Assembly: GCA_039707465.1 (NCBI GenBank)
Contig: CM077643.1
Span: 327,398,919 to 327,462,918, forward strand
Direction of reading: 5' to 3'
Length of the DNA stretch: 64,000 bases
DNA from: Rhabdophis nuchalis
Taxonomy: Eukaryota > Chordata > Lepidosauria > Squamata > Natricidae
This document shows positions 1 to 64,000 of this stretch, one piece after another. The first letter of the stretch is position 1. Each line of letters begins with the position of its first letter. The notes below the pieces were generated by a model that did no database searches, was not told where the DNA came from, and saw nothing but the letters and a program-made list of their open reading frames with translations. Made by a program: the position numbers and the translations under genes.

Positions 1-345
1 GTAACTGGACAATGTTTGAGAAAAGAGACATTTAATTGCAATTTAAGAAATAAAATATTTAAAAATATAAAGGAAATAACTGGCATTAGTTTAATCTTGA
101 ACTTTAACTCCAGGGAGGGGAAAAATGAACTTGCACTAAATTAGTTGTATTTGTTAAATGATTATCTGATTGATCCACTGAGCATTATTTTCCAGTTCGA
201 AATTGTAACTTCCATAAGTCCCTTTACAAGTGAGGAAAACCTGGAACGTCCAAGAAAGATCTCTATACATTTGGAGTTCAGGAAAACTATATTTAATGAT
301 GTGAATGATAATTTATATTTAAACAGAGTTTCTTTCAAATCATAG
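1..345. other. RYR2: RYR2 intron, 3' part
   Basis: AT-rich intronic sequence upstream of the first exon seen. The preceding RYR2 exon, which should end just before the glutamine codon completed at 346, is not in the window. A 66-codon open frame at 145-345 has no family resemblance and simply runs into the splice acceptor. No repeat is recognised. Confidence 0.7.
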
Positions 346-388
346 GTCTTTTCCTAATAACTATTGGGACAAGTTTGTGAAAAGAAAG
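346..388 (+). CDS. RYR2: RYR2 exon (43 nt): SFPNNYWDKFVKRK segment
   Basis: A very small exon, found by translation rather than ORF length. An acceptor CATAG ends at 345. The first base, G, completes a codon begun in the previous exon, and 14 codons follow reading SFPNNYWDKFVKRK. The donor is GTAAAG at 389. This peptide directly precedes the VMDKYGEFYG segment in ryanodine receptors, and the next exon starts in exactly that frame (phase 0). It lies in the cytosolic region between S2 and S3 of the channel. The NNYWDKFVKRK core is shared by all RYR paralogues, so the RYR2 assignment rests on the downstream exons. Confidence 0.9.
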
Positions 389-959
389 GTAAAGTCTTTT
401 ATTATTGTTGAATTATATGTTTCAGTTTTAAATAGCATGGTCTAATTTTTGACCTACATTATTTTTCCCCATTATTGGTTGTAATTATGAGTTCATATGA
501 TCAGATTTCTTATCCATATTGAGTACCTATATTGGGATTGTTCACTCAATTTTACATCAGACAGAGTGCACCACTCACGAAGCTTTGGTGTATGTTCATT
601 GCTCAGTGAATATTACTAAGTCTCTGTTAAAGTGCTGGTTGTGTGTGTGTATATACTTTTGAGTCAGTGTTGACCGGCCTCACTGAGTTTAATGGTTACC
701 ACATTTAGCAAATGTTTGCAAATAAAATGGTAATTTAAAAATCATTTTCCAACCAATGCACACACAGCCCAATTTGATTTACCTTTCAACAGTGCACACT
801 GGAATGAGAGTAACATTACATATAGATGCAAGAGAAAGGACTTTACCTAAATGAGGTGGCAACAATTTGTGATCTTCTCCCTCTCCCCCCCCCCCTCTTT
901 CACTTAGCAACTATTTTGTTTCTGATTTAAAGAATGGATTATGGTTGTTAAATAAGAAG

Positions 960-1207
960 AAATGAAATGAAATGAAATGAAATTTATTATTTCTAGACCG
1001 CCCCCTCTCCCCATGGGGACTCGGGGCGGTGCACAGGTAGCATAAAAGCAATAAATAACAAACAACAATAAATATACCAACAAAATTTAAGAACCAATTA
1101 AATAAACCCTGTGCTAAAATCCCGATTAAACTAAAAACCTATTCTATAAAATCCCAAGGCAAGGAGGCTATCCCAGGCCGGCCAGACGGAAAAAGTAAGT
1201 TTTTAAT
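960..1207 (-). mobile_element. CR1-type LINE, 5'-truncated 3' end with (TTTCA)n tail
   Basis: This is a 3'UTR fragment of the same CR1 family as the element at 1738-5110. Reading + it shows the end block ACCGCCCCCTCTCCCC followed by GGGACTCGGGGCGGTGCACAGG, then an A-rich stretch and CAGGCCGGCCAGACGGAAAA, which is the very end of ORF2. The extreme 3' end runs into four to five repeats of a pentamer (AAATG on +) at 960-982. It lies antisense within an RYR2 intron. Confidence 0.85.
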
Positions 1208-1737
1208 TTAAGACCCTTTAATTTAAGAGGGTATACATTACTCTCCATTTTAAAAACAATGCACTAGGGCTTTAGATTAAAATAAAATTGAGTTGCCTCT
1301 ATTTATGAGTCAACATAAATGGAGCTACAACTTTCGTATATGACTTCATTCTCTCTTCAAACCAACATACATTTAGTCACAAGAATAAGGCTTGCTCAGT
1401 AAGTTGAGAGTACTTTTATGTTCAGAATCATTATCAGTTTGTGATTTAAAGAGGTATGATACTTTTTAACTTGCTATAATATTAATGCTACACCTAGATG
1501 AGTCTTCTCCCAGAGATTTTCCAATTCCTATAGAATATAGTTTATCTTTCACACTACCGCTAACAGAAGAAATCCTAAGATATGTCTTCCCCACTCTCTT
1601 GGGGTATACAATAGGGAAAAGAATATCCCACATTTAAATACAAAGGGGTTTTAAAAACATTTTTATTTATATGCAATAATTAGAAAGCAACAACATAAGC
1701 ACTATGCCTATTGAAATAAGAGGAACTATATATTATT

Positions 1738-4700
1738 CAAATTCAAATTCAAATTAAGATTTATTAACCGCACCCTCTCCCCACAGGGACCCGGGGCGGT
1801 GCACAGGCATAATTAAAAACAATATACAAAATACAAACATTACTTAAAATAAAATTAAATAAATCTACCTATGCTAAAAATATATAATTAAAACCCATTA
1901 AAATTTGTAATTAAAAGACAGAGAGAACTATTCAAGGCCGGCCAGTCGAAAGAGATGGGTCTTCAATTTTACCCGGAAGGAGCGGAGGTCGGTGGTCGTT
2001 CTAATATCAGGGGGAAGGTCGTTCCAGAGGGCCGGGCCCGCCACAGAGAGCGCCCTTCCCCTGGGCGCCGCCCGCTGACAAAGTCTAGTGGACGGCACCC
2101 GGAGAAGCCCCTCTCTGTGGGAGCGAATCGGTCGTGAGGATGTGTGGGGCAGGATCCGATCTCGCAGATAGCTAGGTCCCGAGCCATGGAGCGCTTTGAA
2201 GATGATAACTAACACCTTGAAGCGCACCCGGAAGACGACAGGTAGCCAGTGCAGCTCGCGCAGGAGCGGTGTTACATGGGCAAACCTGGAGGTGCCCATA
2301 ATTGCTCGCGCGGCCGCATTCTGAACTAACTGAAGCCTCCGGGTGCACCTCAAGGGGAGCCCCATGTAGAGAGAGTTGCAATAGTCCAGTCGGGATGTCA
2401 CGAGGGCATGGGTGACTGTGCGAAGGGCGTCCCGATCCAATAGGGGGCGCAATTGGCGAACCAGGCGAACCTGGTAAAACGCCCTCCTGGCCACGGCTGT
2501 CACTTGCTCTTCCATAGACAGCCGGGTATCCAGGAGGACACCCAAATTGCGCGCCCCATCCACAGGGGCAAGATGTTCGCCCCCTATGGCCAGCGTTGGA
2601 GAAAGCTGGTTGAATCGGGCAGCCGGAAACCACAGCCACTCGGTCTTGGTCGGGTTGAGCCTAAGTCCGTTACTTCCCATCCAGATCCGCACGGCTTCCA
2701 GGCACTGGCACATCACCGCTACGGCATCGTTGGGGTGGTCTGGGGTAGATATGTACAGCTGGGTGTCATCAGCGTACAGATGGTACTCTACCCCAAAACC
2801 ACGGATGATCTCACCCAGCGGCTTCATGTATGCATTAAACAGGAGAGGCGAGAGGACCGACCCCTGAGGCACCCCGCATGTGAGGGGTCTCGGGGTCGAC
2901 CTCTGCTCTCCTGCCCGCACAAATTGCGATCGGCCAGAGAGGTAGGAGGAGAACCACCGCAAAACGGTGCCTCCCACCCCCAACCCCCCCAGCCGATGCA
3001 ATAGGATACCATGGTCGATGGTATCGAAAGCCGCCGAGAGGTCTAATAGGACCAGGATGGAGGAACATCCCCCATCTCTGGCCCTCCAGAGATCATCTAC
3101 CAACGCGACCAATGCCGTCTCGGTGCTATGCCCGGGCCGAAAGCCGGACTGGCGCGGATCTAGATAGTCAACTTCCTCCAGGTGACGGGGAAACTGTTGT
3201 GCCACCACACTCTCAACAACCTTCGCCAAGAAGGGAAGGTTGGAGACTGGACGGTAGTTGTTCAAAAGAGCTGGGTCCAAAGAGGGCTTCTTGAGGAGGG
3301 GCCTCACCATAGCCTCTTTTAGGGAGGCAGGCAAGGAACCCTCACTCAAGGATGCGTTGATAACCTCTTGGAGCCAGCCTCGTGTCACCTCCCAGGATGC
3401 CAGTACAAGCCAGGAGGGGCACGGGTCCAATGAACATGTGGTGGCTCGCAGTCGCCCACGTAGCCTGTCCATATCCTCGGAAGTAACGGGGTCAAACTCC
3501 TCCCAAACAAGATCTCTCTCGTGGCATCCCACTGGGCCATGAATGGGGGCTAGCTCACTCTGTATCTGGGCGGTTTTCTCCTGCAGAAAAATCACAAATT
3601 CCTCTGCTCTACCCTGTAGCGGGGCTTCCCGCTCCCTCTGATGAAGGAGAGAACGGGTCACCCTAAACAGGGCGGCAGGGCGGTTTTCTGCGGATGCTAT
3701 GAGGGTAGCACAATGGTGACGTTTGGCCACCCTCAGCGCCACAATGTAAGTCCGTAAATGGGCTCTTACCTGTGTCCGGTCAGATTCAGAGCGGCTAGCC
3801 CTCCACCTTCTCTCTAGGCATCTCTTGCGGCGTTTCATCACCCGCAGCCCCTCAGTAAACCAAGGAGCCAGGGTGGTTCGCCGCCGCGAGAGAGGCCGCA
3901 AGGGCGCGACCCGATCTAAGGCTCCCACGGCCGCATTATTCCATGCGGCCGTGAGGTCCTCCATCGGGGCGCGGGTCAGGGATACAGGAAATGGCCCAAG
4001 CGCTGTCTGGAACCCGTCCGGGTCCATCAAGCGCCTGGGGCGGTACCAGATTGGTAACTCTGGTTCCGCCTCCCCGCGGAGGGGAGCAGCGGTCGGAAAG
4101 TCGAGTCGGAGAAGTGAGTGGTCTGACCATGACAAGGGTGTGATGACTATATCCCCTGTACCCAGATCACTCTTCCATTGGCCCGAGACAAAGATGAGGT
4201 CCGGCGTATGTCCACCCTCATGGGTGGGGCCTTGAATTACTTGGGTCAGGTCCATGGCCGTCATGGAAGCCATGAACTCCCGAGCTACCACGGATGATTC
4301 GCCCAACGATGGCAGATTAAAGTCCCCCATGACTATAAGTCTGGGGGTCTCCACTGCCACCGTAGCGATCACCTCGAGGAGCTCGGGCAGGGCTGCTGCT
4401 ACATAGCGGGGAGCCAGGTATACAACCAGCAAGCCCAACTGCCTCCCTAGGCCCCACTTCATGCAGAGGGACTCACAGCCGGAGGTCTGAGGCACAATGG
4501 ACTCTCTCGGCTCCAGGCCTTCCTTAATAATGACCGCTACCCCGCCACCCCTGCCTAGGGCCCGCGGCTGATGAAATGCGCGGTAGCCTGGTGGGCACAT
4601 TTCAACGAGGGGATGACCTCCCTCGGGGCCCAACCAGGTCTCCGCAATTCCTACCAGGTCCGGCTCCCCCTCTGACACAAGGTCACTAATGAGGGGGGCT

Positions 4701-5110
4701 TTGTTGACAACGGACCTGGCGTTGCAGAACATCAGCCGCAGACCCTGGCTCTGTATTCCCTGGCCACCTAGCCTGCGGGGGTTGTGGCACCCGACCGTTT
4801 GTAACCAACGGCTGCGTGCCACCAACCGGGAGGATGAGAATTGTCTCCCCTCGGTCCTGCCCCTCCCCACGACCCTCTGAATTGGTAAGCCCTCCTGAGG
4901 AACGACTCGGGTATCCCCCTTCCTTTCGCCTTCCGCTTCCCGCCGTCGACTGCTATCCTGGCCCTTACTATTGATCGTTGCTTCCGTCTCCATCTGTCTA
5001 TATCTTTTTTTAGACCCCTCCCCCACCCCAACCCTGGAACCCCCTAAAATCCGAATTAAAAAATTACAAAGAAACCCCCTGAGCTTGCGCTTCGCCCACC
5101 TCTCAGGAGC
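1738..5110 (-). mobile_element. CR1-type LINE with complete ORF2, antisense in RYR2 intron
   Basis: This non-LTR retrotransposon is oriented opposite to RYR2. It comprises a short 5' remnant (5027-5110), an open ORF2 (1928-5026) and a 3'UTR (about 1758-1927) ending in CCGCCCCGGGTCCCTGTGGG on the minus strand. It stops at a short TTCAAA-type hexamer array (1738-1757). Homology to the second copy (7223-10380) extends to about 5105 and then breaks, so it is 5'-truncated and no ORF1 is visible. No convincing target-site duplication was found. Confidence 0.9.
1928..5026 (-). CDS. CR1 LINE ORF2: endonuclease-reverse transcriptase, uninterrupted
   Basis: The 1032-codon reading frame has no stop or frameshift. 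Residues about 96-310 are an apurinic-type endonuclease domain: an NAR motif near 102, GIAETWLG near 126-133, the catalytic GDFN at 234-237 and SDHS at 301-304. Residues about 570-840 are the reverse transcriptase: SGFRPGHSTETALV, motif A LDLSAAFDTIDH (661-672), motif B GVPQGSVLSPLLF, and motif C YADD (751-754). The C-terminus carries the CR1-typical LWNDLPPDIR and ends RLAGLE. In the CR1 family this enzyme nicks target DNA and reverse-transcribes its own RNA. All catalytic residues appear intact. The start ATG is the first in frame and may not be native, because the 5' end is truncated. Residues 1-95 are not recognised as a domain. Confidence 0.92.
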   Translation of the reverse strand: MGEGSKKRYRQMETEATINSKGQDSSRRREAEGERKGDTRVVPQEGLPIQRVVGRGRTEGRQFSSSRLVARSRWLQTVGCHNPRRLGGQGIQSQGLRLMFCNARSVVNKAPLISDLVSEGEPDLVGIAETWLGPEGGHPLVEMCPPGYRAFHQPRALGRGGGVAVIIKEGLEPRESIVPQTSGCESLCMKWGLGRQLGLLVVYLAPRYVAAALPELLEVIATVAVETPRLIVMGDFNLPSLGESSVVAREFMASMTAMDLTQVIQGPTHEGGHTPDLIFVSGQWKSDLGTGDIVITPLSWSDHSLLRLDFPTAAPLRGEAEPELPIWYRPRRLMDPDGFQTALGPFPVSLTRAPMEDLTAAWNNAAVGALDRVAPLRPLSRRRTTLAPWFTEGLRVMKRRKRCLERRWRASRSESDRTQVRAHLRTYIVALRVAKRHHCATLIASAENRPAALFRVTRSLLHQREREAPLQGRAEEFVIFLQEKTAQIQSELAPIHGPVGCHERDLVWEEFDPVTSEDMDRLRGRLRATTCSLDPCPSWLVLASWEVTRGWLQEVINASLSEGSLPASLKEAMVRPLLKKPSLDPALLNNYRPVSNLPFLAKVVESVVAQQFPRHLEEVDYLDPRQSGFRPGHSTETALVALVDDLWRARDGGCSSILVLLDLSAAFDTIDHGILLHRLGGLGVGGTVLRWFSSYLSGRSQFVRAGEQRSTPRPLTCGVPQGSVLSPLLFNAYMKPLGEIIRGFGVEYHLYADDTQLYISTPDHPNDAVAVMCQCLEAVRIWMGSNGLRLNPTKTEWLWFPAARFNQLSPTLAIGGEHLAPVDGARNLGVLLDTRLSMEEQVTAVARRAFYQVRLVRQLRPLLDRDALRTVTHALVTSRLDYCNSLYMGLPLRCTRRLQLVQNAAARAIMGTSRFAHVTPLLRELHWLPVVFRVRFKVLVIIFKALHGSGPSYLRDRILPHTSSRPIRSHREGLLRVPSTRLCQRAAPRGRALSVAGPALWNDLPPDIRTTTDLRSFRVKLKTHLFRLAGLE

Positions 5111-5958
5111 AATAACTCAATTATGTAATTAAGTTAACTATCTGGGAACATATTAGCTATCCTTCTGTACCTTCAAAAATGGGTTCACTTTAATGTTCTC
5201 TGCCATCACTCCTGTAGTGGCTTCCTAGTTGATAGTCTTCAGTCTAGTTTTCTTTTTGTCTCTTGTCTCTGCAGCTTTATTTTCTTGAGTTAAATCTTCA
5301 GATTGCTTCTCAGCTTCTCACAGATGAACTTCCAGCTCTTGACACTGTATTGATTTAGCTGACAATACTTTTTTGCACAGTCTCATGTCTGCCCTTCTTC
5401 CCCTCTTGTTCCTCAATACTTATTAAGCTGGGGAAGGGAGGAGGTTCCCTGCTATTTCCAAACACTCTTATATTCTCTTCTTTCTCTCTGTCTCTGCCCC
5501 TTTTCCCATCTCTGCCTTCCTTCTTTTTCCTCCTCCTTGCCAGATCGAAAGTTAGGATATTGCCTCTTCCCAAATTAGTTTCCTTTCCTCATTTCTGTCA
5601 CCCTTCCCATTGCCAGGACTAATTTAGAGCCCGCAAATCTAAGATAAAGAGCTTATTGACTCTTCACATTATTTCTGTTTGCATTTAACATCCTACTCAT
5701 TGTAGAAGATCCTGCAATCCAGTTTACCAGTTCTCTTCAAATAACTGGGGTATAGAACCTATAATTTGTCAGGTGAAAGATCTTTCTAATTTGAACCTCT
5801 CTTTCCAATGAGGTAGATGCCCCAGAGGTATCTAAAGATACATAATTTTATATAAAAATATTACACCTTAAACACTGCATGATGAGGGTTCTGTAAAAAC
5901 TTGGGTTTAGATAAATAACTTTCCAGAAGGAAAAATAATTGTTACTATATTGTTTCAG
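5111..5958. other. RYR2: RYR2 intron remainder, pyrimidine-rich
   Basis: Intronic sequence with an unusually CT-rich stretch around 5460-5535. No transposon is recognised. The acceptor of the next exon (TTGTTTCAG) lies at its end. Confidence 0.6.
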
Positions 5959-6092
5959 GTTATGGATAAGTATGGAGAGTTTTATGGCAAAGACAGAATC
6001 AGTGAATTGCTGGGAATGGACAAGGCTGCTCTAGATTTCAGTGACGCTCGAGAAAAAAAGAAACCCAAAAAGGATAGTTCTTTATCAGCTGT
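5959..6092 (+). CDS. RYR2: RYR2 exon: VMDKYGEFYG...KKPKKDSSLSA
   Basis: The acceptor TTTCAG ends at 5958 and the donor GTAAGT begins at 6093. The 134 nt give 44 codons plus two bases that share a valine codon with the next exon. The translation begins VMDKYGEFYGKDRISELLGM and continues through KAALDFSDAREKKKPKKDSS. The lysine-rich KKPKKDSSLSAV tail fits RYR2 and differs from the RYR1 counterpart as I recall it, so this exon helps fix the paralogue. It encodes the cytosolic segment leading into S3. It lies between the two large CR1 insertions and is undamaged. Confidence 0.96.
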
Positions 6093-6420
6093 GTAAGTAT
6101 TTAAAATGTTGCTTTAAAGACTACTCAAACATTTCTTATTTGTTGTTGAACTTTCAACATTTCTCTTGCTTTTAATGTCTGACTTATAGCCTTCTTTCTC
6201 ATATGAAAATCAATTATTTCAAAATGTAAGTGTGCATATATGCCAGAAACATAATGTATAAATGAGAATGGCAAACTATAGTTTGTGAAATATAGAACGG
6301 TATAACTCAAGGGAACAAACATATAATATGCTCCTCCTTCCTCTATTTTTTCCACAATTATTTTTTTTCACAATGATTTTTGAAAATAATATTCTCATAA
6401 CTATATTCATAATAAAATAA

Positions 6421-6480
6421 TACTATTTATTTATTTATTAATCGTATTTGTATACCGCCCTATCTCCCTATTGAACATGG
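6421..6480 (-). mobile_element. CR1 3'-terminal remnant with (TTTA)n tail
   Basis: A TTTATTTATTTATT array is followed by the CR1 end block GTATTTGTATACCGCCCTAT and CTCCC. Only the last 50 or so bases of the element remain. This is another CR1 end tied to a simple repeat, here tetranucleotide. Confidence 0.6.
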
Positions 6481-6954
6481 TTCAACATCTTATTTAGCTT
6501 TTTGCCACTTATTTCAAAGTAAGAATTAAGTAAGTTCTTCTTAATTTTTCTTTTGCTCAGAAATGAAGATAGATTTACCAGGTAGCTGTTCACACTTACC
6601 TTTCTGAAGATCACTGATAGCTTTAAGATAGTTAGATCAATAGGTTCCAAAAGGGATTAGAAGTGAGACTACTGAATTTAGTGTCTTCAAAAGGCTCTGC
6701 TGTGACTGTGAATATGATGGTTAATCCCTTCATGTCTCAGTGTTCCATCCCATGGTTGATTGCTGCTCTGAAGTCTCCTTACAAAGAGCAGCTGTGCAGA
6801 GCACATGTGGTCCTCCCCTTTTCCAAGGAAGTTCCAAACCACCAGTCCACTCACCAGTTATTTGGTCTTTTCCACAGTTGCCATCAGTTCTCTACAGATA
6901 TATGTACAGCTCACCATGCCTCCATCGCAAGTCTAACACCTTTTCTATCACTAA

Positions 6955-7171
6955 TAATGCTGTTACTCTGTATAACAATAGCATTTAGACTTATATACAG
7001 CTTTACAGCCCTCTCTAAATGGTTTACAGAGTCAGCATATTGCCCCCAATAATTTGGGTCCTCATTTTATCCACCTCAGAAGGAAGAAAGGCTGAGTCAA
7101 CCTTGAGCCTGGTGAGATTTGAATTGCCAAATTGCAGGCAGCTGGGAGGCAGCAACAATAGCCTGCAGTAT
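6955..7171 (-). mobile_element. tRNA-derived squamate SINE, 3' portion
   Basis: On the minus strand this reads ACTGCAGGCTATTG, a CAAATCTCACCAGGCTCAAG block, GACTCAGCCTTTC, GGGGGCAATATGCTGACTC, and ends GTATATAAGTCTAAATGC. The same body occurs at 32010-32215 on the + strand. The head is missing and a CR1 element with a GAT array abuts at 7172. A tRNA-like head in the same orientation lies at 10735-10800, beyond that CR1, so the SINE may have been split by the insertion. Confidence 0.65.
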
Positions 7172-7172
7172 A

Positions 7173-7222
<50 letters not shown>
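7173..7222. repeat. (ATG/CAT)n microsatellite at CR1 3' end
   Basis: About 16 perfect trinucleotide repeats sit immediately at the 3' terminus of the CR1 element at 7223-10380 (minus strand). They read (ATC)n on the element's strand. Other CR1 copies in the window end in different simple repeats. Confidence 0.95.
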
Positions 7223-7224
<2 letters not shown>

Positions 7225-10200
7225 AATTTGCAAACCGCTCTCTCTCCCCGAAGGGACTCGAGGTGGTGAACAGGGAATTTAAAAATACATATATAAAACC
7301 AACAGACATTATACAAATTTAAAATGAATTAAACATAGACCCTGCGCTAAAATCCCAGACTATCTAAAACTAATACCCCTAAAAATCCCTAATAAAACAG
7401 TTTGAATATTCAGCTTGAGGTAAATGGGTCGATTAACCCAAGCCGGCCAGGCAGAAGAAGTGAGTTTTTAGTTTTTGACGGAAGGAGCGGAGGTCCGTAG
7501 TTGTTCTAATTTCGGGGGGAAGGTCATTCCAGAGGGTCGGGCCCGCCACAGAGAAGGCCCTTCCCCTGGGCGTCGCCCGCTGGCATAGCCTAGTGGACGG
7601 CACCCGGAGAAGTCCCTCTCTGTGGGAGCGAATCGGCTGAAGGGATGTATGGGGCAGGATGCGATCCCGCAGATAGCTAGGTCCCGAGCCATGGAGCGCT
7701 TTAAAGATGATAATCAACACCTTGAAGCGCACCCGAAAAACAACAGGCAGCCAGTACAGCTCGCGCAGGAGCGGTGTAACCTAGAGGTTCCCATAACTGC
7801 CCACGCGGCTGCATTCTGGACAAGCTGCAGGCTTCGGGTGCACCTCAAGGGGAGCCCCTTGTAGAGAGCATTGTAGTAGTCCGGGATGTCACGAGTGCAT
7901 GAGTGACTGTGCAAAGGGCATCCCGGTCCAATAGGGGACGCAACTGGCGGACCAGGCGGACCTGGTAAAACGCCCTCCTGGCTACGGCCGTCACTTGATC
8001 TTCCATGGACAGCCGTGCATCAAGGAGGACACCCAAGTTGCGTGCCCCATCCACAGGGGTTACATGTTCGCCCCTTATGGCCAGTGATGGAGTCAGCTGG
8101 TTGTACCGGGATGCCGGAAACCATAGCCACTCGGTTTTGGACGGGTTGAGTCTGAGTCTGTTCCTTCCCATCCAGGCCCCCACGGCTTCCAGACACCGGC
8201 ACATCACCTCTATGGCATCGTTGGGGTGGTTTAGGGTAGATATATAAAGCTGCGTAACGTCAGCGTAGAGATGGTACTCTACCCCAAAACCACGGATGAT
8301 CTCGCCCAGCGGCTTCATATATGTGTTGAACAGGAGTGGCGAGAGGACCGACCCCTGAGGCACCCCACAAGTGAGGGGTCTCGAGGTTGACCTCTGCCCT
8401 CCTGTCAACACAAATTGCGATCGACCGGAGAGGTAGGAGGAGAACCACCGCAGCACAGTGCCCCTCACCCCCAACCCCTCCAGCCGATGCAATAGGATAC
8501 CATGGTCGATGGTATCAAAAGCCGCTGAGAGGTCTAATAGGACCAGGATGGAGGAACAACCCCCATCTCTGACCCTCCAGAGATCATCCACCAGTGCGAC
8601 CAATGCCGTCTTGGTGCTGTGCCCGGGCCGGAAGCCGGACTGGCGCGGGTCCAGATAATCAATTTCCTCCAGATGACGGGGGAACTGTTGTGCCACCACA
8701 CTCTCTACAACCTTCGCCAAAAAGTGAAGGTTGGAGACCAGACGGTAATTTACCAACAATGCTGGGTCCAGGGAAGGCTTCTTGAGGAGGGGTCTTACCA
8801 CCGCCTCTTTCAAGACGGTAGGCAAGAACCCCTCACCCAAGGAAGCATTCACTACCTCCTGGAGCCAGCCTCGTGTAACCTCCCAGGATGCCAGTACAAG
8901 CCAGGAGGGACACGGGTCCAATAAACATGTGGTAGCTCGCAGTCGCCCAAGTAACCTGTCCATATCTTCGGAAGTAACAGGGTCAAACTCCTCCCACAAA
9001 ACTGTCTCAAGATCTGCCTCGGGGCATCCCACTGGACCACTTTCGGTGGAGGCCAACTCGCTCTGAATCTGAGCGATTTTATCCTGCAGATATTCCCCAA
9101 ATTCCTCTGCTCTACCCTGCAAGAGGGCTTCCTGCGTCCTCTGTTGAAGGAGGGAGCGGGTCACCCTAAACAGGGCGGCAGGGCGTCTCTTGTGGTGTTT
9201 CATCATCCTCAGCTCCTCGGTGAACCAAGGAGCCAGGGTGGCTCGTCGCCACAGGAGAGGCCGCAAGGGCACGACCTGATCCAAGGCCCCCCGTGGCCGC
9301 GGTATTCCACGCGGCCACCAGGTCCTCCATTGGGCCGCGGGTCAAGGACACAGGTAGTGGCCCAAGCTCCGTCTGGAACCTATCCGGGTCCATCAGGCGC
9401 CTGGGGCGGAACCATTTAGGCGAATCAGGTTCCGCCTCCCCGCGGTGGGGTGTAGCGGTTGGAAAGTCAAGCCAGAGAAGTGAGTGGTCTGACCATGACG
9501 GGTATGATGGCTACGTCCCCTATACCCAGATCACTCTTCCACTGACCAGAAACAAAAATTAAATCCAGTGTGTGTCCTCCCTCGTGTGTGGGGCCCCGAA
9601 TTACTTGGGTCAGGTCCATGCCCGTCATGGAGGCCATGAACTCCCGAGCTATCTCTGATGATTCGCCCACCGATGGCAGGTTGAAGTCCCCTATGACAAC
9701 CAGTCTGGGGCTTGGGCAGGGCTGCTGACACGTCTGGGGCTTGGGCAGGGCTGCTGGGGAGCCAGGTACACAATCAGCATGCCCAACTGCCTCCCTGGGC
9801 CCCACTTCACGCAGAGGGACTCACAGCCGGTGGTCTGTGGTACAGTGGTCTCTCTCGGCTCAAGACCTTCCCTAACAATAACCGCTACCCCTCTATCCCT
9901 GCCTAGGGCCCGTGGCTGATGAAATGCGCGGTAACCTGGCGGGCACTTTCCTACGAGGGGAAGTCCTCCCTCGTGGCCCAGCCTGGTCTCACCAATTCCC
10001 ACCAGGCCTGGCTCCCCCAACCAGGAAAGAAAAACCTGTCTCCCATCGCACCTACCCCTCCCCACGACCGTCTTGATGGGTAGACCCTCAATGGAAACGA
10101 CTTGTGTATCCCCCCTCTTAATGGACCCTTCCGCTTCCTTCCTCGCTCTGCCGACCGACCTAGTAACATTCCCACCCCCAGCCTGACTAACCTCACCCTC

Positions 10201-10380
10201 CTCCCTGAGACCCCCTAAAATCCGAATCAAACATTTAGCTAAAAAACCCCTACATCTGCGTTTCGCCCACCTCTCTTGATTGCATAATCCCTCATCAAGG
10301 TGGGCCCTCGTTAGAGCGGAGGGCCATACCTGCGAGTAAAGGGATTCTCGCAGTCGAATAAGGTCTGGTCTAGAATACAT
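7223..10380 (-). mobile_element. CR1-type LINE, second long copy, degenerate
   Basis: This copy is colinear with the element at 1738-5110 and slightly longer at its 5' end, with extra leader to about 10380. It includes the 3'UTR with the CCTTCGGGGAGAG hairpin-like end, the ORF2 remains and an A-rich tail region. It is inserted antisense in the 9.9-kb RYR2 intron. Frameshifts and base changes show it is older than the 1032-codon copy. Confidence 0.9.
7433..10380 (-). pseudogene. CR1 ORF2 pseudogene (frameshifted; YADD changed to YADV)
   Basis: ORF2 is broken into at least four pieces: a C-terminal part (7433-7732), most of the reverse transcriptase (7845-9284), part of the endonuclease with GDFN (within 9467-9805) and an N-terminal piece (9691-10380). 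In the RT segment, motif A LDLSAAFDTIDH and motif B PQGS are kept, but motif C reads YADV instead of YADD, removing a catalytic aspartate. A small duplication of a CTGGGGCTTGGGCAGGGCTG segment near 9700-9750 disrupts the endonuclease. The copy cannot encode an active enzyme. Confidence 0.9.
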
Positions 10381-10544
10381 AAATAGATATAAGTAGGTGT
10401 AAAATAGATATATACAATAGGTATAAAATGAGTCGCGGATTGCTTATATGGGCATCCTGGCTGCTAGGATATTATACAATAGATATTAAATATATTAAAA
10501 TTCCTGAAAGGTTTATATAATTCCAGGAGAGTATGGTATCTGGC

Positions 10545-10623
10545 TCAAGAAAGTTCTTAGAAATAGTTCTTAAAATAGTTCTTAAAATAGTTCTTAAAAT
10601 AGTTCTTAAAATAGTTCTTAAAA
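10545..10623. repeat. 12-bp minisatellite (unit ATAGTTCTTAAA)
   Basis: About six tandem copies of the 12-mer ATAGTTCTTAAA, the first one diverged. On the minus strand they encode a meaningless TILR repeat in a short open frame. No function is suggested. Confidence 0.9.
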
Positions 10624-10734
10624 TCGAGGGTAATGGAGATAGTTGATAATGATAACTGGTCAAAGCAAGGTGAGTCTGGTGGGCAGGCATGGCCTTCGAC
10701 TCGAAACAAGCCCCCAGCCTATGTTCTTCCATAG

Positions 10735-10800
10735 CTGTGGTCTAGATTTCAACGGCCTCCTCTAGCCGTATTGCACTCTAACCACTGTACCACCATGGCT
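10735..10800 (-). mobile_element. tRNA-like SINE head
   Basis: The minus strand reads AGCCATGGTGGTACAGTGGT then TAGAGTGCAATACGG, which resembles a Pol III A-box-containing head of a squamate tRNA SINE. It is consistent with being the 5' part of the SINE whose 3' part lies at 6955-7171. Confidence 0.5.
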
Positions 10801-11187
10801 TATGTTCCAATATGATATATGCCATTATTTATTAGAATTACAACAATGAACCCAGTGTAACACTGTGTAAAATAATATATGGGCATAAATTTGACATTAC
10901 AAATATCATCATTCACAAACTGGGAGTAGGGATGGTGAGAAAACACTTTAAAACAAATGAACTAGAATTAATTAGTAGGCTCAGCTCTATTTCCTATAAC
11001 CTAAATACAAATAAAGGCTTCTTATCATACTGCATACTGAATGTTTAATCAGGGATTGCCCATTGTGACAAATAATTATTAGTGTTTATACCTTTTAAGT
11101 TTAATCCCATCTGTGAAGGATTATGCCATAATAAAGAGGTTTAACACATTTTTAAATTGATTAATGAAACTCATTGCTTAGCAAATT

Positions 11188-11200
11188 TATGTGTGTGCCT

Positions 11201-11244
<44 letters not shown>

Positions 11245-11300
11245 ATATATACATACATACATACATACATACATACATACATACATACATACATACATAG
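11188..11300. repeat. compound microsatellite (TG)n(AG)n(ATAC)n
   Basis: Consecutive perfect runs of GT, then GA, then about 12 ATAC units. It borders the first copy of the hammerhead-bearing repeat. Confidence 0.95.
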
Positions 11301-11455
11301 GAAGGCTTGCCTGAAATGCTGGAAAGTGCCGGTTCAAATCCCAGTAGATGAAGTATGGCCAGCTGAAGAAGGCTAAAAAGCCGGAAATAGATCTATCCTG
11401 GTCTCTTAATTATTAAATCAGCCCTTAAAAATCTAACATATATATATTTATATAT
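11301..11455 (+). mobile_element. tRNA/hammerhead compound repeat, copy 1
   Basis: The copy starts inside a tRNA-like segment (B-box GGTTCAAATCC at about 11330). The hammerhead-like motif (11357-11403) follows, then a tail ending CCCTTAAAAATCTAACATAT and a TA run. A mariner-like element has inserted at a TA in that tail (11455). Confidence 0.7.
11357..11403 (+). ncRNA. hammerhead-like ribozyme motif, copy 1
   Basis: Stem I 5' strand GGCCAG is followed by the core CTGAAGA (11363-11369), stem II with GGCT and AGCC around an AAAA loop, then GAAA (11384-11387). A palindromic stem III TAGATCTA closed by the A-U pair follows, then C and stem I 3' strand CTGGTC. The outermost stem II pair is a mismatch (A against G), so this copy is slightly degraded. 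Confidence 0.6.
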
Positions 11456-11456
11456 A

Positions 11457-11884
11457 CAGTGGTACCTCGGTTCACAAACTTAATTCGTGAACTGACTCTG
11501 GTCGCGAACCGAATTGGTCGTGAACTGAGGCACAGTTTCCCATAGGGTTTAATGTAAATCCGGTTAATCTGTTCTGATCTTTTTTTTTGGTTTTTAAAGC
11601 ACAAAAAATATGAAACAAATACCGTATGTGCTAAAAGCATAACAAAAATAAAAAAAGTCACTGAAAGTACTCACAGTGTACTTTTTTCTGTGTCTCCTTC
11701 TCTCCACGATCTTCCTACAGGAAGTCACAACCATGTAACAGCCAGGAAATAGCATTAAAATGGCCACGGTTCCTGTTCGTGAACCGAAGCGGAGTTCGTG
11801 AACCGGAGCATATTTTGATGAACTTTTCTGTTCGTGAACCAAGTTGTTCGTGAACAGAAGCGTTCGTGAACCGAGGTACCACTG
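11457..11884. mobile_element. Tc1/mariner-like non-autonomous element (CAGTGGTACCTCGGTTC ends)
   Basis: The terminal inverted repeats begin CAGTGGTACCTCGGTTC and end GAACCGAGGTACCACTG, flanked by TA on both sides as expected for Tc1/mariner insertion. The 428-bp interior repeats GTTCGTGAACCG motifs and has no transposase frame. It interrupts the TA tail of a hammerhead-bearing repeat, so it is younger than that copy. Confidence 0.88.
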
Positions 11885-12120
11885 TATGCTGGTATTGCCA
11901 TCCTCGGGTGTTTTCCCATGTATATAGCATGGAATTTTTATTGCAACGTTTTGGCAAGATCTCACTTGCCATCCTCAGGCTTCGGTCTGTGACTATATAT
12001 ATATAGATTCGCAAAAAAGCAAAGGCCCAGGCCTGATGATGATGGGGGTGATCCCATCGAAACGTTGCAAAAACACCTTTAATTTTACACGGGAAAAGAC
12101 CCGAATAAACCAAAATCTAC
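11885..12120. repeat. repeat with two hammerhead-like hairpins (second family)
   Basis: Contains a minus-strand CTGAGGA followed by a GGCAAG/CTTGCC hairpin (about 11940-11985), and a + strand CTGATGA followed by a GAUGGG/CCCAUC hairpin then GAAACGTTGC (about 12032-12068). The motif ACACGGGAAAAGACCCGAAT follows, related to a stretch at 14880-14900. The layout resembles Penelope-associated hammerheads, but one unpaired base separates the core from stem II. The family is not identified. Confidence 0.4.
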
Positions 12121-12498
12121 ATATATATATATAGATTTTTAAGGGCTGAAAATAAAGAGACCAGGATGGATCCATTTCAGGCTTATTAGCGTTCTTCAGC
12201 TGGCCATACTCTTTCTACTGGGATTTGAACCGGTGCTTTCCAGCATATGAGGCAAGCCTTTCTATGCCTTGAGCTATCCGGTATCCCTGATACATCAGCC
12301 AATTTTACAGGACTCTATTAATGAGAGAATATTTTCACAGCTCCTGTTCAAGGGTCCCTTTAAGGGGAAGAGACTTAACGTCATCCCTCTCTGCCCTTCG
12401 ACTCAACCTAGAGATCATCCAGACAGAGAACCAATTAGTTTGCTGCTGTGTGAAATTTTTTAGATATGTGTTAGATTTTTAAGAGCTGAAAATAAAGA
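12121..12498 (-). mobile_element. tRNA/hammerhead compound repeat, complete 340-bp unit
   Basis: On the minus strand the unit runs from one hammerhead motif (12499-12545) to the next (12159-12205), exactly 340 bp apart. In order it has a short tail with AAAATCTAACACATATC, a spacer with TTCACACAGCAGCAAAC, a block with GGTTGAGTCGAAGGGCAGAG, and CTCATTAATAGAGTCCTG. A tRNA-like segment follows, with A-box TAGCTCAAGG and B-box GGTTCAAATCC (12221-12231), and then the hammerhead. The tRNA-like segment suggests Pol III transcription. No protein is encoded. Confidence 0.7.
12159..12205 (-). ncRNA. hammerhead-like ribozyme motif, copy 2
   Basis: On the minus strand: GGCCAG, core CTGAAGA, stem II around an AATA loop, GAAA, palindromic stem III TGGATCCA plus the A-U pair, C, and CTGGTC. 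One stem II position carries a change (ACGCT instead of AGGCT) that breaks a base pair. It forms a direct tandem with the copy at 12499-12545. Confidence 0.6.
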
Positions 12499-12545
12499 GA
12501 CCAGGATGGATCCATTTCAGGCTTATTAGCCTTCTTCAGCTGGCC
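12499..12545 (-). ncRNA. hammerhead-like ribozyme motif, copy 3 (canonical)
   Basis: All elements are intact on the minus strand: stem I GGCCAG/CTGGTC (6 pairs including one G-U), core CTGAAGA, stem II AGGCT/AGCCT with AATA loop (5 pairs), GAAA, stem III TGGATCCA, and a predicted cleavage triplet AUC. Position 7 of the hammerhead core is free, so CTGAAGA fits CUGANGA. Confidence 0.72.
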
Positions 12546-12793
12546 ATACTCTTTCTACTGGGATTTGAACCGGTGCTTTCCAGCATATGAGGCAAGCCTT
12601 TCTATGCCTTGAGCTATCCGGTATCCCTGATACATCAGCCAATTTGTGAAAATATTCTCTCATTAATAGAGTCCTGTAAAATTGGCTGATGTATCAGGGA
12701 TACCGGATAGCTCAAGGCATAGAAAGGCTTGCCTCATATGCTAGAAAGCACCGGTTCAAATCCCAGTAGAAAGAGTATGGCCAGCTGAAGAAG
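12531..12793. repeat. 115-bp inverted repeat joining two compound-repeat copies
   Basis: 12531-12645 and 12679-12793 are reverse complements with one mismatch, separated by a 33-bp spacer containing CTCATTAATAGAGTCCTG. Each arm includes the tRNA-like head and the first half of the hammerhead core. The right-hand copy is cut off just after CTGAAGAAG and continues into a different part of the repeat. Confidence 0.92.
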
Positions 12794-12838
12794 TCTCCTC
12801 CCCTTAAAGGGACCCTTGAACAGGAGCTGTGAAAATAT

Positions 12839-12842
<4 letters not shown>

Positions 12843-12924
<82 letters not shown>

Positions 12925-13104
12925 AGATATAGATATAGATATAGATATAGATATAGATATAGATATAGATATAGATATAGATATATATATATAGATATAT
13001 ATATATAGATATATATATATAGATATATATAGATATATATATATAGATATATATAGATATATATATATATATATGAGAATAGATATATAGAGATATATGA
13101 GAAT

Positions 13105-13144
<40 letters not shown>

Positions 13145-13184
13145 ATAGATATATAGAGATATATGAGAATAGATATATATATGA

Positions 13185-13252
<68 letters not shown>
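12843..13252. repeat. (TA)n / (GATATA)n / GAGAAT compound array
   Basis: About 64 bp of TA is followed by about 12 GATATA hexamers, then irregular TA tracts with interspersed GAGAATAGATATATAGAG units, and another TA run of about 60 bp. Open frames across it (tyrosine-isoleucine runs) are artefacts. It begins where a compound-repeat copy ends with GAAAATATTCTC. Confidence 0.95.
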
Positions 13253-13258
<6 letters not shown>

Positions 13259-13272
13259 ATATTTTCACACAC

Positions 13273-13275
13273 ATA

Positions 13276-13311
<36 letters not shown>

Positions 13312-13348
13312 TGTATGTATGTATGTATGTGTGTATGTGTGTGTGTGT
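13273..13348. repeat. (GTAT)n and (GT)n array
   Basis: About 14 GTAT units drift into GTGT. They directly precede the start (TTAGTTTTATGAGCTGATCA) of the next compound-repeat fragment. Confidence 0.93.
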
Positions 13349-13506
13349 TAGTTTTATGAGCTGATCAACACACATATCCCAAAAAAAATTTACACAACGT
13401 AATTCATGATTCTCTGTCTAGATGGTCTCTGGTGATGAGCCGAAAGGCAGAGAGGGAAACAGTATGTGTCCTCCCTTAATGGGGCCCTAACAGGAAGTTT
13501 TATATA
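13349..13506 (+). mobile_element. tRNA/hammerhead compound repeat, leader-block fragment
   Basis: Contains TTAGTTTTATGAGCTGATCA, TTTACACAACGTAATTCATG, the conserved GATGAGCCGAAAGGCAGAGA block, and CCTTAATGGGGCCCTAACAG. There is no tRNA-like or hammerhead portion. It ends at the centre of a palindrome. Confidence 0.65.
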
Positions 13507-13544
13507 TATATAAAACTTCCTGTTAGGGCCCCATTAAGGGAGGA
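13469..13544. repeat. perfect 76-bp palindrome
   Basis: The sequence from TCCTCCCTTAATGGGGCCC to its exact reverse complement is continuous with no spacer, centred on a TATATA run at 13506/13507. It joins two oppositely oriented compound-repeat copies at the same internal position. Confidence 0.96.
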
Positions 13545-13960
13545 GAATATTTTCACAGCTCCTGTTCAAGGTCCCTTTTAAGGGGAGGAGACTTAACGTC
13601 ATCCCTCTCTGCCCTTCGACTCAACCTAGAGATCATCCAGACATAGAACCAATTAGTTTGCTGCTGTGTGAATTTTTTTTTTTTTTTGATATGTGTTAGA
13701 TTTTTAAGGGCTGAAAATAAAGAGACCAGGATGGATCCATTTCAGGCTTATTAGCCTTCTTCAGCTGGCCATACTCCTTCTACTGGGATTTGAACCGGTG
13801 CTTTCCAGCATATGAGGCAAGCCTTTCTATGCCTTGAGCTATCCGGTATCCCTGATACATCAGCCAATTTACAGGACTCTTATTAATGAGAGAATATTTT
13901 CATAGCTCCTGTTCAAGGTCCCTTTTAAGGTCCATTTTAAAAATCTAACATATATATATA
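13507..13960 (-). mobile_element. tRNA/hammerhead compound repeat, minus-strand copy
   Basis: Parallels the 340-bp unit: leader block (GGTTGAGTCGAAGGGCAGAG on minus), TTCACACAGCAGCAAAC, hammerhead (13724-13770), tRNA-like head with B-box near 13785-13797, and a second partial leader at 13880-13935. It ends AAAAATCTAACA in a TA run shared with the next copy. Confidence 0.68.
13724..13770 (-). ncRNA. hammerhead-like ribozyme motif, copy 4 (canonical)
   Basis: Same structure as the 12499-12545 copy: GGCCAG, CTGAAGA, AGGCT-AATA-AGCCT, GAAA, TGGATCCA, UC, CTGGTC. All three stems pair. Confidence 0.72.
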
Positions 13961-13982
13961 TATATATATATGTTAGATTTTT
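13939..13982. repeat. tail-to-tail palindrome AAAAATCTAACA(TA)10TGTTAGATTTTT
   Basis: Two copies meet at their 3' tails through a shared TA tract, giving a perfect 44-bp palindrome. Confidence 0.95.
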
Positions 13983-14071
13983 TAAGGGCTGAAAATAAAG
14001 AGGCCAGGATGGATCCATTTCAGGCTTATTAGCCTTCTTCAGCTGGCCATACTCCTTCTACTGGGATTTGA
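13983..14071 (-). mobile_element. tRNA/hammerhead compound repeat, tail and ribozyme fragment
   Basis: Tail and hammerhead portion only, cut within the tRNA-like segment at GGATTTGAA, where it joins TTACACAACGTAAC of the next copy. It carries the hammerhead at 14002-14048. Confidence 0.68.
14002..14048 (-). ncRNA. hammerhead-like ribozyme motif, copy 5 (fully paired stem I)
   Basis: As copies 3 and 4, except that the stem I 3' strand is CTGGCC instead of CTGGTC. This turns the G-U pair of the other copies into G-C, a pairing-improving change. Confidence 0.72.
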
Positions 14072-14402
14072 AAAATTACACAACGTAACTAAACATGGTT
14101 CTCTGTCTAGATGGTCTCTGGTGATGAGCCGAAAGGCAGAGAGGGAAACAGTATGTCTCCTCACTTAATGGGGCCCTTACAGGAAGTTGTGAAAACAATT
14201 ATCTATACTAAATACTCCTGTTTTAGCTGATGAAATGGGCAGAACCAATTAGGCTGAATTGCTAGGCTTCTGCCTTGGATGCATTGCAGCCCCGGTTCGA
14301 ATCCCAGTGGAGTGTGGCCAACTGATGAGAGCTAATAAGCTCGAAATAGATCTATCTTGGTCTCTCAAATTTAAATAAATGTATTGATCAGCACATAAAA
14401 AC

Positions 14403-14405
<3 letters not shown>
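14072..14405 (+). mobile_element. tRNA/hammerhead compound repeat, second subfamily, near-complete unit
   Basis: A 334-bp + strand copy. It has the leader TTACACAACGTAACTAAACA, then the GATGAGCCGAAAGGCAGAGA block, GGGGCCCTTACAGGAAGTTG, a tRNA-like segment (about 14250-14313; B-box GGTTCGAATCC at 14294-14304), the hammerhead at 14316-14362, and a tail with TATTGATCAGCACATAAAAA. It ends in (TA)n then (TG)n. Its tRNA-like part differs from that of the 12-kb copies while the order of parts is the same. Confidence 0.7.
14316..14362 (+). ncRNA. hammerhead-like ribozyme motif, copy 6 (CTGATGA core)
   Basis: Stem I GGCCAA/TTGGTC, core CTGATGA (14322-14328), stem II GAGCT/AGCTC with AATA loop, GAAA (14343-14346), palindromic stem III TAGATCTA, and cleavage triplet AUC. 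Relative to copies 3-5, the innermost stem I pair changes G-C to A-U. Stem II changes AGG/CCU to GAG/CUC, and stem III changes GG/CC to AG/CU. Every change is compensated on the opposite strand. It has the classic core and is the best copy. Confidence 0.78.
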
Positions 14406-14744
<339 letters not shown>

Positions 14745-14750
<6 letters not shown>

Positions 14751-15130
14751 GTTTTATGAGCTGATCAATAAATTAGCCGATAGGCAGTAAGGGAAACAGT
14801 ATGTCTCCTCCCTTAATTGGGGCCTAATAATAACAGGTTGTTGTGAAACAATTACATATACATACATACATATATATATACGGGAAAACACCCGAATACA
14901 AGACCAGCATATGTTCCACAACACCCTGTTAGGGCCCCAATTAAGGGAGGAGACATACTGTTTCCTTTTCTGCCTTTCGGCTCATCACCAGAACCATCTA
15001 GACAGAAAGCCATGAGTTCCGTTGTGTGATTTTTTTAAATATGTGTGTTAGTTTTATGAGCTGATCAATAATCAATCAATCAGTCTCTCAGATTTATTTA
15101 TTGATCAGCTCATAAAACTAACACACATAT
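14745..15130. mobile_element. tRNA/hammerhead compound repeat, partial inverted copies
   Basis: A + strand leader fragment (14748-14850) faces a minus-strand one (14920-15060) containing the same GGGCCCCAATTAAGGGAGGA and CTTTCGGCTCATCACCAG blocks. The right end is a hairpin with 32-bp perfect arms, 15039-15070 and 15099-15130. No hammerhead is present in these fragments. Confidence 0.65.
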
Positions 15131-15382
15131 ATATATATATGTTACTAGAATAATTTATGACTTGCACTTTTACACTTTAATAATGCTGACTTAGAACTGA
15201 AATAATACTCTACTCTCACTGTTTTTGTTTTGAGGAGAACTGGCAACTCACAGTTCTCAAAACAACAGCTATTATCATTGGTTAGCTTGTCAGCATGAGT
15301 GCTTAGAGTAGACCCATCAGCTAAGATCATGTTCTTTTGAACTGAAGGAGCTTACTTGTTCCATTAATCAGTTGTACCATGC

Positions 15383-15520
15383 CTAGTAACATAATAACAG
15401 AGTTGGAAGGGACCTGGGAGGTGTTAACCCCCATGCCCAGGCAGGAAACCCTATACCATTTCAGACAAATGGTTGACCAATCTCTTCTTTAAAATTTACA
15501 GTGTTGGAGCATCCAGTCAC
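15383..15520 (-). mobile_element. CR1 fragment, second subfamily
   Basis: Contains AACAGAGTTGGAAGGGACCT, GCCCAGGCAGGAAACCCTA and ATTTCAGACAAATGGTTG. This is the reverse complement of the CR1 3' end seen in sense orientation at 22900-23025 and 49400-49850. Confidence 0.75.
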
Positions 15521-16041
15521 ATAAGTAAGTCTAGACTATTACATATACCCTAGATACTGTAATCTAGATTTACTACTTCAGTGAAAGAGGGAGGGAGAGA
15601 AGAGAGTAAATATGGAACTGTTCTCTGTTTAGCATAAGAACCATCCGAAATGAATTAGTACTTTCTATCACCAGAAGGATGGAATCAATACACGTGTGTA
15701 ATACCAATAAGTGGTTCTAGGCTCTTGCCATATCTGTTATTTAATTTTGCCCAGATTGAATTTTTTTCTGATCTTCTTTTGCTTCAAGATTTTATACAGG
15801 ATTAAATGTATACATGATTTTACTTTTTTACCTAAAAAGTAAAGCCTGAGGCAACCTTGAATACGAGTACATATTGTTTTTGTGGCTATAACATAGAAGT
15901 ATTTTGCTACTGCTTCTGGAACTTTTTGAAAACTTTCCACTTAGCCTACATTCAGCAAAGTACCTAGTGATTGATGATCAATTACTCATCTTTTCCCTCT
16001 TTAAATTTACCTTATTTCTTCTTTTATATGTGCTCTTTCAG

Positions 16042-16102
16042 GCTGAATTCTATTGATGTAAAGTATCAAATGTGGAAACTAGGTGTTGTTTTCACTGATA
16101 AT
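16042..16102 (+). CDS. RYR2: RYR2 exon: LNSIDVKYQMWKLGVVFTDN
   Basis: The acceptor CTCTTTCAG ends at 16041 and the donor GTAAGT starts at 16103. The first base, G, completes the valine codon left by the exon at 5959-6092, and 20 codons follow: LNSIDVKYQMWKLGVVFTDN. It forms the start of transmembrane segment S3. Reading through either intron is closed by stops. Confidence 0.96.
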
Positions 16103-16544
16103 GTAAGTATGTAATATCAAGTCAATATTAATTAGAGTATTAAAATAGAACTAATTTAAATCACTTTTCAAAACTCTTCACCAAATTTATGGGTAAATAA
16201 ATTGTATTGATGGATTCTCTAAATATTTCCAGGAGAAGACAAATTCCTTCAGGACATGACTGGGTCTTAACAGTAATAGTAACACTCATGGGGAAATTTC
16301 CCTTATGTTGTTTTCTCTTGAGATTTAACTGAAGCACGGAATTAAGACAATAAAGTTATTCGCACCTTTATTATGAAGACTTTATGTGTTTTACATAATG
16401 CAGACCTGTTTTATTCTTTCAAATTAAAAATATACGTTTGATTAAAAAGTCTTTGGAAGTTACAATTACAACTACAGTACAAAGAAGTTTTTATCTGATT
16501 GTGTGTTCTTTTCTTAAATCTGTTTGGTTCCTTTTCTTCTAAAG

Positions 16545-16691
16545 TCTTTTCTGTACCTGGCCTGGTATATGACCATGTCAATCCTTGGTCATTACAACAA
16601 CTTTTTTTTTGCTGCACACCTCCTTGACATAGCAATGGGATTTAAAACATTACGAACGATTCTATCATCAGTGACCCACAATGGGAAACAG
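16545..16691 (+). CDS. RYR2: RYR2 exon: S3-S4 and S4-S5 linker
   Basis: The acceptor TTCTTCTAAAG ends at 16544 and the donor GTAATT begins at 16692. There are 49 whole codons. The translation begins [20 protein letters not shown], continues [13 protein letters not shown] (S4) and ends [16 protein letters not shown], the S4-S5 linker that couples cytosolic movement to the pore. AWYMTMS matches RYR2 and not the GWYMVMS I recall for RYR1. Confidence 0.97.
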
Positions 16692-17206
16692 GTAATTGCA
16701 GCTCTTTATTCTGTCATTAACTTTGTGAAAAGTTACATGCCACCCTTTAAAATAAGGTTTACCAAGAGGAACAGTTATATAACTATGACAACCATGAAAG
16801 AAGTCAGAGAAAAAAATATTTAAAAATTTGGAAGAAATGTAATAAACTCTGAATTCTACTTGTAACTCTACTTTTGACTCATTTCCATAAGGTTTCAATG
16901 CATTTGATCTAATAATAAATTACACAGATCTACTTTTATTTCTTTTCAATCAAGATTGTCATGATTTCAATTGTAATACAATTGTCTATATATTTTGATC
17001 ATTTAAAGACTAGTGAGCCCCACCCAAATTCATTTGGAATTACTCCCATGTAGCAGAAGAGTATTTGCTTTTCTTTACATAATTTGTAAATTGTTTAATA
17101 TAAAATAGAAATCAAATGAACATTGATTTTCTTATGGTTTTTAGATAATACGTTTACACTCAAGGAACTCCAAAATATTCATTAATTTATTACTTCTTCT
17201 TTTTAG

Positions 17207-17341
17207 CTTGTACTAACCGTGGGATTACTAGCAGTGGTAGTTTATCTATACACAGTAGTTGCTTTCAATTTCTTCCGAAAATTCTACAATAAGAGTGAAG
17301 ATGGAGATATGCCAGATATGAAATGTGATGACATGCTAACG
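17207..17341 (+). CDS. RYR2: RYR2 exon: transmembrane helix S5 and luminal turret
   Basis: The acceptor CTTCTTTTTAG ends at 17206 and the donor GTAAAC begins at 17342. There are 45 codons. The hydrophobic [20 protein letters not shown] is S5. [20 protein letters not shown] and DDMLT follow as the start of the luminal pore loop. The NKSEDGD run fits RYR2 (RYR1 and RYR3 have more acidic forms here as I recall). Confidence 0.97.
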
Positions 17342-17657
17342 GTAAACTTGACTTTTGTTTTTCTTCTAATTTGTTAATATGATTCTATTTAAATTCAGAT
17401 GGGTTGCACTGTCAGTGTTGGCAGCAATATTCTTGCTGTTTCCTTAATTAGGCTGTTGTTTTACTGTTTAATTGTTAGTCTGAGTTGGTAGTTACAAGAT
17501 GATTAGGGCATTTACCACTTCAAGCAGTAAGTCATTAACTACTTCAAGTAGTAAGGTTTGGCAGTTATGTTTAAAGCTCTGAAATATTGATTTTTTTTTG
17601 TTTAAGGATTTTGTTTAATACACTCCTCTATTTTTGCAAGCACTCAAGTATCTATAG

Positions 17658-17792
17658 CAGGGGTCTCCAACCTTTGCAACTTTAAGTCTGAAGGACTTCA
17701 GCTCCCAGACTTCTCCAGCCAGCTTTGCTGGCTGGAGAACTCTGGGAGCTGAAGTTCTTCAGACTTAAAGTTGCAAAGATTGGAGACCCCTG
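17658..17792. mobile_element. hAT-like foldback MITE (135 bp)
   Basis: Begins CAGGGGTCTCCAACCTTTGC and ends GCAAAGATTGGAGACCCCTG. The arms are nearly full-length inverted repeats around CCAGCCAGCTTTGCTGGCTGG. An exact 8-bp target duplication ATCTATAG lies at 17650-17657 and 17793-17800, as expected of hAT transposition. Related copies: 52815-52949, 54205-54381, 46678-46795 and about 41870-41999. Confidence 0.92.
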
Positions 17793-17948
17793 ATCTATAG
17801 GTTTGATGATAAAAAATTAAAAGACTAACTGAACTATGGCAAGAATTGAGTTCATTCCGTTCAAATAAACTAGTAAATATTTACAAAAATAGAAGGTTAT
17901 GCAAAATGTACTTTTTAAACTATGAGAATTTTTTCATGTTGCTTATAG

Positions 17949-18105
17949 TGCTATATGTTTCACATGTATGTGGGAGTACGTGCTGGTGGTGGAATTGGTG
18001 ATGAAATCGAAGATCCTGCAGGCGATGAATATGAAATATATCGAATCATCTTTGATATTACATTTTTCTTTTTTGTAATTGTTATTCTATTAGCTATCAT
18101 ACAAG
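17949..18105 (+). CDS. RYR2: RYR2 exon: pore helix, selectivity filter and S6
   Basis: The acceptor GCTTATAG ends at 17948 and the donor GTATGC begins at 18106. There are 52 codons plus one base. The translation runs from [20 protein letters not shown] to [25 protein letters not shown] is the ryanodine receptor selectivity filter, which conducts calcium from the sarcoplasmic reticulum lumen. The long hydrophobic run is S6, the gate helix. The segment [14 protein letters not shown] identifies RYR2 rather than RYR3 (PAGDPYEMYRIVFD as I recall it). No substitution is seen in the filter. Confidence 0.98.
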
Positions 18106-19688
18106 GTATGCTTCCATTATTTTTTTATCAGTTTAAATGCTTTTTATAATTACCAAAATCACCTTTTCTTAACTGATAATCTACATTATGATATTATTTA
18201 TCTACATTTTTTTTTTCTCATAGTGCGAAATGTCTGGTGAAATATGTAAACTTCTTGTACCTAATAGAATTGCTTATGTTCTTCAGTCTTTGAAACGTAA
18301 TAATCTCAGGTGGAAGACTAAAGGCAAATTCTAGAATGAATTCTAGTTATTTCCTTCTTTCTTGGTGGGAAAAGATTTTTGAACCAGATTCTCTCCCCCT
18401 CACCCAAGGCATTGAATAGAAATATAAAATGGAAGGGATACATTCTAAGTCAAATTTCGTAAAATGGGTAAGACTGGTTCATTTCTCTTGTGGAGGAAAC
18501 ATAAAGATTCTGAACGTTTCAATTTTAAATTACCTGTGCATATTATATCAACCATATGCAAAGGATTAAGAGCAAACAGATGCATTTTCTATATTACTAT
18601 CTACTTTTGCTCAGATTCTGCCTATGTAAATTTCCACTTCTGCTTGCAAATTATTAGAAAAGCAAAGGTTTACTTAAAAATGAAATTGCCTTTAATTTTA
18701 TTATCCTCTGCATTGTTCAAGCTTGATTTTGAGCCATACCAGTAGTAGATTTTAATCGTATCTCGTAGCTTTAGCAACTGCAATATTTACTTTCTGTGTA
18801 AAAAGTCTTGTTGAGAGGAAGGAAGCGATGACATTGAAAATAGGTACAAGACAACTTTGATTTAAATGACAAACAAGACCATTTAATCTGTGAGGAGTCC
18901 TCTTTTTTTCTTACAGCCAAAAACTTGAATAAACACAGGTAATAAGTCTATTTTGAAATTAGTACTAAGTTTCAGGGTAGAGATTTTTGTAATGTCATGT
19001 ATCAGATTAGATGTCCTGGGTCCACCCCACCCCCATCCCCTCTACAGTTTGGTAAGGTAGTCAGTTAGGTACCATTATAAATAAAGTAGCAAAGGCTTTC
19101 CTTCACACACACACACTCTTTTCAAATGTTGCCTTTGGGAAGACTTGATCATAAGGTAAGGATGATTCCCATTGGACCATTGTAGCAATTTGGGAAAATA
19201 CTGCCGGATTGCTAGATAGAATGCTGCAACTCCTTAATTATTGAAACAGGACAGCATTTTCTTTTGTTCTTTGAGTGTCATGAAATCTGCCCCCAAATCT
19301 GTCAAGAAGTGCACTTTTCCTCATCTGTATTCCAATTTATACCCAACATTCTCAAGGTCTACAGAAAGTTTCCCATTTATCATGGGTGACAAGTGGCCTC
19401 TTAAAATGAGGAAAACTGTGTATGCATAATAATACACCAACATACACGACTCCATATATATCACAAAAAAAATGTTGCTACAAGGACGTTCAGTAAAGCT
19501 GTGAATAGTGTATCTAATCGTTTGCAGCATACTATCTGGCTATTGTATTTGAAAATCTCCACCAAATATTTTCAAAAGCACATGACACTTTGTGGTGAAG
19601 CATGAATCTTCATATTTAGCATTAATTTGTTGATTTGGCAGTTTTTGTCCTAGTTCCTCAAAAGTTTAAATTATAACCTTATTGCCAG

Positions 19689-19753
19689 GCTTGATTATTG
19701 ATGCATTTGGAGAATTAAGAGATCAGCAAGAACAAGTTAAAGAAGACATGGAG
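19689..19753 (+). CDS. RYR2: RYR2 exon: S6 extension [21 protein letters not shown]
   Basis: The acceptor TTATTGCCAG ends at 19688 and the donor GTAATG begins at 19754. Two bases complete the glycine codon, then 21 codons [20 protein letters not shown] plus E. This is the cytosolic extension of S6 that carries the lower gate and links to the C-terminal domain. Confidence 0.97.
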
Positions 19754-21164
19754 GTAATGATTTTCTGTATTCCCTTTTTTATCCATAAATATTTCTGCAA
19801 AATACCACCTACTCCATGTAGTGGCCAGAAAAAAAGGTTTCTTCTTTAAGAGTAGACTTGAGATGCTGAAGGCTACAGAATAAGTTTGAACTGCTTCACT
19901 CCTGTGCATGAAATTGGATTTAATTTGATCATGCGCTATAAAGTCAGTATGGACTCTTAGTATTCACTTAGATAGATTTTCTCTGTATCGATTTTTACCT
20001 AAATTGGTCTTTTAGGTTTTCCAATGGTACACTGGGTCCATTTACCTTGCTGCTGGTCATCCTCTTCTTTTTGCTTCCATCTTTCCCAACATTTTGTAAA
20101 GAGTTAGGTTTTTACATATGTGCCTGAAGTAGGTTAATTTGAGCCTAGTTATTTGTGCCTCAAGTGAGAACTCATGGCTTGATTTGTTCAATGATCTATT
20201 GGTTTGTTTTCTTGGCTGTCCACAGTATTCTCAGGAGTCTTCTCTAACACCAAAATTCAAAAGTGTATACATTCTACCTGTACTGCTTCTTCAAACTTTG
20301 AAGCCAGTAAGACAGCCCTCTATGTAAAATAGGAAATACTATTATTAAATAATAATATTCAAATGTGCATGTGTATCTACGAAGCACCATCATTGTCATT
20401 GTCAATACAATAGGCAAGCAGGTGGTCTTTCTGGAGTGAGGTGGTAGAATTGTTTCTTTTAAACTCAAGAGTGGGCTGAAAAAAAAAGGCATTGCAGAAC
20501 TTATTTCTCTTTTGTTTTTCTCATTCTATCCAAACTACCCAATGACTTCAACATTGAAGTCGTTCTTCGTTTTGCTCTCTGAATTGGTCATCAAAAGCAG
20601 GCATGTCTAGAAGGTCTCTCTCAGTGAGGCTTTGCTGTTTAAATACCTTCTGCTTCAAATCTATATCCCAGGGCACTTCTCCTAAGCTCAGCCTCTAGCA
20701 GAAGGGGCATCGGGGTTGCAAAGAGGAGGGGAGGGGATAGTCAGAAAGATCCAGATGGATCATAGTCATGGCTGCAGTTTTGATTTTTAAAAAATCATGT
20801 ACATGCCTGATTAGGGATGTGATTTGTCCCTGCTGCGGCACTGACTCAGGAAAGAAAATTCAAAGGCCAGCAGCACATGGCAAAATAGTGCAATATACTT
20901 AAAATAAAGCCATTTTATATATTATATTGTATTATATGTATACACACATGCCACCCATCTCCCTCAGAGAGGGTCTCTGGATAAGGACATTTTGTTCTGT
21001 GTTTGAAATAACTAAAATGCAAAAACAGAATAGTCAAAAATGCCAGCCTCAAGTTTAAAATCATTCTTGAAGAGTATGGAACGCTCACAAATATGTGCAT
21101 GTACACACAGGATAGAATTGAGGCAAATATGTTAACAATATGTATCTTTCTAAATTCTTTTTAG

Positions 21165-21265
21165 ACTAAATGTTTTATCTGTGGAATAGGTAATGATTAT
21201 TTTGATACAGTGCCACATGGCTTTGAAACACATACTCTACAGGAGCACAACTTGGCTAATTATCT
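21165..21265 (+). CDS. RYR2: RYR2 exon: zinc-binding C-terminal domain
   Basis: The acceptor TTCTTTTTAG ends at 21164 and the donor GTAAGT begins at 21266. There are 33 codons plus two bases. [20 protein letters not shown] is followed by [13 protein letters not shown]. The two cysteines of CFIC and the histidines of THTLQEH are the C2H2-type zinc site known in ryanodine receptor structures. DTVPHGF fits RYR2 (DTTPHGF in RYR1 and RYR3 as I recall). Confidence 0.97.
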
Positions 21266-21412
21266 GTAAGTACATTAATTTTTCCATGTAAACTAATCAA
21301 TATTAACCTCTTGTGGCCTTTTTAAGGAAATGAAGTTTAAACGATAGACTTTCAGCAACTTGTAATTTTGCAAATAACACATGGTAATTTGTTTCTAAAT
21401 GCTGTATAAAGA

Positions 21413-21645
21413 GTACAATACAATACAATACAATACAATACAATAACAGAGTTGGAAGGGACCTTGGAGGTCTTCTAGTCCAACCCCCTGCATGGGCAGG
21501 AACCTTATACCATTTCAGACAAATGGCTATCTAACATCTTTTTAAAGACTTCCAGGGTTGGGGCATTCACAACTTCTGGAGGCAAGCTGTTCCAAAGGTT
21601 AATTGTTCTAACTGTCAGGAAATTTCTCCTATATTAGTATATTAG
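21413..21645 (-). mobile_element. CR1 fragment (second subfamily) with (AATAC)n at its 3' end
   Basis: Seven or so ACAAT units (21413-21446) run directly into AACAGAGTTGGAAGGGACCT and TCTTCTAGTCCAACCCCCTG, the antisense 3' end of the CR1 subfamily. It ends in AACTGTCAGGAAATTTCTCC. Confidence 0.82.
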
Positions 21646-22241
21646 ACATAATGATTGTATAGTTAGCAATGTGTAAATTGTGTGTGCCTGTATGTGTTTT
21701 GATAAAACACTTCTATCTGAAATTATGTTGTAAATTTGGTGATTGGATTTGGAAATCTAGAAAATTTCTCCAACACAAATACTGCTAAACTGGCAATTCA
21801 GAAAATATATCCTATTAAATCCTATTACATTACATATAATATGTAAATCCTAACAGAATTCCTGATTTACTTTATTCCTGGATTGTGTTATCATTAATTT
21901 TTATAATGAATTATAATACTATTGATTGTACTTTCTTGAGAATTCTACTGATCTGAAATTAGATCTTGTTTTAGCATCTCAGTTTGGAGAATTCTCTTCA
22001 ACCAGCACTTTCTAATTAGCCCAGTTCAAGAAAGTTTGATGGGAAGAGGGGAGGAAAGAATCCACAGACATACAGCTTATTTCTGATTCAACAAACTTCA
22101 ATGATTGTCTGAACTAAACTCAGGCAACTAATTTGTAAAATGTTAAAAATACTTAGGTATCCCAATTTTATAAGAAATAGTCCGTGTATTATTTTGTATG
22201 CTATCAATAATGATTGATCATGGTTTTGTTCTTTATTTCAG

Positions 22242-22293
22242 ATTTTTTCTGATGTATCTCATTAATAAAGATGAAACCGAACACACTGGTCAA
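22242..22293 (+). CDS. RYR2: RYR2 exon: FFLMYLINKDETEHTGQ
   Basis: The acceptor TTATTTCAG ends at 22241 and the donor GTAAGT begins at 22294. One base completes the leucine codon, then 17 codons FFLMYLINKDETEHTGQ, near-universal in ryanodine receptors. Confidence 0.97.
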
Positions 22294-22489
22294 GTAAGTC
22301 AACATCATATGGATCATTAAAATTGTAACTGTATTTCTTTGTATTTCTTTCATCTATCTTAATGATTCAAGCAATGGCAGCACCCCACATACTTTCATAG
22401 AACAATGTTCATCTGAGACTTGCTGAACTAACTGGAGGCTTGAGATATGCAGTTCGACTAATCTTTCTAATCTTTCTTAACATTCAAGA

Positions 22490-23025
22490 TCACAATACCT
22501 CAAAGAATATATCATGATCACGTGAAATGTTAGTACCACTTTATAATGCCTTGTAAGACCACACTTGGAATACTGCATCCAGTTTTGGTTGCCACAATAT
22601 GAAACTGATGTTGAGACTCTAGGAAGAATGCAGAAAAGAGGAACAAAGCTGATTAGGGGACTGGAAGCTACGAAGAACAGTTGCAGGAATTGGATATGCC
22701 TAATTTAATGAAAAGAGAGACTGGTGATGACATGATAGCAATGTCAAAGGGGCTACCACAGAGCAGAGGGGGCAATTTATTTTCCAAAGCACCTGAAGAC
22801 AGGACAAAAAGCAGTGGATAGAATCTAATCAAGTGCAGAACTAACCTAGAACTTACAGTTAGAACAATTAATCAGTGAAATGACTTGTCTTCAGAAGTTG
22901 TGGGTGCTATAACAAGTAGGTTTTTAAGAAGAGATTGGACAACGATTTGAAATGGTATAGAGTTTCCTACTTGAGCAGGGGATTAGATTAGAAGACCCCC
23001 AAGGTCCCTCCTAGGTCTTGTTATT
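22490..23025 (+). mobile_element. CR1 fragment, second subfamily, sense orientation
   Basis: Conceptual translation is broken but shows the ORF2 C-terminus (GTACCACTTTATAATGCCTT; CACACTTGGAATACTGCATC). The 3' end with TGGGTGCTATAACAAGTAGG, TTTTTAAGAAGAGATTGGAC and CCAAGGTCCCTCCTAGGTC follows. A more complete relative is at 50340-50922. Confidence 0.8.
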
Positions 23026-24181
23026 CCCTTCTTTTGTTGCATGTGCAAGGAAATCCTATAATTGCTTCTTTTAAAAGAAAAAGAAGAAAAGGCATGGTTT
23101 TGGGGACCGTGGCTGGAGGATATGATGTTGGATTGCAGTGTGGTCTTTGGGCTTTGGTTTCTGCTGCATCTATCTCCAGGCACTGCTCAAAAGAAACCTC
23201 TATGGCCTTTTCTAAAATGCCAGCAAAGGTAAAATGTTCTCCCAAGTGCAGCCTTTGACCTGAGAAGTGTAGATCTTCTATTCTTGCCTAGAATAGATTT
23301 GGCCCTTTTTGAAGGATGACCAAGGTGAGGCAAGCATGAAGGGCACTGCTTGAGGCTATCAGTTGAAATGGGTGTGGTTGATGGGTGTGACATGTTGGGA
23401 GGCTTTCTGCTGAAAGTTGAGGTAAGGTCTTCAGGTTAGGACTGATTGGATAGCATATCAAGAGTTCATGGCAAGAACTGGTACTCTCATCATACTGCAG
23501 CTCCTCAAAGGTCTCCATCAAGTTCCTTTAAACACTTCTACATATTCTACATAGATTTGTTCCTACTAAATTATGCAGCCTATGTAGTTCCTTTTTTTTT
23601 TGGAAAAAATTTAAAATTAAAAAGCAGACAAACAAATGAAAAACTACGGGTTGCACCCTGATATTTTCAATAAGGGCCTTGTACTTTTGGAGTCACCATA
23701 TGAAATGTGCCTCATCTCCCCACCCCCCACCCCATTTTCTTCATAATTTTGCTTCTATCACTTGTTCAATTGTACAACTTTATTCTAACTGATTGTTTTA
23801 CCCTATCATCAACTATTTACACTTTGAGTCTTATTATGTAACAATTCTACATAGCCAATCAAATTTGAAGACAGTCTTTTCTGGACCAATTATACTGATA
23901 GCACAATCAAGGAGGATAAAGTTGAACCTTGTTTTATCTAAATTCTTTTTTCCCCTTTTTGTACAGGTGATGTACTCTTTGAGTTTGTCCAAACTTTTTT
24001 TTGCAAAATAGTTTTTTGTTTCCAGCTTCATTTTAATCGAAACAAAAAACTTGAATGATATCCTGAGGTGGTACAGGAAGAGGTCTATTTGCAACTGACA
24101 CATAAAGCCATGTCTTACGTACAGTAGTAGTTTGGAATATACACAAAGCTTCTATGATAATTTCAAAATTATTTACCGTAA

Positions 24182-24337
<156 letters not shown>

Positions 24338-25525
24338 TTATAATTGAGGACCATCCCTTGAGATTCCATCAACACCTTTCCCGATTCCCTTGAGAAACAA
24401 TCATCAGATTTCCCAGATCCGTTAAACAGGATGCTGTTTGGAGCAGCAAAACCTTTTTTTTAATGACTCCTCTGTTCTTTTTCTTCCGATTTTGCTTTGA
24501 GAACAATGAGAACTTAACTCTAGCAAGAGAAGGGGAAAAAAATCCCACACAACAAATCCCCATATGTCACATGAACACATTTACACAAAAAGAGACTTGT
24601 GACAGATTTTATTTTTCCTTCTAAGACTGCCTGATGACTTCCTTAAATAGGAGAACACATGTGGAATAATGTGATAGTCACATTTCTTCAGTCATTTATT
24701 TCATCATCCTGGAAGGAATTCTGTGGTTTGCAGAGGGCTTTAAAGGATTCTGGGGGACACTAAGTTGTGGGGAAATAGTGCCTTACTATACGTAGGTTGA
24801 GCTATGCAGAAGATGAGTGCATGATGACATCTTATATTTTCTTTATCTGTCCTCTCTCTCCCCCCAATTTAATATTTATTTTATCTTTTGGAGGGATTTG
24901 GGTGGGACTTGGTTGTGCACACCTTTTTAATAAGATGATGGCGTGTCTCAGGATAAAAAGTAGTGGTTGGGTTTTTTGTCATTGTTAAATTCACAAGAAT
25001 CTTCCTCTTTCACTCGTACACTTATTTTGGTAATGCTGTAATGCAGCACTGTAACTTTATGAAATCTTTGTATGAAAACAAAAACACTGCAGAAAAATGT
25101 TAAAAGGAATTATTTCATTGCATGTTTATTATGCAAGTTTAAACAACAGAAAGCAACCTTTTGAAGCAAGTTGATCAACATGAAAACAAAAATCACAATA
25201 ATATTCATAGTAATCAAGTGTTGTGGGCTTTATCGTACATTTGAAATCAGTGTCATCAACCCACAAATTATGTATGTATTATGAACTTGCCAGTAGTTTG
25301 GTTTCATTTTTCTTTTCTGTTCCTTTTGTTGCTGTTCATTTGGTCATTTGTGATCATTAGTGGAATTAAAGCTTTTCTTACGTTAGTTTTTTAAAATCAA
25401 AGGTAAAGCAATATCCATTCAGGGATTTCATTAGTTGCACCATGAAGCACCAAGAATGTGTAACACTCCATGTTGAGTCCTTTTTAATTGTAACACCAAT
25501 CAAATAAAAAGAAAGATTTGGAATG
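24338..25525 (+). other. RYR2: RYR2 3'UTR (end inferred)
   Basis: Repeat-free AT-rich sequence follows the stop codon. The best polyadenylation signal is AATAAA at 25502-25507, in the context CACCAATCAAATAAAAAG. The proposed end about 20 bp downstream is inference; other AATAAA-like hexamers occur further on (near 25965), so longer forms are possible. Confidence 0.6.
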
Positions 25526-28325
25526 GAAGTAGAGTGGTTTTCCTCTCCCTTGGCTTCTTTGTGAAATCATTTCAAAATGAAGTGTTTAAGATTTTGTTTT
25601 TTGAGGTTAAATAGTACAGAAAGTTCTATATTCCTAATGTAATGGTTGCTTTGGTTCCCTTGAATTTTCCTCCTTTTTATATTAATTGCAAATTATTTGC
25701 TTAGCCACAGTTTACGGTACAAAAAGATTTATTAATTCTATAGCTAAAATGAAAATCGCAACCTCGTTTTATCTTGTGCTAGCTTAACTTCTAAAGAAAT
25801 GCTTTAAAACTGGAGATTATATTTCATGTATCTATTGAATGGGACTCTGGCTCACCAAACATATACTGTAATAAATTTGCAAGTTTTTGTTAGAAACCAC
25901 AACTATTTCTCATAGAAAAAAAATGAAAAATATCCAGAAAATTTGATTATCATCTAGTAGTGAATAAATCAATTGGTTTGTGACTGTGTATTGGATGTAA
26001 GCATTGTTTGAAACACTGAATATTGAATGCCTTTTAATTTTTCAGAGATATTTTATTGTGTGGAATTTTAGGCTTCTACTCCAGATTACAAAATTGTTTT
26101 ACAGTATAACCACAGAGGAAATAGCTGCAAGTTTATCACATATTAGAAATATTCTGTATTAGGCCAAGTAAGAAAATTAGCCTCTGAAGGATTATTGTTT
26201 ATTCAGTTTTTGGTGATTAATGAATAAGAGGACACTAGAATATTTCTATTTCATATTTTAAGATTACAATGTTGAAATGTATTTCATAAGGAAATAATTT
26301 TTTCAGTATTAGACAGCCATTTTATGTTCTGTTGTGCAAGACAAAATTAATTCAGCGATCTATTTCTGGTACTTAACTTTCTAAAAAGACATTTTAACAA
26401 GATACAGATAATTTCATGAACAATTTGCATATCCTTGTTTTAGATTTATTCTCTGCTACAGTATTCTGAATAACTACGTTCTTCAAAATTGTCTTGGTGC
26501 AATTGGGCTTATCATGCAGTCTTCCGTATTGGACTGCTTGTTTAAAGAACAATTTAGAATTCTTAGTGCATGTCAGGACTATATATTTAGCTGAATTTGC
26601 ACCATCAGACCAAATAATTGTGCAAAAGTTTCTTTGTATTTTCCTACAGCCCAAAAATTGCAGTGGATTGTGATGGAAGATAAATTGTGAAACTCAAATT
26701 ATATCTAATTCTTATTGTGTGCCCAACTTTCTCCATACTCTTACTGAGCTGCAATACTGAAACAACTAAAACATTTTTTTCTTACTGACCTTAGTTTTTT
26801 AGGTTAGCTGAGAAATTTCTTCTGCATTTATTATTATATCTCATTTGTGGTGTTCTTAAATTTCTGCTGTTATAATGAATTGCTGACCTACCACAACTAA
26901 TAATATTAATTTTATGTAGATCTTTATTTACCTCTCAACCATCTGAAACAACTCTGGCAACCTTCTAATTATTTTAATTTCCACAATGATTTTGAAAATT
27001 TTGAATGTTTCTGATTTCAGGCTTCTGTTTTCTGAAGTTTAGCATATCTGACATTCAAAGACATCTATTTCACATCTAATAAAAATGAAATTAATTAGAA
27101 CAATTAATGGAATTTAAGAACTATTATTGTGTAAAATGTTCTCCAGTTCTAATGAGAATGTTTCTGAAAAGATTGATCAACTGAGAAAAGGTTCAGTGGT
27201 TGGTGATATGCCTAACTAGTTAAATTAATTAACTGCTGAGTAAAAGAAATAAAGAATCTATCATCATGACTTCAGTATAAATCAAACAGTTTCTATAATT
27301 TCTCTGTTTTCTACATTTTGGTTATGAAGAAATGTATGGAAAACTTTGAAAATAACAAAGGTAGAATACAGAACATTGTAAGAAGTACCAAGTATGTGTA
27401 CAGATTTTCAGTGTTAAAAGTATATGTGAAAAATCTAACAGAAGTCCCTTTAATCTAACAAGTCCCTTTAAACATAAAAAATGCCCAAGCTTTCAAAATA
27501 GGGTTGTATTTTTTTTAATTTCTGGGTTGTTTAGTACCATCAAAACCTAATAATCTGTCTAGCAATTTTAATCATCTTGTGGTCTGGTAACTAAGCAACT
27601 TGAATTATCCTCACGCCAATATATTTCCTCCATCACAGAGCACAAATAATCATGAATTTAACAGTTTTTCAAAGAATATCTCCATTCCTGGATTGTCGGT
27701 TGTGAAGAATCAGGGCCACGTGTTGAGTTCTATTTAAGCTGATTTATTGCTTATGCTTATACATAAGAATCTAGTCAACTAATGGAGAACTTGAAATTGG
27801 TGCTAGGTAAGAGTTAACTGAATTTAAGGCCTCTTGTAGAAACTAATGACTTCAGGCTGATTCCTCTTTTGACTCCTCCCTCAGGCTCTGCTTCTCCTTC
27901 TCCTACATTGAACTTTGCAAGAAAAACCTCAATATTTCTTCTCTTGCAGATCAGCTTTCTGGAATAGATGTTCCATTTGTTCATGGCAGTTTGTGTGTGC
28001 GCCCTTTGTTTAGTCTGATGATGAGTTTGACTGTTTTGCTCCTCAGCAATAGCAACAAGCAGAATGCAATGTGAAAATGAACAATGTTTCCTTAAAACAT
28101 TCTTTCTATAACCGTCTGATAGTCTTTGATATTACCACAGCCAGGTATAATGTTCTCACTTTTAACTAGACTCTTAACAAAAGATTTCTGCTTGTATTGC
28201 TCCTTATGAGGCTGGCCTCAGTGGAAGTGAGTTTAGGAAAAAATGCAGTTTTGTGGATCTCATTAATCCAGTCAATCCAGGCATGAAATCCACACACTTC
28301 AATTTGGCTCAGAAGATTCTTAAAG
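25526..28325. other. intergenic, mostly unique AT-rich sequence
   Basis: No exon, RNA gene or recognisable repeat seen on either strand. Part of the first few hundred bases could belong to an extended RYR2 3'UTR. Confidence 0.55.
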
Positions 28326-28333
28326 CATTGGAG

Positions 28334-28874
28334 CAGCGTTTCTCAAATAGTGGGGCGGGCCCCCCTAGGGGGGCGCGAGGCTCCGTAAGGGGGGGCGCGG
28401 AGCCGCACACCCGGAAAGACCGATACCACCGTTGCATTCTCCGCATGGCCCGAGCGCCTGTTCCTTAGCAGCTCCCAGCGCGCCGCCCGGCTCAGCAGCT
28501 CCCAGCGCGCCGCCCGACTTGCCCGCTCACGGCTCTTGCCCGCTGCCCGCCTGGACGCGGCCAGTCGAAAGCCGGGAGGGAGGCGACCCCCTTCCACGGC
28601 GTGGAAAAGCGGCCTCCCTCCCGGCTTTCGACTGGCTGCGTTGGGAGCGCTGGGAGCTGCTGAGACCATCGCAGTAAGGAACAGGCGCTCGGGCCATGCA
28701 GAGAAGGCAACGGCGGCACCAAGGAGAATAAATATCCTTGGCTCGGAAGGAGGCGAGGGAAAGAAGGGAGGGGGCAGCCCCGGGGCTGGGGGGGGCGCTT
28801 TCCGGGGCTGGGGGGGCGCGAAATGTTTTCTTCTTCCTAGGGGGGGCCTGACAGAAAATAACTGAGAACCACTG
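28334..28874. mobile_element. GC-rich hAT-like element (541 bp) with internal palindromes
   Basis: Begins CAGCGTTTCTCAAATAGTGG and ends AACTGAGAACCACTG, with an exact 8-bp duplication CATTGGAG at 28326-28333 and 28875-28882. The interior is CpG-rich. It contains two nested inverted repeats: CATGGCCCGAGCGCCTGTTC against GAACAGGCGCTCGGGCCATG, and GTCGAAAGCCGGGAGGGAGG against CCTCCCTCCCGGCTTTCGAC. There is no transposase. Overlapping open frames here are artefacts of the high GC content. Confidence 0.9.
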
Positions 28875-29037
28875 CATTGGAGCATGATACCAATACCTCA
28901 TAAATATTTAGATCCCTGCACCAATATGTCCTCCTCTTCAAAGCAGAACTTCAAAAAAACAAACATGGAAAAGTTGGAGCTATATTCAGGAAGTGATGTG
29001 AAGGAACTCAAGGAAAGAATTCACAGACACTATAGAG

Positions 29038-29355
29038 CAGGGGTCCCCAACCCCTGGGCCGTGGACCGGTGCCGGTCCGTGGCTTGATAGGAACCGGGCC
29101 GCAGGGCTGGAGAGGAGGAGGAGGAAGGAGGGGCAGCCCCCTGGGCAGAGCGCGCACAAGGGGCAGGAGAGCACAGGTGCGGCTGCTCGTGCCGTTGGGG
29201 GCCCTAGAGGGGCGAGTGAGCCGATTCACACACACCCCACACGTGCATACGCCGCCTGTTCCCCCTCCCCCTGCTCCCCCTCTATGCCGGCTGGTCCGCA
29301 GAATTTTCTTTAAAATGAAACCGGTCCCTGGTGCCAAAAAGGTTGGGGACCCCTG
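29038..29355. mobile_element. hAT-like element (CAGGGGTCCCCAACC ends)
   Basis: Begins CAGGGGTCCCCAACCCCTGG then GGCCGTGGACCGGTGCCGG, and ends AAAGGTTGGGGACCCCTG. The 8-bp duplication CTATAGAG lies at 29030-29037 and 29356-29363. The interior is GC-rich and non-coding. Related elements are widespread in amniotes. Confidence 0.93.
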
Positions 29356-29889
29356 CTATAGAGTATTTAATGTATAAGTGAATTATTTCCTACAAAAAAA
29401 AGAGAAGAATGCATGAAGGATCACTCAAAAGGATTAAGTCTCAAATAATTAAAGAGGAAGGCTCAAGCCTATAAACCCTTGGTACTCCAGGCATGGGGGG
29501 GAAAAGATTAAAGCCATCTTGTCATGAATATGCTCCGAGTGTTAGGGCTGGCCTACAGAATTGTATTCTGGCAGGAGAGGAATTCGGAGGCATGAGGTGG
29601 GGAGGAGAGCTGATGAACTGTTGGAAACCAGCTCCTATAAGTAGGGCAATGCTGCTATCTGTATGTTTTATCTCTACTACTAAGCTCCAGTTGACAATTA
29701 AATTGCTATATAATTGAGAACTGGAATGTGGGGAAAAAAACTGTCCTAAAAGTGTTGGTGTAATGATTAAGGGACTAGGCTAGAAACTGGGAGAACAATG
29801 AGTTCTAATCCTATCAGTAACATGCCCATCTGAATGCATGCCACAGAGCAAAGCACCACTTAAGCAGGACATGGTTCATTGGTATAGGC

Positions 29890-30601
29890 CAGTGATGGCG
29901 AACCTTTTTTGGCTCGCGTGCCATAAGTGGAGGGAGCACAGGGGACTTGTGCGTGGGTGGTGCTGCACTCATAATGCAATGTGTGACACACCCCTCCCAG
30001 TGCACATGTATGCATGGCATGTGCTCCCTCCCCATTTTTTGCATGCTATTTTCACCCTCCCCAGGCTCCAGAGGTTTTATAGGAGCCTGGGGAGGGCGAA
30101 AACAGCCTTCCCCACTCCCCCTGGAGACCCTCTGGAGGCTTCAGGGACCTTCAGGAGAGTTCCCTGAAGCCTCTGGAGGGCAAAAAACCACTCTACAAGC
30201 AAACCGGAAGTGACTTTTTTGCCCTCCAGAGGCTTCAGGGAAGCCGCCTGAAGGTCCTTGAAGTCTCCGGAGGGTTTAAAACGACCCTACGAACAAACAG
30301 GAAGTTCATTCCTGAACTTCCGATTTGCCCATAGAGCCATTTTTTGGTACTCCGGAGGTTTCAGGGAAGCTCATGAAGCCTCCTGAGGGTCTCTGAGGGG
30401 TGGGAAGGCTCTTTTCGCCCTCTCCAGGTTCCTATAAAGCCTCTGGAGCCAGGGGAAGGCGAAAAATTGCTTTAAAAAAGGCTGAACTCGCCTGGCCATT
30501 CGCATGCACGTTGGCCAGCTGACAGGGCAACCCCTCGCGTGCCCTGACAAATGACTCCATGTGCCACCTGTGGCATGCGTGCCATAGGTTCGCCATCCCG
30601 G
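29890..30601. mobile_element. hAT-like element (CAGTGATGGCGAACC family), 712 bp
   Basis: Begins CAGTGATGGCGAACCTTTTT and ends ATAGGTTCGCCATCCCG. The 8-bp duplication GTATAGGC lies at 29882-29889 and 30602-30609. The interior is built from repeated inverted CCTCCAGAGGCTTCAGGGA blocks. Relatives: 34939-35313, 37851-38204, 50923-51344, and a 5' fragment near 32411. Confidence 0.92.
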
Positions 30602-30609
30602 GTATAGGC

Positions 30610-32009
30610 TTTCACAATCAAATGGTGATTAAATCATAATACATAATATATTAATTGTACTGGACAGAGGGGAAGGGGGATCTGATTTTCTTTTCTTTCT
30701 CTGTTTAGTAAGCATTAGGGAAGTTAATCAGAAGGCAATCTGTAGGAGCAGTATTGCTAAAGATCATATAACCTCGTAATAATATTTGGAGTAACAAAAG
30801 TAATATTTCCCTTTACATCATCCTGAGCTATCCTCACTTAGCAGAACCAGGAAAGAGGTAGGACCTTAGAAACAAGGTTCAATACAAAACTTGATTGTAT
30901 CTTACTAGTGGCTGGGTTTCATTACATAGCTCTAGTTTTTGGGAATGCTTTATGTCAAGCACCTACAAAAGTGCTATAGCACTTTTGTATAGCAATCCTA
31001 TTTCAGTGTAGGAAGGCAGCCAATTAAATTAATTCTGAGTTTAACTCAATTCACCAAAATCTCCAAACATTTATGCCACAAAAGAATGCAGTTTGATAGC
31101 CTTGTTCCTGTTAAGCACGGCAAGAGGAATGTGTAACATCAGAGCTGGAAGTAAAGCACATGCATTAGCCGAGATTAAGTAGCAATGTGGTTTTCTACCA
31201 CAAATTAGGATCTGACGCAAGGAATACCTTCCTTAAGCAGAAGTATTTGTAACTGGCACCTAAGTTTCTTTAGGGACCCTGAACCAGATCTTCATCCTGT
31301 TTCAGATTCTGGCATTGAGTGCTGTATTTAGCACTAGAGCATATTTATTTTCAATTTGTACTATTGTCAAGACAAGTTTGAAAAATAATTATTGCATTTA
31401 TATAGTTAAAACTAATATTAACTATAAAAGGTAAAATATATAAAAAATAAATGCAGAAAAAAGGAAAAGAAAAAAAGTAACCTTCCTCTTCGTTCCAGCA
31501 ACTATAGAACAAACCATCTCTTCATTCCATATCCCACCCATTCTCTAATTTTTAACGCCTCATTACTCTATTCTAATCAGCAAAAATCTATTAAAAACAC
31601 GTTTATTACAAAATAAATCTTTTTTCCTTTTATTTTTATATCCCACTTTCTACCTTTAAAGAAAAACCCCAAGTTTCATTTTTCATACTTATTCAGTAAA
31701 AAAAAGATCCAATAAACTTGTCATAAATAATTTTTTTAAGCTATTTTAATTTTAACCAAATTTATGACCTCTCTTTCCCTATCTCATAGATGTTGTAAAA
31801 ACCTTTACAACATCAACATCCAGCCCTAGTTAGAAAAAAATTCATTAAAAATGATAAGCAGTAACAGTCCATCTATTTTAACCTTGATCAAATAAACCAA
31901 CTGTATATGCTTTCCCCTATCTTCCCACAATCTTCAGATGATGTCCTAACACACTTTCTTTTCACGTTCTTTGTGTCTTTTGTCAAAATAGTCCCTTGAG
32001 CCCAAAAGC
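30610..32009. other. intergenic unique sequence
   Basis: AT-rich, with A-rich stretches around 31400-31700. No gene or element recognised. Confidence 0.5.
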
Positions 32010-32215
32010 CATGATGCAGTGGTTAGTTGCAGGTTAACTCACTGCTCACTCCAGAAATTTGATTCTGAGCGACTCAAGCTTGACTCGGCCTTCCATCCTT
32101 CTGAGGTCAGTAAAACGAGGAGCCAGATTGTTGGGGGCAATACGCTAACATTGTAAACTGCTTAGAGAGTTCTGTAAAGCACTATAAAGCAGTATATAAG
32201 TGGCATCGCTATTTC
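32010..32215 (+). mobile_element. tRNA-derived squamate SINE
   Basis: The head AGCCATGATGCAGTGGTTAG is followed by CTCAAGCTTGACTCGGCCTT, CTTCTGAGGTCAGTAAAACG, TTGGGGGCAATACGCTAAC and GTATATAAGTGGCATCGC. It is the same family as the minus-strand piece at 6955-7171 and here retains its tRNA-like head. Confidence 0.75.
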
Positions 32216-32410
32216 TTAATCTAGTTTAAAAAATAATAATGCTCTTTTAGTTTAGTATTTGCATGTCTTTTTAAACCTGGTTTTGTTTATGTATCTAGTA
32301 TTTCATATTTTCCCATCTTCTTCTTATAGCTGCTCATTTTTAAATCCACATTTAAATCAATTTAGGTCTTTTCTAATGATAATCTTCCTCTTCTGTGACA
32401 TCATCTAGTT

Positions 32411-32925
32411 CTGTGATGGCGAACCTATGGCATGCGTGCCAGAGGTGGCATGCAGAGCCCTCTCTGCTGGCACGTGCACTGTCACTCCAGGTCAGATCTC
32501 TGTGGCAATTCTTTTGTGAACTTCTGTTTCCCTGCAAATGATGAAACAGAAGCTCATGAAAGAAAAAGATCTTACCTCTTGCTGTGCTGCAGGTGTTGGG
32601 ATGCCATGCCTCCCGCCAGTCAGCTGGTCTTCGGGTCTCTGCTGAGTCCTGACCATGTGCACATTGATGCATGCTAACACCTGGTCAGAGAGAGGAGGAG
32701 CCATATTACCAAGTGACCAAATGGCACCTTGATTGGACCATGTGACTGATAGTTTGGGGAAGGAGAAAAACTTTTAATTAGCTGAAAACCACAGGAACCT
32801 TCAGAGTTGTTTTTCACGAGAACTGTGCCAATATAATATAGCCAATAAAACTATACTTTGGGCCTCTACCTGCCTTGGAGTTTTATTTGCTATGGGTGTA
32901 TTACATGGAACCCTGACATTCAGCT
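32411..32925. mobile_element. hAT 5' fragment followed by LTR-like segment
   Basis: GTGATGGCGAACCTATGGCA at 32414 is the 5' end of the CAGTGATGGCGAACC hAT family, but no matching 3' end is found. The right part has CCAATAAAACTATACTTTGG (possible polyadenylation signal) and ends CATGGAACCCTGACA, resembling the end of a retroviral-type LTR. The boundary between the two and the left LTR end are unclear. No coding sequence is present. Confidence 0.4.
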
Positions 32926-33045
32926 TTCTTCCCTCGGTAGTGTGTACAGTGAATTAAAATAGTCAATACCATATTTGTTTAACTGATACCGAAGCAAGCC
33001 ACCAGCAAGTTTAACAGCTATCCTCCCTCACTCCCTTTTTTTTTG

Positions 33046-33178
33046 AATCAGAGCACATGTTTGGTACTGGGCATATAGGGTCAACTATATTTAGTTGAAT
33101 CAGAGCACATGTTTGGTATATATTTAGTTGAATCAGAGCACATGTTTGGTACTGGGCATATAGGGTCAACTATATATA
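33046..33178. repeat. local tandem duplication, about 2.5 copies
   Basis: GAATCAGAGCACATGTTTGG occurs three times (33046, about 33098, about 33132). The first and third copies are followed by TACTGGGCATATAGGGTCAA. The middle copy is shortened. Confidence 0.9.
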
Positions 33179-33184
33179 GCCTAA

Positions 33185-33372
33185 CCTCCCATGGGGACTT
33201 TTAGAAAAGTTTTAAATTGGGTTTTTAATAATTGGTTTTTAGCACAGGATTGGGGATTATTTAATATATATTTTAAATTATTTGTCTATCTTCTATTGTG
33301 TATGTTTTTTAAATTTCCTGTGCGCCGCCCTGGGTCCTCTGTGGAGAAGGGCGGGATATAAATGTAATAAAA
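33185..33372 (+). mobile_element. CR1 3'UTR end, + orientation
   Basis: TTTTAAATTGGGTTTTTAAT, TTTTTAGCACAGGATTG and the end block CCTGTGCGCCGCCCTGGGTC then GAAGGGCGGGATATAAAT are the sense form of the CR1 3' end. It closes with TAATAAAAAAAA. Confidence 0.85.
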
Positions 33373-34247
33373 AAAATATGAAATATTTGCCTTTGTAGGA
33401 GAAGAGGATGTGGACATTTGTAAATCTGTCAGGTAAGAATTGGGAAAATCCTGTACCTACTCTAAGGGGTTTTCTCAAGATTGTAAAATGCTTCCCCATC
33501 CCTGCCGTAAGAGGAAGATGTTGCTGCAATAATAACAAAAGGTGTGCTGCCAAAATAAGCCATCCCCAAAGAGCAGCTAAAAGTATAGCTATCAATTAAA
33601 TGAAATTGCCCAATATTCAGGAATATTGGGAAACATTGAGTGCCAGTAATGGAAGTATAGAAGTTACTAAATTTGTTCTGGGGCTTTGAAGAGATTGATG
33701 GAAGCATGTTTGCTACCTGACTGATGCTGAACAGCTGTGGCTCTATTTCTTACAGGGCAATTTCACTGTTTTTAATGCAAAATGGAAAGAATCCAAAATT
33801 ACAGTTCAACTTAATGCATCCATTAGCAGATAACAAATTGCCATGAGTTTGCTCCTCTCGGGTTCATTTTATAAAAATAGGCCTCTCTGACTGTAGTAGT
33901 GTTGAAGGCCTTTAAAATGTCCTTGTAGATCTAAAAATATATTAATCTTTTGATCATTAATGTTCCAAGAATGCATCTTTCTCGTAAGTGGAAACTGTGC
34001 TTACCCCATTAAATGTGGGGAAAGAAGCTCTCAGCAATAAGAGGTGAGCTTTGTACAGAACACTGTGCCGTTCCAGGAATGGGGGAGCCTTTTTTCCTAC
34101 CTGTTTGAAATAGGCAAAGCAATTCTTATATGGATAAAATGAAATTGAAAAGGACAGTGCGTTAAAAGAGTTTTACATGAAAGAGAAATTGTAATATTAG
34201 AAATATTAAGAGCAAAGTAGATGGACAAACCAGAGCAAATGAACCAT
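33373..34247. other. intergenic unique sequence
   Basis: No feature recognised. Confidence 0.5.
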
Positions 34248-34256
34248 GATAAGGCA

Positions 34257-34496
34257 CGGGGGTGGGTTCTGGCTTCCGTTATTGCCGGTTTGCTCAGAGA
34301 ACCGCTTCATGTGCATGCTTGGTGCGTGCTATGCACTCATGCGCAGTAGTAAAAAAATTGCTTCTGCACATGTGCAGAAGGAAAAAACAAGATGGCAGTG
34401 CTTTTGTTGGCGCTGATAGAACCAGTTCGGGGGCATGGCCAGCCAAATTGCTACCTACTCGGCCAAATCGTTCCGAACTTTTAGGAACCCACCTCT
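34257..34496. mobile_element. hAT-like element (GGGTGGGTTC family)
   Basis: Ends GGGGGTGGGTTCTGGC and GGAACCCACCTCT, with direct flanks GATAAGGCA at 34248-34256 and 34497-34505. The interior has purine-pyrimidine GCATGCTTGGTGCGTGC and GCGCAGTAG motifs. Similar ends occur at 47163-47695 and 55558-55842. Confidence 0.82.
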
Positions 34497-34648
34497 GATA
34501 AGGCAGGAAAGAAAAAGCAAGATCGTGAAGAGAATTAAAATGTGTAATTAAGGCAAAAGTGATATGTAATTGTAGTGGAAATAAAATAATATGAGCAGAA
34601 TAAAAATAACAAGTGCAACAACAGAATATAGAAACCAAGCTGTAACCA

Positions 34649-34738
34649 ACACCCCCCCACCCACCCACCCACCCACCCATCCATCCATCCATCCATCCAT
34701 CCATCCATCCATCCATCCATCCATCCATCCATCCATCC
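34649..34738. repeat. (CCCA)n(CCAT)n microsatellite
   Basis: About five CCCA units are followed by about 15 CCAT units. Open frames reading MDGW on the minus strand are artefacts. Confidence 0.95.
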
Positions 34739-34938
34739 TGTTAAATCTTAAGGCTTTGCCTCTTATCCTTTTGAATCAGTAATGACTCTGAGTTATTACA
34801 TTGCAGCCTCGAAACTGGAATGCATCTCCTTCATGTTCATAACAGTTCTGTTTGTCTGGTATAAACAGTGCTACTCCTGGCTCACCAACTTCAGCCCTCA
34901 CACTGGACTTCCATTTTTTTTAACTTCTCCGTCTAGTC

Positions 34939-35313
34939 CCATGATGGCGAACCTATGGCACGGGTGCCACAGGTGGCACGTGAAACTATTTGTCAGGGCA
35001 CGCGAGGTGTTGCCCTGTCAGCTCCAGTGCGCTTGTGTGCATTGGCCAGCTGATTTAGGCCTTCTTTTGAGGCCGTTTTTCGCCCTCCAGAGGCTTCAGG
35101 GAAGCTCCTGAAGCCTCTGGAGGTGGGTTGCGGGAGGTTGTTTTCACCATCCCCAAGCTCCTAGAAAGCCTCTGGAGCCTGGGGAAGGTGAAAAAAGCAT
35201 GCCAAAAGCAGGGGGTCACACACAGAGCATTATGGGTGTGGCATGTCCACGCACGACCCACCTGCGCTCCCCCTGCTTTTGGCACGCGAGCCAAAAAAGA
35301 TTATCCATCACTG
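34939..35313. mobile_element. hAT-like element, CAGTGATGGCGAACC family
   Basis: Starts CATGATGGCGAACCTATGGC and ends AAAAAGATTATCCATCACTG. The exact 8-bp duplication GTCTAGTC lies at 34931-34938 and 35314-35321. Confidence 0.9.
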
Positions 35314-35321
35314 GTCTAGTC

Positions 35322-36073
35322 AATAGCCTTGGCATTTCTTGCAATCAAATCTTACTGAGTCTAATCCTACTTCACTTTTTCAGGATTGCCCAAGAATGAC
35401 TAGGAACAACCAACTGCTGTGTCAACTATTAATTGTTCAATTAATAGATAGTGCCAAAGACTCTTAAATAATTATTCTGCAAAGTCATACATTTTCAAAG
35501 GCCATCTGTTGAGATCTACCCCTACAGAAGAAGTTTTGCTTTTCCGATTGTGGTCTTAAATCCTTTTAATTGCCTTTAATTAAAAGCAAAATCTGAAATA
35601 GAGCATTCAAAGCCATCTGTACAGGCATCTCCTTTTATAGGCATCTGCAGCTTTGGCTGCTTTTGTCAAAAATGACAAAAGGAGCATTATACTGTCACAG
35701 CACAATCTACACCCATTTTAGATGTGTGTGCAATGTCACAGGGCAAATACAAAAGGGATGGGATTTGCATTGTGATTCTGCTCATCAGTCTGACTGGTTT
35801 GACACCCCACCCACCCTGCAGATGACATTGTCATTGTCCCTTTATGCTTCACAAGAATCAAGTCCAAACAAAGTCTTATTTTAATTCTCCTTGTCTTCTA
35901 TGCCCATGATGCATGCAAGTGAAGAGGACAGAATAAGAGTTGTGTGATCACTTCTTCTTGGCTCCTTATTAGAAGATTGGTTTAGTGTGAGTTTAAAAGT
36001 TTTTTTAAAAAAAATAGTCACCTTGTTTAAAAACTGGTGGTGGAGGTATTTACTGCTTAGTAATGTTTTAACA
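35322..36073. other. intergenic unique sequence
   Basis: No feature recognised. Confidence 0.5.
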
Positions 36074-36265
36074 GATGTTGTGGTTAAGGCATCTGGATAG
36101 AAACTTAGAGATTGTGAGTTCTAGTCCCATGAAGCCAGCTGAGTGACCATGAGCCTGTCACTTTCTCTCAGCCTTTAAAAGGAGGCAATTGTGAAAAACC
36201 TTGCCAAGAAAACTGCAGGGACTTTTCCAGGCAGTTTCTGAGAATCAGACATGATTGAAAGGAAG
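36074..36265 (+). mobile_element. degenerate tRNA-derived SINE
   Basis: GATGTTGTGGTTAAGGCATC and TGTGAGTTCTAGTCCCATGA resemble a tRNA head. GCCAGCTGAGTGACCATGAG and CTTGCCAAGAAAACTGCAGG follow as the body. The 45780-45935 element is a relative. Confidence 0.6.
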
Positions 36266-36369
36266 AAAAAATAAATAACCTAGGAAACATATGGGAGTTC
36301 TGCAAAAAGACTGCTTAAAAGATATCCTAGAATTATTTTTTACTGTGTGTGTTAACAGCAAGGTCCCAA

Positions 36370-37410
36370 AAATGCTTCCCCCCCCCCCTACAAAAGGCAA
36401 CTGGACTTTCTGCTTTTTCTTTGAAGTTTTTTTGCTTCTCATCCAAGAAGCGTTTTCAGCTCTGACTGAATGGTGGTGAAAGCAAAATAAATAAATAAAT
36501 AAATGGTAGGGAGAGCAAAAAAGAAGAAACAAAAACCACCTTTGGGACAACCACAACCTGGATGACTGAGAATCTCCATAGACGGTTAACAGCAAGGGAT
36601 AATCTATTGAATTTTCATCTCCCAACACTATTTATTAAAACCTTTATGTGCTCTTTCCTTCCTTCAAACACTGTTTCCTATTTGGTAGAATGGAAAAGTA
36701 AAAAGTAAAATGGAAAAGCAAACCTATAAGCTTTACTCAGATTGCATTGTATAAAATTAGTGTATAAAATTGCATTATGGCTGCCTCTCTATTTGTCAGT
36801 AGATGGAGCTATTGTTTTATGGAAACTTCTTGGAGGTAAGTGAATAGCCAACTTTGTTCTTTATAATCTGCGTTAAAATGTTCTGATAATCATCTCAGGT
36901 TGTGATTATAAAAAGGGTTGTGTTGGCCTACCCCACAAGTTCTTTCCTGGGACTAAATGGCCTGTTATATTAAATAAATGACAACCTGAGTGTGCTATGG
37001 GCATGCACTTAAATGTTCATAGGAATAACATCTTGGCATTTTACTCTGTGGAAATTCTCAGTCATCCAGATCACAGCTGGACTGGTTTTTCTTTGAGGAA
37101 GACATTTCACTTCTCATCCAAGACGCTTCATCAGTTCTGACACGATGGTGAGGGTGATGGAAAGATTAGTTCTGACCTGATGGGAGTGGTGGTTGGAAGC
37201 ATCATATTTCTTTGCAGTCATCTGGTTGTTAGCACTGTCCTTGAGAACTCTTAAGGCCATGATTGCAAATAAATATAATCCTTCCAACCTGCTCCCCACC
37301 CACATCCTATCAGAATGAATCCTTCCATTACCTCCACCATCCTGAAAGAACCAATGAAATTTATTGGCTGAGAAGCAAAAACAAAAAATGGAAGTCCAGT
37401 TGCCTTTTGA
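36370..37410. repeat. dispersed repeat pieces with CTTCTCATCCAAGA hairpins
   Basis: GCTTCTCATCCAAGAAGCG at 36431 and ACTTCTCATCCAAGACGCTT at 37109 are related. CAAAAGGCAACTGGACTTTC (near 36393) recurs inverted as GAAGTCCAGTTGCCTTTTGA (37390-37409). Together they look like remnants of one repeat family, possibly Penelope-like. Confidence 0.45.
37098..37137 (-). ncRNA. hammerhead-like motif, second family
   Basis: On the minus strand: GAA, core CTGATGA, one extra A, a hairpin GCGTCT/AGAAGT with TGGATG loop and one mismatch, GAAA, TGTC, then TTC. Stem I is only three to four pairs and the extra base is not canonical. It may be a decayed Penelope-type hammerhead. Weak evidence. Confidence 0.3.
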
Positions 37411-37520
37411 AAAAGCACCTTTGATGTTTTAGTGGCATCTGAATATTCATACATTCAACAAACTCTTCTTTTGTCCCCATTTTATTCTTTCAAAGCTAAA
37501 CAAACTGAGAAGTGTTTATA

Positions 37521-37660
37521 GTAGAATAGAATAGAATAGAATAATTTTATTTGTATACCGCATCCTCTCCCCGAGGGGACTCGGAGTGGTGCACAGGGAG
37601 AATTAAAATAGGTACAATACATAAATAGAATAGGTAAAAACAAATTAAACTAGAATATTC
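37521..37660 (-). mobile_element. CR1 3' end with (AATAG)n tail
   Basis: About four to five AATAG/TAGAA units (37521-37543) run into ATTTGTATACCGCATCCTCT, CCCCGAGGGGACTCGGAGTG and GTGCACAGGG, the antisense CR1 3'UTR. Confidence 0.88.
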
Positions 37661-37850
37661 CAACTAGTAGTTGGAAGTGAAGTGATGATACTCCTATATA
37701 GCTATTTAGAACATCATTTAATATAATATTGTGTTTTTTTTCAAAAGCAGCTTGCAATTACTGCCTTTTTAGGGTAGGTTGAAGGTGACCAAAGTCATTC
37801 ATGCCTGAGGTAGGACTAAAACTCACGATCCCCCAGTTTTTAGCCTAGCA

Positions 37851-38204
37851 CAGTGATGGCAAACCTTTTTTGCCTTGGGTGCCAAAACCAGGGGGAGCGC
37901 AGGGGGGGGGGTCATGTGCTGGCGTGCCACACCCATAATGCTTTGCGCACGACAGCAGTGCGCATGCATGACCAGCGGAACTTCCCTGAAGCCTCCGGAG
38001 TGTGAAAAACCGGCCCTACGGGAAAACTGGAAATTCAAGAACGGACTTCCAGTTTACTCGTAGGGCTGGTTTTAGCCCTCCGGAGCCATCAGGGGCCTTC
38101 AGGATGGCCTCAAAAGGTTGAAATCAGCTGACAGGGCAATGCCTCGCGTGCCCTGACAAATGGCTCCGCGTGCCACCTGTGGAGGCATAGGTTTGCCATC
38201 ACGG
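37851..38204. mobile_element. hAT-like element, CAGTGATGGC family
   Basis: Begins CAGTGATGGCAAACCTTTTT and ends ATAGGTTTGCCATCACGG, with exact flanks GCCTAGCA at 37843-37850 and 38205-38212. Confidence 0.9.
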
Positions 38205-38212
38205 GCCTAGCA

Positions 38213-41200
38213 TCTTTAAGCACTATGGATATAAATTCAGTTAAATCACAGTTCAGACACTTAAAAAGCAGTTGCTAGTTCTCCGAAAATTAAAGTATCT
38301 GGGCTTTCTTTCCCCGCTCCATACCATGTAGGAGATGAAACTGCTTTCTGGGAATCAAAATAAGTGAAGCTCAGTGAGAATATATGGAACTAGATGTGTC
38401 ATTCTACACATTTCACTCTGTATATGAGATTTAGCCCATTCCCAACTGCAAACGATCATCCTATAAATATACATGCTCTGCTTACCTTGTCAAGAAGCAT
38501 TGCAAATGTTTATTTATCTGCCAGTAAGACATTTTAGGACCTCAAGGAAAATAAGACAGTCTTTCCTCTATTTAATGCACAAAAAGACTGGCACCTGGGG
38601 GAAGGTCAACTTCTTGCATGTCTCAAGCTAATTGCAAATCATGTCATTCTGCTTAATTAGATAATAGAGCTGGCCATTGGGAGGACTAGAGACACACAGT
38701 TTTGACAACTCTTTGGATATTTGCGTATGTATTTAAGCATGTGGGGTTTTAAAGATATAGTAATTTTTATTATGAAATCTTTGCAGTGTTTTGACTTCAT
38801 TGACCTTGTTAAGAAAGAACTTACTATGGCAAAGCTGAAGTTGCCTCCAAAATTCCAAATATCTGCTTTCCATTAAATTACAGTGAGAGTCAATCTGTTC
38901 TTCAACCTCTTTAGCGACAGGTTACTTTCAAAAGAAGAAATTCATTCTTTGGCATTTGCTAGTGTCTCCCTGCTGAATTCTTTTTGCATGTTCTTTGACA
39001 TTTACAATGTCGTTTTCCAGTCATTTACATTTTTTCAGAAGCTTTTACCATCTGAAGGACTGTAAAAATAATATAAATGGATTTGTATATGTAGGCACGC
39101 TGACATTTATGACTTTATCCATATTTAGAATTTAGAAAACTTCTGCATAGCATTAGCCAAAAAATAAAATTAACAACAGTACAACTCTTGCAGATTGTGT
39201 CACTTTGATAGCAGGCACTTCAGAATTATTTTAGCCATACATCTTATGTGACTCTTGCTATACTGTGTTACTAAATTAAACCATTTTGCATTACTAGTGG
39301 TTTTTGTTCTGAGGATTGTCTCTTAAATTTCGGGGAACTGTTTAGAAGCAAGAATAGTAGCTAAGTTGGAATCTAAGCTCCAAATTCTTTCTCCATGTTA
39401 AAGCTCACAAGTGGTCATAAGACGTTGCAACTCATCCTGACACTATTACTGTAGGCTTTGAATAGTAGGCGCTAAATATGCCAGTTAAAACTTTTCAGAG
39501 GAAAACAAGATAAACATAAATCAATCAGAAGAAATGTCTTTGGACAGAAATTATGCATATTTCAATAATTTTTAATGTTTAATTAAATAAATTATTTAAT
39601 TTTGGATAGCTAGATGAAATGATCTTCCACTGTAGCTCTTAGCATTAAAATAGCTATCTTTTATGTTAATTATATAAAATGAACACTTGAATTTATAAAA
39701 TATTCAAATTTATTACATGACTATTGAAAACATGGAAACCAAGTTTTTGCTGTTGGTAATATTGACAGGTTGAGAAAGGAGGCAACTGTTCTCACCAGCC
39801 CTCATGCTTCCAGAATTTTTTTCATGACCATGTGGAGGCCTTCCCACACTAGTGTGATATTTTATCTCATTAATTGAAACTCGAGTGTTTGCCTACATTT
39901 TTGAAGATGTTCTTCTTCTGTGTGGTGGACATGGGTCAACTGATTAGTCCATTGAAATCTGGTTACCTTGGAAGTGAATTTTTCAATGGTTTTTTTATTC
40001 TACCTTTAGAATATCATGCATAAAACAATCGAATGAGATAATCGCAATGTAAACTCATTGTATGACCTTGTTTTAGAAAGAAAGACTCAGTTAAGTTCCT
40101 GCAAGCTTTATCAGGGTCTTGTTAAACTTTCTACAATAATATCAGCAGCAGTAATAAAATACCGGGCCTTGATTTTCATTTTCTTATGTGACAAGTTGAC
40201 TTCCTCATCTGTTGGGCAAAAGCATTGCCATCTTGTTAACGTCTGAATAATTCTGCTCACAGGAAAACCAATAATTGTTTGGGGGGGGGGGGGGAAGAGA
40301 AATTCTGAGCTGGAAACCTGATCTTGTATTCATTCATTTTATTTAATTCATTTCAAGAGACCTCTGCATGATATGTACCAAAGGAGGACAAATTGTATTG
40401 TGCAGTTGTGCAACAGGCACAACCTGTTTTGTATGTGTTGCGACAGCACGTGTGAATGAAAGATACGGCTTTCGTCATTTAAAAAAAAATCAGATGCTTC
40501 GGGGACTCTGCATTAATATCACATGGGATGAACACTATGTAAAATTAAAGAAATCCCATCCACTCAAGAGTGGTAGTGGTGCCATTATATACATGTAAAA
40601 GTGATAATAAAGGTTATCTTATCTTATCATTAATTCCTAAGGTCTGAAAAATGAACATTAATAAAATACAGAATAATTAATAATTCCACCAAAATGCACA
40701 ATCATTCTGAAAGACTCTGAATATCTGTCTGCTGACAATGCACCTAGCTTCTGGAAATTATGTTTAAAAAGTTTTGATTCATTCAATAATAGTGACCAAC
40801 TGGAAGATTTCTTTCAAAGTAGTATACACATTCAACAGGAACTAAAACTGAAGGGGCAAACCACCTTTATGTACTAATAACTTACTTGTGAATTCTGATC
40901 AGTTGAAATGTATGTGTTACACAAATTTAACTCCTCTCTTGTTCCTTGTTTAGAACTGTACATTCTATTAGATATTGCAAGTGTCTGCACTATCTTTATA
41001 CTGAATAATATTTTAAAAATACAGTTTTAAGAGGATTTTTACCAGCTCTCTTCTATGATTAAGGGATTATGCAGAAAACTTTAAAAAGGAACATACAAAT
41101 GTATAATGAGAAGTTCTGGCTATCTACTACTTAACAAAAAAACAGTTAAAATTGTTTTCAGAAATGTTATTTCAGATCACTTTCATTGGAAAGCTGGCAA

Positions 41201-41390
41201 ACAGACAGAACTGTATGCCTAATTGTCAGTCTATTGTGTTCAACTTATTTTAAGATTATATTTATTATTATGATTTGTAGATTAGTATTATAATGGTATG
41301 TAAAGATGGCTTTTTATATTTTACAGCATGTTCTTTTCATTGTGAATCACAGAAATTTAAAAAACTATTATTTAGATGTCCCAGTTACCG
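38213..41390. other. intergenic, mostly unique sequence
   Basis: A 3.2-kb AT-rich stretch. A pure G run lies at about 40280-40293, and a TCTTATCTTATC repeat at 40615-40628. No exon or transposon recognised on either strand. Confidence 0.5.
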
Positions 41391-41852
41391 TATTTTTCTG
41401 AGTATAAGACACACCTTTTTTCCTCTAAAAAGAGGCTGAAAATCTGGGTGCGTCTTATACACCAAATGCAGCATTTTCTGCCTCTTGAAACCCCAGCCCC
41501 TTCACCAAAATGGCTGTGCCTAGCTTTATGGAGGCTTCCAGAGAGCTCCTGGGGGCTGGGGAGGGCAGAAATTAGCCTAAATTGGGGCATTTTTGCCCTC
41601 CCCAGTCTCCAGCAGCACTCTATAAGCCTTCATAGGGCTATGCATTCAATTCATTTGACACAAAAATAGCCCATTTTTGCGATAAATGGGGTGGGGTTTT
41701 GCTCATTTTTCACCCCCCACCCCCCAGGAGCACTCTGCAAGCCCTGCCAAGGCTAGTCATGATTTTTATTTGAAGAAAAACAGCCACGTTTTCGTGGAGA
41801 AAGAGCAGTTTGGAGGAGATATGCAAAGTGCAACCCCCCCCCCCCTTTCAGT

Positions 41853-41999
41853 AGGCTGTTTAGTTACTTGGCAACTTTAAGATTTTGGACTTCAACTCCC
41901 ATAATTCTCCAGCCAGCATAGCTTGTGGACATAGCTGGCTGGAGAATTCTGGGAATTGAAGTCCACAAGTCTTAAAGTTGCCACGTTTGGGAACCCCTG
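41853..41999. mobile_element. foldback MITE nested in the mariner-like element
   Basis: ACTTGGCAACTTTAAGATTT and GGACTTCAACTCCCATAATT lead to CTCCAGCCAGC and back out through GCTGGCTGGAGAATTC to AAGTTGCCACGTTTGGGAAC then CCCTG. It is the same family as 17658-17792. The left end is degraded, so no duplication is clear. Confidence 0.7.
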
Positions 42000-42114
42000 A
42001 GTTAGAACACTTTCAGAAAGCTCTTTTGGAAGGCTCTTTAACTGTTTCTGTGCCAGGAGAAACAAAGTTTTAAGGTTTGTCAGCGATTTCCTTCTCTAGG
42101 ACATGGATAAATAC

Positions 42115-42570
42115 ACCTGGAAACATCACCCTACCTACCTTCTCTCTCTCTCTCTCTCCCTACTGTATTTCTCTCTCTATTTCTCTCTCTCTATCCTTCT
42201 ACCTACCTACCTACCTACCTACCTACCTACCTACCTACCTACACACACACTCTCTCTCCCTCCCTCCCTACTGTATTTCTCTCTCTCTCTCTATTTCTCT
42301 CTATCCTTCTACCTACCTACCCACACACACTCTCTCTCCCTACCTACCTACTGTATTTCTCTCTCTCTCTTTCTATTTCTCTCTCTATCCTTCTACCTAC
42401 CTACCTACACACACACACACTCTCTCTCTCCCCCTACCTACCTACTGTATTTCTCTCTCTCTATTTCTCTCTCTTTCTATCCCTTTATCTACCTACCCAC
42501 TCTCTCTACCTACCTACTGTATTTCTCTTTCTTTCTCTCCCTCTCTCTCCCTCTATCTACCTACCTACTT
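42115..42570. repeat. compound (CT)n/(ACCT)n array with higher-order units
   Basis: ACTGTATTTCTCTCTC recurs about five times (near 42162, 42269, 42350, 42444, 42517). Each is followed by TATTTCTCTCTC, TATCCTTCTACCTACC and usually ACACACACTCTC. Unit length varies from about 73 to 107 bp. Long open frames are artefacts. Confidence 0.92.
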
Positions 42571-42630
42571 TTTTTTTGTAATTTGCCTCTTCAAAACCTT
42601 GGTGCGTCTTATACTCAGAAAAATATGGTA

Positions 42631-43757
42631 GTTATAAAATAGATGTCCTAGCACTGATATATTCTCTAAAATAAAATACAAAATAATATAATAAAAATAC
42701 AACATATCCAAATTTTAAAGAACCCTGCCATTTTGACCAATTTGTTTGCTAATGGGTTAACCAAAACAATAGCGCCAAAAGATGGCAGAAAAAATTATTT
42801 GAACTGAACTTCATACTGAATTTGCACCATTCAGAATTGTATGATATGATTTCTCATGTATGTATACTAAAATACATATATTCAAGAAACATTTCCAATA
42901 GGGAAAAATATGCTGAAGATAAGGGCACGGGTGAATCACCCAGCTTCATTTTCCATTTTAAGTTTAGTTGGGTCTTTTTTGCATCACTTTCTAATTTTTT
43001 TTAAAGCCCATAAAATAATATGTAGTTGGTTGGTACCCACTGTTTTCTCACGAATTTTGCATATAGCCTACTTAATATAATATTTTTGTACATAATTACA
43101 AATAATTGTCTTTATATGCATTTTTGTAGCTGCCACCCACATCCTTTATGGCTTTGTGGATGCCCCATCACTCACTGCCATGGATGCATCCTTGTGGTAG
43201 AGAACAAATAAACATACAGCTTCATTTGAAATCAGTGACAGTTACCATGGAAACTAGAAAGCAAAGGTAAAGACAGCAAATAAGTAGACAATTCCAGCTG
43301 GCTCTGCACTCTTTAACAGTGTTTAAAGAGACAAGGAATTCAAGGAGTAGTAGTAGTTTACTCTTTAATATTAATAGTTTTCTTTACTTATTTACTAGCT
43401 ACTTTTATTTATTATTAATCCAATATGCACATATGAAATTAGGTGCAAATCAATAATCCTTTTAGCTGAGGGTGATTTACTATAAAATGTAAAATTTTCA
43501 AGCATATACCTTAGTCTCCTTTACAGACAGAAGCATGGTGGGGGGGGGGGGAGGAATTAGGTGTCAAAATCTTCAAGATATGATATGGTGTTAAAAGTCC
43601 ACAGCTTCCATATGTAGGTGGGCACACACATTTCAACAGGATGGGATTTTGACTGTGATGTTGGTACCTGCCATCTTGCAAATATTTACCTCTCCACAGG
43701 TGCCCCTGAGATCTGACTTGGCCTGACTGTATTGGCTACCAACCACAATGGGGAAAA
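42631..43757. other. intergenic unique sequence
   Basis: AT-rich; a G run lies at 43540-43551. No gene recognised. Confidence 0.5.
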
Positions 43758-43858
43758 ACATACACAAGCTGGAGGTATATGTTGATGTTAACACTCATTT
43801 AGGCTCAATTTGGTGCTTCAGAAACTAGTTTATTTTCATTTGTACTGAATGAGATGTT
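43758..43858 (+). repeat. direct repeat, left copy (about 100 bp)
   Basis: ACACAAGCTGGAGGTATATG to TCATTTGTACTGAATGAGAT is about 93% identical by eye to 46080-46182, in the same orientation. A 1.8-kb CR1 element lies between the copies. Confidence 0.85.
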
Positions 43859-43867
43859 TCTACTGGT

Positions 43868-45674
43868 GTCATAATAATAAATAAATAATAACGTTGAATT
43901 TATTAACCGCTCCCTCTCCCCACAGGGACTCGGGGCGGTGCACAGGGAGAATAAAAACAATAAATATACAAAATACATACAATTTAAAACAGATTAAACT
44001 AATTCCTGTGCTAAAATCCCATTAACTAAAAATCCCCACTAAATATAAATAAACAATTAAAAAACCCATAGAGAGAGAGACTACCCTAGGCCGGCCAGGC
44101 GGAAAAGATGAGTCTTCAATTTCAGGCAGAAGGAGCGGAGGTCCGTGGTCGTTCTAATATCGGGGGGAAGGTCGTTCCAGAGGGCCGGGCCCACCACAGA
44201 GAGAGCCCTTCCCCTGGGCGTCGCCCACTGACAAAGTCTAGTGGACGGCACCCAGAGAAGTCCCTCTCTGTGGGAGCGAATCGGCCGTGAGGATGTGTGA
44301 GGCAGGATCCGATCCCGCAGGTAGCTAGGTCCCGAGCCATGGAGCGCTTTAAAGATGATAACTAACACCTTGAAGCGCACCCGGAAGACGACAGGCAGCC
44401 AGTGCAGCTCGCGCAAGAGCGGTGTTACATGGGTAAACCTAATGGTTCCCATAATTGCTCGCGCGGCTGCATTCTGAACTAACTGAAGCCTCCGGGTGCA
44501 CCTCAAGGGGAGCCCCATGTAGAGAGAGTTACAGTAGTCCAGTCGGGATGTCACGAGGGCATGAGTGACTGTGCGAAGGGCATCCCGATCCAATAGGGGG
44601 CGCAATTGGCGAACCAGGCGAACCTGGTAAAACGCCCTCCTGGCCACGGCTGTCACTTGCTCTTCCATAGACAGCCGGGTATCCAGGAGGACTCCCAAAT
44701 TGCGCGCCCCATCCACAGGGGCAAGATGTTCGCCCCCTATGGCCAGCGTTGGAGAGAGCTGGTTGAATCGGGCAGCCGGAAACCACAGCCACTCGGTCTT
44801 GGTCGGGTTGAGCCTGAGTCCGTTACTTCCCATCCAGATCCGCACGGCTTCCAGGCACTGGCACATCACCGCTACGGCATCGTTGGGGTGGTTTGGGGTA
44901 GATATATACAGCTGAGTATCATCAGCGTAGAGATGGTATTCTACCCCGAAACCACGGATGATCTCACCCAGCGGCTTCATGTATGCATTAAACAGGAGAG
45001 GCGAGAGGACCGACTCCTGAGGCACCCCACATGTGAGGGGTCTCGGGGTCGACCTCTGCTCTCCTGCCAACACAAATTGCGATTGGCCAGAGAGGTAGGA
45101 GGAGAACCACCGTAAAACGGTGCCTCCCACCCCCAACCCCCCCAGCCGATGCAATAGGATACCATGGTCGATGGTATTGAAAGCCGCCGAGAGGTCTAAT
45201 AGGACCAGGATGGAGGAACAACCCCCATCTCTGGCCCTCCAGAGATCATCCACCAACGCGACCAATGCCGTCTCGGTGCTATGCCCGGGCCGAAAGCCGG
45301 ACTGGCGCGGGTCTAGATAATCAACTTCCTCCAGGTGATGGGGAAACTGTTGTGCCACCACACTCTCAACAACCTTCGCCAGAAAGGGAAGGTTGGAGAC
45401 AGGACGATAGTTGGTTAAAAGAGCTGGGTCCAAAGAGGGCTTCTTAAGGAGGGGCCTCACCACAGCCTCTTTTAGGGAAGCAGGCAAGGAACCCTCACTT
45501 AAAGAAGCGTTGACAACCTCTTGGAGCCAGCCTCGTGTCACCTCCCAGGATGCCAGTACAAGCCAGGAGGGACACGGGTCCAATAAACATGTGGTGGCTC
45601 GCAGTCGTCCACGTAACCTGTCCATATCCTCGGAAGCAACGGAGTCAAATTCCTCCCAAACAAGATCAGCCTCT
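43868..45674 (-). mobile_element. CR1-type LINE, 5'-truncated (about 1.8 kb), (TAA)n tail
   Basis: The 3' end adjoins an ATAATAATAAATAAATAATA array (43868-43890). The 3'UTR shows the CCCTCTCCCCACAGGGACTC end block, then the C-terminal half of ORF2. Identity to the other copies stops at about 45674, within the linker between the endonuclease and RT domains. Confidence 0.92.
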
Positions 45675-45739
45675 CTATGTTGGCTTTTTTTCTGCTCTGC
45701 ATGCATCCAATTGGACACAGACCATACAAAGTGATCCAT
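44081..45739 (-). pseudogene. CR1 ORF2, RT and C-terminal part only
   Basis: The open frame spans 552 codons, but the first 21 or so come from flanking DNA; CR1 sequence begins near EADLVWEEF. The RT is present with SGFRPGHSTETALV and YADD. Motif A reads LDLSAAFNTIDH (second D to N) and motif B reads PQESVLSP where the other copies have PQGSVLSP. Loss of that glycine very likely inactivates the enzyme. The endonuclease domain is missing. Absence of stops shows the copy is young. Confidence 0.9.
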
Positions 45740-45779
45740 GGAATACTTTGTGCATTGAATGCAGTGTACATCCTTGAAA

Positions 45780-45935
45780 GCTCAACAATTGGTTAAGGCA
45801 TCAGGCCAGCTGGGTGACCTTGGGCCAGTCAACTCACTTCACAGGGTTGTTGTTGTGGGAAAATAGGAGGAGGATGGTATGTTAACACCTTGAGTTATTT
45901 GTAAAAATAATAAAGGAGCAATACAAGCAAATAAA
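45780..45935 (+). mobile_element. tRNA-derived SINE fragment
   Basis: AATTGGTTAAGGCATCAGGC, CAGCTGGGTGACCTTGGGCC and TTCACAGGGTTGTTGTTGTG then a CACCTTGAGTTATTTG end with AATAAAGG. Related to 36074-36265. Confidence 0.6.
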
Positions 45936-46079
45936 TTTCCTAGAGTTGAAAGCAACCTACTGGGTAAAAACGAAATCAAACAATGTGTATTGCAAAATAC
46001 TATTACTCTTACAAAGTTGAAGATTTACTCAACTCTCGGAAGACTAAAAGGTATAAAAGACAGGACATATTGTCCATGA

Positions 46080-46182
46080 AGACATATACAAGCTGGAGGT
46101 ACATGTTGATGTTAACATTCATTTAGGCTCAATTTGTTGCTTCATAAACTAGTTTATTTTCATTTGTACTCAATGAGATGTT
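46080..46182 (+). repeat. direct repeat, right copy (about 100 bp)
   Basis: Partner of 43758-43858: ATACAAGCTGGAGGTACATG to TCATTTGTACTCAATGAGAT. Flanks outside the repeat are unrelated. Confidence 0.85.
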
Positions 46183-46677
46183 AGTTCTTGACTCAGACTT
46201 GAAACTAAAGTTTGTTGCCTTTCATAGTTAATATAGGAAATTTTAAAAATATTTTTCACAGAATGGGAATGTTGGCAAGCACAGTAGGTCTGTCTGAAGT
46301 GAATTAATTGTTTTTAGACAAAGCTATGCAAAATTTCTGAAACAATATCCTGTAATTCTATTTTTTTTAAAAAAAAGTTATGCTGCCTTTGTGGTCCTTT
46401 TCCGATTGAGAAAGAATGAGATGTAATTATAATCTTGGACAAGTCTAGATTGCAAATTTCACATATATAGTTTCTTTATGTAAGAGCAGGTTTTTAGAGA
46501 TCTGTGTTGAAGATTCATCAATTCCTTCTATTATCTGCTAGACATTATCTATGGCCATTATAGAAGAGCTGCTTGGTAAGAACTCTGGCAAGTTCAAGAA
46601 AAAGGTGCTTTTTAATTAGACTTGAACCAGTTTCACAATTGTTGGCTTTTTACAAAAAAATTATCTTGTGTTTAGAT
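46183..46677. other. intergenic unique sequence
   Basis: Nothing recognised. Confidence 0.5.
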
Positions 46678-46795
46678 CAGTGTTTCTTAAGCTCAGCAAC
46701 TTTAAAGAGGTGTGAACTTCAACTCCCAGAACTCTCCAGCCAGCATGGGACTTGAAGCTCACACCTCATAAAATTGCTGAGCTTGAAAAAAACTT
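46678..46795. mobile_element. hAT-like foldback MITE, diverged
   Basis: CAGTGTTTCTTAAGCTCAGC leads into AACTTCAACTCCCAGAACTC and CCAGCCAGC, then back out through GAAGCTCACACC to TTGCTGAGCTTGAAAAAAAC. Flanks GTTTAGAT and ATTTAGAT differ by one base. Confidence 0.75.
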
Positions 46796-47162
46796 ATTTA
46801 GATGACTATGCAGCCATCCTTCCACTTCATCAAAGAATTCCAGTTGGAGAACTTCTGATAATTCCTTATGAGTTCGTTGATCACTCCATTTAATTCCTCC
46901 TGGCTCCCCTTGTCCTCATGCTCTTTAGAGAAAAATAAAAGTAAAAATTAGTTTCAAAGTGCCAAACCCCACAGAAAGCTTCAAAGGAATCCAAATTTAC
47001 TTCAGAAAACAAGACGTCCAATCTTGCTTGTACTTTGTGGAGACAGAACTTGTTGTTGAAATCAGGAATACCTTTGCCTTTTTCTTTCTTTTATTATATT
47101 CTGCCATTCATTCATTCAGAAAGCCACAAAATATGTCTGAATTAAGTATGTATGTATGTATG

Positions 47163-47695
47163 CAGTGGTGGGTTTCAATTTTTTTTAGAACCTCTTCTGT
47201 AGGTGTGGCCTGCTTTGTAGGAGTGGCTTGCCGGCCATATGACTGGGTGGGAGTGGCTTGCTGGCTATGTGACCGGGTGGGAGTGGCTTGGCAGTCATGT
47301 GACTGGGTGGGCATGGCCAACTTCTCAAATGTGGTGAAACTCACGTAACAACGCTCTTGCTTAGCAACCAAAATGTTGGCTCAGAAACTTTGGCATTTGA
47401 AGCACGCAAGTCTTAAAGCTGTCAAGTTATAAGACCCTTGCACCCCTAAGTGTTCAAACCTGACAGCTTTAAGACTTGCGTGCTTCAAATGCCAAAGTTT
47501 CTGAGCCAACATTTTGGTTGCTAAGCAAGAGCGTTGTTACGTGAGTAACAACTCCAGGAATTCCTCCTCTTGCTCTTCATCTTGATGATGGGTGGATGGG
47601 TGGGGGGAGGGAGCTGGAACCGGTTCTAAATGGCACTGTAGATTTGTGGAACCTCTTCTATAGAAGAGATTAGAACTGGCAGGAATCCACCCCTG
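47163..47695. mobile_element. hAT-like element enclosing a perfect 83-bp hairpin
   Basis: Begins CAGTGGTGGGTTTCAATTTT and ends GGCAGGAATCCACCCCTG, with the duplication TATGTATG at 47155-47162 and 47696-47703. Subterminal repeats of GGAGTGGCTTGCCGG occur. The centre (47342-47543) is a long hairpin described separately. Confidence 0.85.
47342..47543. repeat. perfect 83-bp inverted repeat (36-bp loop)
   Basis: 47342-47424 (CACGTAACAACGCTCTTGCT ...) and 47461-47543 (... AGCAAGAGCGTTGTTACGTG) are exact reverse complements over 83 bp. The loop is 47425-47460. Transcripts from either strand would form a long perfect duplex. Confidence 0.96.
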
Positions 47696-47716
47696 TATGT
47701 ATGTATGTGATCACAA

Positions 47717-48072
47717 GAGGGATGCGGTGGCTCAGTGGCTAAGACACTGAGCTTGTCAATCAGAAAGGTTGGCAGTTTGGTGGTTCGAATCCCTAGTGCC
47801 GTGTAACGGAGTGAGCTCCCGTTACTTGTCCCAGCTTCTGCTAACCTAGCAGTTTGAAAGCATGTAAAAATGCAAGTAGAAAAATAGGGACCACTTTGGA
47901 GGGAAGGTAACAGTGTTCTGTGTGTGTTCGGTGTTTAGTCATGCCGGCTACATAACCACGGAGACGTCTTTGGAGAGCTCTGGCTCTTCAGCTTTGAAAC
48001 GGAGATGAGCACTGCTCCCTAGAGTTGGGAACAACTATCACATATATGCAAGGGGAACCTTTACCTTTACCT
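47717..48072 (+). mobile_element. Sauria-type SINE, full length
   Basis: The tRNA-related head (GATGCGGTGGCTCAGTGGCT; B-box GGTTCGAATCC) is followed by a body with GCTCCCGTTACTTGTCCCAG, TCATGCCGGCTACATAACCA and CCCTAGAGTTGGGAAC, and the 3' repeat CCTTTACCTTTACCTT. A 13-bp target duplication TATGTGATCACAA lies at 47704-47716 and 48073-48085. The left copy overlaps the duplication left by the adjacent hAT element. Sauria SINEs are a squamate retroposon whose 3' tail is thought to be recognised by Bov-B LINE machinery. Confidence 0.92.
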
Positions 48073-48085
48073 TATGTGATCACAA

Positions 48086-49112
48086 AATAATGAGGAGAAA
48101 GAAATCAAGATAAATTAGAAGAAGCAATCAGTTACAACGCTGGTTGTTGGAAGTAGTCCACAACCCAGAATTTTGTTTTCTCTTTGGAAAAATTAAAATG
48201 AAGCACAAGGGAGTTTTACAAAGCTACAACTTCCCCACTCCAACCCCAGTAGCATTAACTATCTCTGTTGGGGAGGGGTAATCTTATTATAAATTATAAA
48301 CAGCATCATTAACATTTTCCTTTCATTGGGTCCATAAGAGAGTCTCTTGAAAAGTGTCCTTACAAAACAGAGCCCGAGGCGTTATCTTGAGATTCTGAGT
48401 GCATGAGGAGCACTTCAAATGAAGCAGCAATTTAAAAACTGTCAACTTCTAACTTTGCTTGAGATTAGTGTTTACAGTGCCGTGTCTTTTTAGTTCATGT
48501 AATTAATCTCAAAAATATTAGGACCAGTACTTGATACCAGAAGCTGTCCTGGTGATTTAGAATTGGAATATCTGTCATGTGACCTCTTGATTTTTCTGGA
48601 TTCCTTCAAAAACATTTTTGTCATCCCATGTGAATCTGTAAAGATTTTAAAATATCCAAATTTATAATAAATGTTGTGGGTGAATCTGAGCTTTAAATGT
48701 CATATCCCTCTGGTAGTAATTAGTTCTGGATGTGGAAATCCTTTAGCATGCTTGCTTTTTTAAAAAAAAAATGAATCTGGCAATTATTATGCATGTCAAC
48801 AGGGCTGGTTGCTATCAATTTGAAGGAGCTCCCGGGTTAAAATCCAAAGGATTTTAATAAATGCAGTAACTATTATGAACTTATGAAATCTTTTTGAAAG
48901 TGTTCTTGAGAGGCATATATGTAATCTTCACTTAATGTCCATTACTGTTTATTAAATTTATATACTACCCATTTTAATATCAAGTGACTTTGGGCAGCTT
49001 ACAACAAATTAAAATAATAAATATATAAAATTATTATAATTATTAACAAGTACTAAGTAGCTACTAAGTAAGTAAAAACTAAGTGACTGAATTATGTTAC
49101 TTTGTTTCTTCA
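48086..49112. other. intergenic unique sequence
   Basis: No feature recognised. Confidence 0.5.
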
Positions 49113-49305
49113 GAATCAGAATAGAATAAAGCTGGAAGGGCCCTTGGAGGTCTTTTAGTCCAACCCCCTGCTCAAGTAGAAGACCCTATACTATTTCAGA
49201 CAAGTGGCTTGCCAATCTCTTCTTAAAAACCACCAATGATGAAACACACACAACTGGTTAATTGTTCTCAACTCTTAAGAAATGTTTCCTTAATTCAAGG
49301 AGAGA
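49113..49305 (-). mobile_element. CR1 3' end (second subfamily), antisense
   Basis: AGCTGGAAGGGCCCTTGGAG, TTTTAGTCCAACCCCCTGCT and ATTTCAGACAAGTGGCTTGC. It abuts a sense copy of the same end. Confidence 0.8.
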
Positions 49306-49309
49306 AGTA

Positions 49310-49850
49310 ACCTAGAAGTCAGAAAAAATGTCCTAATAGTGAGAATAATTAACCAGCGAAACAGCTTCAGATGTTGTGGGTGCTTTATTACTTGAGGTTT
49401 TTAAGAAGAGACTGGACAGCCACCTGTCTGAAATGGTATAGGGCAGGGGTGTCAAACCCAAGGCCCAGGAGCTGAATTTGGCCTATGGGGTTCTTAGATC
49501 TGGCCTGTGGGCCAACCTGGAAACAGCCAAGGTCTGGCCCGTGGTTCCTCTGCCATCAAAACAAGAGCTTGAGAGGACTGTGGGCATTTTCGCTGACAGA
49601 GGGTTCCAGGAGGTCATTCCAGCCGCAAATGGAGCTCGGGAGCCTGTTTTTGTTGGCAGAGCACTCGGGCCACCACAGGCGCCCCCAACAGGAGTTAGGT
49701 GAGCTGGCCATGCCCACCCCAAGGTCAAACATAACCCTGATGCAGCCCTCAATGAAATTGAATTTGATACCCTTGTTATAGAGCAGCTAGAGCAGGTGGT
49801 TGGACTTGTAAACCTCCAAGGTCCCTTCCAACTCTGTTATTCTGTTATCA
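49310..49850 (+). mobile_element. CR1 3' end (second subfamily), sense, split by a hAT element
   Basis: GAATAATTAACCAGCGAAAC and GAGACTGGACAGCCACCTGT lead to GAAATGGTATA at 49440. The element resumes at about 49784 with GCAGGTGGTTGGACTTGTAA and CCAAGGTCCCTTCCAACTCT. Confidence 0.8.
49444..49775. mobile_element. hAT-like element inserted in CR1
   Basis: Begins CAGGGGTGTCAAACCCAAGG and ends AATTTGATACCCTTG. Flanks GTATAGGG and TTATAGAG are similar but not identical. The interior contains CTGGCC-rich blocks and no transposase. Confidence 0.75.
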
Positions 49851-49854
49851 AGCA

Positions 49855-50339
49855 TGGTACAACTAATTAATGGAACATGTTAGCCACAATTTATTTCAGC
49901 CCCTTCTATTTTATTCTTATTCTGAATATAAAAAGTTGATGAAGGGATATTGATAATAGTGCAGCCACCTGACTATCTTATATGTCCTCTGGTATCTCCA
50001 GGCCTTTGGAAACCTCCCCTCCCCCACTTCTTGAAGGAATCTTTGGAACTCAGAAAAGATGAGGCCAACTTTACCTCAGGGAGAAGAAGTTTCCAGAATG
50101 TAGGCACCACCTCAGAAAGGTCCACTGTCTAGGGACTGCTAAATGTAGCTCCTTAGATGATGGGACTCCTAATACACCAGGACAAACATTTAATCAGTCA
50201 TTGTTTAGCACAGCCTGAAACACAAACATTGCCACGAATACTGATCAAATATTAACCACATTGGGAAGCTATAACATTCTTTGGACAGGGTGAAAATAAG
50301 GTCCAGGCAAAAGAGCTGGCAAGCTCAGAACATAAAAGA
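49855..50339. other. intergenic unique sequence
   Basis: Nothing recognised. Confidence 0.5.
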
Positions 50340-50922
50340 AACACCATACCTTCTCTAATATAGTGTTCCAGTAGTGTGTAGCGGCAGCCAAAAAAGCCAA
50401 TACAATCCTAAATTGCATTAAAGAGGTGTACAATCAAGATCAAGTAAGGTACTAATACCACTCTATAAAGCCCTAGTAAGACCACACCTAGAGTACTGCA
50501 TCCAGTTTTGGTCACCACACTATAAAAAAGATATTGAGACCCTAGAAAAAATGCAGACTAGTGCAACCAGGATGATTAGGGGACTGGAGACTAAAACTTA
50601 TGAAGAATGGTTACAGGAATTGGGCATGGCTAGTCTAGTGAAGAGAAGGACCAGGGGAGACATGATAATAGGGTTCCAATATTTGAGGAGCTGCCCCAGG
50701 GAGGAGGGGGGTCAAGCTATTTTCCAAAGCACCTGAATGCCAGACAAGGAATAATGGATGGAAACTGACCAAAGAGAGATTCAACCTTGAAATAAGGAGG
50801 AACTTTCTGACAGTGAGAACAATCAACCAATGGAACAGCTTGTCCTCGGAAGTTGTGGGAGCTTCATCACTTGAGACTTTCAGAAAGAGATTGGACTGCC
50901 ATTTGTTAGAAATGGTGTAGGG
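50340..50922 (+). mobile_element. CR1 ORF2 C-terminus and 3' end (second subfamily), sense
   Basis: A short frame (50551-50736) reads MQTSATRMIRGLETKTYEEW then LQELGMASLVKRRTRGDMI, the typical CR1/L2 ORF2 C-terminus. It is preceded by the [13 protein letters not shown] equivalent in another frame. The 3' end is interrupted by a hAT element, and a few bases (GTCCTGCTTG) continue at about 51353. Confidence 0.82.
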
Positions 50923-51344
50923 CCACGATGGCAAACCTATGGCAAACATGCCACCTATGGCACGTGGAGCCATATTTGCTGGCATGGCAGCCCTCAGCTC
51001 CGGCACATGTGCATACTGTCCAGCTGATTTTTGGCCTTTCAGAGAGTGGGTGAGGCCATTTTCATCCTTCCCAGGCTTCAGGAAAGCCTCCAGAGCCTGA
51101 GGAGGGCAAAAAAGGGCCAAGATGCCAACTGGAAGTTGGTTCTAGAACTTCCAGTTGGGCCATTGGACTGCTTTTCACCCTCCCCAAGCTCTGGAGGCTT
51201 TCCTGAAGCCTGGGGAGGGCAAAAACTCCCCCACCACCACATGGGGGGAAATGTGTGCACATGTGGGTGGGCATGCGTGAGCATGTGATAGCGCGCGCAC
51301 ACACAACTTTTGGCACACCTTTAGGAAAAGGTTAGCCATCACTG
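50923..51344. mobile_element. hAT-like element, GATGGC family, inserted in CR1
   Basis: Begins CCACGATGGCAAACCTATGG and ends AAAGGTTAGCCATCACTG, with the exact duplication GTGTAGGG at 50915-50922 and 51345-51352. Confidence 0.9.
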
Positions 51345-51365
51345 GTGTAGGGTGTCCTGCTTGTG

Positions 51366-52427
51366 GTGATCCATTCCACTGGATACCTTTCCAAATGGTG
51401 CTGCATTTTTCAGACTCAAGAATGAGAAGGCAGGAACGAAGCCACCGAATTCACTATGCAATAGAGTTAAGTCTTGGCGAAATGCTTCCTGAATGAGCCA
51501 TCTGCTGAGAAAAGCCAAATCACATGGCTCTGCTTTGCTGGTTCCATTTCCATTTTAATTGTTAGCTGCAAAACCTTTAGAAGGAAGACAGCCCTCTTAC
51601 TAGGCAAAATAATTACATGCCACCCTCTCTCCAACCCATCAGTATGCTGCGTGGTAATCCCAATGTTTTGAGTGCTTTTGGAAGAAAGCTCTGAAATAGC
51701 ATTAAATGTTGGAGAACGTTCCAGGTGCTTGCTTCTGAAAGCTTCACGGGTGGTCTAATAAAACACCTGTTAGAGTGCAGATCGGTGTTGTAAAGTAGCA
51801 ATCAATCTTCTAAATTCCCACCAGGCCTTATAATTATCGCCGCTGTTTATTTATTGGTTGTAAAGCATTAGAATTTGGGTTTGATACCAACCCAACATTA
51901 AGGTACGGGCTGGCAAAAATGGCGATTGGCAAGGAACCAGTGTCATTTGGAAATATGTAGAGAGGTCGTTCTTTTTCCAGAGAAGATAAGCAGTTTTCTG
52001 TGCTCAAGTGAACCAGGGAAAAATATAATTTGGATGCTTTTCTCTGTTGTGTACCGTATATTGTGTGTTTTGCAATTGCTGCTGCACACCAAGGTTTGAA
52101 AGCTTTGATAAACAAATGGGAGGAGACAAGCTGTGCGGAGGCAGTTTTGTTCTTGTTCAAGGATGGGTGCACTTGCACTGTGTATTTTAAAGCTTTAAGG
52201 CAGCTGGTTGTAGTATGGAATCCTGTGGGCTGCTCTGAATGTTCTCTTGGAAGGAAAAGCAAATGTGCAAATCTTAAATGGAATGAAAATCTCGCAATTT
52301 TAGTTTACCAACCAAAGGCTGAGGCAAACAAAGTGTGGCCCAATTGCCAAGGAAAGCATTCTGGCCATGGGCACCACTGCAGAGATTTTCCTTTTTGGCC
52401 TCTAGCTCCTAAGTTATTACAGGTAGT
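51366..52427. other. intergenic unique sequence
   Basis: Open frames on both strands between 51834 and 52467 resemble no family, and part of one lies in a transposon. No gene is supported. Confidence 0.5.
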
Positions 52428-52429
52428 CC

Positions 52430-52984
52430 TCAACTTACAACCACAACTAAGCTCTGTTGCTAAGTGAGACATTTGTTAAGAGAATTTTGCCCCATTTTAC
52501 AACCTTTCTTGCCACAGTTGTTAAGCGAATCACTGCCGTTGTTAAGTTAGTAATATGGTTGTTAAGCGAATTTGGCTTCCCCATTGACTTTGCTTGCCAG
52601 GAGGTCGGAAAAGGTTATCACATGATATAAATCGAACATACATCCAACTGGCATGTATTTATCACTTCATAAATACATACCAGTTGCCAAGTATCTGAAT
52701 TTTGATCACGTGACCATTGAGATGCTGCAGGGGTTGTAAGTGTTGAACCAGTTGAAAACTGGTCACTGATCACTTTCTTTTCAGGGCTTCTGTAACTTTG
52801 AACAGCCATTAAAGCAGGGATGTCCAAACCTGGGAACTTTAAGACTTGTGGACTTCAACTCCCAGAATTCCCCAGCCAGCTATGCTGGCTGGGGAATTCT
52901 GAGAATTGAAGTCCACAAGTCTTAAAGTTCCCAAGTCTGGACATCCCTGCATTAAAGGAACTGTTGTAAGTTGAGGAGCACCTG
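52430..52984. mobile_element. Tc1/mariner-like element (CAGGTAGTCCTCAACTTAC ends)
   Basis: Left CAGGTAGTCCTCAACTTACA, right GTAAGTTGAGGAGCACCTG, flanked by TA. Interior GTTGTTAAGCGAATTTGGCT repeats. A foldback hAT element (52815-52949) is inserted near its right end. Confidence 0.9.
52815..52949. mobile_element. hAT-like foldback MITE nested in mariner-like element
   Basis: CAGGGATGTCCAAACCTGGG to CCCAAGTCTGGACATCCCTG is almost perfectly self-complementary over 135 bp. The exact 8-bp duplication CATTAAAG lies at 52807-52814 and 52950-52957. Confidence 0.93.
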
Positions 52985-54196
52985 TATTTTGGTTTTTAAA
53001 TTCACACATCCTTGGCACAGCTGCCTGCCTAAGGTTTTTTCTCTGACCGAGATGTTACTGCCTCTTAAATATCAAAACTAAGCCCAATTAGAAGTGAGAG
53101 GAGCCAAGAAAAGAAAGAAAATCACATTCGTAGTAGACAGCAGGATTCCTCTGCCCCTAACTGCTCCTCACCACCTTCTTGCATTGGCTACCTCTCCTTA
53201 TTCTAGCACTGGAATGTACTTCTGATCACAAGGCTTGGTGCACGTTGTCAAAGAAGAGAAGTTTTTGCAAGTAGAGCTGATCAGGTCAGGAGGTTTAACT
53301 TCAGATCCATGTGAGGTTGAAAAACAGGCCATTCAGAAGCTAATCACTTGAACACAGTGCCTGGAGGAGAAGCAGATCAAAGAGCAACTCAGCAAGCATC
53401 TGAGGTATTTGTTTTTTGGGAAAATGTTCAGTGAATTTCCATCCTGATCTTCCCATGAAAGTCTGAAATGGCATCGTTTTATCCCCTTTTTCTTTCACTC
53501 CGGTTATGCCTGGACGGGCTATTTAAAGGAATAGATTAACTCACCAGATGTACATAATTCCCTTCACAAATTAAGAGAACGATTTAGGAATACTGCTACT
53601 ATCCAGAATAATACATCAGATGGATATTCATATTCAGCAGAGACTGAATAGATAGCCGGAAGTGTTCGACCTGGATGAGCTGGTTGTTCTACAGAATTCT
53701 TTATTACAATGTATATGCCACACAATAGAATTTTCTTTGCAAGATGATTTATGCACATTTTATGCCCAGGTTGTATGTGCAATTCAGTCTTCAGTACATA
53801 CTGAACTGTACAGCCTAGTATGCAAAGCTTAGGTCTACATATTCATCATATTATTATCTTTTGGAGTAAGCTATGCAAAACACAGAAAAGGAATAAGGAA
53901 TTTTAAACAGTAAAATAACAGGAAGAGATGAGAAAAAATGAAAGACGTTTTCCTTTGGTTTCAAACTACTTTTCTTCAGATTTCAATGCGAATTGTCTTG
54001 CTTTTCTATGTGCACTACTTAAGCAATCCTCTCCCCATGGAACCCAAATTATGTATTACTTCAAAGGAAGGTTGCAGAAGATTTTAATGGAATCTGGACG
54101 GTGTTAATACTGTCGCCTACACAGTTCCACGAATACTAATGTCATTCAGTAAGTCTTAAGGAGGGAACATGGGCAACCCACAGTCTGCATGTGGTC
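52985..54196. other. intergenic unique sequence
   Basis: No feature recognised. Confidence 0.5.
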
Positions 54197-54204
54197 CTCT
54201 AACT

Positions 54205-54381
54205 CAGGGATCTCCAACCTTTGCAACTTTAAGTCTGAAGGACTTCAGTTCCCAGACTTCTCCAGCCAGCTTTGCCAGCTATGATTTTGAAAAAATCATA
54301 TTTTTTCACAGCTTTGCTGCCTGGAGAATTCTGGGAGTTGAAGTCCTTCAGACTTAAAGTTGCAAAGGTTGGAGACCCCTG
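54205..54381. mobile_element. hAT-like foldback MITE with extended loop
   Basis: CAGGGATCTCCAACCTTTGC to GCAAAGGTTGGAGACCCCTG, with the 8-bp duplication CTCTAACT at 54197-54204 and 54382-54389. The loop has an extra AT-rich inverted stretch, TGATTTTGAAAAAATCATA. Confidence 0.92.
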
Positions 54382-54389
54382 CTCTAACT

Positions 54390-55549
54390 GTCTGAGAAGA
54401 CATAGCACAAATTTAATGACAATATTTCAAATTTCAGAAACATTTTTTTCCAGGTTTGGATGGTTTTATATGGATGGGTTTGAAGAGATTAGTCTTCCAG
54501 AATTCTGCTGCCATCCTAATCCTTACCCCTTCCAAAGCAAAAAAATGATCCTCAAAATATTTCCTGTGGCCCTTCTGGTAATGTCAAAATATCTTTGGAT
54601 GGTCTCCTGCAGTTGGTTAGAAAGATGGGGTGCTAAATTGTGGATCCCAACTCTCAGATATTCTCTGTTAACAAATATACATTTGTTACATCTGGTAACC
54701 TGGAAATTTTTTGAGTGCTGTGGTAGGCCTAGAAGTAAAGAAGCTCATCTCCCACTTGGAAGGTTGAAAATTCAAGTCTAGGTAGTGATAGATGTTTCTC
54801 TATCAGGGCCTGAAGAGAAAATATCTGCTGTAAACTCCACATAGCCATCACGAAGGGCATTTGGTCAATAAATGCTCAGCTCCAGTCAGTTGTTCCAGCT
54901 CTACCCCGATAAAAGCAATTTCAGGGTCATAAAAAGAACTCCCCTCCCAGAAATTCTTTGATTTGGGGAGTTCTGAGTTCAGGAAATTTGAGAGGGAGTT
55001 AGTTGGGGTTCTGAGGTGATATCTTGGTTTTGAGAAAGGGTTAGGTTTAAGTGTTTGGTACAACGCAGTCCATAACCTGCTATACTGACAATTAGCTTGA
55101 AGAAAAACTATGCGTTTAGCAATTTGAAACTGAATGCTTCTTAAGTTTCTGGATAAGCATTAAATACATTTTGTTATTTTATTTTAGTTGTGTCTCTGTT
55201 CTTTTATTCAGAAAACTTTTGCATCTCTCTCGCCTACTGGGGATGCTGCTTAATCAGATAAAATCATATTTTTTCACTCTAAATCCCTACTGTAACAAAA
55301 GTAATCCGATGTACCTTGTATTTGAAAACAAACTATTGGGAAGAGTTCCAATTTTGCAATGCAAAGTAAGAAATAGGGGTTAAACATTTTAATCCTATTG
55401 ATTGTGTTGAGAAAAAAATATATTGCTTTTCCTTTGTCATTGTACACAATGCTCACTTTCAGTTAGATTATGTTTACATTCTTTGTTAATAACATCGCCC
55501 ACATCACTTTGCCATCAGTTTTCTTTTATCCAAGAATACCTATATAAAC
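54390..55549. other. intergenic; possible old tRNA-like repeat
   Basis: TTGGAAGGTTGAAAATTCAA and CTCAGCTCCAGTCAGTTGTT between 54730 and 54900 look like parts of a known squamate SINE body but are too diverged to classify. Otherwise unique. Confidence 0.35.
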
Positions 55550-55557
55550 CTGCCAAG

Positions 55558-55842
55558 CAGAGGTGGTATTCAGCAAGTTCTGACTGCTTCTGGAGAACTA
55601 GTAGCAGAAATTTTGAGTAGTTTGGAGAACCAGTAAATACCACCTCTGACTGGCCCCGCCCCCATCTATTCTCTGCCTCCTGAGTCGGGAGGGAATGGCA
55701 ATTTTGCAGTATCCTTTCCCTAGAGTCAGGAGGAAATGGAGATTTTACAGTATCCTTCCCCTGCCATGCCCACCAAGCCACACCACATCCACCAAGCCAT
55801 GCCCACAGAACTGGTAGTAAAAAAAATTGAACCCCACTACTG
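55558..55842. mobile_element. hAT-like element (CAGAGGTGGTATTCAGC ends)
   Basis: Begins CAGAGGTGGTATTCAGCAAG and ends TTGAACCCCACTACTG. Flanks CTGCCAAG and CTGCTAGG differ at two positions. It contains CATGCCCACCAAGCCAC repeats. Confidence 0.75.
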
Positions 55843-56969
55843 CTGCTAGGGGATGAAGAGGATATTAGAAATCACCAGGTTTTTTTATGTCTCATAGAAT
55901 GTACGGTATGTTAAGATGGCTGACAGCATTTTTCTTTCTTTCTTTTTTCTTTCCCCTGTTGACAAAATAACCTTGTGACTTACTGAAAGAACCAAGTTAA
56001 AATGCCATGTGCACTCTCTGAGATATCAAGGAAAAGGACAGCCAGTTATCATCTTTTTGCCAAATCATATGCATATTTGGTTGCACAGATAAAGATGATT
56101 TGTCTGCCTGAATTACTAATGTTCCCCAACATATAAATGCTATTATCTGCAGACAGCAGCAATGAATAAAGAATTAGTAGAAATGAAATGGAGATAGTCC
56201 AGACAAGAGCTTTGCAGTATCTAGAATAAGTCTTGTAGATTTAAAACTGGGCTCTGACAAAGGAATAAGACTGATGACCATTTCCCAGCAACTACAAAAC
56301 AAAGCAGTGCTTTTTAATTACAGAAAACCAACTGCATTTAATAATATGAAATTGACTGAATAGTAGTTTCCCAAAACAATATCAATTTCCATCACATACA
56401 GTATCTATTTATAAAATCATAGGACACAAAAGACAGGTGTATTTCTTATTACAAATGTGGGACATTTTGCTTACATGCCCCAATCCTTACTCTGACAAAA
56501 GGCACATTTCTTTCCTTTTAAACATCTTCTTCAATTCATTCATAGCTTCATTTTTAAGGGATGACTTATATTTGATCCTCCATCAAGGCTGCTGTTTCTA
56601 TGTAGCTCCCCATCAACCCTAATCCAGTTTTAGCTATTTAGCTAAGGTTCTCGAATCTCAGTGGCACAAGAATGACCTAGTAGTAATCCTACTACTATGG
56701 TAGGGCTACTGGATTTGGGTTGCAAAAATCCATATGACTTCTACGGGGCAGCAGAGAGAATTAGAAAACTTGAACCCTTTCCTCCCATCTAGTGGACAGA
56801 AGTCCACTAGTAGTCCAGCTCTTGCAGTCTTATAATATGGCAAGACGTAGCAGGCTTCAGTTTTAACTATTTTATTTGCGACTATACATATGCATTAGTA
56901 TCTTTAAACTTTCATGCAGATCTGGCCTCTTTTCGATGTTAACTATCTTATTTGCCAGATAATCTCAGT
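55843..56969. other. intergenic unique sequence
   Basis: No feature recognised. Confidence 0.5.
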
Positions 56970-57430
56970 GGCTCCATGGCTCGGGGCCTAGTTATATGCG
57001 AGACCGTCTCCTGCCCCATACATCCCTTCGGCTGATCCGCTCCCACAGAGAGGGCCTTCTCAGGGTACCGTCGGCCGGGAAATGCCGACTGGTGACACCT
57101 AGGGGAAGAGCCTTCTCTGTGGTGGGCCCTGCCCTTTGGAACGACCTACCCCCTGAACTTCGTACCATCTCGGACCTCCGCCTCTTCCGCCAGTGTCTAA
57201 AGACACACGTCTTTCAACAAGCCGGCCTAGCGTAACTTCCCATTGGGGCTATTTTAGATAGTTTTAAATTGGGGGTTTTAATTTGATTTTAGCATAGGAC
57301 CGTTAATTTAATATGTTTTAAATTTGTATTTTTGTCATTTTATATGTTTTTAATTTCCTGTGCGCTGCCCTGGGTCCTTCGTGGGGAAGGGTGGGATATA
57401 AATTTTAATAAAATAAAAATAAAAAAAAAT
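56970..57430 (+). mobile_element. CR1 3' end with ORF2 C-terminus, sense
   Basis: A 79-codon frame (56996-57235) reads MRDRLLPHTSLRLIRSHREG and ALWNDLPPELRTISDLRLFR, ending HVFQQAGLA. It is the same C-terminus as the long CR1 copies but from a diverged subfamily. The 3'UTR ends CCTGTGCGCTGCCCTGGGTC, GGGATATAAATTTT and an A-rich tail. Confidence 0.9.
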
Positions 57431-58251
57431 CTGTCCAAAATTTGAAAACCTGTAGCCCTCTCTCTTTCCATCTTGTTCTGGTTGGCTAGAAACCCAAGCT
57501 CTGTACCTCTACTTACTAAGATTTGGGCTTGGAACAAAACTGATCAGGGATGGCTATTCTACTGTTTATTTATAAGGATCATGGCTATAGATAATTAGCC
57601 ATATGAAAGAAATAAAAGCATAATTTTGCTCCCATTTTCACAATCATTTCACATTAACAAAGTCTATGATTCAGTTTCCCTTTTCTCAGGATAACATTTG
57701 CTATTTGCAGAGATCCTCTAAAAGTCCATTAATATTGCTGAGCCATTATCAGCATGTTGAGCTTCAGTTTCTAAAGTCACACAGCATTGTTAACATATTC
57801 CAATTACTATTAATCATACCACCCTTTGTTAAAGAAAGCATTTGGACTCAATAGGATTATTAGCGACAATAAATCATATAATTATGTAAAGTAATTCTAA
57901 ATCTATTCTAGTGTAAGGATTAAATTCATATTTTAACTCGGAGGAAAAGTCTGAGGAAAGAAATTAGAGATATTTACATTTACCAAAATATTTCAGCAAA
58001 TGGTCATGGGAAAAAACCTTATTTTTTTCCTTTAAAACCCCAATCATATTAAGAGGCCTCATGCAACTATTTTTGTAATTACATTTTGAGCTTTTGACAA
58101 TTATTTTCTGCAATTATTTTAAGAAATCTCTTATTAGGTTTTTTTTTAAAAAAAGAATGAGCAGAGACATCCTTTGCAATACAGAAGTCAACCTGATTCA
58201 CATATTAGATTAAATGTGAAGGGTATTCCGAGACATTTTTATATATAAGGA
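57431..58251. other. intergenic unique sequence
   Basis: Nothing recognised. Confidence 0.5.
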
Positions 58252-58562
58252 GTTGTTAGAATATTCATGACTGGGAGAGATATGGTAACAAGGTCTGCCA
58301 ATGAATAGGCACAGCAAGTAAGTCAGCCAATGGGAGCTTAAACAGATCTGAGTCTGTGCTGAGAATTGAAACTGAAACTAATGCTCTGAACTGAAAACTC
58401 CTCTCTGCTGTACTGCTGCCTGTGTTTGCTTGTAACTACTACTATGTTGGAGAAAACCTATATTGGTATTGCATATTTATTCAACGGTCATTAAAGAAGT
58501 TAATGAATCCAGCTGAATCAGTTATCTGTGTGTGCTTTCTGTATTTGATTTTTACGCAACAA
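58252..58562 (+). mobile_element. possible solo LTR
   Basis: Begins TGTTAGAATATTCATGACTG and ends TTTGATTTTTACGCAACA, so TG...CA. It contains TGCTGCCTGTGTTTGCTTG and CATTAAAGAAGTTAATG, resembling an R/U5 region. No clear short target duplication and no internal retroviral coding sequence. Confidence 0.4.
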
Positions 58563-60116
58563 ACTCTGATAGGATTGGAGTACCAAATATTGTTTTTTTA
58601 AAACAAAACAAAACACTAGAAAAAAGTAAAGCCTGTTTTAATTAAACATGATTGCCTTTCCTCTTATATTTAATAAAGCATTATAAATCTTAATGAGATG
58701 AATGAGTTTTTGCATATTTTATTAATGCTTGGTGCTCAATCTTCCATTACAGTGTTCTCATTCAAGTATAAATTCTTTAAAAATGTATTTACCTGGTCAT
58801 TTTGACTAAATCCTATCACAGAAGGAGCTCAAAATATATCTGTGGAGCAAAATCTTTAGGAAATTGGGAATTGATCCAAAGCTCTCCCCTTTCATCAACA
58901 ATTACAGAAATAAAAGGTACAGATAGCAGGGATGTCTGGAGAGAGAGGTAAAAAAAGACAGAATATTGGCTGTAATGGTAGTTGAAACCCCACCTATTTT
59001 CCATATGGATCGCACATAAAAATGGACAGTGCTTTGATCATGTTGTGGCTGCTATCTTGACTTCTTCGATCCCCTCCCAGCAGTTGCTGAATTGATATAG
59101 GGAAAGAGAACATGGGGGAGGAGGAAAGGAGAAAGCTAAAGTCCCCAGAGGTCGCTTTAAGTGAATATTTAAACTCTTAGTACCAGAAAAGAATGAAAGC
59201 AATTCTATAGAGTTTTCACCTGAAAATTGGCTGTCTTTGTCCCAAATGCTTGCAGAAATTGAGAGGGGAAAGGCTGAAGGCTGGCCGAGTTGTAATTAAG
59301 TGAGAAAGAGCTGTTAAGGTTCACATCTCTCAGACAGGTGAGTCGCAAGGTCATCTTATCTGCCAAGGGATGTCTCTCACTCTGAACAGCTAAAAAAGTA
59401 AGCGGGAGATGAGAATAAGGATAGGAAGAAGGGAATATATGCCAACAGCAGCATCTGCTTGACCCTTCCTATATGATCCTAGGCAGGCCTGTGAACTTCC
59501 TTCTGGTGACAAGCCTGCCCCACTTTTTGCCTAGTACCCTTGTTCTGTGCTTCTCACCTGTGTCTCCCCAAGGCATTCATAGTACCTCTTTTAAGCTGCT
59601 TTCCAAACTTACTTTGTTCTCCTCGTGCCTGTTGTGTAAAGTTTCCGTCAGTCACTGGGACCAGAGTTTTAGTCTTTCAGGTTTTCGGACTTGTGCTGGA
59701 GACCATCCTCAGAGAACCTCCTTCTCTCCAGAATATCTGCACTGATATTTTATACTGTTAATTGGGTTTTGTGTGTGATGGCAGGCTATAAAGTTGTTGG
59801 CTGTTGTTTTCTTGTGCCGCCACCAATTTATTACCAGTTTGTCAGGTACTTAGGAGCCCAGGGTGCAGCAGCACAAAACAACAACTAATATCAGCCATCA
59901 ACACCCCCATTAACACCTAAAAGCCACACACAGTCTGGCGCCACATAAATAATGCACAAGGAACAGTCCACTGTTCTCTGGAGAGAAAGGCTCTAGTCCT
60001 GGTGACTGACTCAGATCGGATCCTGAAACATTATCCTGGAGAGCATATATTTTCCTTCATTTGTAATAATGTCTCCATTTGGCATTTTCTGCTTTTTACC
60101 ATCACATGTTGTGACG
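58563..60116. other. intergenic unique sequence
   Basis: Short open frames around 59473-59888 show no family resemblance. No feature supported. Confidence 0.5.
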
Positions 60117-60119
60117 GTA

Positions 60120-60155
<36 letters not shown>

Positions 60156-60335
60156 TTAATTTATAACCCGCTCTCTCTCCCAAAAGGGACTCGAGGCGGG
60201 GCACAGGGAATTTAAAATACATATAAAATACAAACAGTATACAATAATAAAATGAAATTAAACTAACTAACCCTGCGCTAAAATCCCATATTAAACTAAC
60301 CCCAATCTAAAAAGAGACTACCCTAGGTAAAGGTT
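60117..60335 (-). mobile_element. CR1 3' end with (AAT)n tail
   Basis: About 12 TAA units (60119-60154) join TTTATAACCCGCTCTCTCTC then CCAAAAGGGACTCGAGGCGG, followed by the 3'UTR to GACTACCCTAGG. Closest to the 7223-10380 copy. Confidence 0.88.
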
Positions 60336-60613
60336 CTTCGCCTTTAAGAGAGATGGGAGATTTAGAAACAGGGCGTAAATAAATATAAATAAGTATTAAT
60401 CTAAACAAAAGAATTACCATTGACCTAGTTTTTAATTTATTTTTTACACCAAAATTCACTGGTATCTGTGAAGTTATGTCTGGGGTGGAACACACAGCAG
60501 CAGTGAGCAAAGTCTGATGGAAATGTATGCAAAAATGTATACAAAAAATGACTTTGCTGTTAGGGAATCAGAATTTTAATGAAGGATATTAAGGCTTGTT
60601 TTATGTTAAATTG

Positions 60614-60885
60614 AGTTTTATGAGCTGATCAATAAATAAATCAGAGAGACTAGTATAGATCTATTTCGAGCTTTTTAGCTCTCATCAGCTAGCTCGAAAT
60701 AGATCTATACTAGTCTCTCTGATTTATTTATTGATCAGCTCATAAAACTAACACACATATTTAAAAAAATTCACACAAATGAACTCATGGCTTTCTGTCT
60801 AGATGGTCTCTGGTGATGAGCCAAAAGGCAGAACAGGAAACAGTATGTCTCCTCCCTTAATTGGGGCCCTAACAGGATGTTGTGG
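60614..60885. mobile_element. tRNA/hammerhead compound repeat, distant copy with inverted arms
   Basis: Two perfect 59-bp arms (60614-60672 and 60691-60749) with an 18-bp loop read GTTTTATGAGCTGATCAATA outward and meet at the hammerhead region. The + strand leader block follows: TTCACACAAATGAACTCATG, GATGAGCCAAAAGGCAGAAC and GGGGCCCTAACAGGATGTTG. It ends at a GATA array. It lies about 45 kb from the main cluster. Confidence 0.7.
60648..60694 (-). ncRNA. hammerhead-like ribozyme motif, copy 7
   Basis: On the minus strand: stem I CTAG against CTAG plus a G-U pair, core CTGATGA, stem II GAGCT/AGCTC with an AAAA loop, GAAA, stem III TAGATCTA, and cleavage triplet AUA. The H position is A rather than C, which the hammerhead rule allows. 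Stem I differs in sequence from the 14-kb copy yet still pairs. Confidence 0.7.
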
Positions 60886-60891
60886 AACAAT

Positions 60892-60892
<1 letters not shown>

Positions 60893-60963
<71 letters not shown>

Positions 60964-61020
60964 GATAGAGATAGAGATAGAGATAGAGATAGAGATAGAG
61001 ATAGAGATAGAGATAGAGAG

Positions 61021-61091
<71 letters not shown>

Positions 61092-61104
61092 GATAGAGAG
61101 AGAG
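60893..61104. repeat. (GATA)n / (GATAGA)n array
   Basis: About 17 GATA units, then about 10 GATAGA hexamers, then about 15 more GATA units. GATA/ATAG arrays are prominent in snake genomes. It begins immediately after a compound-repeat end (GGAACAATTA). Confidence 0.96.
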
Positions 61105-61814
61105 TCAATGTTGCTTTGGAAAATATATATTGGAGTTACTGCTTGTATGTAGTTAATTATATAGCAGAAAGTTACAGTCAAAACTCATGTAAAATCAATG
61201 CAGCTAAGGGGGAAAGGTTTTCTTTTTCTCTCTTTTTTTTTAAAACCACTTTGAATCTTTGGAAAATGGAATGAGTGCAGACCTCATGGGACATGCTTGA
61301 ACAAGGAGAAGACTCATCATCGGGCTGTTGACATCTCTAGATCAGAGGCACCAGCCATGTGAATGAAATTTTCCTAGGAACATAGGGCTATGCTCTTTGG
61401 GGACCTCAAAGTCATCTTCTGTACCATTACAGGAAACTGGTTGCTGGATTTAATGTGGACTTTTTCTAATCCACAAAGTAAATCTGCGATCAAATTAATT
61501 CTGTCACTCTGCCACTGCACAAACTTTGTTTAACATCTAGCACCACAATGATTCCCCATGGAGTGTAGCAGTATGTAAATAAAGTCAAGAAAGAAATATG
61601 GTGATAGATAATAATGCCAGATCAAATACTTTAAAAAAGCTTGAAAGGATGCTGAATCTTTGGGAGAGGTGTGTGGGGGGGGGGGGAGCCCTCACCAACA
61701 TAAAAACCAGTGCATCTTCTGGAAAGTGGCAAAATAACTAGTACATATTCAACAATTATCTATGAATTGAGTTTTTTTCACTAAATGTTTCAAAATATAT
61801 TTTTTAACCTAGTT
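61105..61814. other. intergenic unique sequence
   Basis: A G run lies at about 61675-61687. No gene recognised. Confidence 0.5.
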
Positions 61815-61958
61815 GAGTGATTCTCAAACTTGGCAAACTTAAAATGTGCAGATTGGGTATGTGCTCGTCATGGAATTCTGGAAGTTAAAGTTCATACAAC
61901 TTAAAGCTTCAAAGGTTGAGAAATAACAACAACAACAACAACCAACAACAACAACAAT
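61815..61958. mobile_element. degenerate foldback MITE with (AAC)n
   Basis: GAGTGATTCTCAAACTTGGC ... GGAATTCTGGAAGTTAAAGT ... CTTCAAAGGTTGAGAAATA resembles the 17658-17792 family. It is followed by an AAC array (61924-61958). Confidence 0.5.
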
Positions 61959-64000
61959 AGCAATAATTTTCACAGTCAGTCAGATGTTCAGACTGGGTTT
62001 GGCATTTTTGTCTATCTATCAAATCCTTACCAAGGACCTGGGATAAGAAAATTTGGATGTTTGATGGTGTTACAGATATCGTTGCAGGATGGAAGGTGTT
62101 CTAAGTAAAGCTGCCTTCTGCAATTGACTGATGGCAAATTTGTCAATGCCTATGGTGTTCAAGTGGTGCTCCAGTTGTTTTGGGACTGCACTATCAGCGA
62201 TGAGATTCACTTATCTTCTCTACCGGTTCGCAAATGTGAGCACCAGATGAAGGCATTTACCTATCAGATTTAATTCTGACATAAGCATATCGTTTTATTT
62301 TAATCACATATAAACATTTATTGACATTTAATTCTCCGATATTTAATTTCTCTTACATATCATTTTAAGGTGACATGACACATGTAGAGAAGATTGCAAG
62401 TTCAAATATGCATTTCATTTATATGTTTGCTAAGATTAAATGCAGACAATGTCTATTTAAGTAGAACTATAAAGAACAAATAAAAGATAGAGCTTTATTA
62501 ACGGAAGGAATCATAGGGCATTGTGAGCCTTTGGAATTGAATGTCAGTGCACTGATTCATGCATACCAAAGACTCTTAACTGCAAGAATAGATGGTCAGT
62601 TTTAGCTAATTGGTCAGGAGTTCTGAAATATCTATTGAGTTTTTAAAATGTTTTTAAAGGAATAGGGTCATGAAGAAGATTTTATCATACCTTAAGGTCA
62701 TGAAAGAGGTTTTATCATACTCATGGGAAAAGTAATTTCAGCTAATGGAATAACAGGAATTATAGCTGGGAGGAAAGCATTAATTTCTTTATAGATAAAT
62801 TATACTAGTTGTCTCCTAGTCTTAATTTAGCAGGTCTGTGTTCATGTTGCCTATAGATCAAATGGAAATTAGACAATTTGATGAAGTCCAGGATGAAGAA
62901 TTTGCTGAGAATGGTGATGTATGTATACTTTACTCTTCTCAAGTCTGCTTGATATTTTGAAAATCCATTTTAAGCCACTTTCCTTGGCTAATGTCATGTA
63001 TCTTTAACTTAGGCACTTATTTATATGTTGGTAATATCCATTTGAGTATTAGCAAAATGATCCTCATAGGTCATCTTCTGCTGTTGTTAAGCAGAAATTA
63101 TTAACGTCTTCGTCTGTGATAAATCTGCAAACAATGAACCACTACAAACTATAACCTTGCATGAAATAACCTAAGATAAGAAAAGGGAAACAGAAAGGTC
63201 AAAATAAAATTATTGATATTTCCGCTGCCTTTTAAAGGATAGGATGAATGTGAAAAGGCAATGATGCTGTGAATAAAGCAATATTCAGATGCTCATCTGA
63301 GGAAAGGAGGAAATATTTCCGTCCAATTTAAATACCACTGAATATTAATCACCAAGCAATTATTTTGAATATGTTGTCAGGGCAGCTTTTATCAAGTCTT
63401 GAAGAGTGATTGTTTTACCACCCAGATCACAACCCTAACCTCCTCTTCAGCAGTTTCTTTAGTAAGCCAAAATTAGCACAGCAGAGTTAGACAAAGGTGC
63501 TTGTCCTTTCTTTTGTGCCATTAAATTCCTGTTTGTGAAAGTTACTTTGGATGCTATTTTTAAAATAAAAGTGGATTTGTTGTTAGAGCAAGTTGCTAGA
63601 AGTTACTGAATACAGTACATGACTTCATCCACATTAGCATCTCATTATCAGCTTGCATCCACAAGAGCTTTCTGAATAGCATTTAGGACTCAGGAAGAAG
63701 GCTCTTTTCACACTATTCTATAGATACTGGTATAGATTTCGATTTTGATCACTTACTTTGCTCAGAATTTCATCATTCCAAAAAAAAAATGAACGTGAGC
63801 CACTCAACCACTTGAGCAGTTATATTTTTTAATTTTAGTGTGAAAAGAGATAATTGTGTGTATGTATGGTAGATTCAGTGGAAAATAAAAAAGATTGTCT
63901 ACCTGCTAAGTCAACGTTCTCAGTTCCTCCATTAAATTTGAATTTTGAAGAACTGGGGCTAAGATAACTCCAGGCTAAGATAAAGTCACTTCCATTTTAT
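61959..64000. other. mostly unique sequence with one exon-like candidate
   Basis: AT-rich. An old, unclassified repeat-like stretch (CCTTACCAAGGACCTGGGAT) lies near 62025. A possible exon at 62857-62918 is discussed under findings. Nothing else is recognised to the window end. Confidence 0.4.

Follow-up and report, generated by a model that had tools for sequence, protein, structure and literature searches.

Retrozymes have explained the role of hammerhead ribozymes in animal genomes. Cervera and de la Pena (2020, PMC7229834) describe metazoan non-LTR retrozymes, among which are newt satellite 2 and axolotl repeats of 330 and 350 bp, as units of 170-400 nt with a type I hammerhead, a GC content under 45%, no coding frame, tandem copies from dimers up, and a weak palindromic stem III favouring dimers. 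The vertebrate examples given in the available text of that paper are amphibian, and Penelope-like elements (PLEs) are only proposed there as carriers, from co-existence. Amniote hammerheads have been described, in the sources available, as isolated motifs. No squamate retrozyme was found in searches of open-licence papers, and publication elsewhere is possible.

The unit analysed here, from a squamate host, shares with these retrozymes the type of hammerhead, the size and GC content (two unit types of 340 and 334 nt with GC of 0.424 and 0.413, respectively), the lack of a coding frame, tandem copies, and a palindromic stem III. The longest ATG frames in the doubled units reached 53 aa and 39 aa, and none encoded a reverse transcriptase (RT) or GIY-YIG nuclease. 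Unlike the retrozymes as presented in PMC7229834, whose available text describes no promoter, it has a conserved Pol III B box, and it is further distinguished by fixed ends (T1 and T2), fold-backs, and PLE company. Smalpha of Schistosoma (PMC8490949) has the same length of ~335 nt, a type I hammerhead, and a SINE-like character, a likeness of description; it belongs to another phylum, and the available text of PMC8490949 reports no PLE link. PAc, a Poseidon PLE of Anolis (PMC11167929), likewise has its hammerhead ahead of the stretch in which reverse transcription begins and resembles the unit in two-sided priming, AT-rich targets, and an optional 3' tail, but it is autonomous, encoding the RT and GIY-YIG that the unit lacks. 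According to PMC11167929, this anole PLE acts on both strands, cutting and extending each, and its hammerhead required protein for cutting in vitro and was dispensable for insertion in vitro, the last point being counted against a retrozyme reading of the present unit. On balance, the hammerhead-bearing unit is probably a non-autonomous retroelement of the retrozyme type that would be mobilised by a PLE, with putative cleavage and circle formation; this would extend retrozymes to amniotes.

Hammerhead motifs in the window and across the genome

Scanned on both strands with a descriptor, the window, the whole 64-kb stretch of DNA analysed, yielded all seven 47-nt motifs of the original prediction and none elsewhere (descriptor order: stem I of 4 bp, CTGANGA, stem II, GAAA, stem III, UH, stem I'). 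No motif occurred in a total of 200 dinucleotide-preserving shuffles of the window, and the loose core CTGANGA-N8..22-GAAA gave 16 matches versus a mean of 3.20 expected. The motif at 11357-11403 (+), in a 5'-truncated unit piece at ~11296-11453, has an A.G mismatch at the base of stem II, and that at 12159-12205 (-), in the downstream unit of a tandem, has a C.C mismatch in stem II (ACGCT/AGCCT); both defects had been noted. Intact motifs were found at 12499-12545 (-), in the upstream unit of the same tandem, at 13724-13770 (-), at 14002-14048 (-), where G-C replaces G-U beside stem I, and at 14316-14362 (+), which belongs to a second subfamily and scored 26.3 bits with Rfam HH9 (gathering 52). 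The motif at 60648-60694 (-) represents a third subfamily (stem I CTAG/CTAG, UA cleavage site) and lies in the middle of a fold-back. The stem variants of the subfamilies were as first written. The 5' stem I strand of the 60648 copy, given its position within the fold-back, might have arisen as a junction accident. GCTAG..CTAGT recurs elsewhere in the genome, and GCTAT..ATAGT is present too, so this motif was taken as a real subfamily.

All seven window motifs have the core elements CUGANGA, GAAA, and UH in order and three stems, and are open in stem I. A 4-nt bulge (UAUG or UGUG) is located 5' of GCCAG and is followed by a second helix, with four inner pairs formed in 301/315 cells and two outer pairs in 77/158. 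The motif is of type I but, given the bulge and the second helix, slightly more than minimal. Viral and prokaryote contig collections contained no exact matches to it.

The repeat family is large in the source genome (1.92 Gb). A model built from six window copies detected 208 motifs in 76 loci, a sample biased by the choice of loci as best matches; the 13 weakest matches were left unparsed, and two places were counted twice through the overlap of L001 and L031. The core and spacing were kept in 168 of the 195 parsed genome copies, as expected from the predicted dispersed repeat with type I architecture. In the genome sample, 92.0% of stem cells were paired, versus 36.5-45.5% with slid partners. 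For 79 distinct rows, the number of two-sided cells was 143 versus 59.4 +- 12.6 in shuffles, and the covariation score was 0.273 versus 0.173 +- 0.007, a value reached by 0/500 shuffles; these rows bear out the compensatory changes proposed for stems I, II, and III. Pairs with a two-sided change numbered 9 versus 6.6 expected (equalled in 20/500 shuffles), and the number of pair types in the same rows was not above shuffles (444/500). The copies of the main subfamily are 95-99% identical between loci, and their identity therefore says little by itself. Between subfamilies, the nine differences fell into four pairs compensated on both sides and the free N7, a placement obtained by chance in 4 to 12 per 1,000,000 random draws, and pairing was preserved in divergent subfamilies too. 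Judged by sequence, these are genuine hammerheads of type I, for which self-cleavage is predicted.

The Rfam gathering score for hammerheads was reached by none of the motifs in the window or in 20 loci. The best matching models were Hammerhead_1 (RF00163) with 29.0 bits (gathering 34) and HH9 (RF02275) with 31.7 bits (gathering 52), the latter being described in PMC6155905 as one intronic ribozyme conserved in amniotes, in contrast to the repeat family found here. The two signals whose joint absence would have refuted the original prediction were both present: covariation was strong, and covariance-model hits were obtained, all below gathering. The low scores probably result from stem III, a loopless palindrome of 10 nt that is fully self-complementary (AUGGAUCCAU/AUAGAUCUAU). 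For the same reason, the two-copy (dimeric) hammerhead joined through stem III is the likely active form; the suggested dimer agrees with the palindrome and with the double hammerhead predicted for 3/3 cores folded. RNAalifold with 150 rows recovered stems I and II, and a stem III hairpin was absent, which also speaks for the dimer. The minimum-energy fold of single copies was not a hammerhead, nor was that of the circle predicted for the first subfamily, which was counted against the retrozyme reading. Both predicted circles were no stabler than shuffles (circular MFE z of -0.31 and -1.19, 100 shuffles each), and by this measure the two unit circles do not show the highly self-paired state typical of retrozymes. 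The sub-threshold microRNA families in the Rfam scan derive from microsatellites and fold-backs.

Carrier unit, tandem copies, and insertion ends

The motifs are carried by a non-coding tandem unit of 334-340 nt that contains a Pol III B box and has PLE copies beside it, a carrier missed in the first reading. The order in tandem is head, B box, hammerhead, tail, linker, and next head. The smallest copies are parts of a unit, and the longest is a tandem of 6.92 units; 52/222 chains exceed 345 nt and 7/222 exceed 680 nt, a tandem share biased upward because the loci were picked as best full-length matches. The overlapping loci L009, L015, L031, L061, and L080 were omitted from the analyses of chains, junctions, ends, arrays, PLE company, and B boxes.

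In the window, a tandem of 1.53 units (340-nt type) occupies 12132-12645 (-), and 1.13 units in one run with the 3' end at T2 occupy 13543-13930 (-), both being L001 chains. A second-subfamily unit of nearly full length ends at T1 (14071-14407, +). An inverted piece at 12645-12842 (+) stands head to head with the tandem, is broken inside stem II, and has its T2 end before (TA)n; a head piece at 13370-13499 (+) lies behind an antisense tail. The tail-linker-head piece at 14912-15078 (-) forms a fold-back pair completed by the sense tail at 15082-15142, and the antisense arm of the 60648 fold-back (60694-60887, +) runs through hammerhead, tail, linker, and head to T2.

B-box matches GGTTCAAATCC were located at 12221-12231, 12561-12571, and 13786-13796 (-) and at 11331-11341 and 12753-12763 (+), and the variant GGTTCGAATCC at 14294-14304 (+). 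The exact B box was found 23-27 nt upstream of stem I in 118/164 copies. A-box-like stretches were recognised by eye only and are degenerate in some subfamilies. ARAGORN found no tRNA in the window, and its 136 calls at a 60% threshold were scattered and shared no consistent frame; no Rfam tRNA model matched the two unit heads up to E 10. A signal of the Pol III type is common to the unit and Smalpha, for which a Pol III promoter was reportedly described by Ferbeyre in 1998.

Two recurrent 3' ends were observed ahead of microsatellites, T1 at 31-58 nt past the cleavage site (89/222 chains) and T2 ~150 nt further on (85/222). There were 26 head-to-head unit pairs with a gap of <=10 nt, the 5' ends at these junctions being variable. 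The 5' end coincided with the expected Pol III start (q150-170) in 8/222 chains only. Among 64 chains resolved of 65 selected from the 222, one had its 5' end no more than 3 nt from the cleavage site; five ends fell from -40 to +3 and 28 from +4 to +39, a weak step. The sharp footprint of a cut linear RNA used as template was rejected, as the 5' ends showed no sharp pile-up at the cleavage site, a point counted against the retrozyme reading. The excess of 5' ends just downstream of this site in an early mapping was partly an artefact of library ends. Another excess, of 28/222 5' ends at q211-230 in the blast-based data, fell on the conserved B box, was absent from the mapping against the library, and was put down to the alignment of divergent copies. 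The lack of a preferred 5' end is consistent with a template without ends. Units of one array were only slightly closer to each other than to those of other loci, with 1.68% versus 2.61% differences (lower inside in 18/26 arrays, not in 8), and private variants were common to all covered units in 5/26 arrays; this small margin does not tell a circular template from a multimeric one and was counted against the retrozyme reading.

Penelope-like neighbours and origin of the copies

Three PLE fragments adjoin units in the window. The first (12000-12118, +) contains its own hammerhead (12033-12062) and an ORF start and is joined tail to tail with the 12159 unit via (TA)n; the second (11884-11995, -) and the 11357 piece face each other tail to tail, with a TIR element between; the third (14870-14920, +), a 3' end only, is joined to the 14912 piece. 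Units were present in 12/18 PLE-seeded 1-kb windows (L061, the window itself, and L080, overlapping L079, omitted) versus 0/20 controls, taken at round coordinates with 1,923 N among 20,000 bases, a comparison that does not tell a shared enzyme from a shared preference for microsatellites. Conversely, a PLE piece was present in 23/60 unit-seeded loci, and many PLE junctions lie within 150 nt. Many PLE pieces are 100% identical, which suggests that the PLE of this genome is young.

Upstream of the PLE hammerhead, reading the ORFs in PLE loci revealed an open frame that matches GIY-YIG; L069 scored 23.1 bits (cut-off 22.6), L074 21.8 (below it), and L076 gave none. Relatives of the PLE protein carry RVT_1 and PF26215, and snake proteins are among the nearest, which indirectly supports a snake host. 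The PDB search gave no match. Of the 1267 candidates in the genome-wide GIY-YIG search, 150 were scored, and only one of these matched, with a stop in it. The 3' ends of the unit and the PLE are only weakly alike, which was counted against mobilisation by the PLE: in eight comparisons, the best score was reached by 31/5000 random pieces, the remaining better ones by 228, 144, and 509 of 5000, and the other four by 1432 to 3357.

Under the mechanism proposed, Pol III would transcribe the units, and in multimers two hammerheads, paired via the 10-nt palindrome, would cleave at UH, after which the host tRNA ligase could close unit circles. The PLE RT and GIY-YIG nuclease would begin on this RNA at T1 or T2, with priming on either side of a target that is AT-rich or a microsatellite, and the RT, following the circle round (or moving along a multimer), would produce tandem and fold-back copies. 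This full scheme, an amniote retrozyme whose dimeric hammerhead turns Pol III RNA into unit circles that the PLE RT/GIY-YIG protein rounds from two internal starts at a double-sided break, is offered tentatively. If true, the tandem arrays and fold-backs would be a printed record of that PLE reaction, and snakes would offer living material for finding out by which enzyme animal retrozymes are mobilised. The unit and the PLE lie near each other, have the same type of 3' flank, and agree in the geometry of insertion, and both look young in one genome. Owing to these common features, and to a PAc protein class already purified (PMC11167929), their link can be tested in squamate cells.

That the family is a dead repeat whose motif is conserved merely through the youth of its copies is very improbable: the near-identity of the main subfamily would fit, but the compensated differences between subfamilies, rare in random draws, and the pairing maintained in divergent ones argue against it. 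It is also rather improbable that the unit is no retrozyme but arose from the PLE itself by deletion, as a shortened pseudo-LTR with an inherited hammerhead and RNA copied uncut. Both elements do have a hammerhead shortly upstream of the 3' end, partial tandems, and fold-backs, and the anole PLE inserts unprocessed RNA (PMC11167929). Their hammerheads, however, differ in the length and sequence of stem II, in stem III, and in surroundings; the B box and head of the units are absent from the 119-nt PLE piece, and blastn links the two nowhere beyond short tails.

Besides the favoured PLE-mobilised retrozyme, an ordinary LINE-driven tRNA-like SINE with an acquired hammerhead was considered, with tandems formed by unequal crossing-over and the PLE a mere neighbour in microsatellite-rich DNA. 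The B box ahead of stem I and the A-box-like stretches agree with such a SINE, and the microsatellites at which both unit and PLE end could alone co-locate them as shared targets. The satellite-like private variants of the seven-unit array L021 also speak for this reading. This explanation is nevertheless unlikely, since no tRNA was matched by model, there are two 3' ends instead of one, head-to-head pairs are frequent, PLE junctions are many and close, and runs past one unit at scattered loci stop at T2 or T1, unlike those of a one-ended insertion.

Hammerhead motifs, stem pairing and the dimer form

Seven hammerhead motifs were found in the window, all at the positions given in the original prediction, whereas 200 dinucleotide-shuffled versions of the window contained none. 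The stem variants and both stem II defects described there proved correct on re-reading. In the Rfam comparison nothing in the window reached gathering scores; relaxed thresholds yielded matches to HH9 below the gathering score (26.3 bits for the motif at 14316 and 19.6 bits for that at 12159).

Covariation in the stems, as originally proposed, was confirmed in the 150 best motif rows (79 distinct), with a score above all 500 shuffles, in an alignment fitted to the hammerhead structure and thus biased in its favour. In these rows, 92.0% of stem cells were paired, versus 86.2% after shuffling of the 3' letters and 36.5-45.5% with slid partners, and two-sided changes occupied 143 cells versus 59.4 ± 12.6 in shuffles. 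Pairs with a two-sided change were raised less clearly (9 versus 6.6; 20/500 shuffles), and the number of pair types was not raised over shuffles (444/500). RNAalifold, which was not given the structure, recovered stem I and stem II, including five two-sided pairs. The two main subfamilies differ at nine positions in total, which make up four compensated pairs and the free position N7; random placement matches this pattern in 4 to 12 per million draws.

Stem III, including the A-U closing pair (AUGGAUCCAU or AUAGAUCUAU), is perfectly self-complementary and too short to loop. Dimerization through stem III, the predicted mode of cleavage, is favoured in modelling by this palindrome and by RNAcofold, which predicts a double hammerhead for two equal 45-nt cores in three of three subfamilies, with a gain of 9.0 to 15.4 kcal/mol over two monomers; the best predicted folds of the monomers mispair the core. 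PMC7229834 describes the same dimer situation for newt and axolotl hammerheads.

The repeat unit and its copies in the genome

Every window motif belongs to a unit of 340 or 334 nt (GC 0.424 or 0.413) whose head carries TTCACACA or AATTACACA and which has no reading frame longer than 53 aa. The order is head, T2, Pol III-like boxes, hammerhead, tail, T1, A-rich linker and next head, T1 and T2 being recurrent 3' ends. The window contains seven exact matches to the B box GGTTCRANTCC, against an expectation of 0.17, and six of the seven lie inside these elements. Of 164 genome copies, 119 have the exact B box, which in 118 stands 23 to 27 nt upstream of stem I. No tRNA was recognised by ARAGORN in the window or by Rfam up to E 10 in two unit heads. 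Another Pol III-like head at 47720-47800 (+), TGGCTCAGTGG ... GGTTCGAATCC, with no hammerhead core pattern close by, is probably an unrelated tRNA-type SINE.

The search of the genome to which the window belongs (1,917,733,297 bases in 348 contigs) gave, as lower bounds, at least 142 matches to the first subfamily (341-nt query; 40 of 2290 first-look candidates scored) and at least 80 to the second (351-nt query; 40 of 3363). As loci were fetched from the top of the match list, young and complete copies are over-represented. A covariance model from six window copies detected 208 motifs (E ≤ 0.1) in 76 loci, which include the window copies used in model building and two places counted twice. 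CUGANGA, GAAA, UH and all spacings were intact in 168 of the 195 best-scoring motifs. A separate older subfamily (fetched locus L005, 76-1108; stem II GGACT/AGTCC, matching the main unit at about 80%) forms its own array with a period of about 360 nt, next to a young array.

Insertion record and the Penelope-like neighbour

Among 222 uncut chains (runs of joined unit pieces), 89 ended 3' at T1, 85 at T2 and 48 elsewhere, and in the flanks printed (TA)n, (CA)n, (TATC)n and similar repeats mostly followed T1 and T2. More than one unit was present in 52 of the 222 chains; seven exceeded 680 nt, the longest reaching 6.92 units. Head-to-head neighbours (26 cases, gap ≤10 nt) had variable 5' ends, and tail-to-tail neighbours (30 pairs) had T1 or T2 at most of the 28 listed. 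The 5' ends were scattered round the unit, and neither the cleavage site nor the expected Pol III start showed a sharp peak. An endless template or multimer, read from T1/T2, explains scattered 5' ends together with fixed 3' ends. Two results speak against a simple circle as template: arrays are not clearly more uniform within than between them, and the circles show no unusual stability in prediction.

Three Penelope-like (PLE) fragments, absent from the original prediction, lie at 11884-11995 (-), 12033-12062 (+) and 14870-14920 (+). They carry a second hammerhead type, which at 12033-12062 reads CTGATGATGATGGGGGTGATCCCATCGAAA, and a reading frame that opens inside this hammerhead, a trait also reported for the anole element PAc (PMC11167929). 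The genome contains at least 43 PLE matches (40 of 328 candidates scored), many at 97-100% identity. Their 3' ends fall at two sites, one following AAAATCTACA and the other following CCCGTGAAAATCTACGAAAACA, with microsatellites beyond them as for the units. A 333-aa open frame lies upstream of one PLE piece (L074), and a GIY-YIG domain scored above the Pfam cut-off in another locus (L069). Among named relatives the nearest come from Ahaetulla (73%), Phrynocephalus (68%), Crotalus (80%, covering 44% of the query) and Vipera (79%, covering 34%); RVT_1 and PF26215 occur in many relatives.

A unit was present in 12 of the 18 1-kb windows around PLE pieces and in none of the 20 control windows (Fisher p 6.9e-6). 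At three loci (L065, L066 and L071) a T2-ended unit is followed by a short TA-rich stretch and then by a PLE piece oriented the same way. The 3' sequence common to unit and PLE exceeds chance only slightly. From sequence, a candidate retrozyme putatively carried by the PLE fits best, because the insertion geometry is as described for PLEs (two start sites, priming from both sides, targets in microsatellites, and tandem as well as fold-back products) and the unit is as described for retrozymes. Pol III would transcribe the unit, its RNA would cut itself, circular RNAs of the unit may form, and the PLE would mobilise it. Retrozymes, SINE-like hammerhead elements of schistosomes and PLE hammerheads are known; the squamate combination with a B box, dimer-only stem III and a PLE-shared insertion record was not found in the open-licence papers searched.

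The 6.92-unit array (L021, 169-2490) has variants common to two to six units, like a local satellite. A short element inserted at 11457-11884 separates a unit tail from a Penelope-like fragment; it has inverted ends (CAGTGGTACCTCGGTTC), is flanked by TA on either side and looks by its sequence like a non-autonomous DNA transposon. Long LINE-type reverse transcriptase frames, which we take to be L2-like, lie at 1928-5116 (-), 7845-9341 (-) and 44081-45781 (-), one of them stop-free over 1062 aa.
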